Source: Desulfotomaculum nigrificans DSM 574
GTDB lineage: Bacteria > Bacillota > Desulfotomaculia > Desulfotomaculales > Desulfotomaculaceae
Assembly: GCF_000189755.2 (NCBI RefSeq)
Contig: NZ_KI912183.1
Span: forward strand, 2,507,755-2,571,754
Direction: 5' to 3'
Length of the DNA stretch: 64,000 bases
In this document: positions 1-64,000 of the stretch, one piece after another
Layout: each line of letters opens with the position of its first letter
How positions within the stretch are numbered: position 1 is the first letter of the stretch
Position numbers and translations under genes: made by a program
Notes under the pieces: model-generated
What the model saw: only the letters and a program-made list of their open reading frames with translations
Databases searched by the model: none
What the model was told of the DNA's origin: nothing

Positions 1-2
1 GG

Positions 3-491
3 TACGAGAACAAGGTTAAGGCCAATTTGGAGAGGCGTATTGAATCAATGAATATGGAGGATAAAATCTTCCGTATTCTTGTGCCCATGGAAGATGAGGT
101 AGAAATAAAAAACGGCAAGAAAAAAGTCTCGAAGAAAAAGGTCTTTCCCGGTTATGTATTGGTGGAAATGATTATGACGGATGATTCCTGGTATGTTGTG
201 CGCAACACACCGGGTGTTACCGGGTTTGTTGGCTCTGGGACCAAGCCTATTCCCCTGAATGAGGATGAAGCCAAGGCTATTATCAAACAGATGGGCATGG
301 AAGAGCCCAGGACCAGGGTTGATTACAGCTTGGGTGAGAACGTCAGAGTCACTGACGGGCCCTTCGAGAACTTTGTTGGTGTGATAGAAGAAATTTACCC
401 TGACAAGGGTAAAGTTAAAGTTATGGTATCAATGTTTGGACGTGAAACTCCCATCGAACTTGATTTTACGCAAATTGAAAAGATGAGCTAA
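3..491 (+). CDS. nusG: Transcription termination/antitermination factor NusG (5' end outside window)
   Basis: NusG binds RNA polymerase and modulates pausing, termination and coupling to translation. The reading frame is already open at base 3, where it encodes YENKVKANLERR, part of the normal NGN domain, so the true start lies upstream of the window. An in-frame TTG at 27 is internal. The NGN domain (PGYVLVEM, NTPGVTGFVG) is followed by a C-terminal KOW domain (VRVTDGPFENFVGVIEEI). The gene precedes rplK by 31 bp, the usual order secE-nusG-rplK-rplA. Identification is secure; only the N-terminus is missing. Confidence 0.96.
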   Translation, partial: YENKVKANLERRIESMNMEDKIFRILVPMEDEVEIKNGKKKVSKKKVFPGYVLVEMIMTDDSWYVVRNTPGVTGFVGSGTKPIPLNEDEAKAIIKQMGMEEPRTRVDYSLGENVRVTDGPFENFVGVIEEIYPDKGKVKVMVSMFGRETPIELDFTQIEKMS

Positions 492-522
492 AGCTTGTAG
501 GTTGTAAGGAGGTGGACTGGAT

Positions 523-951
523 ATGGCCAAAAAGGTAGCTGCCATTATCAAACTTCAAATTCCGGCCGGTAAAGCCACCCCGGCACCCCCGGTAGGTCCT
601 GCCCTGGGTCAACACGGGGTTAACATCATGGCTTTTGTTAAACAATATAATGAAGCCACTGCTGCTCAAGCTGGCTTGATTATTCCGGTTGAAATTACCG
701 TATATGAAGACCGGTCCTTTACCTTTGTTACCAAAACTCCGCCTGCAGCAGTCCTGCTGAAAAAGGCGGCTGGTATTGAGACCGCTTCTGGCGAACCTAA
801 CAAGAAGAAAGTGGCTAAAGTGCCGCGTTCTAAAGTTAAGGAAATTGCCGAACTGAAAATGCCTGATCTCAACGCTGCCAGCGTAGAAGCTGCTATGCGT
901 ATGATTGAAGGAACCGCCCGTAGTATGGGCATTGAGATTGTAGAAGGTTAA
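523..951 (+). CDS. rplK: 50S ribosomal protein L11
   Basis: L11 forms the GTPase-associated centre of the 50S subunit with 23S rRNA and the L10-L12 stalk. The 142-residue product has the family length and begins with the conserved [20 protein letters not shown] region; the [16 protein letters not shown] segment is the N-terminal domain signature and the C-terminal domain binds rRNA. The ATG sits 8 bases after AAGGAGGTGG. It lies between nusG and rplA in the standard order. The minus-strand open frames across it are shadows. Confidence 0.98.
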
Positions 952-1002
952 CTCATCCGGTGGGAGGATGTAGTCCGCTAGTACCACAAAGGAGGAAAGG
1001 TC

Positions 1003-1692
1003 ATGCCAAAAGTAGGCAAGAAGTTTCAGGAAGCCCTGAAGCAATTCGACAGAAACACTCTCTATGATCCTGCTGAGGCAATGGAGTTGGTTAAGAAGAC
1101 TGCTCCGGCCAAATTTGATGAGACTGTTGAAGTTGCGTTTCGTCTAGGTGTTGACCCCCGGCATGCTGACCAGCAGCTGAGAGGTGCTGTTGTGCTTCCT
1201 CATGGCACTGGTAAAAGCAAAACTGTTTTGGTTTTTGCTAAAGGGGAAAAAGCTAAAGAAGCTGAAGCTGCCGGCGCAGATTTTGTTGGCGCTGAGGATC
1301 TGGTGGAGAAGATTCAGGGTGGCTGGACTGGTTTTGACGTAGCCATTGCTACCCCTGATATGATGGGTATGGTTGGTAGGCTGGGACGTATTCTTGGTCC
1401 CCGTGGTTTAATGCCCAACCCCAAAACCGGTACTGTGACCTTTGAAGTTGGTGCCGCAGTAAAAGATGCCAAGGGTGGTAAGATTACTTATCGTACTGAT
1501 AAGGCAGGTATTGTCCACGCCCCCATCGGTAAGGTTTCCTTTGAAGCTCAAAAATTAACAGAGAACTTCAAAACCCTTGCCGATACTTTGCTGCGGGCTA
1601 AACCAGCCAGCGCTAAGGGTCAATATATGAAGAGTATAACTGTTTCTTCAACTATGGGCCCGGGAATTAAAATTAATCCGGCTAAGATCTAG
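1003..1692 (+). CDS. rplA: 50S ribosomal protein L1
   Basis: L1 builds the mobile L1 stalk at the E site and in many bacteria represses its own operon by binding mRNA. The 229-residue protein has the family length; the interdomain signature around [18 protein letters not shown] is visible near residues 126-145. The start ATG follows AAAGGAGGAAAG. The gene ends at the L10 leader, so rplK-rplA and rplJ-rplL are separated by a regulatory region. Confidence 0.98.
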
Positions 1693-1697
1693 TGCCA

Positions 1698-1857
1698 TCA
1701 TCCGGTGTCTACAAGTGAATATATTTTTCCTGCTGTAGACAGTTGGTGTCGTTAAGGCATAATGGCAGATGCCGCCAACCGAGGCCGGAGGTAAGAACTT
1801 GCAAGCTAAAAATTGCGGGGCCTCTGCGTGTGTCTACACAGAGGTCCCGCTTTTATT
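1698..1857 (+). promoter_or_regulatory. L10 leader with intrinsic attenuator
   Basis: The rplA-rplJ gap carries the features of the Firmicute L10 leader, the mRNA site bound by L10(L12)4 to repress rplJL. A stem of TGTCTAC with GTAGACA lies at about 1705-1741, followed by the GCCGCCAACCGAGGCCGGAGG segment at about 1772. Next comes a near-perfect 12-bp hairpin (1815-1826 with 1839-1850, one G-T mismatch) and a T-rich tail (1851-1857), an intrinsic terminator. Inference: excess L10-L12 favours the terminator. Confidence 0.8.
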
Positions 1858-1861
1858 TGGT

Positions 1862-1980
1862 ATATCGGAAAGCATAAACTTTCCGATATGCACAAGGGCA
1901 ACTAGGGCTGCCGCCGGCTTGTGCCCCTTGTGGGTACGCCCAAGGGCTTGGCGCCAGCCAAGTTTACTTTGTAGTTTTCT
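1862..1980 (+). other. Hairpin-rich leader between attenuator and rplJ
   Basis: Downstream of the attenuator a perfect 11-bp inverted repeat (1862-1872 with 1879-1889, loop CATAAA) is followed by complementary CACAAGGGCA/TGCCCCTTGTG-like arms and a small CTTGGC/GCCAAG hairpin near 1948-1963. No ORF here looks real. The structures may stabilise or insulate the rplJ message; no known element was recognised. Confidence 0.45.
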
Positions 1981-2005
1981 ATCCCATGGAAGGGGGGTGT
2001 AACTC

Positions 2006-2545
2006 TTGCCGACCACAAAAGCACAAAAAGCAGCCGTCTTAGAAGAATTAAAAAACAAAATGGCTAACTCTCAGGTTACCATTTTAGCTGACTTCCGTGG
2101 TATTCCGGTAGCTAAAATTACTGATTTACGCGCTCGCCTGCGTAAAGCCGGCAGTGAAATGAAGGTAGCTAAAAACACCATTGCTGGTATTGCTGCTAAA
2201 GAAGTAGGTGTAGAGGGACTTGATCAATACTTGCAGGGTCCCACCGTTTTCACTTTTGGTATCGATGATCCGGTAGCCCCTGCTAAAATCCTTAGCGATT
2301 TTGCCAAGGAAATTAAACAGGGACTGGAAATTAAGGCAGGTATTTTGGAAGGAAAGGTAATTGATGCCAGCGGGGTGAAGGCCCTGGCCGATCTTCCTTC
2401 CAGAGAGGTATTACTGGCCAAAGTACTGGGTGGTATGCAAGCTCCTATGTACGGTTTTGCCAGTGTGCTGGCCGCCAACCTGCGCAATCTGGTTTACGTA
2501 TTGGAACAAGTACGCCAACAAAAAGAAGCCCAAGCTTCCGCTTAA
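2006..2545 (+). CDS. rplJ: 50S ribosomal protein L10
   Basis: L10 anchors L12 dimers to the ribosome and is the likely repressor of its own leader. The 179-residue product begins MPTTKAQKAAVLEELKNK from a TTG start placed 5 bases after AGGGGGGTGT. The N-terminal rRNA-binding domain (TILADFRGIPVAKITDLRARL) and the C-terminal helix (LVYVLEQVRQQKE) that holds L12 are visible. It is followed 47 bp later by rplL. Confidence 0.97.
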   Translation: MPTTKAQKAAVLEELKNKMANSQVTILADFRGIPVAKITDLRARLRKAGSEMKVAKNTIAGIAAKEVGVEGLDQYLQGPTVFTFGIDDPVAPAKILSDFAKEIKQGLEIKAGILEGKVIDASGVKALADLPSREVLLAKVLGGMQAPMYGFASVLAANLRNLVYVLEQVRQQKEAQASA

Positions 2546-2592
2546 TTGCTTAAATTTATATTTTAAAATTTTTGAGGAGGTTATTTACTACT

Positions 2593-2976
2593 ATGTCTAA
2601 AGTAGCTGAAGTTTTAGAAATTGTAAAAGGCCTGACCGTACTGGAACTGGCCGAACTGGTTAAAGCTTTCGAAGAAGAATTTGGCGTATCCGCTGCTGCT
2701 CCCGTGGCTGTAGCTGCTGCTCCTGCTGCCGGCGCCGCTGCTGCTGGTGCTGCTGAAGAAGAGAAAACTGAATTTGATGTTATCCTGGCTAGCGCTGGTG
2801 ACAAGAAAATCAACGTTATTAAGGTTGTTCGCGAAATCACCGGTCTGGGTCTGAAAGAAGCTAAAGACCTGGTTGACGGAGCTCCCAAACCTGTTAAAGA
2901 AAAAGTCAGCAAAGAAGAAGCTGAATCCATCAAGGCTAAACTCACCGAAGCCGGTGCCACTGTTGAAGTTAAGTAA
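2593..2976 (+). CDS. rplL: 50S ribosomal protein L7/L12
   Basis: L12 is the multicopy stalk protein that recruits translational GTPases. The start is the ATG at 2593 behind TTGAGGAGG; an in-frame TTG at 2572 lies within the Shine-Dalgarno itself and is rejected. The 127-residue protein has an N-terminal dimerisation domain, an Ala-rich hinge at about residues 38-56 and the C-terminal domain with [21 protein letters not shown] terminator-like hairpin follows. Confidence 0.98.
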
Positions 2977-3008
2977 TTTAAAAAATTCCTTCCATTATAA
3001 TAGTAAAT

Positions 3009-3033
3009 ACGCCGCCATTTCATGGCGGCGTTT
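3009..3033 (+). terminator. Terminator after rplL
   Basis: A perfect 10-bp stem (ACGCCGCCAT with ATGGCGGCGT) has a three-base loop and is followed by TTGCTTT. It lies 33 bases after the rplL stop and before the rpoB promoter, so it probably ends or attenuates the rplJL transcript. Confidence 0.7.
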
Positions 3034-3059
3034 GCTTTGGGAATTATTTCAAAAAGCGC

Positions 3060-3088
3060 TTGACAAATATTGACACTTGTGCTAACAT
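3060..3088 (+). promoter_or_regulatory. Sigma-A type promoter for rpoBC
   Basis: TTGACA (3060-3065), a 17-bp spacer and TAACAT (3083-3088) form a good vegetative promoter. It is followed by an untranslated leader of about 180 bases in which I see only a small AGCAAG/CTTGCT hairpin near 3219-3233. It indicates that rpoBC can be transcribed independently of rplJL. Confidence 0.6.
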
Positions 3089-3275
3089 TAAAAAATGTCA
3101 TTCTATGGTTACTTTGAATAAATTTTGGTTAGATACTAGGAATTACGCATATTTACCAGTATAATCGGCCAAAATACAGGGATAAGGACCATAATGCTTT
3201 AAGCGAGGTGTTGTACACACAGCAAGACCTTGCTTTTCGTTGTCTTTTATTTTTGCTAAATATTTAAGGGGTGTG

Positions 3276-6200
3276 ATGCGTTCGATGGCTTACCCGGAAC
3301 AAGTAGGGAACAGGGTGAGGTGGAACTACGGTAAACTGCGCGAAGTGCTGGAACTGCCAAACTTAATTGAAGTCCAGCGAAACTCCTACGAGTGGTTCTT
3401 GCAGGAGGGGTTGCGGGAAGTATTCCAGGACATCTCTCCTATCCAGGATTTCACTGGAAACCTGATTTTAGAATTTCTGGACTACACTCTGGGAGACCCC
3501 AAGTACTCGGTGGAAGAGTGCAAGGAACGCGATGTCACTTATGCTGCCCCACTAAGGGTAAAGGTTCGTTTAATTAATAAGGAAACCGGTGAGGTAAAGG
3601 AACAAGAGGTCTTTATGGGGGATTTCCCTTTAATGACTGATAAAGGTACCTTCATTATCAACGGTGCCGAGCGGGTAATTGTCAGCCAGCTGGTTCGTTC
3701 ACCCGGCGTTTATTTTGCCGACCAAATAGACACCAGCGGTAAAAGATTATTTACCTCTACCATTATTCCGAACCGTGGGGCCTGGTTAGAATTTGAAACC
3801 GACGTCAATGACCACATTTTCGTTCGCATTGACCGCACCCGCAAAATCCCAGCAACCGTTTTGATCCGAGCCCTGGGCTACGGTTCCAATGCCATGATTG
3901 CTGAGTTATTTAATAATAATAAATTTGTTCAGGAAACTTTGACCCGGGATAACACTGATTCAGAAGAAGAAGCCCTGGTTGAAATTTATAAACGTTTAAG
4001 ACCTGGCGAGCCGCCTACGGTGGAAAGTGCGCGCTCATTATTAAATACTTTATTCTTTGATCCTAAGCGTTATGATCTGGCCCATGTAGGACGTTACAAA
4101 CTACAGAAAAAACTCAAACACGGTATCCTTTACCGCTATCCCAAAGGGGAAGACGGTCCCAAGGAATGGGATCGCTATTTAAACAAAGAAGTTCCGGTGG
4201 AGCGTGAATTTATCCGGGAACTTACTAAAGAAGATATAATTGCCACCTTCCGCTACCTATTGGGATTGATGGAGGGCCAGGGAGTTGTGGATGATATTGA
4301 CCACCTGGGTAACCGGCGGTTACGTTCGGTAGGTGAGTTGCTGCAAAACCAGTTTCGGATTGGTCTTTCCCGGATGGAAAGGGTTGTTCGGGAAAGAATG
4401 ACTATCCAGGATGTGGATGTCATCACCCCGCAGGTGTTAATTAATATCAGGCCGGTGGTGGCCGCCATTAAAGAATTCTTTGGTTCCAGCCAGCTGTCCC
4501 AGTTTATGGACCAAACCAACCCGCTGGCGGAGTTAACCCATAAAAGACGTTTGTCCGCCCTGGGCCCCGGCGGTTTGTCCCGGGAACGGGCCGGCTTTGA
4601 AGTGCGGGACGTACACCACTCTCACTATGGCCGCATGTGCCCCATTGAGACCCCGGAAGGTCCTAACATCGGTTTGATTGGTTCTCTATCTACCTATGCT
4701 CGGATTAATTCCTTTGGTTTTATAGAGACCCCCTACCGTAAAGTTGACAAGGCTAACAAGCGGGTTACTGACGAGATTGTTTATCTAACTGCGGACGAAG
4801 AAGAAGGTCTGATCATTGCCCAGGCCAACGCCCCACTGGATGAAAACGGTTATTTTGTGGAGGAAAGGGTAAACGCCCGCCACGGCCATGATACCCTGAT
4901 TGTGCCCGCTGACCGGGTGGATTTTATGGACGTTTCACCAAAACAGGTATTCTCGGTGGCCACATCCCTAATTCCCTTCTTGGAGCACGATGATGCCAAC
5001 CGGGCGTTAATGGGCGCTAACATGCAGCGGCAGGCTGTTCCTTTGCTGCGTTGCCAGGCCCCGCTGGTGGGCACCGGTATTGAATACCGGGCAGCTAAGG
5101 ACTCCGGTGTAGTGGTAGTGGCTAAAAACGCCGGCGAGGTTACCAGAGTAACGGCCAATGAAATTGTTATTCGCACCGATGAAGGTCATACGGATACTTA
5201 TAAACTGTTAAAGTTTACCCGTTCTAACCAGGGTACCTGCATTAACCAAAAACCTATTGTAAATAAAGGGGAGCGGGTTGAGGCCGGTCAGGTGATTGCC
5301 GATGGACCCGCCACCGACAAAGGTGAGCTGGCCCTGGGGCGTAACATTTTAGTTGCCTTTATGACCTGGGAAGGCAACAACTATGAGGACGCTATCCTGA
5401 TTAGTGAAAAGGCAGTAAAAGAGGATTTCTTTACCTCCATTCACATAGAAGAGTATGAATGTGACGCTAGGGACACCAAGTTGGGACCGGAAGAAATTAC
5501 CCGGGATATTCCTAACGTTGGTGAGGACATTTTAAAAGATCTTGATGAACGAGGCATTATCCGAGTCGGGGCAGAAGTAAGACCCGGCGACATCCTGGTG
5601 GGCAAAGTTACTCCCAAGGGAGAAACTGAGCTAACAGCGGAAGAACGACTGCTGCGGGCTATCTTTGGTGAGAAGGCCCGGGAGGTGCGGGATACCTCCT
5701 TAAGGGTGCCGCACGGTGAAGCAGGTAAAATTGTGGATGTCAAGGTCTTCACCAGGGAAAATGGTGATGAATTGCCGCCGGGGGTTAATCAGCTGGTCCG
5801 GGTTTATATTGCCCAGAAGAGAAAAATCTCTGAGGGTGATAAAATGGCCGGACGTCACGGTAACAAAGGGGTTGTGGCCCGTATCCTGCCGGAAGAAGAT
5901 ATGCCCTTTATGGAAGACGGTACGCCGGTAGAAATTGTGTTAAACCCGCTGGGTGTACCATCCCGGATGAATATTGGACAGGTATTAGAAACCCACCTGG
6001 GTTGGGCGGCCAAAGCGCTGGGCTTCCATGTGGCCACCCCGGTCTTTAACGGTGCCAGTGAGGAAGATATTTGGGAGTCCCTCAAACGTGCCGGTTTACC
6101 GGAAGATGGTAAAATGACCCTTTATGACGGCCGTACCGGAGAACCCTTCGATAACAAGGTTACCGTTGGTTATGTGTACATGATTAAACTGCACCACTTG

Positions 6201-6725
6201 GTAGATGATAAGATTCACGCCCGTTCCACCGGTCCCTATTCACTGGTCACCCAGCAACCCCTGGGTGGTAAGGCCCAGTTCGGTGGCCAGAGATTTGGTG
6301 AAATGGAAGTGTGGGCGCTGGAAGCTTATGGAGCTGCCTACACGTTACAAGAAATTCTTACTGTCAAATCAGACGATGTGGTGGGTCGGGTGAAGACCTA
6401 CGAAGCCATTGTTAAGGGTGAAAACGTACCTGAACCGGGTGTACCGGAGTCCTTTAAGGTATTGATTAAGGAATTACAATCCCTGGGTCTGGATGTTAAA
6501 GTCTTAAGTGAAAACGAAGAAGAAATTGAAATCAAAGAACTGGAAGAAGACGTAACAGAAACGGCCAAGGAGCTTGGTATAGAATTACCTGAGGGAAGAA
6601 GGTCATCTGCTCCGAAACAGGATACTGACGAAGAAGAAGAGGATGACGATGCCGATGCCGCGGAATTTGATGATGAGATTTACATCGATGAAGGCGATAA
6701 CTTTAGCCTGGATGACGAGGACTAA
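3276..6725 (+). CDS. rpoB: DNA-directed RNA polymerase subunit beta
   Basis: The beta subunit forms half of the polymerase active-centre cleft. The protein is about 1149 residues. [12 protein letters not shown] and the [13 protein letters not shown] region mark the N-terminus; the rifampicin region ([20 protein letters not shown], then RLSALGPGG) is intact and wild-type in appearance; the C-terminal [13 protein letters not shown] and [20 protein letters not shown] motifs contact beta'. It ends in a strongly acidic tail rich in Glu and Asp. I chose ATG 3276, 4 bases after AAGGGG; ATG 3285 and an upstream TTG at 3240 are alternatives. Confidence 0.97.
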
Positions 6726-6782
6726 AAACAAGCGGGACTTTTAGAGTAGCTACCCAAATCCGCTAAAGGGGGAATAAGTCCT

Positions 6783-9700
6783 TTGTTAGAATTAAACAAT
6801 TTTGACAGTATCCGTATCGGCTTGGCTTCACCGGACAAAATCCGGCAGTGGTCCAGTGGAGAGGTAAAGAAACCAGAAACTATTAACTACCGAACATTAA
6901 AGCCGGAACGGGACGGACTGTTCTGTGAGCGAATTTTTGGTCCCACCAGGGACTGGGAATGTCATTGCGGGAAATACAAACGTGTACGTTATAAAGGTGT
7001 TGTTTGTGACCGTTGCGGCGTAGAAGTAACCAGATCCAAGGTCCGCCGGGAGAGGCTGGGCCATATTGAATTGGCTGCTCCCGTATCTCACATTTGGTAT
7101 TTTAAGGGTATTCCCAGCCGCATGGGTTTGTTGCTGGATATGTCTCCGCGGGCCCTGGAAAAGGTATTATACTTTGTATCCTATATTGTCATAGAACCCG
7201 GTGATACCCCGCTGCTGAAAAAACAACTGCTGACCGAAACCGAGTACCGGGAGTACAAGGATAAGTTTGGTAACTCCTTTAAGGCTGCCATGGGTGCCGA
7301 AGCCATTAAAAAATTACTGGAAGAAATTGACCTGGATGAATTGGCCAGGGAACTCCGCCAGGAGTTAAAGGATGTTTCCGGCCAGCGGAAAATTCGGGCC
7401 ATTCGCCGGTTAGAAGTGGTGGAAGCATTCAGGAAATCAGGCAACCGCCCGGAATGGATGATTTTAGATGTGGTGCCGGTTATCCCGCCGGAACTAAGAC
7501 CGATGGTACAACTGGACGGCGGACGTTTTGCTACCTCTGATTTGAATGACCTGTACCGCCGGGTAATTAACCGTAATAACCGTTTAAAGCGCTTATTAGA
7601 TCTAGGAGCCCCGGATATTATTGTACGTAACGAAAAACGTATGCTCCAGGAAGCGGTGGATGCCTTAATTGATAACGGCCGCCGTGGTCGACCGGTAACC
7701 GGCCCTGGCAACCGGCCGTTAAAATCCCTGTCAGACATGCTTAAAGGTAAGCAAGGACGTTTCCGCCAAAACCTGCTGGGTAAGCGGGTGGATTACTCCG
7801 GTCGTTCCGTTATCGTGGTTGGGCCTAAGCTCAAAATGCACCAGTGTGGTTTGCCCAAGGAAATGGCCCTGGAACTGTTCAAACCCTTTGTGATGAAGAA
7901 ACTGGTCAACGACGGGTATGCCCACAACATTAAAAGTGCCAAGCGGATGGTAGAAAGGGTGCGGCCCGAGGTCTGGGATGTTTTGGAGGAAGTGATTAAA
8001 GAACACCCGGTTCTGTTAAACCGCGCCCCAACCCTGCACCGTTTGGGCATTCAAGCCTTTGAGCCGGTATTGGTGGAAGGCCGGGCTATTAAAATTCACC
8101 CGATGGTATGTACAGCTTACAATGCTGACTTCGACGGGGACCAAATGGCTGTACACGTTCCCCTTTCGGCCGAGGCTCAGGCCGAAGCCAGGCTATTAAT
8201 GCTGGCCGCCAATAACATCCTGAACCCCAAAGACGGTAAACCGGTGGCCAGTCCCACCCAGGACATGGTTTTGGGATGTTACTATCTGACCATCGAAAGA
8301 GATGGTGACCTGGGCGAAGGTAGTGTCTTTAAAGATGAAGATGAAGCTATCCTGGCCTACTACAATAAAGCAGTTTCCCTGCATGCCAAGGTACAAGTCC
8401 GAATTAACGGCAAAAGAATAGATACCACGGTGGGTCGGGTTATCTTTAACCAGGTTATTCCCAAGGAACTGGGATATATCAACACAGTTTGTGATAAAAA
8501 ACAACTTAGTAAAATTGTTAACGACTGCTATCGTAAACTAGGCAACGCCAGTACCGCTGAATTACTGGATGGGATTAAAGAATTGGGTTATCGGTTCTCT
8601 ACCCAGGCCGGTATTACCATTGGTGTGGCCGATATTACCATTCCTAAAGAAAAGAAAGAAATTCTGGCGCAGGCCGATGAGCAGGTTAATAAGATTGAGA
8701 CCCAATTCCGGCGTGGTCTGATCACCGAGGATGAGCGTTACCGCAAGGTGATCGCGGTTTGGAATGATGCTACAGATAAAGTTACCAAGGCCCTAATGGG
8801 CGCCCTGGATAAATTTAACAACGTGTACATGATGGCCACCTCCGGTGCCCGTGGTAACATTCAGCAGATTCGTCAGCTGGCCGGTATGCGGGGCCTGATG
8901 GCTGACCCCTCCGGTAGGATCATCGACCTTCCCATTAAAGCTAACTTCCGGGAAGGCCTCACCGTATTGGAGTACTTCATTTCCACCCACGGTGCCCGCA
9001 AAGGTTTGGCTGATACCGCCTTGCGTACCGCTGACTCCGGTTACCTGACCCGCCGCCTGGTGGATGTAGCACAGGATGTAATTGTCAGAGAAGAAGATTG
9101 TGGTACCACCGAAGGTATTGAGGTTACTGAAGTTAGAGACGGTACCGAAATCATTGAAAAATTAGCCGACCGTTTGGATGGCCGGGTACCCATGGAACCG
9201 GTGGTACACCCGGAAACCGGGGAAGTAATTATCTCTCAGGAGCAGGTTGATCGCCGCGAGATGATCAGCTCCGAACAGGCCCAGGCCATCATGGATGCCG
9301 GTATTAAAAAGGTTAAGATTCGTTCCGTAATTACCTGCAAAACCCGTTATGGTGTATGCAAACACTGTTACGGACGGAACCTGGCCACCGGCGGACCGGT
9401 GGACATTGGTGAGGCTGTAGGTATTATTGCGGCCCAGTCCATTGGTGAGCCTGGTACCCAGTTAACCATGCGTACCTTCCACACCGGTGGGGTGGCCGGT
9501 GATGATATTACCCAGGGTCTACCGCGGGTGGAAGAACTTTTTGAAGCCCGGAGACCCAAAGGTCAGGCCATTGTGGCTGAGGAAGACGGGGTTGTAGCAA
9601 TCAGAGAAGTTAAAGGTCGCCGAGAAATTGAGATAACCAAAGACAATGGTGAAAAGAATGTGTACTCGGTTCCTTATGGTGCCAGACTCAAGGTTAATGA

Positions 9701-10295
9701 CGGGGATCGAGTGGAAGCTGGCGATGAGCTGACCGAGGGCTCGGTTAATCCCCACGACTTGTTGAAAATTAAAGGTCCTGCCGGTGTACAAATCTACCTG
9801 CTGCAAGAGGTGCAAAGGGTATATCGCCTGCAGGGTGTAGAAATTAACGACAAGCACATTGAGGTCATGATTCGCCAGATGCTGCGCAAAGTGAAGGTAG
9901 AAGATGCCGGAGACACTGATTTGCTGCCGGGTGCTCTGCATGACGTCTTTGAATTTGAAGAAGAAAATCGCAAAGTTATAGAGCGAGGCGGCCAGCCGGC
10001 GGTAGCGAAACCGGTGCTGCTGGGTATTACTAAGGCCTCCCTGGCCACTGACTCCTTCTTGTCCGCGGCCTCATTCCAAGAGACCACCAGGGTGCTGACC
10101 GAAGCAGCCATCAAGGGTAAACTTGACCCGCTGGTGGGTCTAAAGGAAAACGTCATCATCGGTAAATTGGTACCGGCCGGCACAGGAATGTCCCGGTACC
10201 GGAATATCGAGGTAGTAACTGAAGACCAGGCAAAACAAGAAGATGATTCCGACATTCTGTTGCCCACCGGTGAAGGACAATACGATCTAAAGTAG
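6783..10295 (+). CDS. rpoC: DNA-directed RNA polymerase subunit beta'
   Basis: The beta' subunit carries the catalytic Mg site. The 1170-residue protein starts from TTG at 6783 ([17 protein letters not shown]). Near the N-terminus is the first zinc site ([20 protein letters not shown]). The catalytic [12 protein letters not shown] motif and the bridge-helix/trigger-loop region ([20 protein letters not shown]) are present, as is a second Cys cluster ([13 protein letters not shown]). Length matches the Firmicute form without large lineage insertions. It follows rpoB by 57 bp. Confidence 0.98.
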
Positions 10296-10346
10296 GAATC
10301 TGGATAAAATGACCGAGGTTTAAAGAGGTTTACATCTAAAAATACC

Positions 10347-10395
10347 GGAACGGTGTTAGCCGACCCCAACCGGGTCAGCAGGATAACACCGTTCC
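10347..10395 (+). terminator. Large hairpin after rpoC
   Basis: A perfect 12-bp stem (10347-10358 with 10384-10395, GGAACGGTGTTA and its complement) encloses a smaller GACCC/GGGTC hairpin. No T-tract follows, so it may be a processing or stabilising structure instead of a classic terminator. It separates rpoC from the next promoter. Confidence 0.5.
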
Positions 10396-10453
10396 ACTCA
10401 ATTATCCGACCGGTATTAAAAATAACCTTTATATTGGGTCAATATGTGAATTA

Positions 10454-10482
10454 TTGACATGGAATACTGTTAGTGATATTAT
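10454..10482 (+). promoter_or_regulatory. Strong sigma-A type promoter for the L7Ae-like/rpsL/rpsG/fusA/tuf operon
   Basis: A consensus TTGACA (10454-10459), a 17-bp spacer and TATTAT (10477-10482, five of six matches to the -10 consensus) lie 34 bases before the start codon of the L7Ae-like gene. No terminator-like structure is seen between here and tuf, apart from a repeat element before rpsL. Confidence 0.75.
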
Positions 10483-10516
10483 ATGTAAGTGTTTGATTAC
10501 AGGAGGTGGGGTAGCC

Positions 10517-10768
10517 ATGTCCTTGGAGCGATTATCATCTGCACGTAAGAAAACAGTAGGGGCTAAACAAACTTTGAAAGCAGTAGAAAAGTCCCAGGCA
10601 CAAGTGGTGTTTTACGCTGCTGATGCCGAAGCTCGCGTGGTAGATCCCATTCTTCGCCTTTGTACGACTAAAAATATACCAACTGTTAAAGTGGATACCA
10701 TGAAAGAGTTGGGCAAAGCCTGTCGCATAGAAGTGGGCTGCGCCGTGGCATCTATTACCGAAGATTAG
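10517..10768 (+). CDS. rplGB: Ribosomal protein L7Ae-like K-turn binding protein
   Basis: This 83-residue protein belongs to the L7Ae/L30e/S12e/Gadd45 family, as does B. subtilis YbxF, which binds kink-turn RNA. Motifs include GAKQTLKAVEKSQAQVV and the C-terminal GKACRIEVGCAVASI. I chose ATG 10517, 7 bases after AGGAGGTGGGG; longer in-frame starts at 10454 overlap the promoter. Its place just before rpsL is the standard Firmicute arrangement. Its exact role on the ribosome or other K-turn RNAs is not settled. Confidence 0.92.
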   Translation: MSLERLSSARKKTVGAKQTLKAVEKSQAQVVFYAADAEARVVDPILRLCTTKNIPTVKVDTMKELGKACRIEVGCAVASITED

Positions 10769-10776
10769 TTCTCGAG

Positions 10777-10849
10777 GTTTGTAGTTGGGGGTTGGAAGTT
10801 CGATTTAAGGCGGGCGTCTTAATTCGAATTTCGAATCTCGAATTGCAAA
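10777..10849 (+). repeat. Heptad repeat element, GTTCGAA type, between rplGB and rpsL
   Basis: Two runs of degenerate 7-mers face each other: GTTTGTA, GTTGGGG, GTTGGAA, GTTCGAT at 10777-10804, then ATTCGAA, TTTCGAA, TCTCGAA, TTGCAAA at 10822-10849. The inner parts pair as a stem (TTCGATTTAAG with CTTAATTCGAA, one mismatch). It is one of ten such intergenic elements in the window. Confidence 0.7.
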
Positions 10850-10889
10850 TGTCGATAAAGCAGCACTTCGAGAGGAGGTGTAGAGAGAT

Positions 10890-11264
10890 ATGCCTACTAT
10901 TAACCAACTTATCCGTAAGGGTCGTGAGGAGGTAGTTTATAAATCCACTGCTCCTGCCCTGAAGGAATGCCCGCAAAAACGTGGCGTTTGCACCAGGGTT
11001 TACACCACCACCCCGAAAAAGCCTAACTCTGCCCTGCGTAAGGTGGCTCGTGTCCGTTTAACCAACGGCATTGAGGTAACTTCTTATATCCCTGGCATTG
11101 GCCACAACCTGCAGGAACACTCTGTGGTGCTGGTGCGTGGTGGCCGTGTTAAGGATCTGCCTGGCGTACGTTATCACATTGTTCGTGGCGCCTTGGATTC
11201 CGCAGGTGTACAAAACCGGAACCGTGGTCGTTCCAAATACGGTACCAAGCGTCCTAAAAAATAA
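10890..11264 (+). CDS. rpsL: 30S ribosomal protein S12
   Basis: S12 lies at the decoding centre and affects accuracy. The 124-residue product has the family length and starts [11 protein letters not shown] after GAGAGGAGGTG. The two streptomycin-determining regions look wild-type: [12 protein letters not shown] with Lys43, and [13 protein letters not shown] with Lys88. It is followed by rpsG 58 bp downstream. Confidence 0.98.
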
Positions 11265-11322
11265 GTCATAATCACCTTTTAATATTTTATGAAGTTTACT
11301 ACTAGGTAAAGGGGGGAAATGA

Positions 11323-11793
<471 letters not shown>

Positions 11794-11805
11794 GGGGGAA
11801 TCACT

Positions 11806-13884
11806 ATGGCCCGACAGTTTCCATTAGAAAGAACTCGCAACATAGGTATAATGGCCCATATTGATGCCGGAAAAACCACTACCACAGAGCGTATTTTATT
11901 CTACACCGGGAAAGTTCATAAGATTGGTGAAGTGCACGATGGCGCAGCCACCATGGACTGGATGGTACAGGAGCAAGAAAGGGGTATCACTATTACCTCT
12001 GCCGCAACAACCGCCCAGTGGAATAATCACCGTATAAATATTATAGACACACCCGGACACGTGGATTTTACAGTAGAAGTTGAACGCTCGCTAAGGGTGT
12101 TAGATGGCGCAGTGGCTGTGTTTTGTTCAGTGGGCGGGGTGGAACCCCAGTCTGAAACTGTCTGGAGACAGGCAGATAAATACGGCGTACCCAGAATTGC
12201 TTACATTAATAAAATGGACCGTGTGGGAGCCGACTTCTTTAACGGTCTGAATATGATTAGAGAGCGCCTGGGTGCTAACCCGGTCGCCATCCAACTGCCC
12301 ATTGGTAGTGAAGACCAGTTCCGCGGTATTGTGGACCTGGTAACCAATAAGGCCATATTCTATGTGGATGACCTTGGTACCAAAAGTGAAGTAACCGAAG
12401 TGCCTGCTGAAATGGCCGACCAGGTTGCTGAGTATCGGGAGAAACTCATAGAAGCTGTGGCTGAAAGTGATGAAGAATTGATGATGAAGTATCTGGAGGG
12501 TGAGGAGCTAACCGAGGAAGAAATTAAGTTAGGCATCCGTAAAGCCACTCTGGCTGTAAAAATGACTCCGGTACTTTGTGGTTCTTCATTTAAAAACAAA
12601 GGTGTGCAGCCATTGTTGGATGCCATTGTCGACTACCTGCCGGCGCCCACCGATGTACCTGCCATTAAAGGGGTTAACCCTGATACGGGTGCTGAGGACC
12701 AAAGGATTTCCAGTGATGCTGAACCCTTTGCTGCATTAGCTTTCAAAATTATGGCTGACCCCTATGTGGGTAAATTAACCTTCTTCCGGGTTTACTCCGG
12801 CGTGCTCAAGGCCGGTTCCTATGTGTATAACACCACTAAGGGCAAGCGGGAACGGATTGGTCGTATTCTGCAAATGCACGCTAACCACAGAGAGGAAATC
12901 CCCGAAGTTTATGCCGGAGATATTGCCGCTGCAGTGGGCCTAAAAGACACCACTACCGGTGATACCCTGTGCGATGAAAATCACCCGATCGTTCTGGAGT
13001 CCATGGTATTCCCTGAGCCGGTAATTTCCGTGGCCATTGAGCCTAAGACTAAAAATGACCAAGATAAAATGGGCATTGCTTTAGGTAAACTGGCTGAGGA
13101 GGATCCCACCTTCAAAGTTCATACAGACCATGAAACCGGGCAAACCATTATTTCCGGTATGGGCGAATTACACCTGGAGATTATCGTGGATCGCCTAATG
13201 CGGGAATTTAAAGTGGAAGCCAACGTTGGTCGGCCTCAGGTGGCCTACAAAGAAACCATTCGTAAAGCTGTTAAGGCTGAGGGTAAATTTGTTCGGCAGT
13301 CCGGTGGTAAAGGTCAATACGGTCATGTATGGATTGAACTGGAACCCCTGGAGCCGGGTGGTGCTGGTTACGAGTTTGTCAACAAGATTGTTGGTGGTGT
13401 TGTTCCCAAGGAATACATTCCCGCTGTTGACGCTGGTATTAGAGAAGCTATGGAAAACGGTATTTTGGCCGGTTATCCGATGGTGGACATCAAAGCAACC
13501 TTGTATGACGGTTCTTACCACGAAGTAGACTCATCTGAAATGGCCTTTAAGATTGCTGGATCAATGGCATTTAAAAACGGTGCTGAAAGGGCTAACCCGG
13601 TTCTGCTGGAACCCATTTTTAAAGTAGAAGTAACGGTTCCGGAAGAATATATGGGTGACGTGATTGGCGACTTGAACAGCCGCCGGGGACGTATTGAAGA
13701 AATGGGTACCCGTGGTAATGCCAGAACAGTAACTGCCTATGTTCCTTTGGCTGAAATGTTTGGTTACGCTACAGACTTGCGTTCCAAAACTCAGGGTCGT
13801 GGTACCTACAGTATGCAGCACGACCACTACGAAGAAGTTCCTAAAAACATTGCCGAAGGTATTATTGCCAAACGAAACGGTTAA
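11806..13884 (+). CDS. fusA: Elongation factor G
   Basis: EF-G is the GTPase that drives translocation of tRNAs and mRNA. The 692-residue product has GTPase motifs AHIDAGKTT (G1), DTPGHVDF (G3) and NKMD (G4), followed by domains II-V ending with [18 protein letters not shown]. Length and motif order match the canonical bacterial EF-G, not the FusB-like paralogues. It lies between rpsG and tuf. Confidence 0.98.
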
Positions 13885-13927
13885 ACCATATTATTTTGTT
13901 CGTTATGAGCAAGGAGGAAAGTAAAAA

Positions 13928-15130
13928 ATGGCTAAGGCTAAATTTGAACGTACTAAACCCCACGTAAACATTGGTACCATTGGTCACGTTGACCACGGTA
14001 AAACCACTTTGACCGCTGCTATTACCGTAGTTCTGTCCACCACCGGTGGTGCTACCGTTAAGCGTTATGATGAGATTGATAACGCTCCCGAAGAACGTGA
14101 GCGCGGTATTACCATTAACACCGCCCACGTAGAATACGAAACCGCCAACCGTCACTATGCTCACGTTGACTGCCCCGGACACGCTGACTATGTTAAAAAC
14201 ATGATCACCGGTGCTGCTCAAATGGATGGAGCCATTCTGGTTGTATCCGCTGCTGACGGCCCCATGCCGCAGACCCGTGAGCACATCCTGCTGTCCCGTC
14301 AGGTAGGTGTTCCTTACATCATCGTATTCCTGAACAAAGCAGATATGGTTGACGATCCTGAGCTGCTTGAACTGGTGGAAATGGAAGTTCGTGAACTGCT
14401 GAGCTCCTATGAATTCCCCGGCGATGACACCCCCATCGTAGCCGGTTCCGCTCTGAAAGCGCTGGAGTGCGGCTGCGGTAAGCGTGAGTGCGAATGGTGC
14501 GGTAAGATTTGGGAACTGATGGACAATGTAGACTCCTACATTCCTACTCCCGAGCGTGCCATAGATAAGCCGTTCCTGATGCCGGTAGAAGACGTATTCT
14601 CCATCACCGGTCGTGGTACCGTAGCCACCGGTCGTGTAGAACGCGGTCAAGTTAAAGTACAAGACGAAGTAGAGATCGTAGGTCTGGCTGACAAACCGCG
14701 TAAGACTGTAGTAACCGGTGTAGAAATGTTCCGTAAGCTGTTAGACTTTGCCCAAGCCGGTGACAACATCGGAACCCTGCTGCGCGGTGTAGACCGTAAA
14801 GAAATCGAGCGTGGTCAAGTACTGGCTAAGCCCGGCAGCATTCATCCGCACACCAAATTTGATGCTGAAGTATACGTACTGACCAAAGAAGAAGGAGGAC
14901 GTCACACTCCGTTCTTTAACGGCTATCGTCCCCAATTCTACTTCCGTACCACCGACGTAACCGGTGTTATCCACCTGCCGGAAGGCGTAGAAATGGTTAT
15001 GCCTGGTGACAACATTAAGATTTCCATCGACCTGATTACCCCCATCGCCATTGAGGAAGGCTTACGCTTTGCTATTCGTGAAGGTGGCCGTACCGTTGGC
15101 GCTGGTGTGGTAACCGGTATCCGCGAATAA
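13928..15130 (+). CDS. tuf: Elongation factor Tu with a cysteine cluster in the G domain
   Basis: EF-Tu delivers aminoacyl-tRNA to the ribosome. The 400-residue product shows [18 protein letters not shown] and NKADM GTPase motifs and complete domains 2 and 3. Unlike the E. coli or B. subtilis proteins, a Cys-rich segment (Cys181, Cys183, Cys188, Cys191; pattern CXCX4CXXC) follows GSALKALE at the end of the G domain. I recall similar segments in other Peptococcaceae, but this needs an alignment. The ATG follows AAGGAGGAAAG; only this tuf copy lies in the window. Confidence 0.97.
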
Positions 15131-15154
15131 TTAGCAATTTATAAAGAAATAATC

Positions 15155-15170
15155 TGCTGTTATAACAGCA
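15155..15170. promoter_or_regulatory. Perfect 16-bp palindrome in the tuf-rpsJ gap
   Basis: TGCTGTTATAACAGCA is a perfect dyad 25 bases after tuf. A further small hairpin (GTCCG/CGGAC) lies near 15226-15242. The 128-bp gap holds no convincing promoter, so the S10 operon may continue from tuf. Whether the palindrome is a protein site or a chance dyad cannot be told. Confidence 0.3.
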
Positions 15171-15258
15171 AGACTAGCGATGAAGTGGAAGGTTGCTCGC
15201 AGTTTGAGGTAATTTTCATGGAGCAGTCCGCTGAATCGGACGAAAGGGAGGGCTTACA

Positions 15259-15567
15259 ATGAAGAGCCAAAAGATAAGAATTAGGCTGAAAGCCTTTGAT
15301 CATCAAATGCTCGACCAGTCTGCTACCAAAATTGTTGACACAGCTAAGCGGACTGGTGCTCAGGTGGCAGGTCCCGTTCCCCTGCCCACTGAAAAGAGCA
15401 TCTACACCATTTTGCGTTCCCCACATGTTAACAAAGACTCCCGGGAACAGTTTGAAATGCGTGTACACAAGCGTTTAATCGATATCCTGGAGCCTACACC
15501 TAAGACTGTTGACGCTCTAATGCGCTTGGATCTGCCCGCCGGCGTGGATATTGAAATAAAACTGTAG
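15259..15567 (+). CDS. rpsJ: 30S ribosomal protein S10
   Basis: S10 is a 30S head protein that also partners NusB in antitermination. The 102-residue protein starts [15 protein letters not shown] after AAAGGGAGGGC and contains the [29 protein letters not shown] block. It opens the S10 operon. Confidence 0.98.
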
Positions 15568-15586
15568 TTTATCCCCGAGAGTGTAT

Positions 15587-15611
15587 GTTAGAAGCCCTAC
15601 GGGCTTCTAAC
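15587..15611. other. Perfect hairpin before rplC
   Basis: An 11-bp perfect stem (GTTAGAAGCCC with GGGCTTCTAAC, loop TAC) lies between rpsJ and rplC with no T-tract. It could be an attenuator, an RNA stabiliser or a relic of the intergenic repeat family, with which it shares the GTTAG-type arm. Confidence 0.4.
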
Positions 15612-15639
15612 CTCTGACTATAACAGGAGGTGTATCACC

Positions 15640-16269
15640 ATGCCAGTAGGAATTCTAGGCAAAAAAGTGGGCATGACCCAAATTTTTAATAAAGAAGGCA
15701 TTGCCATTCCGGTTACTGTTGTTGAAGCAGGCCCCTGTGTGGTAGTGCAGAAAAAAACCGTTGAAACCGATGGCTATAATGCTATACAATTAGGTTTTGG
15801 TGAGAAGCGGGAGGCTTTAATTAATAAGCCCACTAAAGGCCACCTGGCCAAGGCTGGCGTACGCCCGGTGCGGTTTTTACGGGAACTTCGTGTAGAAGAC
15901 CCCAATGCATATGAAGTTGGCCAAGAAATTAAAGCCGACATCTTTAACGAAGGACAAAAGGTAGACGTTGTAGGAACCTCCAAAGGACGCGGCTTTGCTG
16001 GCGGTATTAAACGTCACAACTTCCACCGTGGACCCATGGCCCACGGCTCCAAGTACCACCGCAGACCCGGTTCCTCCGCAGCGAAAGGCCCTGCCCGTAC
16101 TTTTAAAGGCAGAAAACTTCCCGGCCACTATGGTGTTGAACGGGTAACCGTACAAAACCTGGAGGTTGTTAAGGTTGATCCGGAACGTAATTTACTGGCC
16201 ATTAAAGGCGCAGTGCCCGGTCCCCGGGGTGGCCTGTTACTGGTTAAGAATAGCGTCAAGGCCAAGTAG
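15640..16269 (+). CDS. rplC: 50S ribosomal protein L3
   Basis: L3 is an early assembly protein near the peptidyl transferase centre. The 209-residue product starts [16 protein letters not shown] after ACAGGAGGTG and has the central loop [23 protein letters not shown] split by its usual Gly-rich sequence, ending with a basic C-terminus. Confidence 0.98.
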
Positions 16270-16300
16270 CGGTGGCGCAGCGAAAGGAGGACTGTGAAAC

Positions 16301-16921
16301 ATGCCTAAAGTAGCTTTATATAATATCAGCGGCGAGCAAATCGGGGAAGTGGAGCTTAAAGACGAAGTTTTCGGCATTGAGCCCAACGAAGCGGTTATGC
16401 ATGACGTCGTAGTAATGCATCTGGCCAACCAGCGTCAAGGTACTCACGATACCAAGACCAGAGCCGAAGTTAGAGGCGGCGGCCGTAAACCTTGGCGGCA
16501 AAAGGGTACCGGTCGGGCCCGGGCTGGCAGCAGCCGTTCCCCCATTTGGCGTAAGGGTGGTATCGTATTTGGGCCCCATCCCCGTGATTACTCCTACTCC
16601 TTGCCTAAGAAAGTGCGCCGTTTAGCACTTAAGTCCGCTCTTTCCAGCAAGGTGCTAGATGATAACATTATTGTTTTAGATAAGTTGACCATGGAAGTTC
16701 CCAAGACCAAGGAAATGGTTAGCATTCTGGCTAATCTCAAGGCTGACAAGGCTTTGGTTGTAACTGCCGATCGTGACATCAACGTTGAGAAATCTGCCCG
16801 CAACATTCCGGGTGTTAAACCGGTTAAAGCAGGGGGCGTTAGCGTTTACGATTTGCTGAAGTATGACAAACTGGTCATAACCAAGGACGCCGTGGCTAAG
16901 ATTGAGGAGGTGCTGGCGTAA
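16301..16921 (+). CDS. rplD: 50S ribosomal protein L4
   Basis: L4 lines the peptide exit tunnel and in some bacteria represses the S10 operon. The 206-residue protein has the tunnel loop [20 protein letters not shown] near residues 61-80 and a normal C-terminal domain. It overlaps no neighbour: the TAA at 16919 abuts the rplW start at 16922. Confidence 0.98.
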
Positions 16922-17209
16922 ATGAAAAACCCACGTGACATCCTCATCAAGCCGGTGGTAACTGAAAAAAGCACTGGATTGTTAGCCGACAACAAATATA
17001 CCTTTATCGTGGATCTGAACGCTAACAAAACCGAAATTAAAAAGGCTGTTGAGGAAATTTTTAAAGTTAAGGTAGAAAAGGTAAACACCATGCGGGTGAA
17101 GGGCAAAGTTAAACGTGTTCGCCAATTCACCGGCAAAACCCCTGATCGTAAGAAAGCCATTGTTAAGCTAAGAGATGGCGACAAGATCGAGATTTTTGAA
17201 GGACTGTAA
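16922..17209 (+). CDS. rplW: 50S ribosomal protein L23
   Basis: L23 sits at the tunnel exit and is the docking site for trigger factor and SRP. The 95-residue protein begins [17 protein letters not shown] directly after the rplD stop, with a GAGGTG inside the rplD tail as its Shine-Dalgarno, indicating translational coupling. Confidence 0.98.
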
Positions 17210-17223
17210 GGAGGGAAGCCCAG

Positions 17224-18048
17224 GTGGCAGTTAAAAGTTATAAACCTACCTCACCTGGCCGCCGGTTTGTTACCGTCCCTGACTTCAGCGAGATAACCAA
17301 GGTTGAACCGGAAAAATCTTTGCTGGAGCCTCTTAAGAAGACCGGAGGACGCAACGCCCAGGGCCGACTGACTGTTAGGCACCGGGGTGGTGGCCACAAG
17401 CGGATGTACCGCATTATTGATTTTAAACGCAATAAGGATGGCATTCCTGCCAGGGTTGCCTCTATTGAATATGATCCCAACCGTTCAGCTCGCATTGCCC
17501 TGTTGAACTATGCTGATGGAGAAAAACGATATATCCTGGCACCCGTCGGTCTGGAGGTTGGCGCTACCGTAATGTCTGGTCCTGATGCCGACATTAAAGT
17601 AGGTAACTGCTTGCCTTTACGTAACGTTCCTGTTGGTACAATGGTTCATAACGTTGAATTGTATCCCGGTGGCGGTGCTCAGCTGGTACGTTCTGCCGGA
17701 GCAGCAGCTCAATTAATGGCAAAAGAAGGTAAATACGCCAACCTGCGTTTACCCTCCGGTGAGATGCGCTTAGTGCTGGTGGATTGCCGGGCCACCATCG
17801 GTCAAGTGGGCAACCTGGAGCATGAAAACATTACCATTGGTAAGGCTGGGCGTGCTCGTCACCTCGGTATCAGACCTACCGTTCGTGGTAAAGTGATGAA
17901 CCCGGTTGATCACCCCCACGGTGGTGGTGAAGGTCGTAACCCCATCGGCCGCCAACCTTCTACTCCTTGGGGTAAACCTGCCATGGGTGTACGCACCAGG
18001 GGCAAGAAGAAAAGCGATCGCTTGATTGTAAAACGGCGTAACAAGTAA
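17224..18048 (+). CDS. rplB: 50S ribosomal protein L2
   Basis: L2 supports subunit association and the peptidyl transferase centre. The 274-residue protein starts from GTG ([14 protein letters not shown]) behind AAGGAGGG and retains the conserved [14 protein letters not shown] segment with its essential His. It lies between rplW and rpsS. Confidence 0.98.
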
Positions 18049-18124
18049 ATTATAGGGGGCAGGATGCAACACACCCGGCCCCGTGAGTTTGGCTAATGAG
18101 CATGATCCGGAAGGAGGTTCTTTT

Positions 18125-18409
18125 ATGGCTCGTTCCCTTAAAAAAGGACCGTTCGTTGATGATCACTTGATGAAAAAAATTGAGCAGATGAATGAGAAGG
18201 GGGACAAAAAGGTAATTAAAACCTGGTCCCGCCGTTCCACCATCTTCCCGCAGATGATCGGTCACACCATTGCTGTGTACGATGGTCGTAAACATATCCC
18301 AGTTTACATTACTGAAGATATGGTGGGTCACAAACTTGGAGAATTTGCACCCACCCGTACCTACCGGGGCCACGGTGCTCACACCGAAAGGTCCACGGCG
18401 CTTAAGTAA
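18125..18409 (+). CDS. rpsS: 30S ribosomal protein S19
   Basis: S19 forms the 30S head with S13. I chose ATG 18125 ([18 protein letters not shown]), 8 bases after GGAAGGAGG, giving 94 residues; an upstream TTG at 18083 would add an unconserved tail. The motifs [21 protein letters not shown] and [16 protein letters not shown] are typical. Confidence 0.98.
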
Positions 18410-18427
18410 CCAGGAGGGGGCTAAACG

Positions 18428-18769
18428 ATGGAAGCGAGAGCAATCGCCAAATTTATCCGCGTATCCCCGCGTAAAGCCCGCATGGTAGTAGATTTAATTC
18501 GGGGTAAAAAGTTGGACGAGGCGTTAGCTATCCTGCGCTATACTCCTAACAAAGCTACCGAAGCAGTGACCAAAGTGGTCAAATCTGCTGCTGCTAACGC
18601 GGAACACAATTATGATATGGATAAAGATGAATTGTATATTTCTAAGATTTATGTAGATCAAGGGCCCAGCCTTAAGCGTATTATGCCCAGGGCCATGGGT
18701 CGTGCCGATATCATAAAGAGAAGAACCAGCCACATTACTGTAGTGGTCTCGGATAAAAAGGAGGGATAA
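18428..18769 (+). CDS. rplV: 50S ribosomal protein L22
   Basis: L22 is a tunnel-constriction protein whose beta hairpin is a macrolide-resistance site. The 113-residue product starts [20 protein letters not shown] and keeps the hairpin [15 protein letters not shown]. It follows rpsS by 18 bp with its own GGAGGGGG. Confidence 0.98.
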
Positions 18770-18773
18770 TTGC

Positions 18774-19439
18774 GTGGGCCAAAAGGTTAACCCCAAGGGT
18801 TTGCGTATAGGCATAATCAAAGACTGGGAAGGAAAATGGTTTGCTGACAAGCGCAATTACTCCAATCTGTTAATCGAAGACGTTAAAATTCGGGAATTTA
18901 TAAAAAAGAAACTTTATCAAGCCGGTATTGCCAAGATTCAAATTGAGAGAGCGGCTAACCGGGTTAAGGTTTCCATTCATACCGCCAAGCCGGGTATTGT
19001 GATTGGTCGTGGCGGTGCCGAAGTAGAGGCCCTGCGTAAACAACTGGAGAAAATGACCGGTAAACAAGTTAACGTAAATATTGTTGAAGTTAAAACTCCG
19101 GAAATTGATGCCCAGTTGGTGGCTGAGAATGTTGCTGCTCAATTAGAAAAGCGGATTGCCTTCCGCCGGGCCATGAAGCAGACAGTGCAAAGGGCCTTAA
19201 GATTAGGGGCCAAGGGAATTAAGATTGCCTGCAGCGGTCGTCTGGCCGGGGCTGAAATCGCCCGGACTGAATGGTACAGTGAAGGTAAAGTACCCCTGCA
19301 CACACTGCGTGCTGATATCGACTATGGCTTTGCCGAAGCAAATACAACTTATGGTAAAATTGGTGTAAAAGTTTGGATTTATAAAGGAGAAGTTTTGCCG
19401 GAAGCGAAAAAACCCGCAGCCGGTCAAGGAGGCGAGTAA
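18774..19439 (+). CDS. rpsC: 30S ribosomal protein S3
   Basis: S3 is part of the mRNA entry channel. The 221-residue protein starts from GTG just 4 bases after rplV ([19 protein letters not shown]). The KH domain with its GRGG loop lies at about residues 77-84 and the C-terminal domain ends with a short Gly/Ala tail. Confidence 0.98.
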
Positions 19440-19442
19440 CCG

Positions 19443-19877
19443 ATGCTTATTCCGAAAAGGGTTAAATACCGCAAGCAACACCGGCCCCGCGGTAATGGTG
19501 GTGTTACTAAGGGCGGCGCAGAGGTAAGCTTCGGTGAATACGGAATTCAGGCCCTGGAGGCTGGTTGGATCACAAACCGTCAAATCGAAGCTGCTCGTAT
19601 TGCCATGACCCGTTATATTAAACGTGGTGGTAAAGTATGGATCCGCATCTACCCGGATAAGCCGATTACCCAGAAACCGGCTGAAACACGTATGGGTTCT
19701 GGTAAAGGCGCACCGGAGCACTGGGTAGCAGTAGTTAAACCTGGACGTGTGATGTTTGAGGTTGCCGGCGTACCCGAGGCAACTGCCCGTGAAGCTTTAC
19801 GTCTGGCTACTCACAAGCTGCCCGTTAAGTGCAAAATTGTAAAACGTGGGGAAGTGGGTGAAGCCAATGAAAGTTAA
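19443..19877 (+). CDS. rplP: 50S ribosomal protein L16
   Basis: L16 helps shape the A-site tRNA pocket. The 144-residue protein begins [16 protein letters not shown] and has the conserved [20 protein letters not shown] segment. Its stop overlaps the rpmC start region by 11 bases, indicating coupling. Confidence 0.98.
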
Positions 19878-20064
19878 TGAACTCAGGGAACTCTCTGACG
19901 CTGAATTGTCCAAAAAAATCGATGACTCTAAAGATGAGCTCTTTAAACTGAGATTCCAGTTGGCCACCGGACAGTTGGATAACCCCATGAAAATCAAAGA
20001 GTGTAAGCGTAAAATTGCCCGCTTAAAAACAATACAAACTGAAAGAAAACTGGGCATTCGTTAA
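19867..20064 (+). CDS. rpmC: 50S ribosomal protein L29
   Basis: L29 lies beside L23 at the tunnel exit. I chose ATG 19867 ([14 protein letters not shown]), which overlaps rplP by 11 bases and is preceded by GGGGAAGTGGG; the in-frame start at 19846 would give seven unconserved extra residues. The result is 65 residues, the family length, with the helix-hairpin region [16 protein letters not shown]. Confidence 0.95.
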
Positions 20065-20105
20065 ACTTAAACTGGCTAATAGTCATCGACCAGGAAGGAG
20101 GTACG

Positions 20106-20375
20106 ATGGTGGAAGGTAAACGTAACCTGCGTAAAGTCCGGCAAGGTAGAGTGGTTAGCGACAAAATGGATAAAACCGTTGTGGTAGCTGTTGAAGACCG
20201 TGTTCGCCATCCGCTGTACCAGCGCACCATTCGTCAAACCAAAAAATTTAAGGCCCATGATGAAGAGAACAGATGCCGTATCGGCGATATAGTTCGTATC
20301 ATGGAAACCCGCCCGCTATCCAAGGAAAAGCGTTGGCGTGTGATTGAGATCCTGGAAAGGGCCGAACAAATTTAA
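20106..20375 (+). CDS. rpsQ: 30S ribosomal protein S17
   Basis: S17 is an early 30S assembly protein. The 89-residue OB-fold protein contains [19 protein letters not shown] and the C-terminal [18 protein letters not shown]. Start ATG follows GAAGGAGGTAC. Confidence 0.98.
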
Positions 20376-20411
20376 TTACGGCTTTACCGGGCACGAAGGG
20401 AGGTCAATTCC

Positions 20412-20780
20412 GTGATTCAAGTTCAATCCATCTTGAATGTTGCTGATAACACTGGTGCCCGTAAATTAATGTGCATTAGGGTGCTCGGTGGATCCCTGCG
20501 CCGTTATGCCAGTGTTGGCGATATCGTTGTTGCTTCTGTTAAAGAAGCTACACCCGGCGGCGTTGTTAAAAAGGGCGATGTTGTGAAATGCGTGATCGTT
20601 CGTACTAATAAAGAGGTACGGAGACCCGATGGATCATACATTAAGTTTGATGAAAACGCAGCCGTAATTATTAAGGATGACAAGAGCCCCAGAGGTACAC
20701 GTATCTTTGGACCTGTGGCACGGGAGCTGCGTGACAAGGATTTCATGAAGATTGTGTCCCTGGCTCCGGAAGTAATCTAG
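20412..20780 (+). CDS. rplN: 50S ribosomal protein L14
   Basis: L14 takes part in subunit bridges. The 122-residue protein starts from GTG ([20 protein letters not shown]) behind AGGGAGGTC and keeps the [24 protein letters not shown] block. A heptad repeat element follows before rplX. Confidence 0.98.
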
Positions 20781-20788
20781 CAACGCTT

Positions 20789-20851
20789 TGAGGTAAGAGT
20801 GGTAGGAGAGTTTATCTATCCAACCTCTCACTTCCCACCTCTCACCTCTCA
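20789..20851 (+). repeat. Heptad repeat element, CCTCTCA type, between rplN and rplX
   Basis: Four tandem heptads occupy 20824-20851: CCTCTCA, CTTCCCA, CCTCTCA, CCTCTCA. A facing purine-rich arm at about 20789-20810 (TGAGGTA, AGAGTGG, TAGGAGA) is roughly complementary. The reverse complement of CCTCTCA is TGAGAGG, which recurs as a tandem heptad at 40168-40181. Confidence 0.75.
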
Positions 20852-20874
20852 AACAGGAGGTGTATGAATCTACC

Positions 20875-21195
20875 ATGGCAAAGGTTCATGTTCGCAAGGG
20901 CGATACCGTTTTAGTAATCACCGGTAAAAATGCTGGCAAAAAGGGCAAGGTAATCGCCGTGGAACCAGCTAAAAGCCGGGTGATTGTTGAAGGTGTAAAT
21001 ATTGTAAAACGTCACCAGAAGGCCACTCCCCAGATGCCTCAAGGAGGTATTGTGGAAAAAGAGGCCCCCATCCATAGCTCCAACGTTATGCTGGTATGCG
21101 GTAAATGCAATAAACCCACCCGGATTAAAAAACAAATTCTGGAGAACGGTAAAAAAGAACGCATTTGCAAGCATTGTGGCGAAGTTATCAGCTAA
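20875..21195 (+). CDS. rplX: 50S ribosomal protein L24
   Basis: L24 initiates 50S assembly. I chose ATG 20875 ([17 protein letters not shown]) over GTG 20860, which lies in the Shine-Dalgarno GGAGGTG. The 106-residue protein has an N-terminal KOW motif and a C-terminal CGKC..CKHC pair that looks zinc-binding. The spacing from GGAGGTG to the start is long (12 bases). Confidence 0.95.
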
Positions 21196-21222
21196 CGATG
21201 GCGTAGGAAAGGAGGAGAAAAA

Positions 21223-21768
21223 GTGGCAAGGTTAAAGGATAAGTACCTGAACGAAGTCGTACCGGCTTTAATGCAAAAGTTCGGTTATAAAAATATCATG
21301 CAGGTTCCTAAACTGGAAAAGGTTGTCATCAATGTCGGGCTAGGTGAAGCCATCCAGAACAGCAAAGCCGTTGATGCAGCGGTTGGCGATTTAATGGCCA
21401 TTACCGGTCAGCGCCCGGTAACCACTAAAGCCAAAAAGTCCATTGCTGCCTTTAAATTACGCGCAGGCATGACCATTGGGGCCAAAGTAACCTTGCGTGG
21501 TGACCGGATGTATGAGTTTGTTGACAAACTGTTCAACCTGGCACTACCCCGGGTACGGGATTTCCGCGGTGTATCCGATAAGTCCTTTGATGGCCGTGGC
21601 AATTATAACATGGGCATTAAAGAACAACTGATTTTCCCTGAGATCGATTACGATAAAATTGATAAGGTTCGTGGTATGGATATTTGCTTCGTGACTACTG
21701 CTAAGACAGACGAAGAAGCCAGAGAGCTGCTTAGACTTATGGGTATGCCCTTTGCTAAAGCTAGCTAA
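21223..21768 (+). CDS. rplE: 50S ribosomal protein L5
   Basis: L5 is a central-protuberance protein that binds 5S rRNA. The 181-residue product starts from GTG after AAAGGAGGAG and has the family block [15 protein letters not shown] and [16 protein letters not shown]. Confidence 0.98.
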
Positions 21769-21792
21769 CGTCCCCGTAAAGGAGGGTATTCG

Positions 21793-21978
21793 ATGGCAAA
21801 AAAATCTATGATTAATAAAGCCAATAGGCCGCCAAAATTTTCCGTGCGCGCACATAATCGTTGCAAGCTATGTGGTCGGCCCCACGGTTATATGAGAAAG
21901 TTTGGCATCTGCCGTATTTGCTTCCGTGAACTTGCCTATCGTGGAGAGATTCCCGGAGTAAAGAAAGCTAGCTGGTAA
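21793..21978 (+). CDS. rpsN: 30S ribosomal protein S14, zinc-binding type Z
   Basis: This 61-residue S14 is the short C+ form (CKLCGRPHG followed by CRICFRELA), which binds one zinc, unlike the longer zinc-free paralogue. It sits between rplE and rpsH, the standard spc-operon place, behind AAAGGAGGG. Confidence 0.97.
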
Positions 21979-21999
21979 TCAGGAAGGAGGTTGCATCAC

Positions 22000-22398
22000 A
22001 TGGTCATGACCGATCCCATTGCGGATTTTCTAACCAGGATTCGCAATGCTAACACGGTTTATCATGATAAAGTAGAAGCCCCGGCCTCCAATGTGAAAAA
22101 GGCCATTGCTGAGATATTAAAGCAAGAGGGTTATATCAAGGATTACGAGACCGTGGAAGACGGAAAACAGGGCATCATCAGAATGTATTTGAAATACGGC
22201 CCTAACAAGCAACGCGTCATCACCGGATTAAAGAGAATATCTAAACCCGGTTTGCGTGTTTATGCGAAGAAAGACCAAATCCCCAAAGTGCTGGGCGGCT
22301 TGGGCATCGCTATTGTTTCAACTTCCAAAGGAATTATGACTGATAAACAAGCACGTCAGGCCGGACTTGGCGGCGAGGTTATTTGCTACGTTTGGTAA
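22000..22398 (+). CDS. rpsH: 30S ribosomal protein S8
   Basis: S8 organises the central 16S domain and can repress the spc operon in some bacteria. I chose ATG 22000 ([17 protein letters not shown]), 9 bases after AAGGAGG; ATG 22006 and TTG 21991 are alternatives. The 132-residue protein ends with the conserved [22 protein letters not shown]. Confidence 0.97.
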
Positions 22399-22422
22399 CT
22401 TGCGTAACAGGAGGTGTAATTA

Positions 22423-22971
22423 ATGTCCAGGATTGGTAAAAAGCCGATTCCGGTGCCCCAGGGTGTTGACGTTAAAATAAACGGCAATACCGTTATGGTA
22501 AAAGGTCCCAAGGGGCAGATGGAAAAGGAATTCCACCGGGATATGATTATTAAACTGGAAGATGGCAAACTGGTGGTGGAACGTCCTACTGACAATAAAC
22601 TCCACCGGTCTTTGCATGGTTTAACCCGCACACTGTTAAACAATATGGTTGAAGGTGTGACCAAGGGCTTCCAGCGTAACCTTGAACTGGTTGGCGTAGG
22701 TTATCGTGCCGCCAAACAAGGTAATAAGTTGGTACTGACCGTGGGTTATTCCCATCCCGTTGAAATGGAACCCCCGGCCGGAATTGAAATTGAAGTACCT
22801 GCGCCCAATAAAATCTCCATTAAAGGCTATGACAAACAAGCCGTAGGTCAATTTGCTGCTAACGTACGTGCCGTACGTGAGCCCGAGCCGTACAAAGGTA
22901 AAGGCATTAAGTACGAAGATGAATTTATCCGTCGTAAGGCTGGTAAGGCTGGCGGCAAAGGCAAGAAATAG
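22423..22971 (+). CDS. rplF: 50S ribosomal protein L6
   Basis: L6 lies near the factor-binding site. The 182-residue protein has two repeated domains and the C-terminal signature [21 protein letters not shown]. Start ATG follows CAGGAGGTG. Confidence 0.98.
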
Positions 22972-22989
22972 GGAAGGAGTTGAAACCGG

Positions 22990-23358
22990 GTGTTTACCAA
23001 ACCTGACCGTAAAGCGATTCGGGCTAAACGCCGTCGCAGAGTGCGGAATAAGATTTTGGGCACAGCAGAAAGACCTCGTCTTAACGTATTCCGCAGCTTA
23101 AATAACATTTATGCCCAACTCATTAATGATGAAACTGGTGTGACCTTGGTTGCGGCTTCAACCCTATCACCGGAATTAAAAGGCAAAATTAAAAACGGTG
23201 GCAACGTTGAAGCTGCCAAGGCTGTTGGTAATTTAATTGGTAAAGCTGCCCTGGAAAAAGGTTATAAAAAAGTTGTATTTGACCGGGCGGGCTACCTTTA
23301 CCATGGTCGTGTCAAAGCCCTGGCTGACGGCGCCAGAGAAGCAGGGCTGGAGTTCTAG
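22990..23358 (+). CDS. rplR: 50S ribosomal protein L18
   Basis: L18 binds 5S rRNA with L5. The 122-residue protein starts from GTG ([17 protein letters not shown]) behind [26 protein letters not shown] and [23 protein letters not shown] are the conserved blocks. Confidence 0.98.
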
Positions 23359-23388
23359 TCCGCTGATAAAGGAGGGAAGCAACTAAAC

Positions 23389-23889
23389 ATGGCGAGAATT
23401 GATGCCAGCAAGTTAGAGCTATCCGAAAAGGTTGTATTCATAAACCGGGTTGCCAAGGTTGTCAAGGGTGGTCGGCGTTTCAGCTTTTCCGCTCTGGTAG
23501 TTGTTGGCGATGGTAACGGCCATGTGGGTGCTGGTCTGGGTAAGGCCAGTGAAGTTCCGGAAGCCATTCGCAAAGGCATTGAGGATGCTAAAAAGAACCT
23601 AATTAAAGTACCCTTAAACGGTACCACTATCACCCACGAAGTTGTTGGCCGCTTTGGCGCCGGCAAAGTTCTGATGAAGCCAGCTGCCAAAGGTACCGGT
23701 GTAATTGCCGGTGGTCCCGTGCGGGCAATCCTTGAACTGGCAGGAGTTAAAGACATTTTAACTAAGTCTTTGGGCTCCAATAATGCTAATAACATGGTAA
23801 ACGCTACCATGGAGGGGCTTAAAATGCTTAAGACCCCCGAGGAAGTAGCCAAGTTACGTGGTAAGACCGTGGAAGAACTGTTAGGTTAG
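23389..23889 (+). CDS. rpsE: 30S ribosomal protein S5
   Basis: S5 contributes to the mRNA entry site and fidelity. The 166-residue product contains [16 protein letters not shown] and [18 protein letters not shown]. It is followed 11 bp later by rpmD. Confidence 0.98.
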
Positions 23890-23900
23890 GGGGACGGACA

Positions 23901-24080
23901 ATGGCCAAGCTGAAGATCACATTGGTACGCAGTCTTATTGGCAAGCCTGAAACGCAGCGGAAAGTTGTCCGCGCCCTGGGCTTGGGTAAGACCAATAGTG
24001 TCGTAGAACACAATGATACCCCCCAAATTCGGGGGATGATTAATAAAGTTTCTCACCTGGTTAAGGTTGAGGAAGCCTAA
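23901..24080 (+). CDS. rpmD: 50S ribosomal protein L30
   Basis: A 59-residue short-form L30 ([39 protein letters not shown]) lies between rpsE and rplO in its usual place. ATG 23901 is preceded by AGGGGGACGG. It is below the length cut-offs often used by gene finders. Confidence 0.96.
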
Positions 24081-24093
24081 AGGAGGTGTACCG

Positions 24094-24534
24094 GTGAAAC
24101 TCTCTGAATTAAGACCGGCTCCCGGGGCAAGAAGAAAACCAACCCGTAAAGGTCAAGGTATTGGCTCTGGTTTAGGTAAAACAGCTGGTAGAGGCCATAA
24201 AGGTCAGAAAGCCAGATCCGGCGGTGGCGTGCGTCCTGGTTTTGAAGGCGGTCAAATGCCTATGCAACGCCGGTTCCCCAAGCGGGGCTTTACAAATATA
24301 TTTAAAAAGAATATCATTGCTATCAATGTTGACGCTTTAAATGTGTTTGAGCCCGGCACGGAAGTAACTCCGGAAGTATTATTATCAGCAGGTGTAATTA
24401 AAAAAATCGGCGACGGTGTAAAGATCCTGGGAGATGGCAATCTCGAAAAGGCTTTAACCGTTAAAGTTCACGCCTTCAGCAAGTCGGCAGCTGAAAAGAT
24501 TGCCGCTGCAGGCGGTAAAGCCGAGGTGATTTAA
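24094..24534 (+). CDS. rplO: 50S ribosomal protein L15
   Basis: L15 is a late-assembly 50S protein. GTG 24094 ([15 protein letters not shown]), 6 bases after AAAGGAGGTG, gives 146 residues, the family length; an in-frame start at 24067 lies inside rpmD and is rejected. The Gly-rich N-terminal extension ([20 protein letters not shown]) is typical. Confidence 0.97.
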
Positions 24535-24536
24535 GG

Positions 24537-25796
24537 GTGCTAAACAGCCTGAAGACTGCGTTCAAACTGGAAGAACTGCGAGGCAAGCTGCTTTTTACCC
24601 TGGCCATGTTATTCATATTCCGGGTGGGTGCCCATATCCCGGTACCCGGAGTTAACCCGGAAGCCTTTGCCCAGCTGCTGAAAGGCGGTCAGTTGTTAGG
24701 TTTCTTTGATGTGGTTTCCGGGGGTGCATTTAAAAGGGCCAGTATATTTGCCATGAGCATCACCCCCTATATTAACGCCTCGATTATCATGCAGCTTCTA
24801 ACCGTGGTTATCCCCCATCTGGAGAGGTTAGCCAAGGAAGGGGAAGAGGGGCGTAAAAAGATTACCCAGTATACACGCTACTTTACCGCTGTGCTGGCCT
24901 TTATTCAGGCCATTGGTATGTCGGTGGCCCTGAAGAATGCACTGGTTAACCCGTCCATACTGAACTACTTAATTGTAGCTATCAGCTTTACTGCAGGTAC
25001 AGTACTGTTAATGTGGATCGGGGAACAAATTACAGATAAAGGCATTGGTAATGGTATCTCTCTGTTGATTTTTGCCGGTATTGTATCAAGGATTCCGTCC
25101 GCCGTGGTTAGTATCGGTGAATATTTAAAGGCCGGTACCATCAATATCCTAAGTGTGTTGTTATTGATTGTTATTGGCGCACTGGTGATTGCCGCCGTAG
25201 TGGCTGTGCAGGAAGGCCAACGCAGGATTCCGGTACAGTATGCTAAACGTGTGGTAGGGCGCCGGGTTTACGGTGGGCAAACATCCCATCTGCCCTTAAA
25301 AGTGAACCAGGCCGGTGTTATTCCCATTATTTTTGCCTCTTCACTTTTAATGTTCCCTGGTCAGATTGCCTCCTGGTTCCATGGTAATGCGGTGGCTGAC
25401 TGGTACCTGAGATGGTTTGCCTGGGGTGGCGTTCTGAACAGTATTATCTACGCCATGTTGATTATCGGATTTACCTACTTCTACACAGCAGTAATTATGA
25501 ATCCGGTGGATATGGCCGAAAACATTAAAAAATATGGTGGATTTATTCCTGGGCTGCGCCCCGGCCGGTCCACCGCAGAATACATTGGTCGAGTCATGAG
25601 TAAGATTACTCTGGCCGGTGCAGTATTCCTGGCCGCCATTGCCATCTTACCCAATATCATACTGGCCTTAACCCGAATTCCCAACGTATACTTTGGCGGC
25701 ACCGCACTGCTGATTGTAGTTGGTGTGGCCTTAGATACCATGAAGCAGATTGAATCTCATCTGCTAATGCGGAGTTACCAGGGTTTCCTTAAGTAA
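24537..25796 (+). CDS. secY: Preprotein translocase subunit SecY
   Basis: SecY is the ten-helix channel of the Sec translocon. The 419-residue protein starts from GTG 2 bases after rplO (MLNSLKTAFKLEELRGKLLF) and has the TM2 signature (AHIPVPGVNPEAF), the cytoplasmic loop around GGQTSHLPLKVNQAGVIP and the C-terminal YQGFLK. The next gene is map; the adk gene that usually stands between them is absent. Confidence 0.97.
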   Translation: MLNSLKTAFKLEELRGKLLFTLAMLFIFRVGAHIPVPGVNPEAFAQLLKGGQLLGFFDVVSGGAFKRASIFAMSITPYINASIIMQLLTVVIPHLERLAKEGEEGRKKITQYTRYFTAVLAFIQAIGMSVALKNALVNPSILNYLIVAISFTAGTVLLMWIGEQITDKGIGNGISLLIFAGIVSRIPSAVVSIGEYLKAGTINILSVLLLIVIGALVIAAVVAVQEGQRRIPVQYAKRVVGRRVYGGQTSHLPLKVNQAGVIPIIFASSLLMFPGQIASWFHGNAVADWYLRWFAWGGVLNSIIYAMLIIGFTYFYTAVIMNPVDMAENIKKYGGFIPGLRPGRSTAEYIGRVMSKITLAGAVFLAAIAILPNIILALTRIPNVYFGGTALLIVVGVALDTMKQIESHLLMRSYQGFLK

Positions 25797-25808
25797 TGGT
25801 GGGTTAAG

Positions 25809-26555
25809 ATGATTATTTTAAAAACTGAACGAGAACTGAAATATATGCGGGACGCCGGGCGCGTGGTGGCTGAGACCTTTGCTGAGATCAAAGACGCGGT
25901 CAAACCAGGTGTAACTACCGGGGAATTGGATGCTCTGGCAGAGGATTTCATTATTAAAAAGGGTGCTAAACCTGCTTTCAAAGGTTACGGTGGATTCCCG
26001 GCAACCCTTTGTACCTCGGTTAATGATGAGGTAGTACATGGTATCCCTGGTTTAAGAAAATTGGAAAATGGGGATATTATTAGCATTGACTGTGGTGCGG
26101 TAATAAATGGTTTTGTAGGTGACAGTGCCATAACATTGCCGGTGGGATCCATTAGCGAAGAGGCCCAGCGATTGTTAAGGGTCACCGAGGAATCTTTATA
26201 TGCCGGCATTGCTCAAGCAGTGGAGGGCAACCGCCTTTCCGATATCTCCCATGCGGTGCAAGAACATGTGGAGAAACAGGGCATGTCCGTGGTGCGGGAT
26301 TACGTAGGCCATGGCATTGGCGCCAAAATGCACGAGGATCCTCAGATACCCAATTATGGTCGTCCCGGCCGTGGGCCCAGGCTTAAGCAAGGAATGACAT
26401 TAGCAATTGAACCAATGGTTAACCTAGGTACCTTTGAGGTGCGCACGCTGCCGGATAATTGGACGGTTGTAACACTGGACGGTAAGTTGTCTGCCCACTT
26501 TGAACACACCATCGCCATAACCGATGATACACCGGAAATTCTCACGAAACTTTAG
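25809..26555 (+). CDS. map: Methionine aminopeptidase, type I
   Basis: Removes initiator methionine from nascent proteins. The 248-residue protein carries the metal-ligand and substrate motifs [36 protein letters not shown] and [16 protein letters not shown] 25809 follows secY by 12 bp with a GGTGGG Shine-Dalgarno. Length and motifs fit the short bacterial type without an N-terminal zinc extension. Confidence 0.96.
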
Positions 26556-26584
26556 TGGCCAAGGACACGAGGAGGGTGTTGGAG

Positions 26585-26875
26585 GTGCAAGGTTTGGTTG
26601 AAGAAGTGCGGCCCGGGCAATTGGTAAGTTCAACCCAGGGGCGTGATGCAGGAAGGTACTACCTGGTAATTAGCAGCTTAGGTGATAACTTTGTTTTGGT
26701 TACCGACGGGGAGTTTCGCGGGGTGGAAAAACCCAAGAAAAAGAACCTGAAACACCTGAAAATATGGCCAATGGTTTCCGAGAAAATGCAGGATAAATTG
26801 GCTGCCCAAAGTAAGTTAACAAATTCTGAAGTATCATCCTATCTGGCTGATATGCTTAGTTCCATCCAGGAGTAA
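26585..26875 (+). CDS. KOW-domain RNA-binding protein (L14e-like)
   Basis: A small protein found between map and infA in many Firmicutes, usually named KOW domain-containing RNA-binding protein. The N-terminal part (VRPGQLVSSTQGRDAGRYYLVISS) is a KOW-type fold; the remainder is a charged linker (KPKKKNLKHLKIWP) and a C-terminal helix. I prefer GTG 26585, 8 bases after GAGGAGGG (96 residues); GTG 26555, overlapping the map stop, is possible. The role is not established; the neighbourhood suggests ribosome or RNA binding. Confidence 0.8.
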   Translation: MQGLVEEVRPGQLVSSTQGRDAGRYYLVISSLGDNFVLVTDGEFRGVEKPKKKNLKHLKIWPMVSEKMQDKLAAQSKLTNSEVSSYLADMLSSIQE

Positions 26876-26911
26876 CCTTTACTCAAAGGTAAGGAGGTTG
26901 AGTAAAGCTCA

Positions 26912-27130
26912 ATGTCAAAAAATGATGTTATAGAGGTTGAAGGCAAAGTATTAGAGCCGCTGCCAAACGCAATGTTTCGGGTGGAGTTGCAAAATGGGCA
27001 TAAGGTTTTGGCCCATGTATCGGGTAAAATTCGCATGAACTTCATCCGTATACTACCTGGCGACAGGGTTACGGTGGAACTGTCTCCCTACGACTTGACC
27101 CGGGGTCGCATCGTTTACCGCTTCAAGTAA
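26912..27130 (+). CDS. infA: Translation initiation factor IF-1
   Basis: IF-1 blocks the A site during initiation. The 72-residue OB-fold protein ([41 protein letters not shown]) is canonical in length and sequence and sits behind AAGGAGGTTG, followed by rpmJ. Confidence 0.98.
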
Positions 27131-27271
<141 letters not shown>

Positions 27272-27293
27272 CACGGGGAGGTGTAATCGTTAT

Positions 27294-27665
27294 ATGGCAC
27301 GTATTGCCGGGGTGGACCTGCCGAAAGATAAGAGAACAGAAATAGCTCTAACCTATATCTACGGTATCGGTAGACCCACCGCTCAAAAAATTCTGGCTCA
27401 AACAGGTGTAAATCCGGACACCAGAGTTAAAGATCTGACTGAAGAAGAAGTTAACAAACTGCGGGATTATATCGATAAAAACATTAAGGTTGAGGGTGAC
27501 CTGCGTAGAGAAGTTGCCCTAAACATTAAGCGTCTAATCGAGATTGGCTGCTACCGGGGCCTCAGACACCGCCGTGGACTGCCTGTGCGCGGCCAACGTA
27601 CGAAAACCAACGCGCGCACCCGTAAGGGTCCCAAGAAGACCGTTGGCGTACGTAGGAAGAAGTAA
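27294..27665 (+). CDS. rpsM: 30S ribosomal protein S13
   Basis: S13 contacts the P-site tRNA and bridges the subunits. I chose ATG 27294 ([14 protein letters not shown]) after GGGGAGGTG, giving 123 residues; the longer frame from 27213 runs through rpmJ and is rejected. The C-terminal basic tail ([16 protein letters not shown]) is typical. Confidence 0.98.
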
Positions 27666-27689
27666 GGTGAGAGGGGGTAAAGATCAAAC

Positions 27690-28079
27690 ATGGCGCGTCG
27701 CCAAGTAAGGGCTAAACGTAAAGAAAAGAAAAACGTGGAGCAGGGTGTGGCTCACATTAAGTCCACCTTTAACAATACTATCGTTACCATTACTGATTTA
27801 AAAGGTAACACCCTGGGCTGGTCCAGCGCCGGTCAGGTTGGTTTTAAGGGTTCTCGTAAAAGTACTCCCTTTGCCGCGCAAATGGCCGCCGAGGCTGCTG
27901 CCAAGGATGCTATGGAACATGGCTTAAAGGAAGTTGAAGTTACAGTTAAAGGACCCGGTTCCGGTCGTGAAGCAGCTATCCGTTCACTGCAAGCTGCTGG
28001 CCTGGAAGTAAGCGTGATTAAAGATGTTACTCCAATTCCGCATAATGGCTGCCGGCCGCCGAAACGCCGGAGAGTGTAA
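27690..28079 (+). CDS. rpsK: 30S ribosomal protein S11
   Basis: S11 lies on the 30S platform. The 129-residue protein has [19 protein letters not shown] and ends with the conserved [19 protein letters not shown] 27690 is preceded by GAGAGGGGG. Confidence 0.98.
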
Positions 28080-28099
28080 GGGGAGGTGCGTAAGTTTCC

Positions 28100-28726
28100 A
28101 TGGCAAGATACACTGGTCCACACTGCCGTCTTTGTCGGCGTGAAGGTCTGAAGTTGTATTTGAAGGGAGACCGCTGCTATACCGGTAAATGTGCAGTTGA
28201 CCGCCGTAGCTATGCTCCCGGACAGCACGGCCAAGGCCGCAAGAAAATTTCTGAGTATGGTATTCAGTTGCGCGAAAAGCAAAAGGCTCGCCGTATCTAT
28301 GGTGTGCTGGAAAAACCATTCCGTAACTATTTTGAACGGGCCGAGCGTCAACCCGGTATTACCGGTGAGAACTTGCTCCGCCTGTTAGAGCGCCGTTTAG
28401 ATAATGTAATTTATCGATTAGGCTTAGGAGCTTCCCGAGTTGAAGCCCGTCAGCTGGTACGTCACGGACATTTTACTGTTAACGGCAGAAAAGTAAACAT
28501 CCCGTCTTACCAAGTACGGGTTGGTGATGAGATTGCCGTGCGTGAAAAAAGTAAGGAATCTCCGCGCATTAAGGAGTTAATGGAGCGGGCTGCCGAACGT
28601 ACTCCTGTCGCTTGGCTGGAATACGATGCCAACGAAGCGAAGGCCAGGGTAGTGGCACTACCAACTCGGGATCAGATCGATGTTCCGGTCCAAGACCATC
28701 TTATCGTCGAGCTGTATTCCAGGTAG
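28100..28726 (+). CDS. rpsD: 30S ribosomal protein S4, zinc-binding form
   Basis: S4 is a primary 16S binder and in many Firmicutes is autoregulated. The 208-residue product has the S4 RNA-binding domain ([20 protein letters not shown]) and an N-terminal Cys9, Cys12, Cys26, Cys31 cluster that marks the zinc-binding form. ATG 28100 follows GGGGAGGTGCG. Here it lies in the alpha operon between rpsK and rpoA, not as a separate unit as in B. subtilis. Confidence 0.97.
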
Positions 28727-28776
28727 ATAGGTCGGTTATATGTTAGTTCCGGTCCGGCCAAAGGAGGGTTACCGAA

Positions 28777-29724
28777 TTGTTGGAGATTGAGAAGCCAAAG
28801 ATTGAGATTGTGGAACAGAGCGAGGATAATACTTACGGTAAATTTGTGGTAGAGCCGTTGGAGCGAGGCTACGGGATTACCCTGGGCAACTCACTCCGCC
28901 GGATTCTACTATCCTCCCTACCCGGGGCTGCTGTAACCTCAGTTAAGATTGAAGGCGTGTTGCACGAGTTCAGCACTGTTCCCGGCGTTAGGGAAGATGT
29001 TACCGATATTATCCTAAACCTGAAAAATCTTTGTCTTAAGATACACAGCGACGAGGAGAAAGTTCTGCGGATCGAAGCGGACACCGAAGGTCCCGTCACT
29101 GCCGGTGATATTATTCATGATGCTGATGTGGAGATACTGAACCCTGATTTACACTTGGCAACCCTTGATGCCGGTGGCCGTCTGTATATGGAAATCACCG
29201 CCAATAAAGGGCGTGGTTATGTTTCCGCCGAGAAAAATAAAAAGGGTGAGCATATCATCGGGGTTATACCCGTAGACTCCATTTACACACCGGTACGTAA
29301 GGTGAACTACAACGTGGAGAATACCCGTGTAGGACAAATTACTGATTACGACAAGCTCACTCTGGAGGTCTGGACCAACGGCAGTATCCGACCGGACGAG
29401 GCTACCAGCCTGTCTGCCAAAATTTTAAGCGAGCATTTAAGACTGTTCATCGGGTTAACTGAAACCGTTAACGATGTTGAAATTATGGTAGAGAAGGAAG
29501 AGGAACAAAAGGACAAGATCATGGAAATGACCATTGAGGAACTTGATCTGTCCGTACGCTCCTACAACTGCCTGAAACGGGCTGGTATCAATACAGTTGA
29601 AGAACTGATTCAGCGTAACGAGGAAGACATGATGAAGGTACGCAACCTCGGTAAGAAGTCGCTGGAAGAAGTTATGAATAAACTGGCCGAACTGGGCCTG
29701 TCGCTGAGAAAAGACGACGAGTAA
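28777..29724 (+). CDS. rpoA: DNA-directed RNA polymerase subunit alpha
   Basis: The alpha dimer nucleates RNA polymerase and its C-terminal domain contacts UP elements and activators. The 315-residue protein starts from TTG ([13 protein letters not shown]) behind AAAGGAGGG. The N-terminal domain has the [20 protein letters not shown] dimer motif; the C-terminal domain ([20 protein letters not shown]) follows a short acidic linker. Confidence 0.98.
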
Positions 29725-29738
29725 GGGAGGGACGACTC

Positions 29739-30077
29739 GTGGGCTATCGCAGATTTGGTTTAACCACTGGCCACCGTAAGGCAATGCTGAGAAACCTCGT
29801 GACATCTTTATTCCGGGATGAGCGGATTGAGACCACTGAACCCAGAGCTAAAGATGTACGCAGTATTGCTGAGAAGCTGGTTACCGTTGCTAAGAGAGGT
29901 GACCTGGCTGCTCGCCGCCAGTGTTTAGAATATATCTACGAAGAAGATGTAGTAAGAAAACTTTTTGATACCATCGCTCCCAAGTATGCTGATCGTCAGG
30001 GCGGCTATACCCGTATTGTGAAGGTAGGTTATCGCCGGGGTGACGCAGCTGAAATGGTGCTGTTGGAGTTAGTATAA
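29739..30077 (+). CDS. rplQ: 50S ribosomal protein L17
   Basis: L17 lies near the tunnel exit. The 112-residue protein starts from GTG ([19 protein letters not shown]) after GGGAGGGAC and ends the alpha operon. Two hairpins with T-tracts follow. Confidence 0.98.
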
Positions 30078-30098
30078 TTTTTAAGGCATAATCTGTTA

Positions 30099-30129
30099 AG
30101 CGGAAACCCCTGGCGTGTGGTTTCCGTTT
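30099..30129 (+). terminator. Terminator after rplQ
   Basis: An 8-bp stem CGGAAACC/GGTTTCCG with a 10-base loop and a short TTTC tail lies 22 bases after rplQ. It is a plausible end of the alpha operon. Confidence 0.6.
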
Positions 30130-30162
30130 CGCCTTGCTTACAGGGCAAAGGAGAAAGACAAA

Positions 30163-30215
30163 ATCCTGCCCCGGGGTAACCGCGAGCGTAAGTGGCGGGA
30201 TGCCCCGGGGTTTTT
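30163..30215 (+). terminator. Second terminator with alternative stems before ecfA1
   Basis: Two copies of the self-complementary CCCCGGGG (30169-30176 and 30203-30210) can pair and are followed by TTTTT (30211-30215). An overlapping stem ATCCTGCC/GGCGGGAT (30163-30170 with 30194-30201) competes for the first arm, and CCGC/GCGG nests inside. It may simply be a robust terminator, or a conditional one for the ECF genes. Confidence 0.55.
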
Positions 30216-30229
30216 ATTAAAGGTAAAAC

Positions 30230-31057
30230 ATGCAAAATACCATTATTAGTATCAAAGGTTTGACTTATAAGTATCCACAAACCCGCCAGAAGGCCCTGGA
30301 TAATATTGATCTGGACATCTATGCCGGTGAGTTTGTGGCTTTATTGGGTGCCAACGGCTCGGGCAAATCAACCCTGGCTAAACACCTGAACGGTTTGTTA
30401 AAGCCAACGGCCGGTAAAGTGCTGGTTGACGGTTTGGATACCGGTGATGAGTCAGTAATCTGGCAAATCCGAGAAAAAGTGGGCATGGTTTTTCAAAATC
30501 CCGACAACCAGCTGGTGACTGCCCTGGTGGAAGAGGAACTGGCCTTTGGGCCGGAAAATTTAGGGTTGCCTCCGGAAGAGATTAGACAAAGGGTTAACTA
30601 TGTCACTAAAAGGCTGCAGTTAGAATCATTTTTGTTAAGTTCACCTCACTTACTGTCGGGGGGGCAAAAGCAAAGGGTGGCCATTGCTGCGGTGTTGGCC
30701 TTGCAACCTGAAGTGCTGGTTTTAGATGAGCCTACCTCCATGCTGGACCCCGTTGGGCGGCAGGAGGTATTAACAGAAGTGCTGCGGTTAAAGGAACAAG
30801 GCAAAACGGTTGTATTGATTACCCACGACATGGCAGAAGCAGCCCTGGCGGACAGAATCGTGGTGCTTAACCGGGGGAGGGTGGATATGGCAGCAACCCC
30901 GCGGCAGTGCTTTGCCCGGACCAGCCACTTACAAGAAATAGGTTTAGAGGTTCCTATGGCTACCCGGTTATCCCTCAGGTTAGAGTTAAAGGGGTTAACT
31001 GTTCCCAGGGTCATGTTAGGGGTAGAGGATTGGGTTGCATATTTATGCGAGAAATAA
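30230..31057 (+). CDS. ecfA1: ECF transporter ATPase EcfA1
   Basis: One of the two ATP-binding subunits of the energy-coupling factor module that powers uptake of vitamins or metals with interchangeable S-components. The 275-residue protein has Walker A GANGSGKST (about 40-48), Q-loop FQNPDNQ, signature LSGGQKQR (142-148) and Walker B VLVLDEP with Glu167. It overlaps the second ATPase by 13 bases. No S-component gene is nearby, as is usual for the shared group II module. Confidence 0.94.
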   Translation: MQNTIISIKGLTYKYPQTRQKALDNIDLDIYAGEFVALLGANGSGKSTLAKHLNGLLKPTAGKVLVDGLDTGDESVIWQIREKVGMVFQNPDNQLVTALVEEELAFGPENLGLPPEEIRQRVNYVTKRLQLESFLLSSPHLLSGGQKQRVAIAAVLALQPEVLVLDEPTSMLDPVGRQEVLTEVLRLKEQGKTVVLITHDMAEAALADRIVVLNRGRVDMAATPRQCFARTSHLQEIGLEVPMATRLSLRLELKGLTVPRVMLGVEDWVAYLCEK

Positions 31058-31902
31058 TAAAGGTAGAAAATTTAAGTCTTATCTATGCACCTAAGACTGC
31101 TTTACAGCGACAGGCCCTGGATAATGTGAGCATGACCGTTAAAAGGGGTGAATTTCGGGCCATCATCGGTCCCCAGGGATCGGGTAAATCATCCCTGTTG
31201 CAGGTGTTGGCCGGACTGCTGGCACCAAGCAGCGGCCAGGCCAGTATATGCGGTCTGGATCTAAAAGTTAAAAAGATGCGAGAAAATGTATGGCGTAAGG
31301 TGGGCTATATTTTTCAATACCCCGAGCGGCAATTATTTGAAGATACCGTATATAATGATGTGGCCTACGGGCCCGGCAATCTAGGGCTAAGTAAGGGTGA
31401 AGTAGCCGTAAGAGTAAGGGCAGCCCTGAAAAAGGTAGGCATGGGAGAAGAATATTTTGAGGTGTCACCTTTTAAGCTCAGCGGCGGGCAGCAGCGCCGG
31501 GTGGCCATAGCCGGTATCCTGGCCATGCAACCGGAAGTGTTGTTGTTGGATGAGCCAACCGCCGGCTTGGATCCTAAAGGTCGAAAACAGTTAATGGATT
31601 TGTTTTCTGACCTTTGCCATCAGCAGCAGGTAACCGTATTGCTGGTCACCCACGACATGGAAGAGGTAGCCCACAGGGCAGATATGGCCACGGTGTTACA
31701 TCAGGGAAAAGTTGTTATGGAGGGAACACCCAGGGATGTCTTTGGCCGGGGCCGGGAATTAAAAGAGCATGGCCTGGCGGTTCCCTTTGCCACAGAACTG
31801 GCTGCAGCTTTAAAGGAAAGAGGGCTGAAGGTAAGGGAGGATATCACCACCTTGCCGGAGGCAGAGGTGGAAGTGGAGAAGTTGCTTAGGGGTAGAGCTT
31901 AG
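31045..31902 (+). CDS. ecfA2: ECF transporter ATPase EcfA2
   Basis: Second ATPase of the ECF module. I chose ATG 31045 (MREIIKVENLSLIY), within the end of ecfA1; a longer frame from 30907 lies inside ecfA1 and is rejected. The 285-residue protein has Walker A GPQGSGKSS, FQYPERQLFE, signature LSGGQQRR and Walker B VLLLDEPTAGLDP. The FQYPE Q-loop is typical of EcfA2. Confidence 0.93.
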   Translation: MREIIKVENLSLIYAPKTALQRQALDNVSMTVKRGEFRAIIGPQGSGKSSLLQVLAGLLAPSSGQASICGLDLKVKKMRENVWRKVGYIFQYPERQLFEDTVYNDVAYGPGNLGLSKGEVAVRVRAALKKVGMGEEYFEVSPFKLSGGQQRRVAIAGILAMQPEVLLLDEPTAGLDPKGRKQLMDLFSDLCHQQQVTVLLVTHDMEEVAHRADMATVLHQGKVVMEGTPRDVFGRGRELKEHGLAVPFATELAAALKERGLKVREDITTLPEAEVEVEKLLRGRA

Positions 31903-31914
31903 TCAGGAGGACAT

Positions 31915-32718
31915 ATGTCTCTATTCTCAAACGCTGTCATCGGTCAATATTACCCGGGCGACTCCCTGGTGCACCGTCTTGACCCCAGGGCTAAACTGCT
32001 GGCGATACCGCTTATGGTGGCGGCCACGATGCTGGCTGATAACCCTACGGGCTACCTGGTGGCGGCAGTGCCGGTTTTACTTCTAACGGTTTTGGCCCAA
32101 ATACCCCCGCGGGTACTTTGGCAGGGTATGAAATTTCTCTGGGTGATATTATTGATCAGCCTGGTATTGCAGGTTATGAGCTATCCCGGAGAGAGCCTGT
32201 GGCAGTGGGGTATTATCAGTATCAGCCGGGAAGGGCTGGCCGCCGCGGGGAAACTTATGTACCGGTTAATCCTGTTAATCTTGGCCGCCATGCTTTTAAC
32301 CATGACCACCACACCGGTTAATTTAACCGGGGGATTGGAAAAGCTCTTACAACCCTTTAAGAGGATTGGCCTACCGGCCCATGAATTGGCTATGATGATG
32401 ACTATTGCCTTAAGATTTGTGCCCACCCTGCTGCAGGAAGCGGAGATAGTCAGGCAAGCCCAGCAGGCCCGGGGCGGCTCACTGACCACCGGCAATTTAC
32501 AGCAAAGGATGCGGGCGGCGGTGGCTTTAATGGTGCCGTTACTGGCCGGGTCACTGAAGCGGGCGGACGAACTGGCCGTTGCCATGGAGGCCCGTTGTTA
32601 TAGAGGGGACTACCGGCGAACTAAAATGAGACAGTTTAAATTCAGCGGCCATGACTATATGGCCATAATTATCTCCGCAGCAGCCCTGCTGGTGGTGCTA
32701 TGGGAAAGATGGACATAA
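31915..32718 (+). CDS. ecfT: ECF transporter transmembrane subunit EcfT
   Basis: EcfT couples the two ATPases to an S-component. The 267-residue protein begins with GQYYPGDSLVHRLDPRAKL, a family signature, has several hydrophobic helices, and near its C-terminus shows the Ala-Arg-Gly coupling motif (ARGGSL) and AMEARCYRGD. ATG 31915 follows TCAGGAGGAC, 12 bp after ecfA2. Confidence 0.94.
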   Translation: MSLFSNAVIGQYYPGDSLVHRLDPRAKLLAIPLMVAATMLADNPTGYLVAAVPVLLLTVLAQIPPRVLWQGMKFLWVILLISLVLQVMSYPGESLWQWGIISISREGLAAAGKLMYRLILLILAAMLLTMTTTPVNLTGGLEKLLQPFKRIGLPAHELAMMMTIALRFVPTLLQEAEIVRQAQQARGGSLTTGNLQQRMRAAVALMVPLLAGSLKRADELAVAMEARCYRGDYRRTKMRQFKFSGHDYMAIIISAAALLVVLWERWT

Positions 32719-32753
32719 TTAAGATTAATATATAAGAATAACGGTGGTATAAG

Positions 32754-33503
32754 ATGGGAATGAAAAATATTAAGTTAACGGTGGCCTATGACGGAACAAA
32801 CTACCACGGCTTTCAAGAGCAGCGGGGAACCGGCTTAGCTACCGTGCAGGAGGTTTTGGAGGCTGCGTTAAGCAAAGTGGCTAATGAAACAGTGCAGGTC
32901 ATAGGAGCCGGCCGCACCGATGCCGGGGTCCATGCCCGGGGGCAGGTGGTCAACTTCCGCAGTACAAACTGGCCGGTACCAACGGAGAAGATACATTTGG
33001 CCGTTAACTCACTGCTGCCCGATGACATTGCGGTGATTAAAGCCGAAGAGGTGCCGCTGGATTTTCACGCCAGGTTTTCTGCCACCGCTAAGACCTACCG
33101 TTATTCCATCTATAATCACCGGGTCATGTCCCCGTTACACCGCCTGTATGCTTACCACGAACCCAGACCGCTCGATATAGAGGCCATGCGGCAGGCAGCC
33201 CAATACCTGTTAGGTACCCATGATTTTAAAAGTTTCCAGGCCCAGGGTACGCCGGTTAAAGATACCGTAAGAACCATTTATCGGGCGGAACTTGTCTCAG
33301 AACCACCCCTGATCCATTTGTACCTGAGGGGAAATGGCTTTCTATATAATATGGTACGCATTATCACCGGCACCCTACTGGATGTAGGAAAAGGGAAAAA
33401 ATCCCCCCCAGAAATGAAAAGCATAATCGAGGCCCGTAACCGTACCAGAGCTGGCACAACCGTCCCACCCCACGGCCTTTGTTTGATGGAAGTGGAATAC
33501 TAG
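32754..33503 (+). CDS. truA: tRNA pseudouridine(38-40) synthase TruA
   Basis: Converts U38-U40 in the anticodon arm to pseudouridine. The 249-residue protein has the catalytic-Asp motif [13 protein letters not shown] and the [10 protein letters not shown] and [15 protein letters not shown] motifs. ATG 32754 ([14 protein letters not shown]) was chosen; ATG 32760 is also possible. Its place between ecfT and rplM is the standard Firmicute order. Confidence 0.96.
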
Positions 33504-33514
33504 CTTCCAGGGAT

Positions 33515-33780
33515 GGCCTCCGGGGGTCAGCTGTTAGCCTTACGGGTAATTCTTTGGGGTCCTGTTGTTAGACTTTGGGGTATTCCATTAGGGGCCTGCC
33601 GTTAGCCTTTATGGTATTCCTCCGGGGTTCTGTTGTTAGTATCCGGGCATTCTTTTGGGACTCCAACCCCCGAGAGTTACCCATAAACTAACGACTAGAC
33701 CCAAAAGAATGACCAATTAGGCTGACAACTGGACATAGAGAAATACCTCAAAGCTACTGGACCCTCAAGAAATGCCCCGT
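33515..33780 (+). repeat. Large intergenic repeat element between truA and rplM (copy A)
   Basis: This 260-bp stretch holds no gene. Four units with period 33-34 start at 33549, 33582, 33616 and 33649, each beginning ATTCY, then a G-run, CTG and TTGTTAG or CCGTTAG. Inverted arms follow (CTAACGACTAGACCC near 33688, GGCTGACAACTGG near 33720), so it can form a long imperfect hairpin. A closely matching unit, reversed, occurs at 51656-51720. Confidence 0.8.
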
Positions 33781-33796
33781 AGTCATGCCTTTCTGC

Positions 33797-33825
33797 TTGA
33801 CACTCTATATGCATTGGATTAAAAT
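33797..33825 (+). promoter_or_regulatory. Sigma-A type promoter for rplM-rpsI
   Basis: TTGACA (33797-33802), a 17-bp spacer and TAAAAT (33820-33825, five of six consensus matches). The transcript would have a leader of about 70 bases with GGCCGATTGCGGC-type pairing, a possible site for L13 feedback as known in Firmicutes, although I do not recognise the described leader motif. Confidence 0.7.
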
Positions 33826-33902
33826 ACATATATGTGTGGCCGATTGCGGCTCCCGCCCCGTTGTCGTAATCTGGCACCAGGCTGTAAGGAGGGTAACGGA
33901 TA

Positions 33903-34334
33903 ATGAAGACAACATTTATGGCCAAGCCGGCTGAGATAAAACGCAAGTGGTATGTCTTAGACGCTGAGGGTAAGCCCCTTGGTCGCGTGGCCGCAGAGGC
34001 CGCTCGTATTTTGCGTGGGAAACACACCCCTGCTTTCACTCCCCACGTAGATACCGGAGATCATGTAATTGTTATTAATGCTGATAAGGTAGTCCTTACC
34101 GGTAGAAAACTTGATCAAAAGATGTACACCCGGCACAGTGGGTATCCAGGTGGTCTGAAGCAGACCCCCTATCGCCAGATGCTGGCTAAACGCCCTGAGC
34201 TGATTATGGAAAAAGCCATTAAGGGTATGCTGCCCCATAACCGTTTAGGTGAACAACAGTTCAAAAAACTAAAGGTTTACAGTGGTAGCGAACATCCCCA
34301 TCAGGCTCAAAAGCCGGAAGTGTGGAACTTTTAA
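33903..34334 (+). CDS. rplM: 50S ribosomal protein L13
   Basis: L13 is an early 50S assembly protein. The 143-residue product begins [18 protein letters not shown] and keeps [27 protein letters not shown] and [11 protein letters not shown] follows AAGGAGGGTAACGGATA. Confidence 0.98.
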
Positions 34335-34367
34335 TTTCAGAGGTCTTAACCGGAAGGAGGAAATATA

Positions 34368-34760
34368 GTGGCTCAAGTACAGTTTTATGGAACTGGCCGT
34401 CGTAAGAATGCGGTTGCCAGGGTGTACCTGGTTCCCGGCGAAGGCAAAGTTACCGTAAATGATAAGGAAGTATTAGAATATTTTGGACGCAAAACTTTAG
34501 ACATGGTAATTCGTCAGCCCCTGGAGCTCACCAACACCACAGGCCGTTTTGATGTAAAATGCCGTGTAATCGGCGGTGGTGTTAGCGGTCAGGCTGGTGC
34601 TGTAAGACACGGTATTGCCCGGGCCCTGGTACAAGCGGATCCTAACCTGCGTCCTATATTAAAACGCGCTGGATTCTTAACCCGTGACCCGCGGATGAAA
34701 GAGCGTCGTAAATACGGTCTTAAGAAAGCTCGTCGTGCGCCTCAATTCTCCAAACGTTAA
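34368..34760 (+). CDS. rpsI: 30S ribosomal protein S9
   Basis: S9 reaches the P-site tRNA through its C-terminal tail. The 130-residue protein starts from GTG ([19 protein letters not shown]) after GGAAGGAGG and ends with the conserved [11 protein letters not shown] clear terminator follows. Confidence 0.98.
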
Positions 34761-34784
34761 TTTATGTAATACTCCAATAATACC

Positions 34785-34812
34785 AAAGGAAGGCAAAGGC
34801 CTTCCTTTTTTA
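34785..34812 (+). terminator. Intrinsic terminator after rpsI
   Basis: A 10-bp perfect stem AAAGGAAGGC/GCCTTCCTTT with a four-base loop runs into a six-base T-tract. It ends the rplM-rpsI unit. Confidence 0.88.
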
Positions 34813-34889
34813 GTTTATGTTACTTCTATTTACCAAATGGCCAGCATACCATTCCTTTAGAAGACTTGTACAACCAAGGGGTGGGTGCT

Positions 34890-35711
34890 GTGTCCGTTGT
34901 AGTGGGAGCATATAAAATAAAAAAGTGGTATGTGATTGGCCTGTTGGTGCTTTTGTTGTTAGCCATCCAGGTATATAAAATGTATGTTATAAGATCCGAA
35001 GAGAAAAACATAGAAGCCATGTCTTACGTCCTGGCCAATAAATTAATCGTGGTTGACCCCGGACATGGAGGTAGAGACCCCGGCAAAATAGGTATCAGCG
35101 GTGTACCGGAAAAGGAAATCAACCTGGAGGTATCCAAGCGGCTGGCCACGGTGCTGGGGCAAATGGGGGCAGCTGTGATTTTAACCAGGGATAGTGACAT
35201 TGACCTCAGTGATTCCTCGGCCAGCGGCTGGAGGAGCAGGAAAAGGCAGGATTTATCCCGGCGGGTGGAGCTGGCCAATGGCAGGAAGGCGGATTTATAT
35301 ATCAGCGTTCACTGCAATGCCTTCTCCAGTCAAAGGGAACATGGCGCCCAGGTTTTTTCCCATCCCCAATCGCCGGAAAGCAAGGTGCTGGCGGAGTGTA
35401 TTCAAAGTGAGATGGCTAAGATATTACAAAATACCAAGCGGCAAGCCAAGCAGGTGGACTACTATGCCATTAGAAAGACTAAAATGCCTGCAGTTATTGT
35501 AGAAATCGGCTTTATTACCAATCCCCGCGAAGATAAACTATTACAAGAACCCCTGTACCAGAGCAAGGTGGCCTGGAGCATTGCGGCGGGCATTATCAAA
35601 TACTATACCGAGAATAACCAGGCCAATCAGGATCCTTCGGATGGTAAAAGCCAGGACGGGGTAATTAAAACCTTCCGGCAGCAACCAGGTAATTATATCC
35701 CCGCTCCTTAA
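34890..35711 (+). CDS. cwlD: N-acetylmuramoyl-L-alanine amidase CwlD (spore cortex)
   Basis: CwlD strips peptide side chains from cortex muramic acid, a step towards muramic delta-lactam needed for germination. I chose GTG 34890, 8 bases after AAGGGG, giving 273 residues; TTG 34866 is possible. An N-terminal membrane anchor (about residues 13-33) precedes the Amidase_3 domain: VVDPGHGGRDPG with zinc ligand His59, KEINLEVSKRL, SVHCNAF and the catalytic VEIGFITNPRED. Its place after rpsI is the usual Firmicute order. Confidence 0.9.
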   Translation: MSVVVGAYKIKKWYVIGLLVLLLLAIQVYKMYVIRSEEKNIEAMSYVLANKLIVVDPGHGGRDPGKIGISGVPEKEINLEVSKRLATVLGQMGAAVILTRDSDIDLSDSSASGWRSRKRQDLSRRVELANGRKADLYISVHCNAFSSQREHGAQVFSHPQSPESKVLAECIQSEMAKILQNTKRQAKQVDYYAIRKTKMPAVIVEIGFITNPREDKLLQEPLYQSKVAWSIAAGIIKYYTENNQANQDPSDGKSQDGVIKTFRQQPGNYIPAP

Positions 35712-35719
35712 GTAAATCA

Positions 35720-35754
35720 GCCCCGGGAACTTATGGAAAGTTCCCGGGGCTTTA
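35720..35754 (+). terminator. Intrinsic terminator after cwlD
   Basis: A 13-bp perfect stem GCCCCGGGAACTT/AAGTTCCCGGGGC with a five-base loop is followed by TTTAT. The remaining 140 bases before the next gene hold a CTTAGC/GCTAAG hairpin near 35804 but no element I recognise. Confidence 0.85.
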
Positions 35755-35890
35755 TCGCGTTAATGAATATGGTCACCGGTGAAGTCTTACCCCCTCTAGG
35801 GAAACTTAGCCGGCGCTAAGAGTCCAAAGAATATTGTTTTGCATACAATGGTACATTAGATGTAACAGCATTTTAAGGGGGGAGAATACC

Positions 35891-37060
35891 TTGATATATT
35901 TTGATTCTGCAGCCACCTCCTGGCCCAAGCCACCGGAGGTTTGGCAGGCCATGGAACATTTTATCAAAGAAGTGGGAGCCAGCCCCGGCCGGGCCGGTCA
36001 TAAACGTACCGTTGAGGCCAACCGCATTGTTGATGAGACAAGGCAGCAACTGGCAGAACTTTTTAATATTGACGACCATAAACGAATTATCTTTACCCTA
36101 AACGCCACCGACAGCTTAAATTTGGCTATTAAAGGACTCTTACGACCCGGGGATCATGTGATCACCAGCTCCATGGAGCATAACTCAGTGACCAGGCCCT
36201 TGTATACCTTGCAATCCTATGGCGTTCAGGTAACCAAAGTACCCTGTGACCAACAGGGTAATATTAACTTAGACGATATAGAGAGAGCCTTTTTGCCCAA
36301 CACCAAAGCCATTATCATGACCCACGCTTCTAATGTAACCGGTACCATTATGCCGGTAGAAGAAGTAGGGCGCCTGGCTGCCCGGCATAAGGTGTACTTT
36401 GTTATGGATGCGGCCCAAACCGCCGGGCTGCTGGATATAGATGTGAAGAAACTAAATATCAGTATTTTAACCTTCCCCGGCCATAAAAGCCTGCTGGGGC
36501 CCCAGGGTACCGGGGGCATCTACATTAAAGAAGGGGTAGAACTAATGACCCTGCGGGAGGGCGGAACCGGCAGCGGCTCCGAAACTCCCACCCAACCTGA
36601 TATGATGCCGGAAAAGTACGAGAGCGGCACATTAAATGCGGTGGGCATCGCTGGTTTAGGTGCCGGTGTTAAATATGTGCGGCGAGTGGGTTTAAAAAAG
36701 ATCAGGGACCATGAAATGAACCTGACCAAACGCTTCCTTGACGGGGCGGCAGCTATCCCGGGTATGCATATTTACGGGTTATCCGATTTAACCAAAAGGG
36801 TATCGGTGGTGTCCTTCCGTATTGATGGATATAAAGCCGGTGAGGTGGGGGATCGATTGGATAAAAAATATGATATTGCTTGCCGGGCAGGACTGCACTG
36901 TGCCCCGGACGCCCACCGGACCCTGGGTACCTTTGAAGAAAAGCTGGTTAGATTTAGTTTTTCATATTTCAACACAGCAGAGGAAGTGGACTTCGCCCTC
37001 AATGCCCTGAAAGAAATAGCGGTAGCCAGACAACCGGAAGTGGCTGCCCTGCCGGTCTAG
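35891..37060 (+). CDS. Cysteine desulfurase-like class V aminotransferase
   Basis: A PLP enzyme of the class V/NifS fold. TTG 35891 (MIYFDSAATSWPKPPEV), 6 bases after AAGGGGGGAG, gives 389 residues. The PLP lysine is Lys199 in FPGHKSLLGPQG, and a catalytic-type Cys337 lies in RAGLHCAPDAHRTLGT. The overall pattern resembles the EF2568-type family annotated as cysteine desulfurase, whose substrate is not firmly established. No iron-sulfur scaffold gene is nearby. It converges on the FlhB-like gene with overlapping stops. Confidence 0.85.
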   Translation: MIYFDSAATSWPKPPEVWQAMEHFIKEVGASPGRAGHKRTVEANRIVDETRQQLAELFNIDDHKRIIFTLNATDSLNLAIKGLLRPGDHVITSSMEHNSVTRPLYTLQSYGVQVTKVPCDQQGNINLDDIERAFLPNTKAIIMTHASNVTGTIMPVEEVGRLAARHKVYFVMDAAQTAGLLDIDVKKLNISILTFPGHKSLLGPQGTGGIYIKEGVELMTLREGGTGSGSETPTQPDMMPEKYESGTLNAVGIAGLGAGVKYVRRVGLKKIRDHEMNLTKRFLDGAAAIPGMHIYGLSDLTKRVSVVSFRIDGYKAGEVGDRLDKKYDIACRAGLHCAPDAHRTLGTFEEKLVRFSFSYFNTAEEVDFALNALKEIAVARQPEVAALPV

Positions 37061-37326
37061 GTAAATTTTCCATCCAACGCCGCCACATGCACTAAGATTT
37101 TGGCCACTACCTCGTATAACTCCGGGGGAATTTCCACCCCCAGACCAAGCTCAGTAAGGGTACGGGCCAGATGCTGGTCCTGGTATACCGGAATGTTGTG
37201 CTCCCGGGCAATTTTTTCAATGGCGGCGGCCAGCTCACCTTTGCCTGCCGCCACCACAACAGGGGCGGCATCTTCACCATGCCGGTAACGCAGGGCAGCA
37301 GCCAGCTTTACTCTGTCCTCAGCCAT
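37057..37326 (-). CDS. FlhB-like C-terminal domain protein (orphan)
   Basis: An 89-residue protein resembling the C-terminal cytoplasmic domain of FlhB/EscU (AAALRYRHGEDAAPVVVAAGKGE, then HNIPVYQDQHLARTLTE and GVEIPPELYEVVAKIL). It lacks the membrane domain and the NPTH autocleavage motif of true FlhB, like B. subtilis YlqH. It is 3 bp downstream of the FliK-like gene, so the two form a unit. Its stop shares the palindrome CTAG with the convergent aminotransferase gene. Function unknown. Confidence 0.85.
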   Translation of the reverse strand: MAEDRVKLAAALRYRHGEDAAPVVVAAGKGELAAAIEKIAREHNIPVYQDQHLARTLTELGLGVEIPPELYEVVAKILVHVAALDGKFT

Positions 37327-37329
37327 CCG

Positions 37330-37920
37330 TCACACCTGCCTATCCAGTAAGGAAAAAGGTTTGGCCATAGCAAACTCAGGGTCAATATCCGCAATGCTCT
37401 GTATGCCCGGCTGGGGGCGGCAGGATACGATTACTGATGCAAACCCTAATTCCACCAATGCGGCCTGGAGTAACTCCGCATTCTCCTTAAACAGCTCGGC
37501 GCTGCTGTTATTCTCAGTGAGACATTGAACGGATAAAAGTTTACCTGGCCGGATGGCCAGATTGAACCACAACTGGCCCAAGTTAACTGTCCGCAGGCAA
37601 AAGATTATCCTGGTTTCGTCCCGGTTCCCGGTTTTATATTTAAAGTCTTGTAACCTGGCGTAAAAACGGGCATCCTGATAAAACTCTGACCGCAGGGGTA
37701 ACGGTACATAGGGCAGTTGGTCGTTACGTTCCTGCACGGAGGTATCCGGCGGAAGATTGTCCTTTGGCCTGGGGGAAGCGCTAATTTCCCTGGTAACCTC
37801 AGCCGTTAATTTATGCTTTAACTCCAGCGGCCGGGACTGAATTTTGTCCAATGGTTTACTGGGGGTTATTTTCATATTGTTGGTGGCCCTAAATAAGGCA
37901 GACATGACCCGGTCAATCAT
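37330..37920 (-). CDS. FliK C-terminal-domain-like protein
   Basis: A 196-residue protein. Residues about 110-180 (LGQLWFNLAIRPGKLLSVQC, then FKENAELLQAALVELGFAS) have the pattern of the flagellar hook-length control C-terminal domain. The first 90 residues are charged and low in conserved features. ATG 37920 follows AAGGGGGG. Pairing with an FlhB-like protein, the known partner of FliK, supports the call, although no flagellar genes are near. Divergent from the LysE-type gene. Confidence 0.65.
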   Translation of the reverse strand: MIDRVMSALFRATNNMKITPSKPLDKIQSRPLELKHKLTAEVTREISASPRPKDNLPPDTSVQERNDQLPYVPLPLRSEFYQDARFYARLQDFKYKTGNRDETRIIFCLRTVNLGQLWFNLAIRPGKLLSVQCLTENNSSAELFKENAELLQAALVELGFASVIVSCRPQPGIQSIADIDPEFAMAKPFSLLDRQV

Positions 37921-38038
37921 ACTAAATCCCCCCTTGTAAAGTTATACGTTCGACACCCTTAATTTTGTTCCTTCTAACATGAACTCTGCAGCAGGATTTT
38001 GCCTACCCTACCAGGAAATTTAGGGCGAGGTGATTTCT

Positions 38039-38707
38039 GTGGAGCTGTTGGCTATATTTTCTTCGTCCTTTGTCCTGGGTTTATCCGGGGCCATGATGCC
38101 CGGGCCCATGCTAACTGTGACCATTGGGGAAAGTGCCCGCCGCGGGTTTAAGGCCGGGCCGTTAATTGTTTTAGGCCACGGCTTGTTGGAGTTACTACTG
38201 GTGCTGGCTTTAATTTTAGGGCTGGCGGAGGTGCTTACCATGCCCCGGGTGGGCAGCACCATAGCCATAGTTGGCGGGCTTTTTCTATTGTACATGGGCT
38301 GGGGGATGGCCAGGGACGCTTACCTGGGTAAGATCACCCTGGATTTAAGCGAAAAAACGGCAGGTTCGCACCCCAATGACGCCGGGCCCGCCCCTAGGGG
38401 TATGCACCCGGTATTGGCCGGTTCGGTGGTCAGTTTATCCAACCCCTACTGGAGCATTTGGTGGGCCACCGTGGGCCTGGGATACATTACCTTATCTTTA
38501 GAAAAAGGCACCCTGGGACTGGCCGCCTTTTATACCGGCCATATCTTATCTGATTTGGTCTGGTTCTGTCTGATTGCCGGGGCGGTGGTGGCGGGCCGCA
38601 AATTTATCAGCACCAGGGTATACCGGGGCATCCTGGTGGCCTGTGGTATCTTCTTACTCTGGTTGGGTGGCATGTTTATTTTTAGGGGGTTCACCGGGTT
38701 CACATAA
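38039..38707 (+). CDS. LysE family exporter
   Basis: A membrane protein of the LysE/RhtB amino-acid exporter fold, about 222 residues. The N-terminal signature GLSGAMMPGPMLTVTIGESARRGFKAG, a GHGLLELLLVL helix and SNPYWSIWWATVG are typical. I chose GTG 38039, 6 bases after GAGGTG; GTG 38030 is inside that Shine-Dalgarno. It lies 3 kb upstream of the arginine operon and on the same strand, but a substrate cannot be read from the sequence. Confidence 0.85.
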   Translation: MELLAIFSSSFVLGLSGAMMPGPMLTVTIGESARRGFKAGPLIVLGHGLLELLLVLALILGLAEVLTMPRVGSTIAIVGGLFLLYMGWGMARDAYLGKITLDLSEKTAGSHPNDAGPAPRGMHPVLAGSVVSLSNPYWSIWWATVGLGYITLSLEKGTLGLAAFYTGHILSDLVWFCLIAGAVVAGRKFISTRVYRGILVACGIFLLWLGGMFIFRGFTGFT

Positions 38708-38766
38708 AACCCTGGCATTTAAGTTAGAATACCGATATATGTGATGGGAATGGAGGTTTTTGGGGG

Positions 38767-40170
38767 ATGAGTGTAGTATTTGGCGGCATTATGCCGCACC
38801 CGCCCATCGCTTTGCCGGAGGTAGGCGGGGCCGAAGCAGATAAGGTGATGGATAGCCGGCAGGCTATGCTGGACTTAGGGCAGCGGATTAAGCAAAGCGG
38901 GGCCGAAATTTTAGTGCTGATATCACCCCACGCACCTGTCTTTGGTGATGGCATTGCCATCAATATATCGCCGCAGACCAGGGGCAATATGGGGCAATTT
39001 GGGGCAGCCCAGGTTTCCTTTACCTGCCGCTATGACCCCAAATTAGGTACCGAGATTGGCTGGCAGGCGGAGGAACTGGGGATTCCGGTCATTGACCTGG
39101 ATGAGCAAATAGCCAGGCAAACCGGCATAAATTTACAACTGGATCACGGTATGATGGTCCCTTTATATTTCCTGCGTCAGGCCGGGGTGGAACTGCCGCT
39201 GGTGCCTTGTTCCATGGGTATATTCAGCCCGGAAAAATTATACTCCTTTGGGGTGGCGGTGCAGCGGGCTGCGGAAGCCCTGGGAAGCAAAGTGGCGGTG
39301 GTGGCCAGCGGTGATTTGTCCCACCGGCTTACCCCCGATGCCCCGGCCGGCTTTGATCCCCGGGGTAAGGAATTTGACCAAAAGATAGTGGCTCTGATTA
39401 AATCCCTGGATGTAACCGGGTTAATTAATCTGGACGAAGACCTGTGTGAGCGGGCCGGGGAGTGCGGGCTGCGCCCCATTATCATGATGTTGGGGGCCCT
39501 GGACGGCCTGGCGGTAAAGAGTGAGGTGCTTGCATACGAAGGGCCCTTTGGCGTGGGCTATATGGTAGCCGCCCTGGAACCAACCGGCCGGGACCAAACC
39601 AGGCGGCTACTGGCATCCTTGCAGCAGGAGCGAAAGCAAAAGTTAGCCCAACTGCGGGCCAAGGAAAGTTATTTAGTCAGGGTGGCCCGGCAGAGCCTGA
39701 CCAGTTACTTAGAGGGCCACTGGAAAGACCCGGCCAGCTATGATGTACCGGAGGAGTTTGCCAGGGGTGCGGGGGCCTTTGTGTCCCTGAAGAAGAACGG
39801 TCATTTAAGGGGCTGTATTGGCACCACCGCCCCCACCAGGGCTAACGTGGTGCAGGAAGTGGCTTATAACGCCGTCAGTGCCGGAACTGAGGACCCCCGG
39901 TTTTACCCGGTGCGGTTGGATGAGTTGGACGAGTTGACCATTTCCGTTGATGTATTAATGCCCCCGGAACCCATAGACGGTGTAGATCAGCTGGATGTAA
40001 AGAAGTACGGGGTCATTGTCCGGCGTGGGGCCAGGAGTGGTTTACTGCTGCCGGATCTGGAGGGAATTGATACACCGGAACAGCAGGTGGCCGTTGCCAA
40101 ACAAAAGGCCGGCATCGGGCCCGATGAACCGGTGCAGTTGGAACGGTTTGAGGTGGTTCGCTATCATTGA
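38767..40170 (+). CDS. LigB-like / AMMECR1 fusion protein (AmmeMemoRadiSam-type system)
   Basis: A 467-residue two-domain protein. Residues 1-270 are a class III extradiol dioxygenase (LigB/Memo-like) domain with candidate ligands His11 (MPHPPIALPE), His55 (SPHAP), His127 (LDHGMMVPLYFL) and His186 (SGDLSHRL). Residues about 295-467 are an AMMECR1 domain with LRGCIG at 347-352. These domains co-occur with the radical SAM enzyme encoded next, 27 bp downstream. The biochemical role of the system is unknown to me. Confidence 0.88.
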   Translation: MSVVFGGIMPHPPIALPEVGGAEADKVMDSRQAMLDLGQRIKQSGAEILVLISPHAPVFGDGIAINISPQTRGNMGQFGAAQVSFTCRYDPKLGTEIGWQAEELGIPVIDLDEQIARQTGINLQLDHGMMVPLYFLRQAGVELPLVPCSMGIFSPEKLYSFGVAVQRAAEALGSKVAVVASGDLSHRLTPDAPAGFDPRGKEFDQKIVALIKSLDVTGLINLDEDLCERAGECGLRPIIMMLGALDGLAVKSEVLAYEGPFGVGYMVAALEPTGRDQTRRLLASLQQERKQKLAQLRAKESYLVRVARQSLTSYLEGHWKDPASYDVPEEFARGAGAFVSLKKNGHLRGCIGTTAPTRANVVQEVAYNAVSAGTEDPRFYPVRLDELDELTISVDVLMPPEPIDGVDQLDVKKYGVIVRRGARSGLLLPDLEGIDTPEQQVAVAKQKAGIGPDEPVQLERFEVVRYH

Positions 40171-40191
40171 GAGGTGAGAGGTTAGGGGTGG
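40168..40191 (+). repeat. Heptad repeat, TGAGAGG type, between the AMMECR1 fusion and radical SAM genes
   Basis: TGAGAGG, TGAGAGG, TTAGGGG and TGG run in phase. The first heptad contains the stop codon of the upstream gene (TGA at 40168) and the third supplies the Shine-Dalgarno (AGGGGTGG) of the downstream gene. TGAGAGG is the exact complement of the heptad at 20824-20851. Confidence 0.75.
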
Positions 40192-40197
40192 AAATTT

Positions 40198-41196
40198 ATG
40201 CATGAAGCTATGTTTTGGCACAAAAAAGATAACGGCTTAATTTTTTGTGAACTGTGTCCCAAGGGGTGCAGTATCAGGGAGGGGCATAAGGGGTTCTGCC
40301 GCGTCAGGGAAAACCGGGATGGGGTGCTATACACCTTAAACTATGCCCGGGTTTCTTCCTATGCCCTGGATCCCATAGAAAAGAAACCTTTATACAATTT
40401 TCATCCCGGCAGCCTGATACTTTCCCTGGGCACCATGGGGTGTAATTTAAGATGTGGCTTTTGTCAAAACTGGCAAATTGCTCAGGCCGACCCGGAAACT
40501 ATACATTTATCGCCCCAAGAGGCAGTGGAACTGGCTCTGGATCAAAAAAGCAAAGGTCTACCCTGTATCGGCATTGCCTATACCTATTCCGAGCCTTTCA
40601 TGTGGTATGAGTATGTTTATGATACCTCTCGTTTAGCCAGCGAAGCGGGCCTTAAAAACGTCATGGTTACCAACGGTTATGTCCGGGAAGCACCGCTCAA
40701 AAAGCTATTACCCTATATTGATGCTATGAATATTGACGTCAAAGGATTTACCGATGACTACTACAAAGAAAACTGTGCGGGACACCTGGCACCGGTGCAA
40801 AGGACAGTGGAGATCGCCCGGCAAGGCTGCCATGTGGAAATAACCACCCTGCTGGTGCCGGGCCTGAACGATTCTCCGGCGGAAATAGAACAACTGGTGG
40901 ATTGGGTGGCCGGCATAAACCCCGATATGCCCGTTCATTTTTCCCGCTACTTCCCCAATTACCAATTTGATTTGCCGCCTACACCGGTAGAAACTATGCA
41001 GCGGGCTTATCAAATCGCCCGGCAGAAACTGCATTATGTATACCTGGGTAATCTGGGGGATCCGGTCACCCAGCAAACCTATTGTCCCGGATGTGGGGAA
41101 CCGGTAATCAAGCGGGGCGGCTATAACACCCGGGTAGTTGGTCTGGCTAAAGACCGTTGCCGCAGGTGCGGGGCACCGGTCAGGGTAATCATGTAA
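40198..41196 (+). CDS. amrS: AmmeMemoRadiSam system radical SAM enzyme
   Basis: A 332-residue radical SAM protein related to pyruvate-formate-lyase activases. The CX3CX2C cluster motif is Cys82, Cys86, Cys89 (GTMGCNLRCGFCQNW). An N-terminal CELCPKGC..GFC motif (Cys17, 20, 24, 34) and a C-terminal CPGC..CRRC zinc ribbon add eight more cysteines. ATG 40198 sits 7 bases after AGGGGTGG. The partner AMMECR1 protein is directly upstream. Its substrate is unknown. Confidence 0.9.
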   Translation: MHEAMFWHKKDNGLIFCELCPKGCSIREGHKGFCRVRENRDGVLYTLNYARVSSYALDPIEKKPLYNFHPGSLILSLGTMGCNLRCGFCQNWQIAQADPETIHLSPQEAVELALDQKSKGLPCIGIAYTYSEPFMWYEYVYDTSRLASEAGLKNVMVTNGYVREAPLKKLLPYIDAMNIDVKGFTDDYYKENCAGHLAPVQRTVEIARQGCHVEITTLLVPGLNDSPAEIEQLVDWVAGINPDMPVHFSRYFPNYQFDLPPTPVETMQRAYQIARQKLHYVYLGNLGDPVTQQTYCPGCGEPVIKRGGYNTRVVGLAKDRCRRCGAPVRVIM

Positions 41197-41206
41197 AATT
41201 TTTTTA

Positions 41207-41234
41207 TTGTTTTTTATGCAATTAGATGTATAAT
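41207..41234 (+). promoter_or_regulatory. Promoter of the arginine operon with possible ArgR sites
   Basis: TTGTTT (41207-41212), a 16-bp spacer and a perfect TATAAT (41229-41234) precede argC by about 75 bases. AT-rich half-palindromes such as TATGCAATTAGATGTATAAT over the promoter and CAAATATTTATGCGTAA near 41279 resemble ARG boxes (TNTGNATWWWWATNCANA), but the match is loose. Confidence 0.6.
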
Positions 41235-41310
41235 TATAAATATATTACTGGAAGTAAACAGCTTCTTATATACATCTTTCAAATATTTATGCGTAACTGG
41301 GGGTGCTGGA

Positions 41311-42351
41311 GTGATAAAAGTAGGGATCATCGGGGCCACCGGCTATGCCGGAGCGGAATTAGTTCGTTTGTTGTCACGTCACCCGCAGGTGGAGTTTGGT
41401 GCTTTAACCTCCCAATCCTATGCCGGAAAATTAATATGGGAGGTTTTTCCTCACCTGTATGGTCTGGTGGATGATCGTTTAGAAGAATTAAATTTACCTG
41501 AGCTGGTTGCCAATTGTGACGTAATTTTTACGGCTTTGCCCCATGGCCATGCCATGCCGGTGGCAGAGGCAGTATGGCAGCAAGGTAAGCGTCTCATTGA
41601 CCTGGGGGCCGATTTCCGCTTAAAGGATGCGGCGATTTATCAGTCCTGGTATAAGACAGAGCATACTGCGGTGGATTTGTTAGCTTCGGCTGTTTATGGG
41701 TTACCCGAATTATATCGCCGGCAAATTAAAGACAGCCGTATTATTGCTAACCCGGGTTGCTATCCCACCAGTGCCATTTTAGGATTAGCACCCTTGCTTA
41801 CTAATAGACTAATAAATCCGGAATCTGTCATTATTGATGCCAAGTCCGGTGTTTCCGGAGCGGGCCGGGGCTTAAGTCTAAAGACCCACTTCAGCGAAAC
41901 CACCGGTAACTTTCAGGCTTACGGCGTAGCTACCCACCGCCATACCCCGGAAATTGAACAGGAGTTATCGATGCTGGCCGGCGTGCCCTTAACGGTTAGT
42001 TTTACGCCCCACCTGACGCCTATGGTCCGGGGCATTTTGAGCACCATGTACGCCAAGCTGAATCAGGATATGACCACCGGAGAAGTGCTGGCCATATACC
42101 GTCGATTTTATGAGGGCGAGCGTTTTGTCCGGGTGCTGCCGGAGGGTATGCTCCCCAGCACCAAGGCAGTGGCCGGGTCTAACTGTTGCGATATAGCGGT
42201 AACGGTTGATACCCGCACCAAGCGAGTAATTGTATTATCAGCCATAGACAATTTGATTAAGGGAGCGGCGGGCCAGGCGGTGCAAAACTTGAATGTGATG
42301 CTGGGCTTACCGGAAGATACCGGCCTGGATTTTGCCGGGATGTATCCATAA
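41311..42351 (+). CDS. argC: N-acetyl-gamma-glutamyl-phosphate reductase
   Basis: Reduces N-acetylglutamyl phosphate to the semialdehyde with NADPH. The 346-residue protein starts from GTG (MIKVGIIGATGYAGAELVRLL) with a Rossmann GATGYAG and the active-site Cys in IIANPGCYPTSA. It opens the arginine operon. Confidence 0.97.
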   Translation: MIKVGIIGATGYAGAELVRLLSRHPQVEFGALTSQSYAGKLIWEVFPHLYGLVDDRLEELNLPELVANCDVIFTALPHGHAMPVAEAVWQQGKRLIDLGADFRLKDAAIYQSWYKTEHTAVDLLASAVYGLPELYRRQIKDSRIIANPGCYPTSAILGLAPLLTNRLINPESVIIDAKSGVSGAGRGLSLKTHFSETTGNFQAYGVATHRHTPEIEQELSMLAGVPLTVSFTPHLTPMVRGILSTMYAKLNQDMTTGEVLAIYRRFYEGERFVRVLPEGMLPSTKAVAGSNCCDIAVTVDTRTKRVIVLSAIDNLIKGAAGQAVQNLNVMLGLPEDTGLDFAGMYP

Positions 42352-42370
42352 GCGAGAGGAATGGTCTTAA

Positions 42371-43594
42371 ATGAACGAGATAAATGTTGGCTTGGCCAGG
42401 GTGACCGGCGGGGTTACCGCGGCTAAAGGTTTTAAGGCCAGCGGTGTAGCGGCTGGATTAAAAAGGAACGGCCAGTTGGATTTGGCCTTAATTGTATCAG
42501 AAGTGCCGGCCAGCGTGGCCGGTGTTTATACCACCAACCTGGTGAAAGCAGCCCCACTGGAACTAACCCGCCAGCGGGTAAGTTTGGGAACCGCCCGGGC
42601 GGTGATTGTTAATGCCGGTAATGCCAATGCCTGCACCGGGACCAGGGGTATCCCGGATGCGCAGGCCATGGCTGCCGCAGCGGCTAAAGGTCTGGCCATA
42701 CCGGAGGAGCAGGTCCTGGTGGCCTCCACCGGAGTTATCGGAGTACCTTTACCGGTGGAAAAGATTGTTAACGCGGTATCGGCAGCAGTGGCGGCCTTAA
42801 GCCGGGAAAACCATACGTCTGCCGCCCAGGCCATCATGACCACCGACCTGGTGCCCAAAGAGTGCGCCGTGCAGTTAGAAATACAAAACAGCACTGTGAC
42901 CATAGGCGGTATGGCCAAGGGATCGGGCATGATTCATCCCAATATGGCCACCATGCTTGGTTTTATTACCACCGATGCAGCCATTAGCAGTGAGGTACTG
43001 CAACTGGCCTTAAAACAGGCGGTGGATGATTCCTTTAACATGATTACAGTGGACGGGGATACCAGCACCAATGATATGGTGCTGGTGCTGGCCAACGGGC
43101 AGGCTGGCAACCCGGAGATAAAACCGGATACCGAGGATTACCGCCGTTTTTGCAGTGGATTGACCCGGGTCTGCACCGAATTGGCTAAAATGATTGCCCG
43201 GGATGGTGAGGGTGCCACCAAGCTCATTGAAGTACAGGTGAAGGGCGCCCCCACGCGCCGGGATGCCCGGCTGGCGGCTCGGGCCGTGGTTGGTTCCAAC
43301 CTGTTTAAAGCAGCGGTGTTTGGCCGGGACGCCAACTGGGGACGTATCCTGTGTGCCCTGGGCTATTCCGGGGCTCACTTTGACCCGAGCCAGGCGGACA
43401 TTTTTATCGGCCATGTGCAGGTGGCCAAAGACGGCGGGGCAGTGGTATTTGACGAAGCCAAAGCAACGGAAATGCTAAGCCAGGACCCGGTGCAGGTTCT
43501 GGTGGACCTGAAAGCCGGCTCCCATACCGCCACCGCCTGGGGCTGTGATTTAACCTATGAGTATGTAAGAATTAACGGGAGCTATAGGACTTAG
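42371..43594 (+). CDS. argJ: Glutamate N-acetyltransferase / ornithine acetyltransferase
   Basis: ArgJ transfers acetyl from N-acetylornithine to glutamate, recycling the acetyl group; some members also use acetyl-CoA. The 407-residue precursor has the autocleavage site before Thr194 in GSGMIHPNMATMLGF, splitting it into alpha and beta chains. ATG 42371 is 20 bp after argC. Whether it is mono- or bifunctional cannot be told here; no argA or argE was seen in the window. A repeat element follows. Confidence 0.96.
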   Translation: MNEINVGLARVTGGVTAAKGFKASGVAAGLKRNGQLDLALIVSEVPASVAGVYTTNLVKAAPLELTRQRVSLGTARAVIVNAGNANACTGTRGIPDAQAMAAAAAKGLAIPEEQVLVASTGVIGVPLPVEKIVNAVSAAVAALSRENHTSAAQAIMTTDLVPKECAVQLEIQNSTVTIGGMAKGSGMIHPNMATMLGFITTDAAISSEVLQLALKQAVDDSFNMITVDGDTSTNDMVLVLANGQAGNPEIKPDTEDYRRFCSGLTRVCTELAKMIARDGEGATKLIEVQVKGAPTRRDARLAARAVVGSNLFKAAVFGRDANWGRILCALGYSGAHFDPSQADIFIGHVQVAKDGGAVVFDEAKATEMLSQDPVQVLVDLKAGSHTATAWGCDLTYEYVRINGSYRT

Positions 43595-43595
43595 G

Positions 43596-43760
43596 GGCAT
43601 TCCTTAGGGGTCCGGCTGTTCGCCGTTCGCTATTCGTCATTCGCTAAAACCTTGAGGGAGCCATAAACGAAAAGCAAGCAGCGAACAGCGAAAAGCAGGC
43701 CACCAAAGCAATACCCCTAAGCCAGGACCAATAGCTAACAGCTAGACCCGAGAGGAATAC
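43596..43760 (+). repeat. Intergenic repeat element between argJ and argB (copy B)
   Basis: GGGGCATTCCTTAGGGGTC opens a left arm of heptads GTTCGCC, GTTCGCT, ATTCGTC, ATTCGCT (43618-43645). The right arm has ACGAAAA, GCAAGCA, GCGAACA, GCGAAAA, GCAGGCC (43667-43701) and closes with AATACCCCTAA. A second TAGCTAACAGCTAGACCC edge at about 43732-43749 is of the GTTAGC type. It fills the argJ-argB gap and can fold into a long imperfect hairpin. Confidence 0.8.
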
Positions 43761-43769
43761 AGGAGTGAT

Positions 43770-44633
43770 ATGATGATTTCTCCCTTAGAAAAGGCGTCCA
43801 TACTGGTGGAGGCCCTGCCATATATAAAGAAATTTTACGGTAAAACGGTGGTTATTAAGTATGGCGGCCATGCCATGATTAACTGTGAGTTAAAGCAGGC
43901 GGTGATGACCGACCTGGTACTGATGAAATTTGTGGGGATTAACCCGGTGGTGGTGCACGGGGGCGGCCCGGAAATCACCGGCATGCTTAAACGATTAGGT
44001 ATTGAGTCCCAATTTGTGGGCGGTTTAAGGGTAACCGACAGCGCCACCATGGAAGTGGTGGAAATGGTGCTGGGCAAGTTAAACAAGGAAATTGTAGCTC
44101 TAATCAATAAGTTTGGCGGCCGGGGAGTGGGTCTTTCCGGTAAAGACGCCAATCTTATCACCGCCACCAAAAAGCTGGGTGCCGGGCAGCAAGACATCGG
44201 CCTGGTGGGTGAGGTAGCCCAGATCAATCCCCAACTGGTGGAAACGGTAATTAAAGAAGGCTATATCCCGGTTATCTCACCGGTGGGAGCGGGTGAAGAC
44301 GGTGCCACCTATAATATCAACGCTGACTACGTGGCCGGGGCCATGGCCACCGCCCTAAAGGCTGATAAACTGATAATTTTAACCGATGTGGAAGGCATTT
44401 TGGCAGACCGTAATGATAAAGACTCCCTGTTATCCACCATCAAGGTTGATGAAATACCCTCCCTGATTGAGCGGGGAATTATCCAGGGGGGGATGATACC
44501 TAAGGTGGAATGCTGCGTCAAGGCCATTCAAGGCGGGGTCAACAGCACCCACATTTTAGATGGGCGGGTGCCCCACGCCATATTGTTGGAGGTCTTTACT
44601 GATAAGGGGATTGGCACCATGGTGGCCCCGTAA
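43770..44633 (+). CDS. argB: Acetylglutamate kinase
   Basis: Phosphorylates N-acetylglutamate. The 287-residue protein has the Gly-rich KYGGHAM and VHGGGPEI motifs and [12 protein letters not shown]. An N-terminal helix ([19 protein letters not shown]) precedes the kinase core; such helices are characteristic of arginine-inhibited hexameric forms, so feedback inhibition by arginine is likely. ATG 43770 follows AGGAG; ATG 43773 is an alternative. Confidence 0.96.
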
Positions 44634-44681
44634 GTGGTCAGTGGTCTGATGTAGATGGTTAGATGGAAGAACTGAGGTGGA
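44633..44681 (+). repeat. Heptad repeat between argB and argD
   Basis: The gap reads in phase as AGTGGTC, AGTGGTC, TGATGTA, GATGGTT, AGATGGA, AGAACTG, AGGTGGA, starting two bases inside the argB stop region and ending in the argD Shine-Dalgarno. The last copies are strongly degenerate and no inverted arm is present. Confidence 0.6.
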
Positions 44682-44684
44682 GAA

Positions 44685-45878
44685 ATGAATAATCATGAGA
44701 TTTTAAATATGGGTCAAAAGTATGTTATGAATACTTACGGACGGTTACCCATGGCCCTGGTCAAGGGTGAAGGGGCCTGGGTTTGGGATGCTGACGGTAA
44801 TAAATACCTGGATTTTGTAGGTGGTTTAGCGGTTAACTCCCTGGGCCATGCCCATCCCAAGGTGGCTGAGGCCATCTGCCAGCAGGCCCGGACAATGCTT
44901 CACTGCTCCAATATTTACTGGATTGAGCCCCAGGTCAAGCTGGCCAAGTTGCTGGTGGAGAATTCCTGTGCCGATAAGGTGTTCTTTTGTAACAGCGGAG
45001 CTGAGGCCAACGAAGGAGCCATTAAACTGGCCCGTAAATATGCCAAGCTAAATTACGGACCGGATAAATACGAAATTATCACTGCCACCAACTCCTTTCA
45101 CGGGCGCACCCTGGCCGCCATCACCGCCACCGGCCAGACCAAGTACCAAAAGGGATTTGAGCCCCTGCCCCAGGGATTCCGTTATGTTCCCTTTAACGAC
45201 CTGGCGGCACTTACGCAAAGCATCGGACCCCATACTTGTGCGGTGATGCTGGAACCGGTACAGGGCGAAGGCGGGGTTATTCCGGCTAATCCCGAATACC
45301 TAACCGGGGTAGCCAAACTCTGCCGGGAAAAGGGTTTGCTCTTAATTTTTGACGAAGTCCAGTGCGGCCTGGGCCGTACCGGTAAATTTTTAGCCCACCA
45401 GCACTACCAGGTGGAACCTGATATCATTACCCTGGCCAAAGCCCTGGGTGGAGGTTTCCCCATCGGTGCCATGATGGCCAGGGAAGAGGTGGCCAAAGCC
45501 TTCCAACCCGGCGACCATGCCAGTACCTTTGGCGGCAATCCGCTGGCCTGTGCCGCAGCCCTGGCGGCCATGGATGCTTTATTGCATGACGGCGTAATGA
45601 CCAATGCGGTGACAGTGGGGCAATACTTTAAAGAAAAACTGCAAGGTCTGGCGGAAAAATACCCATATGTTAGAGAAGTGCGGGGTAAGGGGCTGATGCT
45701 GGGCCTGGAATTGGCAATAGAGGGCAAAGATATTGTGGCTAAATGTTTGGATCAGGGATTACTGATTAACTGTACCAACGGCAAAGTACTGCGCTTTTTA
45801 CCACCGTTGATTATAACTGAAGCGGAAGTTGACCAAGCAGTGGCCATACTGGATAAATCTATGAGCCAGGTTCAGTAA
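44685..45878 (+). CDS. argD: Acetylornithine aminotransferase
   Basis: PLP transaminase forming N-acetylornithine. The 397-residue protein has FCNSGAEANEGAIKLARKY, NSFHGRTLAAITATGQ, LIFDEVQCGLGRTG and the PLP lysine in TLAKALGGGFPIGA. ATG 44685 follows GAGGTGG. Closely related enzymes use ornithine or 4-aminobutyrate, but the operon context fixes the role. Confidence 0.96.
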   Translation: MNNHEILNMGQKYVMNTYGRLPMALVKGEGAWVWDADGNKYLDFVGGLAVNSLGHAHPKVAEAICQQARTMLHCSNIYWIEPQVKLAKLLVENSCADKVFFCNSGAEANEGAIKLARKYAKLNYGPDKYEIITATNSFHGRTLAAITATGQTKYQKGFEPLPQGFRYVPFNDLAALTQSIGPHTCAVMLEPVQGEGGVIPANPEYLTGVAKLCREKGLLLIFDEVQCGLGRTGKFLAHQHYQVEPDIITLAKALGGGFPIGAMMAREEVAKAFQPGDHASTFGGNPLACAAALAAMDALLHDGVMTNAVTVGQYFKEKLQGLAEKYPYVREVRGKGLMLGLELAIEGKDIVAKCLDQGLLINCTNGKVLRFLPPLIITEAEVDQAVAILDKSMSQVQ

Positions 45879-45920
45879 CCGGGTATGACCCCGGAGTATC
45901 AAGGTTGAGGAGAGATAAAG

Positions 45921-48900
45921 ATGCCCAAACAGCAGGACATTAAGACAGTTCTGGTAATTGGCTCCGGTCCCATCATCATCGGTCAGGCCGCCGAATTTGA
46001 CTATGCCGGAACCCAAGCCTGTAAAGCCCTGAAGGAAGAGGGCATCAAGGTGGTCCTGGTAAACTCAAATCCGGCCACCATCATGACGGATGGAGATATT
46101 GCCGATAAGGTTTATATAGAACCCCTGACCTGGGAAAGTTTAGAAAAGATTATTGCCAAAGAACGGCCGGACGGGTTATTACCTACCCTGGGTGGTCAGA
46201 CCGGATTAAATTTAGCCGTGGAGCTGTCCGAACGGGGTATTTTAGAAAAATATCAGGTGGCTCTGTTGGGTACCTCCTTGGAGACCATTAAAAGGGCCGA
46301 GGATAGGGAACTGTTTAAGGCCACCATGCTGGAAATCGGTGAACCCGTTCCAGAAAGCACCATTGCCAGCACGGTGGAGGAATGTATTGCCTTTGCCAAC
46401 CAAATTGGCTACCCGTTAATTGTGCGCCCGGCCTATACTTTGGGCGGTACCGGGGGCGGCATCGTCAGGAATGAGCAGGAGTTAGTAGCCGTCTGCCACC
46501 GGGGCCTTAAAATGAGCATGATTAACCAGGTACTGCTGGAACAGAGTGTGGCTGGCTGGAAGGAAATTGAGTACGAGGTAATGCGGGATAACGCCGACAA
46601 CTGCATTACCATTTGTAATATGGAAAACATTGACCCGGTGGGGGTACACACAGGGGACAGCATTGTGGTGGCTCCCTCCCAGACATTGTCTGATCGGGAG
46701 TACCAGATGTTAAGAAGCTCGGCCCTGAAGATAATCCGGGCTTTAAAGGTGGCCGGGGGCTGCAACGTGCAGTTTGCCCTGGATCCCCACAGTATGAAAT
46801 ATATCGTAATTGAGGTTAATCCCCGGGTAAGCCGTTCGTCAGCCCTGGCCTCCAAGGCCACCGGATATCCCATTGCTAAAATTGCGGCCAAGATAGCCAT
46901 TGGGCTTAACTTAGATGAGATTACCAACCCGGTGACCGGAAAAACCACCGCTTGCTTTGAACCCACCCTTGATTATGTGGTGGTAAAAATTCCTCGCTGG
47001 CCCTTTGATAAGTTTACCAGCGGCGACCGGAGCCTGGGCACCCAGATGAAGGCCACCGGGGAAGTGATGGCCATTGACCGGACCTTTGAAGGGGCCCTGA
47101 TGAAGGCCGTCCGCTCCCTGGAAATTGGCGTAGACAGCCTGCAAATAAAGGGCAGTGCCAGTTGGACCGAAATGGAACTGGAGAGCAGGCTAAACCGGCC
47201 GGATGATGAGCGGCTCTTTGTAATTGCCGAAGCATTTCGCCGTTACTGGACGTTAAAGGAAGTACACCAGCTAACCGGGATTGATTACTGGTTTCTGGAA
47301 AAAATTAAAGACCTGGTGGTGCTGGAGCAGCAGATTCGTAACATCGGCGGGCTGCCGGGTCAGGAATTGTTGCGTAAAGCCAAAGTCTGTGGTTTGGCGG
47401 ATGCCCATATTGCCCGTCTCTGCGGTACTTCCATGCAGGAAATCAGGCAGTTGCGCAAACAATATGGCATCATTCCCACTTATAAAGTAGTGGACACCTG
47501 CGCGGCGGAATTTGAGTCGGCCACCCCCTATTACTACTCCACTTATGATCTGGAAGATGAAGTGGCGGTGTCTGATCGGGATAAAGTGATTGTGCTGGGT
47601 TCCGGTCCCATCCGCATCGGCCAGGGGGTGGAGTTTGACTACTGCTCGGTACACTCCGTCTGGGGACTGCAACGGGAAAATGTTGAGGCCATTATTATCA
47701 ATAATAACCCGGAAACCGTTTCCACCGATTTTGATACCGCCGATAAGCTTTATTTTGAACCCCTGACGGTGGAAGACGTGATGAATATTATTGACAAGGA
47801 ACGGCCCAACGGAGTGGTGGTGCAGTTTGGCGGGCAAACCGCCATTAACCTGGCCGGTGAGCTGGCGGCGATGGGTGTCAATATCCTGGGTACCCCGGTG
47901 GAAGGAATTGATGCTGCCGAAGACCGGGAGAAGTTTGAAAAATTGCTAAAGAACCTGGGGATTCCCCAAACCGAAGGGAAGACCGCCACCACTGTGGAAC
48001 AGGCCCGGCAAATTGCCAGGGAGCTGGGCTTCCCGGTGCTGGTGCGCCCGTCCTATGTCCTGGGCGGCCGGGCCATGGAAATTGTCCATAACGAAGATCA
48101 GCTGCTCAAATACATGTCCAGCGCCGTGCAGGTATCTCCTAAGCATCCGGTGCTGGTGGATAAATATGTGCGGGGTAAAGAGGTGGAAGTGGACGCCATC
48201 GGTGATGGGCAGCATATCTTTATCCCGGGTATTATGGAACACATTGAACGGGCCGGGGTACACTCCGGAGACAGTATCGCCGTTTACCCGCCCCAAAGTT
48301 TAACCAAGCGGGAGAAAGAATTGGTGGTGGACTACACCGTTCGGATCGGGGAGGCCCTTAAAATCTGCGGCCTGATGAATATTCAATATGTGGTGGGAGA
48401 AGGAGAGGTTTACGTGTTGGAAGTAAACCCCCGGGCTTCCCGTACAGTGCCGATATTGTCCAAGGTAACCGGGGTGCCCATGGTGCAGACAGCCACCCGC
48501 TGCATGTTGGGCCACAGTCTGGCCGAGCTGGGTTACCGCCCGGGACTGGGCCCGCTTTCTGACCATATTACTGTTAAGGCCCCGGTATTCTCCTTTGAAA
48601 AGCTGGGCCTGGTGGAAACATCCCTGGGACCGGAAATGAAATCCACCGGGGAAGTTATGGGTGTGGATAAAAGTTTCTCCCATGCCTTCTATAAAGCTAT
48701 TACAGCGGCCGGACTTAAGGTAGCCCGCAGCGGGGCGGTACTTTTCTCGGTGGCCGATCGGGATAAATTGGAAGCAGTGCCGGTGGCCCGTCAGTATGCC
48801 GGCTTGGGCTTTAAATTATATGCCACGTTAAACACCGCCGCTACCCTGGCCGCCGCCGGGTTGCCGGTGGTGGGGGTAGAAGATCCCATGTCGATGGTGC

Positions 48901-49145
48901 GCTCCGGAAAAATCCAAATGGTGGTGAACACCCCCACCAGGGGGAAAGTTCCCGGTCGCCGGGGCTTCCGCCTCCGCCGCTTGGCCGCAGAGTATAAAGT
49001 ACCCTGCCTCACTTCTTTAGATACCGCCCGGGCCATGGCCGGAGTGCTGCATGACCTGCACAAGGGTGATCAAGTGAATCCGGTATCTTTAGATAGCTTT
49101 ACTCAGTTCTTAAACCGGGCAGGCTGTAGTCAAAACGTTGGCTAG
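45921..49145 (+). CDS. carB: Carbamoyl-phosphate synthase large subunit
   Basis: Makes carbamoyl phosphate from bicarbonate, ammonia and two ATP. The 1074-residue protein has two homologous halves, each with an ATP-grasp domain ([19 protein letters not shown] in the first, [19 protein letters not shown] in the second) and a C-terminal allosteric domain. Length equals that of full CarB proteins. The small glutaminase subunit gene carA, normally adjacent, is not in the 42-bp gap to argD or anywhere in the window. Confidence 0.97.
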
Positions 49146-49236
49146 TAATAGAGGTGCGACATCTGATTGAGCGGGAGTAACAGAAGTATCGTTAGGTGTG
49201 CTGGGTAAAATTCCGATACCAGAGAGGATGACATAG

Positions 49237-50178
49237 ATGGAAGAATTAAGAAAAAGTTTTAAGGGCCGGGATTTTCTTAGCTTACGGGACTTTACCGGCC
49301 GGGAAATCAACTTTATCCTGGATGAGGCGGCCCGCCTTAAGGCCATGCAAAAGGCCGGCATTCCCCACCCCTATTTGCAGGGTAAAACCCTGGCCATGAT
49401 TTTCCAAAAGAGTTCCACCCGCACCAGGGTTAGTTTTGAGGTGGCCATGCTGCACCTGGGCGGCCATGCCCTGTTCCTAAGCCCCCGGGATATTCAAATG
49501 GGCCGGGGTGAATCGGTGCCTGATACAGCCAGGGTATTGTCCCGCTATGTGGACGGTATTATGATCCGCACCTTCTCCCAAAGCGAGGTGGAGGAACTGG
49601 CTGAATATGCCACCGTGCCCGTAATTAACGGCCTCACTGATCTAACCCACCCGGGCCAGATCCTGGCGGATTTACTGACTGTTAAAGAGCATAAGGGGCA
49701 GCTGGCCGGTCTTAAACTGGCCTATATCGGAGACGGTAATAACATCGCCCATTCGCTGCTGTTGGGTTGCCCTAAGGTAGGTATGCACATCAGCGTAGCA
49801 TCCCCCGAGGGCTACCGGCCCAACCCGGACATTGTAACTTTAGCTAAACAAGCGGCGGAGGAAACCGGGGTTAAAGTGGAAGTGATCAGCAACCCGGTCC
49901 AGGCGATAACTGACGCCGATGTAGTGGTTACCGATGTTTGGGCCAGTATGGGCCAGGAGCAGGAGCAAAAGGAACGGGAGCAAGCCTTTGCCGGATACCA
50001 GGTTAACCAGGCCCTGTGTGCCCATGCCAAGCCGGACTATATCTTCCTGCACTGTTTGCCGGCCCATCGGGGTGAGGAGGTTACCGCGGATATCATTGAC
50101 GGCCCTCACTCGGCGGCCTGGGATGAGGCGGAAAACCGGCTGCACATTCATAAGGCCCTGCTGGCCCTGCTGCTGTAG
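49237..50178 (+). CDS. argF: Ornithine carbamoyltransferase
   Basis: Forms citrulline from ornithine and carbamoyl phosphate. The 313-residue protein has the carbamoyl-phosphate motif SSTRTRVSFE (about 59-68), DLTHPGQILADL and the ornithine-binding HCLPAHRGEE. ATG 49237 follows GAGAGGATG. The 91-bp gap after carB shows nothing notable. Confidence 0.97.
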   Translation: MEELRKSFKGRDFLSLRDFTGREINFILDEAARLKAMQKAGIPHPYLQGKTLAMIFQKSSTRTRVSFEVAMLHLGGHALFLSPRDIQMGRGESVPDTARVLSRYVDGIMIRTFSQSEVEELAEYATVPVINGLTDLTHPGQILADLLTVKEHKGQLAGLKLAYIGDGNNIAHSLLLGCPKVGMHISVASPEGYRPNPDIVTLAKQAAEETGVKVEVISNPVQAITDADVVVTDVWASMGQEQEQKEREQAFAGYQVNQALCAHAKPDYIFLHCLPAHRGEEVTADIIDGPHSAAWDEAENRLHIHKALLALLL

Positions 50179-50194
50179 AAATTGAATTAAATAT

Positions 50195-50285
50195 ATAACG
50201 TTGGGGTTCTTCCCCAGGGTCTTATTCGCTTTTTGTTTTTTAGCGAAGGGCGAATAGCTGAACCTTTAAGGAATACCCTTAAGCG
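50195..50285 (+). repeat. Intergenic repeat element before argG (copy C)
   Basis: GGGGTTCTTCCCCAGGGTC is followed by ATTCGCT and its complementary arm AGCGAAGGGCGAAT (50225-50255), then AGCTGAACC and AAGGAATACCC. It is a smaller, more decayed member of the same family as the elements at 43596 and 60607. Confidence 0.6.
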
Positions 50286-50304
50286 CTTAAAAAATTTTTC
50301 CCGG

Positions 50305-50337
50305 AGTAGGAATATCCTACTAATTGTCGAAGACAAT
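50305..50337 (+). promoter_or_regulatory. Two small perfect hairpins upstream of argG
   Basis: AGTAGGA/TCCTACT (50305-50321) and ATTGTC/GACAAT with loop GAA (50323-50337) stand in tandem 33 bases before the argG start codon. No T-tract follows either. They could be part of an mRNA leader or a protein site; I do not recognise the element. Confidence 0.4.
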
Positions 50338-50369
50338 AAGGCTAGGATTTACTGAAAGGAGACCTGAAC

Positions 50370-51575
50370 ATGCCCAAAGTTGTACTGGCCTACTCAGGTG
50401 GCCTGGACACATCTATTATTATTGCTTGGTTAAAGGAAAACTATGGTTATGATGTAATTGCTCTGACCGCTGACCTGGGCCAGGGAGAGGAACTGGCTCC
50501 CCTGGAGGAAAAGGCCATCAAAAGCGGTGCCAGCAAGATTTATATTGAAGACCTGCGCAAGGAATTTGTGGAGGACTATATATTCCCCACCCTTAAGGCC
50601 GGGGCTATTTATGAGGGCAAATACCTGCTGGGGACTTCTTTCGCCCGCCCCTTAATTGCCAAGAAGCTGGTGGAGATTGCGGAAAAAGAAGGGGCGGTGG
50701 CAGTGGCCCACGGTGCCACCGGTAAGGGTAATGACCAGGTTCGTTTTGAATTGGGGGTCAAAGCCCTGGCGCCCCACCTGAAAGTTATTGCTCCCTGGCG
50801 GGAATGGGATATTCGTTCCCGGGAAGATGCCATTGACTATGCCGAGGCCAGGGGTATTCCGGTACCGGTTACCAAGAAGAGCATTTACAGCCGGGATCGT
50901 AACATCTGGCATATCAGCCACGAGGGCGGCGAACTGGAGAGCCCGGCTAATCCGGCCTCCTATGATATGCTGGTGCTGACTACTCCCCCGGAAAAAGCTC
51001 CGGATCAACCCACCTATGTGGAAATTGGTTTTGAAAAGGGTATTCCGGTTTCTCTGAACGGGGAGAAAATGGACGGGGTAAGCCTGTTAGAAAAACTGAA
51101 TGCCATTGGCGGGGCCAACGGCATTGGTATTGTAGATATGGTGGAAAACCGTCTGGTGGGTATGAAATCCCGGGGTGTCTATGAGACTCCCGGTGGCACC
51201 ATCCTGGTCTATGCTCATCATGAATTGGAATTGCTAACCCTGGATCGCGCCACCATGCACTATAAAGAGCAGGTGGCTCTGCGCTACGCGGAGTTAGTCT
51301 ATGACGGTGTATGGTTTGCACCCCTGCGGGAAGCCCTGGACGCCTTTGTGGACAGCACCCAGCGTACCGTCACCGGTAATGTGCGCCTGAAATTGTACAA
51401 AGGCAACATTATGCCCGCCGGTGTTACTTCACCCTATTCCTTGTATGATGAAGAACTTTCCACCTTTGGCCGGGACGAAGTATATAACCAGGCCGATGCG
51501 GAAGGATTTATCAACCTCTTTGGCCTACCGCTAAAAGTTCGCGCCCTGATGGAGAAAAAGGCAGGGCTAAGATAG
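50370..51575 (+). CDS. argG: Argininosuccinate synthase
   Basis: Joins citrulline and aspartate with ATP. The 401-residue protein has the PP-loop [11 protein letters not shown] at the N-terminus and the conserved [13 protein letters not shown] and [17 protein letters not shown] motifs. ATG 50370 follows AAAGGAGACC. A repeat element follows before argH. Confidence 0.97.
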
Positions 51576-51579
51576 ACTA

Positions 51580-51722
51580 TCGGGCATTCTTTGGGGTCTT
51601 GCCTATTGGGTATTTCTTTGGAGTCCAGTCGTTAGACTAATTGATACCATAAAGGCTAACAACAGGCCCCCAGAGGAATACCCCAAAGTCTAACAACAGG
51701 CCCCTAAAGGAATACCCATCAA
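51580..51722 (+). repeat. Intergenic repeat element between argG and argH (copy D)
   Basis: GGGCATTCTTTGGGGTC opens the element. The right half carries two 34-nt units starting CTAACAACAGGCCCC at 51656 and 51690, the reverse complement of the units in the truA-rplM element at 33549-33650, including the flanking ACTTTGGGGTATTCC. It ends just before the argH Shine-Dalgarno. Confidence 0.8.
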
Positions 51723-51739
51723 GAGAAAGGAGGACCCCG

Positions 51740-53116
51740 ATGAAACTTTGGGGCGGTCGCTTCCAGAAAACTACCGATCGTTTGGTGGAGGATTTTCATT
51801 CCTCCATTTCTTTTGATCAAAGGCTTTATAAACAAGACATTCAGGGCAGTATCGCCCACGCCACCATGCTCGGTAAAGTGGGGGTTATCTCCCCGGAGGA
51901 AGCCCGGCAGATTGTGCAGGGACTCAAGGAAATTCTGACTGAGATTGAACAGGGCCAGGTGGAGTTTGATGTGGCTGCCGAAGACATTCACATGAATGTG
52001 GAGCAGCTTTTAACTGCTAAAATCGGAGCGGTGGGTAAAAAACTACATACCGCCCGCAGTCGGAACGACCAGGTGGCGGTGGATATTAGAATGTACCTGA
52101 AGGATGAAATCAAAGTTATCCGGGGGCAGCTCAGGGAATTAATTGAAACCCTGCTGACCCTGGCGGAACAGCACCTGTCCACCGTTATGCCTGGTTATAC
52201 TCATATGCAGCGGGCCCAGCCCATTACCCTGGCCCACCATCTGTTGGCCTATGTGCAAATGTTCCTCCGGGATATGGAGCGGTTGGCGGATTGCTACAAA
52301 CGCACTGATGTCATGCCCCTGGGCTCCGGGGCTTTGGCCGGCACCACCTTTCCCCTGGACCGGGAGTACACCGCGGAACTACTGGGCTTTGCCGCGGTCA
52401 GTGACAATAGCCTGGATGCCGTCAGTGACCGGGATTTTGCAGTGGAATTTTGTGCTGCCGCCGCTTTGATTATGATGCACCTCAGCCGGTTCTGCGAAGA
52501 AATTATCCTCTGGGCCACCGGAGAATTTGCTTTTATTGAGTTGGATGACGCCTATAGCACCGGCTCCAGCATCATGCCCCAAAAGAAAAACCCCGATGTG
52601 GCCGAACTGGTACGGGGTAAAACCGGACGGGTGTACGGTGATTTAATGGGCTTATTAACCATGCTCAAGGGGTTGCCCCTGGCCTATAACAAGGACATGC
52701 AGGAGGACAAAGAGGCCCTCTTTGATGCCATAGATACCGTCAAAGGATGTTTAATGGTTTTCCGCCCCATGATTGCCACCATGACCGTGCGTAAGGAAAA
52801 CATGGCCAAAGCGGCCCGGGGTGGTTTTACCAATGCCACCGATGTGGCTGATTACCTGGCCAAAAAGGGTGTGCCCTTCCGGGAGGCCCATGAAATTGTG
52901 GGTAAAGCCGTCTTCTATTGCCTGCAGCATAATAAGACCTTGGAAGAGTTGACCATGGCAGAGTATAAACAACTTTCCCCGGCCTTTGCGGATGATATTT
53001 ATGACGCCATCAGTGTAGAATATTGTGCCGCGGCCAGAAAAGTCCGTGGCGGACCGGCACCCGAGGCTGTCAAACAGTCCATTGCCAGAACCAGAGAGAT
53101 GCTGCAGCAAATATAG
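51740..53116 (+). CDS. argH: Argininosuccinate lyase
   Basis: Cleaves argininosuccinate to arginine and fumarate. The 458-residue protein has the fumarase/lyase superfamily signature [20 protein letters not shown], plus [15 protein letters not shown] and [16 protein letters not shown]. It ends the arginine operon. Confidence 0.97.
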
Positions 53117-53128
53117 AAAAACAATTTG

Positions 53129-53145
53129 CCCCGGGGTTCCCGGGG
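53129..53145 (+). terminator. Hairpin after argH
   Basis: CCCCGGG/CCCGGGG with a three-base loop lies 13 bases after argH. No T-tract follows, so termination is uncertain. Confidence 0.45.
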
Positions 53146-53190
53146 TACTAAAACAGCGATCCAATAACTAGTCAAATTTGTTTAAATATA

Positions 53191-53219
53191 TTCACAAAAC
53201 CTACCTACTGTTATATAAT
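53191..53219 (+). promoter_or_regulatory. Promoter of tnpA in the left end of the IS607-type element
   Basis: TTCACA (53191-53196), 17 bp, and a perfect TATAAT (53214-53219). Transcription would start close to 53226, leaving a very short leader before the Shine-Dalgarno, which supports the tnpA start at 53239. Confidence 0.6.
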
Positions 53220-53238
53220 AATGGCAAGAGGTGGGTTT

Positions 53239-53853
53239 ATGTATTCAATTCAAGAAGCAGCAAAACTACTGGGAGTATCAATATCAACCATGCGGAGGTG
53301 GGAAAAAGAAGGGAAGATTAAACCTATCAGAACACAGGGTGGACATAGGAGATATACCTTAGAGGAATTATCCCAAATAAAGCCCCTGCAATACGATACA
53401 AAACTAACCATAGCCTACTGCCGGGTGTCTTCCTCCGACCAAAAAGAAGATTTACAAAGACAGATAGAAAACGTATCACAGTATTGTACGGCCAAGGGAT
53501 ATTCCTTCAAGGTTATCACTGATATAGGCAGTGGTCTAAACTACAACAAAAAAGGGCTTAAAGAACTACTGCATCTGGTTCAATCAAACAAATTAGAACG
53601 GATTGTTATTAATTTTAAGGATAGGTTAATTCGCTTTGGCTACGAGATAATCGAGCAAATCTGCGAATTTCATGGTGTCACTATCGAGATTATCAATCAT
53701 ACCGAAGATAAAACATATGAGCAAGAATTAGTAGAAGATATATTATCAATAATCACAGTATTTAGCAGTAGATTATATGGCAGCAGAAGCCACAAGCAAA
53801 AAAAGATTCAAAAAGAGGCCGCAAAGTGGTTTAAAGAGAGTGATGCCATTTGA
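53239..53853 (+). CDS. tnpA: IS607-family serine recombinase transposase TnpA
   Basis: A 204-residue protein with a MerR-like winged-helix domain (EAAKLLGVSISTMRRWEKEG, then GGHRRYTLEEL) followed by a resolvase-type catalytic domain. The catalytic serine is Ser64 in AYCRVSSSDQKEDLQRQ. ATG 53239 (MYSIQEAAKL) lies 5 bases after AAGAGGTGG; an ATG at 53221 lies upstream of the expected transcript start. It appears intact. Confidence 0.92.
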   Translation: MYSIQEAAKLLGVSISTMRRWEKEGKIKPIRTQGGHRRYTLEELSQIKPLQYDTKLTIAYCRVSSSDQKEDLQRQIENVSQYCTAKGYSFKVITDIGSGLNYNKKGLKELLHLVQSNKLERIVINFKDRLIRFGYEIIEQICEFHGVTIEIINHTEDKTYEQELVEDILSIITVFSSRLYGSRSHKQKKIQKEAAKWFKESDAI

Positions 53854-55118
53854 TATTCAACCGAAAGATAAGGCTAATCGTAACAGACGAACAAGCAAGA
53901 ATACTAGACTCCCAATCCAAGAAATGCAACTGGCTGTACAACCAGCTTTTAGCTATAGCAAGAGATGACTATATTAACAATGGCAACAGTAAAAAACTCC
54001 TATCCGGCCGGAATTTAAGAAACCAGGTGCCAATACTAAAGCAAGATAACCCATTTCTTAAGACAGTCCATTCCTCACCTCTAAAAAATGTTGCCCTGCG
54101 GTTAAAGGATGCTTACATGCGGTCCTTTAAGCAGGGTAACGGCCTACCCAAATTCCGAGCGTGGAAAAAGAAGTGGTTTTCCCTTTTGTATGACGAACCA
54201 AACAAAGGCTTTAGAATTAACGGCCGAGAACTAAAACTAAGCCTTGGCACCAATAAAGAAGGCAAAAGGCTTTATATCACCCTGGCCCTGGAAGATACCC
54301 CGGCGTCCCCGGAGAGCACAATCAAAAACCTACGCATTACAAAAGATCATAAAGCCTATTATGCAGTCTTTTGTATTGAAAAGCCGGATAAAAAACCGGC
54401 TAAAAGATTAAAATGGATAGCCTTAGACCCAAACCACAAAAACCTGATGGTAGGTATTAACCAAGATGGTGTTAGTTATGAGTTTAAGAACTTGACTCAA
54501 ATTAAATACTGGGACAAAGTAATTGACCGGTTGAAATCGAAAAGGGATGTCTGTCTACGTAAAGCAAAGTTTATTGAAACCTACGAAGGCAGAGGCTATT
54601 GGCAGCCCAGTAAGCGTTGGCTGAGGATAAATAAGGCTTTGGATAAGGCCTATAATGCCCGGCGAGAACAGATTAAGCAGGGATTATATGCAATCGCTAA
54701 CCGGCTGGCCAAAACCTATGATTTAGTTCTTATGGGTGATTATACCCCCACCTTGGAAACAGCTAAATATGATAATATGCACCGTTCGATGCTAAACCGG
54801 ACAGCCATTGCTAAAGCCAGGAAAATTATTGCCTGGGTCATGGAGAAGTCCGGCAAGCATTTTAAAGAGGTAGCAGAGGAAGGAACCACTAAAACCTGTT
54901 CCTTCTGTGGCCATGAAGAAAAGAAGGACCCAACGGTGCGGGTCTTTACCTGCCCTAACTGTCAGACGACACTTAGCAGGGACATAAATAGTGCTATCAA
55001 TATAGCCAAAAAAGAAAATTTATTGCCGTGCCTCGGCTATGTGGAAGACTTAAGTCGTACCACGTACACTGTGGCCTGGGATTACACTAGGTGTGACCTG
55101 ATGGTGCAGATGAATTAA
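53850..55118 (+). CDS. tnpB: TnpB RNA-guided nuclease-type protein with altered RuvC-II site
   Basis: TnpB proteins are RNA-guided DNA nucleases related to Cas12. This 422-residue protein starts at TTG 53850, sharing TTGA with the tnpA stop. RuvC-I Asp193 (WIALDPNHKN), RuvC-III Asp378 (LSRDINSAINIA) and the zinc finger (Cys350, 353, 368, 371) are present. At RuvC-II, where most TnpBs have Glu-Asp, it has Gly296-Asp297 (LVLMGDYTP). Glu343 just before the zinc finger is a candidate replacement. Otherwise intact. Confidence 0.9.
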   Translation: MIFNRKIRLIVTDEQARILDSQSKKCNWLYNQLLAIARDDYINNGNSKKLLSGRNLRNQVPILKQDNPFLKTVHSSPLKNVALRLKDAYMRSFKQGNGLPKFRAWKKKWFSLLYDEPNKGFRINGRELKLSLGTNKEGKRLYITLALEDTPASPESTIKNLRITKDHKAYYAVFCIEKPDKKPAKRLKWIALDPNHKNLMVGINQDGVSYEFKNLTQIKYWDKVIDRLKSKRDVCLRKAKFIETYEGRGYWQPSKRWLRINKALDKAYNARREQIKQGLYAIANRLAKTYDLVLMGDYTPTLETAKYDNMHRSMLNRTAIAKARKIIAWVMEKSGKHFKEVAEEGTTKTCSFCGHEEKKDPTVRVFTCPNCQTTLSRDINSAINIAKKENLLPCLGYVEDLSRTTYTVAWDYTRCDLMVQMN

Positions 55119-55145
55119 ACAGAAACCGTGATAGGTTTCTGCCTG
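55020..55145 (+). ncRNA. Candidate omega RNA region at the tnpB 3' end
   Basis: TnpB guide RNAs usually come from the 3' end of tnpB and the element's right end. Here the C-terminal coding part is rich in short complementary pairs (CCAC/GTGG) and is followed by the 8-bp hairpin CAGAAACC/GGTTTCTG (55120-55141). Location is inferred from known elements; no consensus was checked. Confidence 0.35.
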
Positions 55146-55148
55146 GAT

Positions 55149-55241
55149 TTAGTTAGTTTTAAGTAAATTTAGGAAGGCGGTATCATAAAGTTCAACCAGT
55201 TTTTCCACTGCGTTCCAGGATAGTTTAAAAGGTGAATTCAC
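55149..55241 (-). CDS. Possible 30-residue small ORF or gene remnant
   Basis: On the minus strand a GTG at 55241, preceded by GGGGGAATGTTTA, opens a frame encoding NSPFKLSWNAVEKLVELYDT and a further ten residues. The sequence looks protein-like but matches nothing I know. It could be a remnant disrupted by the IS607-type element. Confidence 0.25.
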   Translation of the reverse strand: MNSPFKLSWNAVEKLVELYDTAFLNLLKTN

Positions 55242-55682
55242 TAAACATTCCCCCGAAGAAATAGTCTATAGTTTTATGCACACGAAATAGATTGTATCAT
55301 AGATTTGTCAATATGCAACACAAACGTATAAATATTCAACAAAAAACAGGACTTTTATTAAAATAAATTATTAGCCCAAAACAACCTTCATAACGGGTAT
55401 AAAGACAATGCCGATATCCATTTAAAAGAACCGTTACGGGATTAGTTTTAGAAAAGACTATTGGTGGTAAAAAGACAACTATAGAAACGGAATAATTAAA
55501 GCCAGAAGTTTACACAAGCTTCTAGCTTTACTCTTAATCTATGAAACTATGCCTGACCAAATTTATGGGCCAGGCACCCATAAAGTAGACATGGCGGTAG
55601 TATCCCGTTGTTGTATGAACAGTTAAACTAATAAGCCAGGTCTGACCCCTAAATACTTCAATACCTTCATACCTCGGATCCG
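55242..55682. other. AT-rich gap with REP-like fragments
   Basis: No gene is visible in this 440-bp stretch. It contains an AGAAG/CTTCT hairpin (55504-55523), a GCCTG..CAGGC pair (55551-55575) and CCAGGTCTGACCCC (55636-55649), similar to the palindromes often seen next to REP-type or decayed mobile elements. The rest is AT-rich and unassigned. Confidence 0.4.
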
Positions 55683-57416
55683 TTAATGCTTTATTCGCAT
55701 CAGTTCCTCCCTAAAGGCCGACTTTCTGTGGTATATTGCCAGAAGATTTGAAATGACTTCCCGAGCATGCTCTTTGCCGCCTGCTTTTACCAGCAGCCTG
55801 ATAAGGGAGCACACATCCTGGTATTTGCGCCTGTTGTTTGCCAATCTTGCTTCATTATAGATATGCTGAACAAAAATCCTGTACACCTCTTCAGGGAATA
55901 AGGGGAGCAGTTGCTTGTAAAAATTAACAATATAGGCAGGTTTACCCTTCACATAATCAAGCAGTCTCTCCATTTCCCTTTCCTCTATGAGTATGTCTGT
56001 GTAATTACGTACATATCCCTTCTGTTCACCAAGGGCTTTAATGATGCCTGGATATATTGCTGCCCATGCCTCTTTGGAATAAGTTGCTTTCAGTTTTTTA
56101 TAATAGTCAAAACTGCCGTCCAGGATAAACTCCATGGCTAGATTCCGTTGCTTCTCAAGCTGACCGGACAGCCTGTATGCTTCGTACCTAAATTCTTTCC
56201 ATTTACTGATAAGACCGGGCAGCCCTTTGTCATGCTGCTCGCCGTCCAGGGCTAACCTTTCAACTCGTCCATAATCCTTGCGGGATAAAGCCTCCCGGAT
56301 AGCCATTTCCCTGATAGAGGGAAACTTAATGTTTTTCTCCATAAAATCTTCGGCCTTGTCTTGACCTTCAAAATTCAGGATAAGTTGATAACGCATCATA
56401 ATTATCTTTTCCGCTTTGTACTGAGAACTCCATGAGCCATCAAGTTCAGTGAGGTATGAATCCAGTTGTTTTTCAAATGTCCTCCTCCGCTCCGGGGTAA
56501 CCGCAAGGGCGCAGCAAATTTCCAGCAGGTTTAGCTGCCAGTCGGGCCAACCGTCATAGATGTTGTTAGACGATTCTTCCAGCAGCCTTCTAAAAAAATG
56601 TTCAGATACTTCCCCGAGCAGTTCATTGTCTGCCAGTTCTGCAAGGGCCGTGATGGATTCATCAATAATGCCGCCAATAATTCCGTCAGAATCGTCGGCA
56701 GACTGCAGTAAAGGAACCATTTCATGAAGAAGGCATAGATAAATGTCCATTGCTCTTTCGTAATCACCATCGTCTGCCGCCTGTTCCGCCCTCTCAAGTA
56801 CCAATCTGGCTCCTTCGACAGCACCATAAACTTCCCCATATGGAATGAAACCGTGCCTGTCCTTGTGTTGCCTGATATAGCTCCGGATAAGTTTAATGCA
56901 GTTTTTACGTTCCTGCTCTGCATTAGATGCGTTAAATTCAAATTCAACCCTGTGGCCTATTTCATCGTATTCAAGCGACAAGGAAACCAGAAATTGGACT
57001 AGCTTGTCCTTGGATTGTGAGGAAAGAATTTTTGCAAATCGGTTATGAGGGGATTTTTGGGCTGGTGGGGATTTTTTCGTACCTTTAGCCGGGCTGGCCG
57101 GCACTTCAATTGTTGAATCGGTCTTTACACAATTAGGATCACTGTTCTGCATTTCTCTGAGGGCGTAGAATACGGCAGCCTCATGTTTGCAGTAAGGCCC
57201 TAGGTCATAGGGGCAGTCGCATTCCGAAAACAAAATCTCATTACAGTCGCTTAACTTAACCGTAACGGTATAGTCATCAGTCCCAGATACAACTGCTGTA
57301 TAGGTAGTTTCATCTTCCACTGTGATAGACTTTATACGGTTGTATTGGTAATAATATTCCCAGCCACGTCTGAGTATTCTGTCGTCTATATAGTTCTCAA
57401 AATCGGCCAGATTCAT
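55683..57416 (-). CDS. SWIM zinc-finger domain protein
   Basis: A 577-residue protein with an N-terminal SWIM motif CXCX7CXH (Cys66, Cys68, Cys76, His78 in CDCPYDLGPYCKH), a predicted DNA- or protein-binding zinc site. A charged linker (about 95-125) and a long helical region follow, with segments reminiscent of TPR-like repeats (EQAADDGDYERAMDIYLCLL). SWIM proteins often partner SNF2-type ATPases, but none is nearby. Function unknown. A promoter (57465-57493) and AAGGAG precede it. Confidence 0.85.
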   Translation of the reverse strand: MNLADFENYIDDRILRRGWEYYYQYNRIKSITVEDETTYTAVVSGTDDYTVTVKLSDCNEILFSECDCPYDLGPYCKHEAAVFYALREMQNSDPNCVKTDSTIEVPASPAKGTKKSPPAQKSPHNRFAKILSSQSKDKLVQFLVSLSLEYDEIGHRVEFEFNASNAEQERKNCIKLIRSYIRQHKDRHGFIPYGEVYGAVEGARLVLERAEQAADDGDYERAMDIYLCLLHEMVPLLQSADDSDGIIGGIIDESITALAELADNELLGEVSEHFFRRLLEESSNNIYDGWPDWQLNLLEICCALAVTPERRRTFEKQLDSYLTELDGSWSSQYKAEKIIMMRYQLILNFEGQDKAEDFMEKNIKFPSIREMAIREALSRKDYGRVERLALDGEQHDKGLPGLISKWKEFRYEAYRLSGQLEKQRNLAMEFILDGSFDYYKKLKATYSKEAWAAIYPGIIKALGEQKGYVRNYTDILIEEREMERLLDYVKGKPAYIVNFYKQLLPLFPEEVYRIFVQHIYNEARLANNRRKYQDVCSLIRLLVKAGGKEHAREVISNLLAIYHRKSAFREELMRIKH

Positions 57417-57464
57417 AATAGTATCAATCTCCTTACAAATTCACCCTTGAATATGATACTATAA

Positions 57465-57493
57465 ATTATGACTTATGTACCGTATTCTAACAA
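57465..57493 (-). promoter_or_regulatory. Promoter of the SWIM gene
   Basis: On the minus strand, TTGTTA (57493-57488), 17 bp, and CATAAT (57470-57465), about 50 bases before the start codon. Confidence 0.5.
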
Positions 57494-57521
57494 GGAATTT
57501 TAGTGAGAAATACAAAATTAG

Positions 57522-57662
57522 AGAGGAACGGGGCTTTATGGACACTTTTGTATTAGCTGGCTTGTCGGTGAAAGGAACAGTAAAACTAAAGAAGAACTCA
57601 ATGATGAAGAAATTCCTTTTCAGAAAAGAAAGGTCAGGATATGCTTGCGCCAGATAAGTTGA
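57522..57662 (+). pseudogene. Possible gene remnant before the YkgJ gene
   Basis: Between the SWIM promoter and the YkgJ gene an open frame without a clear start ends at TGA 57660 and encodes KTKEELNDEEIPFQKRKV near its end. A second frame from ATG 57538 yields 39 residues. Neither matches a family I recognise. I see them as remnants or chance frames. Confidence 0.25.
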
Positions 57663-58186
57663 AGGAAAAATTTAAAAAAGTTTCAAAGGAGAATTGGCTT
57701 TTCCGCACTTTTCTTAAGGGACAGGAACCTGACGAGTTGGACAGGCTTGTAAATGAAATGCATAAAGAATTATTTTCTAAAATGGACTGTGTAGCATGCT
57801 CAAATTGCTGCAAGACAATTGTTCCTGTATTAAAAAATGATGATATTCTAAGAATAGCCAATCATCTTGAACTATCAGCTGACGAATTTAAGAAAAATTA
57901 CTTGAAGGAAATGGACGGAAAATGGGTTATAGGTGCAAGGCCTTGTCCTTTTCTGAAAAAACAGGGATGTGAAATTTACGATTATAGACCCGAAAACTGC
58001 AAGGAATATCCTTACACCCATAAGAATGAAATCGTCTTCAGGCTTATCAACCTTGTTGAAAACTGTGAAGTCTGTCCTATTGTTTTTGAAATCTTTGAAA
58101 GGCTAAAAAAAATTTATAAGGATGAGTTTAAAGAATATAAACGTCAGATGGTTGCCTGCAACATAATAAGACCTTGGAAGAGTTGA
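57641..58186 (+). CDS. YkgJ family cysteine-cluster protein
   Basis: A 181-residue protein of the zinc- or iron-binding YkgJ family (UPF0153). Ligands include Cys50, Cys53, Cys56 and Cys57 (CVACSNCC), then Cys102, Cys110 and Cys120 (GARPCPFLKKQGCEIYDYRPENC) and Cys142/Cys145 (NCEVC). It is AT-rich relative to the flanking amino-acid operons. Substrate and role are unknown. It lies just before the first ilv promoter. Confidence 0.85.
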   Translation: MLAPDKLKEKFKKVSKENWLFRTFLKGQEPDELDRLVNEMHKELFSKMDCVACSNCCKTIVPVLKNDDILRIANHLELSADEFKKNYLKEMDGKWVIGARPCPFLKKQGCEIYDYRPENCKEYPYTHKNEIVFRLINLVENCEVCPIVFEIFERLKKIYKDEFKEYKRQMVACNIIRPWKS

Positions 58187-58208
58187 TCATGTTTTTGGTA
58201 AATTGTTA

Positions 58209-58237
58209 TTGACAGTAAGCAGTCATATATTTATACT
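58209..58237 (+). promoter_or_regulatory. First ilv promoter (P1)
   Basis: TTGACA (58209-58214), a 17-bp spacer and TATACT (58232-58237) followed by AGT. It leads into the first T-box. Confidence 0.75.
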
Positions 58238-58245
58238 AGTCTTAT

Positions 58246-58541
58246 CATAATTCCAAAACGGAACAGCGTTGAAAGGGACCGGGCATCTGGTACAGGGCCA
58301 CAGAGAGCCGGGTTAGGTGAAAGCCGGTGCTTGATGACAGATTGCCTACATCACCCTGGAGCTGCCTTTACGAAAGCAGGCTGCAAGTAGTCTAGGCCGG
58401 GTTTAAGGGACCCGTTACAAATCCGCACAGTACAGATGCTGTAGGTGTGCAAAAAGTGGCTCTCTGTTGAGCAATCAGGGTGGTACCGCGGAAGGATTAC
58501 CTCTCGTCCCTGGCAAGTTGCCGGGTGCGGGAGGTTTTTTG
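58246..58541 (+). promoter_or_regulatory. T-box leader 1 (specifier AUC, isoleucine)
   Basis: The T-box sequence AGGGTGGTACCGCGG is at 58477-58491, followed by a terminator stem (CCTCTCG..GGGAGG, about 58498-58534) and TTTTTT. In stem I, GGCATCTG (58282-58289) pairs with CAGATTGCC (58338-58346), and the triplet ATC at 58350-58352, followed by A, is the likely specifier for tRNA(Ile). Uncharged tRNA would block the terminator and allow readthrough. Confidence 0.88.
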
Positions 58542-58583
58542 TTGTACCCCTGAAAATTTAACCCGATCGTAACATAGAATTCC

Positions 58584-58612
58584 TTGACATTATTTGGCGA
58601 ACCAACTATACT
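58584..58612 (+). promoter_or_regulatory. Second ilv promoter (P2), between the T-boxes
   Basis: TTGACA (58584-58589), a 17-bp spacer and TATACT (58607-58612), identical in core elements to the first promoter. It lies downstream of the first T-box terminator. Confidence 0.75.
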
Positions 58613-58623
58613 TACTAGTAATT

Positions 58624-58927
58624 TATTTAGTAAACATAAGTAACAGCCATGATCGGGATAACAGTCTGAAACAGGGCCACAGAGAGCCGGGTTGGGTGGA
58701 AGCCGGTGCTGCTGGCAGGCTGGTCTCACCCGGGAGTTGCCCCCGTGAAAGTTTTACACACGAGTAATTGGGGCCGGGTTTCGGTAACCCGTTATCAAAA
58801 AGCACACGGGCAGCTAACTGTCTGTATCTGTGCATGAGTGGCTCTTTAATTAGAGCAATCAGGGTGGTACCGCGGAAGGATTAACCTCTCGTCCCTGGCT
58901 ATTTAAGGCCAGGGACGGGAGGTTTTA
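58624..58927 (+). promoter_or_regulatory. T-box leader 2 (specifier CUC, leucine likely)
   Basis: A second T-box with AGGGTGGTACCGCGG at 58861-58875 and a 15-bp terminator stem (58885-58899 with 58908-58922) plus TTTT. Aligned with leader 1, the specifier position reads CTC (58725-58727) followed by A, pointing to tRNA(Leu). GTC (58723-58725, valine) is the alternative if the loop is shifted. The ilvD Shine-Dalgarno follows directly. Confidence 0.86.
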
Positions 58928-58945
58928 TTTTTAGGAGGTATTAAA

Positions 58946-60607
58946 ATGCGTAGTGACACTATGAAGCAAGGCTTGGAAAGAGCCCCACACCGCAGTTTGT
59001 TCAGAGCCCTGGGCATGGTGGATGAGGAACTTAACCGGCCCATGATCGGGGTTGTTAATTCTTTTAATGAAATTGTGCCAGGCCATATGCACCTGAGGGA
59101 TATTGCCGAGGCGGTAAAAGCAGGGGTAAGAATGGCCGGTGGCACACCGGTGGAATTTCCCGCCATCGCCGTTTGTGACGGCATTGCCATGGGCCATACG
59201 GGCATGAGATATTCCCTGGCCAGCCGTGAATTAATTGCTGATTCCATTGAGACAATGGCCCAGGCCCATCCCTTTGATGGGTTAGTGCTGATTCCCAACT
59301 GTGATAAGGTTGTGCCGGGCATGTTAATGGCTGCCGCCAGGCTCAATATACCGGCAATCGTTGTTAGTGGCGGTCCCATGATGGCCGGTAAGCTGGGCGA
59401 CCGGGATGTGTCCTTCAGCAATATGTATGAGGCCGTAGGGGCGGTGCAGGTGGGCAGAATGACCCGGGAGGAATTGGTCGAACTGGAGGATAATGCTTGC
59501 CCCGGCTGTGGTTCCTGCGCAGGCCTGTTCACTGCCAACAGCATGAACTGTTTAGCCGAGGCACTGGGTATGGCCTTACCGGGTAACGGCACTATTCCGG
59601 CAGTATCCGCTGCCAGGCGTCGGCTGGCCAAGATGGCCGGCATGAGAGCAGTGGCTCTGGTACAGGAAAACCTGCGGCCCAGGGATATCTTAACGATGGA
59701 ATCATTCCGCAACGGTTTTACCGTGGATTTGGCTTTAGGCTGTTCCAGCAACACGGTACTGCACCTGCCGGCCATTGCCCACGAAGTCGGCATAGAACTT
59801 AACCTGGATCTGGTTAATGAATTAAGTAAAGTGACTCCCCATCTTTGTAAACTAAGTCCGGCGGGAGAATATCATATTCAGGACTTGTATGCTGCCGGTG
59901 GTATTCAGGCAGTAATGGCTGAACTATCCAAGAGGAATCTGATTTATCAAAACATTAAAACTGTCAGTGGTTTGACAGTTGGCCAATTATTAGAACAAGC
60001 TAAAGTAAAAAACCGTAATGTAATTCGCAGCGTGGAAGACCCCCACAGTCCGGTGGGCGGGCTGGCCGTTCTGCGGGGCAACCTGGCCCCCGACGGAGCA
60101 GTGGTGAAGCGGGCAGCGGTGGCCCCGGAAATGTTAAAACATACCGGTCCCGCCAGAGTTTTTGATGGCGAGGAAGCGGCCATTGAGGCCATCATGGGTG
60201 GGCAAATTAAGCCTGGCGACGTGGTGGTTATCCGCTACGAGGGTCCCAAAGGCGGCCCGGGTATGCGGGAAATGCTGGCTCCAACCTCGGCGTTGGCCGG
60301 CATGGGCTTGGATAAAGAAGTGGCCCTGCTAACCGATGGTCGTTTCTCCGGAGCTTCCCGGGGCGCTTCCATCGGCCATATTTCACCGGAAGCAGCAGAA
60401 GGTGGCCTCATCGCCTTAATTCAGGACGGTGATATTATTGAGATCGACATTCCCAACTACCGGTTGGAAGTTAAATTGGATCAAGCAGAAATTGACCGGC
60501 GGAGAGCCGGTTGGCAACCGCCGGAACCCAAGGTAACCACAGGCTACCTGGCCCGCTACGCCAAACAAGTATTATCAGCCGGCAAAGGAGCGGTGCTTAA
60601 GCTTTAG
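58946..60607 (+). CDS. ilvD: Dihydroxy-acid dehydratase
   Basis: Iron-sulfur dehydratase of valine, isoleucine and leucine synthesis. The 553-residue protein begins [19 protein letters not shown] and has the cluster-ligand motifs [13 protein letters not shown] and [11 protein letters not shown], and [15 protein letters not shown] 58946 is 7 bases after TTAGGAGGT. First gene of ilvD-ilvB-ilvN-ilvC. Confidence 0.97.
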
Positions 60608-60721
60608 GGTAATGCTAATGGGTCGGCTGTTAGCTATTAGCCATTAGCTATTGGCTATTGTTTCTTACAAATAAAGCCAACAGCCAATAGCCAACAGCTG
60701 ACCCCAAAGAAATGCAGAATT
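60607..60721 (+). repeat. Intergenic repeat element between ilvD and ilvB (copy E)
   Basis: Left arm GGGTCGGCTG and heptads TTAGCTA, TTAGCCA, TTAGCTA, TTGGCTA (60630-60657); right arm AGCCAAC, AGCCAAT, AGCCAAC, AGCTGAC (60675-60702) then CCCCAAAGAAATGC. It can form a long hairpin in the ilv mRNA with no T-tract. Confidence 0.85.
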
Positions 60722-60740
60722 AGCGTAGGGGGTGTTCCTC

Positions 60741-62402
60741 ATGAAAATGTCCGGGGCGCAAATCCTTATTGACACATTAAAACAAATGGATGTAGATACA
60801 ATTTTCGGTTATCCGGGCGGGCAAGCGCTTCCTATTTATGATGCACTTTATGATGCAGATATTAGACATATATTGACCCGTCATGAGCAGGGGGCGGTTC
60901 ATGCCGCTGACGGATATGCCCGGGCTTCCGGGAGAGTGGGAGTTTGCCTGGCCACCTCCGGTCCCGGAGCCACCAACCTGGTGACAGGAATTGCCAACGC
61001 CTACATGGATTCTGTTCCTCTGGTGGCCATTACCGGTCAGGTACCTACCACTATGTTGGGGCGGGACTCCTTTCAGGAAGTAGACATCACCGGTATTACC
61101 CTCCCGATAACTAAACATAACTATATCGTGAAGGATATCCGGGATCTGGAAAAGACTATTAAAGAGGCCTTTTATATCGCCGGTACAGGCCGACCCGGCC
61201 CGGTTCTCATTGATATTCCGAAAGATGTATCCGCCGGGGAAATGGATTTCCACCGTAACGGTTTACCCGACTTACCCGGGTATCATCCACCCCGGGAGGG
61301 TAGGGAAGACCTTGTGAACCAGGCTGTACAGGCCATCGCCCAAAGCCAGCGGCCGGTTATTTATGCCGGGGGCGGTATTATTAGCTCCGGTGCCCATAAG
61401 GAACTAAGGAAACTGGCCGAAACTTTACTGGCCCCGGTGGCCACCACCTTGATGGGACTGGGTGCTTTCCCGGGAGATCACCCGCTGGCCCTGGGAATGT
61501 TGGGAATGCACGGCACCAAGTTTGCTAACTATGCAGTTTGTGAATGCGACCTGCTGATTGCCGTGGGTGTACGTTTTGATGACCGGGTTACCGGTAAAGT
61601 AGAATCCTTTGCCCCGGAGGCTAAAATTATTCATATCGACATAGATCCTGCTGAACTGGGAAAAAATGTACGGGTGGACATTCCTATTACCGGTGATGTT
61701 AAGCTGGTTTTGAACCAACTGTTGGAACGGCTTGAGGCAAAGCTGCATACTCACTGGCAAGATAAAATTGAGACCTGGAAAAAGGAATATCCCATTGATT
61801 TTAATGAAAACGGTGGTGGCTTAAAACCCCAACACGTGATCCGAGAAATTTACCGCCAGACCGGCGGCGAGGCCCGCATTACCACCGAGGTGGGGCAGCA
61901 CCAGATGTGGGCAGCCCACTATTACACCTTTACCAAACCCCGCTCCTTTATCTCTTCCGGGGGATTGGGTACCATGGGCTACGGCTTTCCGGCCGCCATC
62001 GGAGTACAGGTCGCCTGCCCGGAGGAAACAGTTTTCGATATTGCCGGGGACGGCAGCATTCAGATGAACATCCAGGAGCTGGCCACTGCTGTAGATTATG
62101 AACTGCCTGTCAATGTGGCCATTTTGAATAACGGTTATCTGGGGATGGTTCGCCAGTGGCAGGAATTACTTTACAATCGCCGCTATTCACACTCTGAAAT
62201 GACTAACCCGGACTTTGTTAAACTAGCCGAAGCCTATGGGGCCGAGGGCTACCAGGTTACCCGCAAAGACGAGGTGGCAGAGGTGCTGCAGTCGGCCATC
62301 CAGTCCCGCAAACCTGTGTTGATGGACTTCGTGGTGGAGCGGGAGGAAAATGTATTACCCTTTGTGCCGCCGGGTAAGGCGTTAAATGAAATGATTGATT
62401 AA
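60741..62402 (+). CDS. ilvB: Acetolactate synthase large subunit
   Basis: ThDP-dependent condensation of pyruvate with pyruvate or 2-oxobutyrate. I chose ATG 60741 ([16 protein letters not shown]), 6 bases after TAGGGGGTG; GTG 60732 lies in that Shine-Dalgarno. The 553-residue protein has the catalytic-Glu region [15 protein letters not shown], the FAD-domain core, and the ThDP motif [21 protein letters not shown]. Confidence 0.97.
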
Positions 62403-62422
62403 GAGAGGGGGCTAAAATCGGC

Positions 62423-63930
<1,508 letters not shown>

Positions 63931-63937
63931 CTTTGGA

Positions 63938-64000
63938 GCATTCCTTTGGGGTCAGGCTGTTGGCTATTAGCTATTAGCTTTTAGCCAGCAGCTGATCCGA
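63938..64000 (+). repeat. Intergenic repeat element after ilvC, cut by the window end (copy F)
   Basis: GCATTCCTTTGGGGTCAGGCTG (63938-63959) leads into heptads TTGGCTA, TTAGCTA, TTAGCTT, TTAGCCA (63960-63987), then GCAGCTGATCC, which pairs with the left edge. The far edge runs out of the window. Confidence 0.8.

Follow-up and report, generated by a model that had tools for sequence, protein, structure and literature searches.

The ilvD leader of Desulfotomaculum nigrificans DSM 574 is, in our judgement, quite probably a tandem of two autonomous promoter/T-box modules, in which a leucine T-box (T-box 2) would gate all of the output and an isoleucine T-box (T-box 1) only the share that starts at the upstream promoter, P1. 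The leader stands in the last part of the window (the whole 64,000-nt stretch of DNA that was analyzed; all coordinates of the leader refer to it, Table 1) and precedes an operon with the gene order ilvDBNC-ilvB2-leuACDB-cimA (NCBIfam). The genes ilvD, ilvB, ilvN and ilvC lie inside the window, while the second ilvB, leuA, leuC, leuD, leuB and the citramalate synthase gene lie past its end. Judged from this gene content, the output of the operon is leucine and isoleucine/valine precursors, including the citramalate route to isoleucine. As it combines leuABCD for leucine with a citramalate synthase for isoleucine, its predicted products suit a pair of isoleucine and leucine specifiers. The ilvB2 gene that follows ilvC (a second acetolactate synthase large subunit; L140:844-2517) is unaccompanied by a second small subunit.

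Table 1. Features of the ilvD leader and first operon gene (window coordinates)
Feature	Coordinates	Strand	Evidence
Promoter P1, TTGACA-17-TATACT	58209..58237	+	11/12 consensus; hexamers identical in 7/7 tandem genus members
T-box 1 (Ile)	58260..58540	+	RF00230 match 58260-58514, terminator hairpin 58499-58534 and U-run
Specifier AUC (Ile), T-box 1	58350..58352	+	3' end of specifier bulge; Rfam and genus alignments
UGGU T-box bulge of T-box 1	58481..58484	+	sequence, Rfam alignment
Pre-P2 segment TTAACCCGATC, candidate anti-stem-I	58558..58568	+	inverted repeat with 58651-58661, 91%
Promoter P2, TTGACA-17-TATACT, between the T-boxes	58584..58612	+	11/12 consensus; hexamers invariant in 13/13 internal promoters
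T-box 2 (Leu)	58640..58930	+	RF00230 match 58640-58899, terminator hairpin 58884-58922 and U-run
T-box 2 stem I 5' strand GATCGGGATAA	58651..58661	+	partner of 58558-58568
Specifier CUC (Leu), T-box 2	58725..58727	+	Rfam and genus alignments
UGGU T-box bulge of T-box 2	58865..58868	+	sequence, Rfam alignment
ilvD, dihydroxy-acid dehydratase, first operon gene	58946..60607	+	NCBIfam TIGR00110, 808.6 bits

Both units carry the promoter that the first-pass annotation had ascribed to them, with a spacer of 17 nt in each, and P2 is indeed located between the two T-boxes. The leader kilobase holds 6 promoter-like sites (as compared to 1.5 in shuffled sequences), P1 and P2 being the only ones that match 11 of the 12 consensus positions. 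For each unit before ilvD the gap between promoter and T-box is 22-28 nt. The Rfam model RF00230 is covered at full length (model positions 1-219) by both T-boxes, of which T-box 2 scores 95.4 bits, above the gathering score of 93, and T-box 1 87.6 bits (E 1.7e-19), below it. In both units the T-box 3' arm is common to the antiterminator and the terminator hairpin; the latter (-25.3 kcal/mol in T-box 1 and -33.6 kcal/mol in T-box 2) is followed by a U-run. The near identity of the stem I apices, also claimed earlier, is seen in the alignment, and the stem I alignment of the genus gives a consensus fold in which 8 of the 22 pairs show two-sided changes. No plausible gene was found on the coding strand between the end of the upstream ORF (58186) and ilvD. 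The ATG of ilvD is positioned only ~20 nt past the T-box 2 terminator and its U-run, which argues that no further promoter intervenes between T-box 2 and ilvD. With P2 between the units, this layout implies that T-box 2 would gate every transcript. One putative promoter upstream of the units and another between them correspond to an arrangement of one promoter per riboswitch.

A motif just past the -10 element, TATACT-N4-AGTAATT, is common to the ilv T-box promoters of the genus (58232-58250 and 58607-58620 in the window; L019-L026). Related forms recur in the order, and hardly any occurrences in the genus lie outside ilv T-box promoters. The motif may be a start-site signal or an operator; a regulon governed by a protein operator of this kind was rejected, as the genus yielded two extra matches without a T-box, and reversed-pattern controls gave about as many stray matches.

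The specifiers were placed in the Rfam and genus stem I alignments by the TBDB rule (PMC7778990), which counts back from the end of the specifier bulge and takes bases 2-4 as the specifier. The resulting triplets, AUC and CUC, agree with the isoleucine and leucine specifiers proposed from the first reading of the sequence. AUC is unchanged in 7/7 T1 orthologues of the genus, and CUC in all nine T2-like units, where the next base is A or G. The D. nigrificans genome encodes tRNA-Ile(GAU) (detected with the Rfam tRNA model and ARAGORN) as well as a tRNA-Leu(GAG), the 3' end of which is ACCA, as required by the UGGU bulge.

The Ile-then-Leu pair occurs in seven of the nine genomes sampled in the genus, and the remaining two (G004, G007) lack T-box 1 and have just one Leu unit, which carries a promoter of its own, an arrangement suggesting that a P2-type promoter can serve as the sole promoter. 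In all seven tandem members P2 is conserved as a promoter, with the same hexamers and spacing. Combined with six internal promoters from a second family (f3, see below), the hexamers are identical and the 17-nt spacing is invariant in 13 of 13 cases, while the spacer sequence varies (2.0 bits of information per base in the hexamers vs an average of 0.52 in the spacer). In the P2 alignment of the genus, none of 100,000 random draws of 12 columns was as conserved as the hexamers. This conservation shows that the putative promoter is under selection, its activity under a given condition being a separate matter. An invariant promoter between the units also sets the leader apart from tandem T-boxes on a single transcript, the distinction originally drawn in the first-pass annotation.

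To assess how widespread this design is, we scanned the regions upstream of ilvD in about 100 genomes of the class. Most of those that have a T-box there contain a single AUC unit with one promoter ending in TATACT. Tandem leaders were found in family f3, as Ile-Val pairs (G011, G037), Ile-Leu pairs (G066, G067) and an Ile-Val-Leu triple (G027). Every unit of these five leaders has its own TTGACA-TATACT promoter, and the internal ones are conserved in 6/6. A pattern search for a T-box core followed after 68-98 nt by a consensus promoter retrieved at least 10 of 113 class genomes (a lower bound, as an exact consensus is demanded), in two families only and only at ilvD; the reversed-pattern control gave 0. 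With a slightly wider pattern of the same exact-consensus kind, hence again giving minimal counts, matches among 398 genomes of the phylum were confined to the same two families, with 0/383 outside the order. A contrasting case outside the order (L252, G145:C3:29674-30009) has tandem T-boxes, apparently with the same UUC-type specifier, before transporter-like genes, and no promoter between the units, i.e. an ordinary serial tandem. The count of tandems in the phylum is partial, the first tandem-core pattern having had a gap shorter than that of the genus itself. Two relatives (G021, L157; G028, L200) have single T-boxes with a GUC (Val) specifier before their ilvD operons, most relatives having AUC (Ile); these predicted GUC units represent further specifier switching at the ilvD locus. 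In the tandem leaders of both families the Ile unit always comes first. It is the commonest single form in the order, yet in tandems it always occupies the least powerful place, which is a puzzle. The co-existence of pair, triple and single leaders across species offers a ready natural experiment.

A maximum-likelihood tree of 59 T-box units bears out the duplication origin claimed for the pair. The genus contributes 16 units, all of which fall into a single clade (99/99) that splits into a T1 Ile group (95/92) and a Leu group composed of T2 and single units (97/88). The f3 units group apart (81/92), with T1 and T2 intermixed. The AU test rejected a single clade of the Ile units of both families (p 6.8e-5) as well as a single clade of their Leu units (p 0.005), so that a common origin of the pairs of both families is rejected. 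Given these rejections, modules seem to have been duplicated, with a change of specifier, on two or more occasions, or else conversion within each family has overwritten the history. In our reading, a whole unit of promoter, T-box and terminator would have been duplicated and one specifier subsequently changed, yielding two autonomous modules. For the two genomes with a single Leu unit, the tree (97/88) favours a loss of T-box 1; the p value of the alternative (0.08) is not significant. These leaders present modules that appear to have duplicated together with their promoter before changing specifier.

As predicted from the layout, transcripts initiated at P1 would meet the Ile T-box and then the Leu T-box, while those initiated at P2, between the T-boxes, would meet the Leu T-box only. 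Uncharged tRNA-Leu(GAG) would gate all ilvDBNC-ilvB2-leuACDB-cimA transcription, and uncharged tRNA-Ile(GAU) only the extra flow from P1. We infer that P1 and P2 are both active and that the effects of the two T-boxes are multiplicative, so that output = (P1 x rIle + P2) x rLeu. Leucine starvation alone should then open most of the flow, isoleucine starvation alone little of it, and starvation for both should give the highest output. In an illustrative model with equal promoters and a read-through of 0.05 (charged) or 0.8 (uncharged), the two-promoter leader gives outputs of 0.05 in the fed state, 0.09 under Ile starvation, 0.84 under Leu starvation and 1.44 under both, as compared to 0.0025, 0.04, 0.04 and 0.64, respectively, for a single-promoter tandem. 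P2 would thereby convert an AND gate into one dominated by leucine, in which isoleucine could boost the output up to about two-fold. This would be a testable route by which duplicated riboswitches weigh their signals proportionally instead of acting as AND gates. The earlier interpretation is supported both as anatomy and as logic, its functional side resting on the layout. Two points speak against the scheme as it stands: a weak induction of an isoleucine-making operon by isoleucine starvation alone would be physiologically odd, and in this genus RNA reading through from P1 is predicted to tie up the 5' arm of stem I in T-box 2, so that the two gates may not be independent.

A valine-specific T-box 2 (GUC instead of CUC) was a reading for which the first-pass annotation had left room in the second specifier loop. 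CUC is preceded by U or G in the genus, and some relatives (G011, G037, G021, G028) have GUC specifiers. This very variability of the preceding base argues that GUC is not the specifier, as the triplet conserved in all nine units is CUC and the bulge in the window reads GGUCUCA. The position of the conserved triplet rules out valine as the second specifier, and we assign this reading next to no probability. It is somewhat easier to conceive, albeit still improbable, that P2 was carried along in the duplication and is silent, and that all transcripts start at P1 and pass through both T-boxes as an ordinary AND gate. Tandem T-boxes of ilv genes are usually read as serial (PMC12452182), and the G145 leader (L252) demonstrates that a tandem devoid of an internal promoter exists in the phylum. 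On the other hand, a silent P2 is hard to reconcile with the finding that 13/13 internal promoters, from two families, share the hexamers and the 17-nt spacing but differ in spacer sequence, or with the T1-less species, which rely on the own promoter of the Leu unit.

The predicted sequestration of T-box 2 stem I leads to another reading, which we regard as unlikely, though deserving more weight than the previous two. It is compatible with the two-module anatomy and holds that the spacer before P2 acts as an anti-stem-I, so that T-box 2 would sense tRNA-Leu on P2 RNA and be reshaped or disabled on P1 RNA; the gates would then not be independent. The pre-P2 segment is the reverse complement of the 5' strand of T-box 2 stem I with one mismatch, and the two strands occur together only in P1 read-through RNA. 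The first-pass annotation mentioned neither this complementarity nor the recurrence of the design nor the existence of a triple. The arms are complementary in 7/7 tandem members of the genus (10-13 of 13 positions pair), an observation made after the fact on related species that effectively amount to two clades. The duplex energy is -13 to -17.5 kcal/mol for a species' own pair of arms and -7.6 to -10.6 kcal/mol when arms are swapped across the two clades, suggesting that the arms have co-diverged. Relative to dinucleotide shuffles, individual species give p values between 0.002 and 0.09 for the duplex. Pairing is predicted with a probability of 0.97-1.0 in 7/7, as compared to 2-22% of shuffled spacers reaching >=0.9. 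On the other hand, the complementarity is absent from the f3 tandems, and an effect on T2 terminator stability was rejected, as equilibrium folding gave no consistent shift in the T2 terminator vs the antiterminator; such folding models ignore tRNA and tertiary contacts. Moreover, P1 would be futile if T-box 2 were simply disabled in its transcripts. That the choice of promoter decides, via anti-stem-I refolding in P1 RNA, whether T-box 2 can sense tRNA-Leu is a doubtful proposition. If true, it would mean that riboswitch identity is promoter-encoded, the two transcripts of one leader being gated by different versions of T-box 2.

Relative to known systems, the two-module ilvD arrangement is, by its sequence, a variant of the tandem T-box that is conserved and recurrent in two families. 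Double T-boxes have been cited before (PMC9413887), and contiguous T-boxes upstream of ilvB/N/C/D/E genes in Bacillota are treated, in the part of PMC12452182 drawn upon here, as serial elements of one transcript, with both uncharged tRNAs needed. The ilvD leader resembles those tandems in having two complete T-boxes, each with a terminator, before branched-chain amino acid genes; it differs in that the units have their own conserved promoters and differing specifiers, no internal promoter being described in that part of the paper. A likeness in layout exists to the adenine riboswitch/T box-Tyr tandem of C. botulinum, where promoters lie upstream of and between the elements, and the downstream T-box gates both transcripts (PMC9481103). 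That case, with five C. botulinum examples, pairs an adenine riboswitch with a T-box, whereas the ilvD leaders string together two or three promoter/T-box modules, specific for different amino acids of the same pathway, and do so in two families. The T box-Leu/ppGpp tandem likewise joins a Leu T-box to a second sensor before branched-chain amino acid genes, but its second ligand is different, and the excerpts of PMC9481103 and PMC7583486 used here present it as a serial Boolean AND gate and describe no conserved internal promoter. The ilv-leu leader of B. subtilis also places a Leu T-box on an ilv-leu operon (PMC12452182); it has a single T-box plus CodY, TnrA and CcpA, and isoleucine/valine are sensed by CodY, while in the ilvD leader isoleucine would be sensed by a second T-box rather than by the CodY protein. 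According to a 2020 review, it was unknown how tandem T-boxes act (PMC7583486). Our search of the literature, two classical T-box surveys excepted, returned no leader in which two or three T-boxes specific for different amino acids each have their own promoter.

The same genome contains two partially tandem T-boxes (L007:1457-1880, G000:C1:2966451-2966804, plus strand; L008, 1010990-1011365, minus strand). Each has one stem I (UUC-like, Phe specifier) but two antiterminator/terminator modules in a row, the cores of which are ~110 nt apart, and they precede a lipoprotein transporter gene and a DAHP-synthase-like gene. Elsewhere in the window, ribosomal protein leaders were detected at 1715-1865 (L10, 61.5 bits) and 15172-15243 (S10-Clostridia, 35.5 bits), and a 422-aa ORF at 53850-55118 resembles, as judged by eye, a TnpB/OrfB transposon protein in its zinc-finger and RuvC-like motifs.
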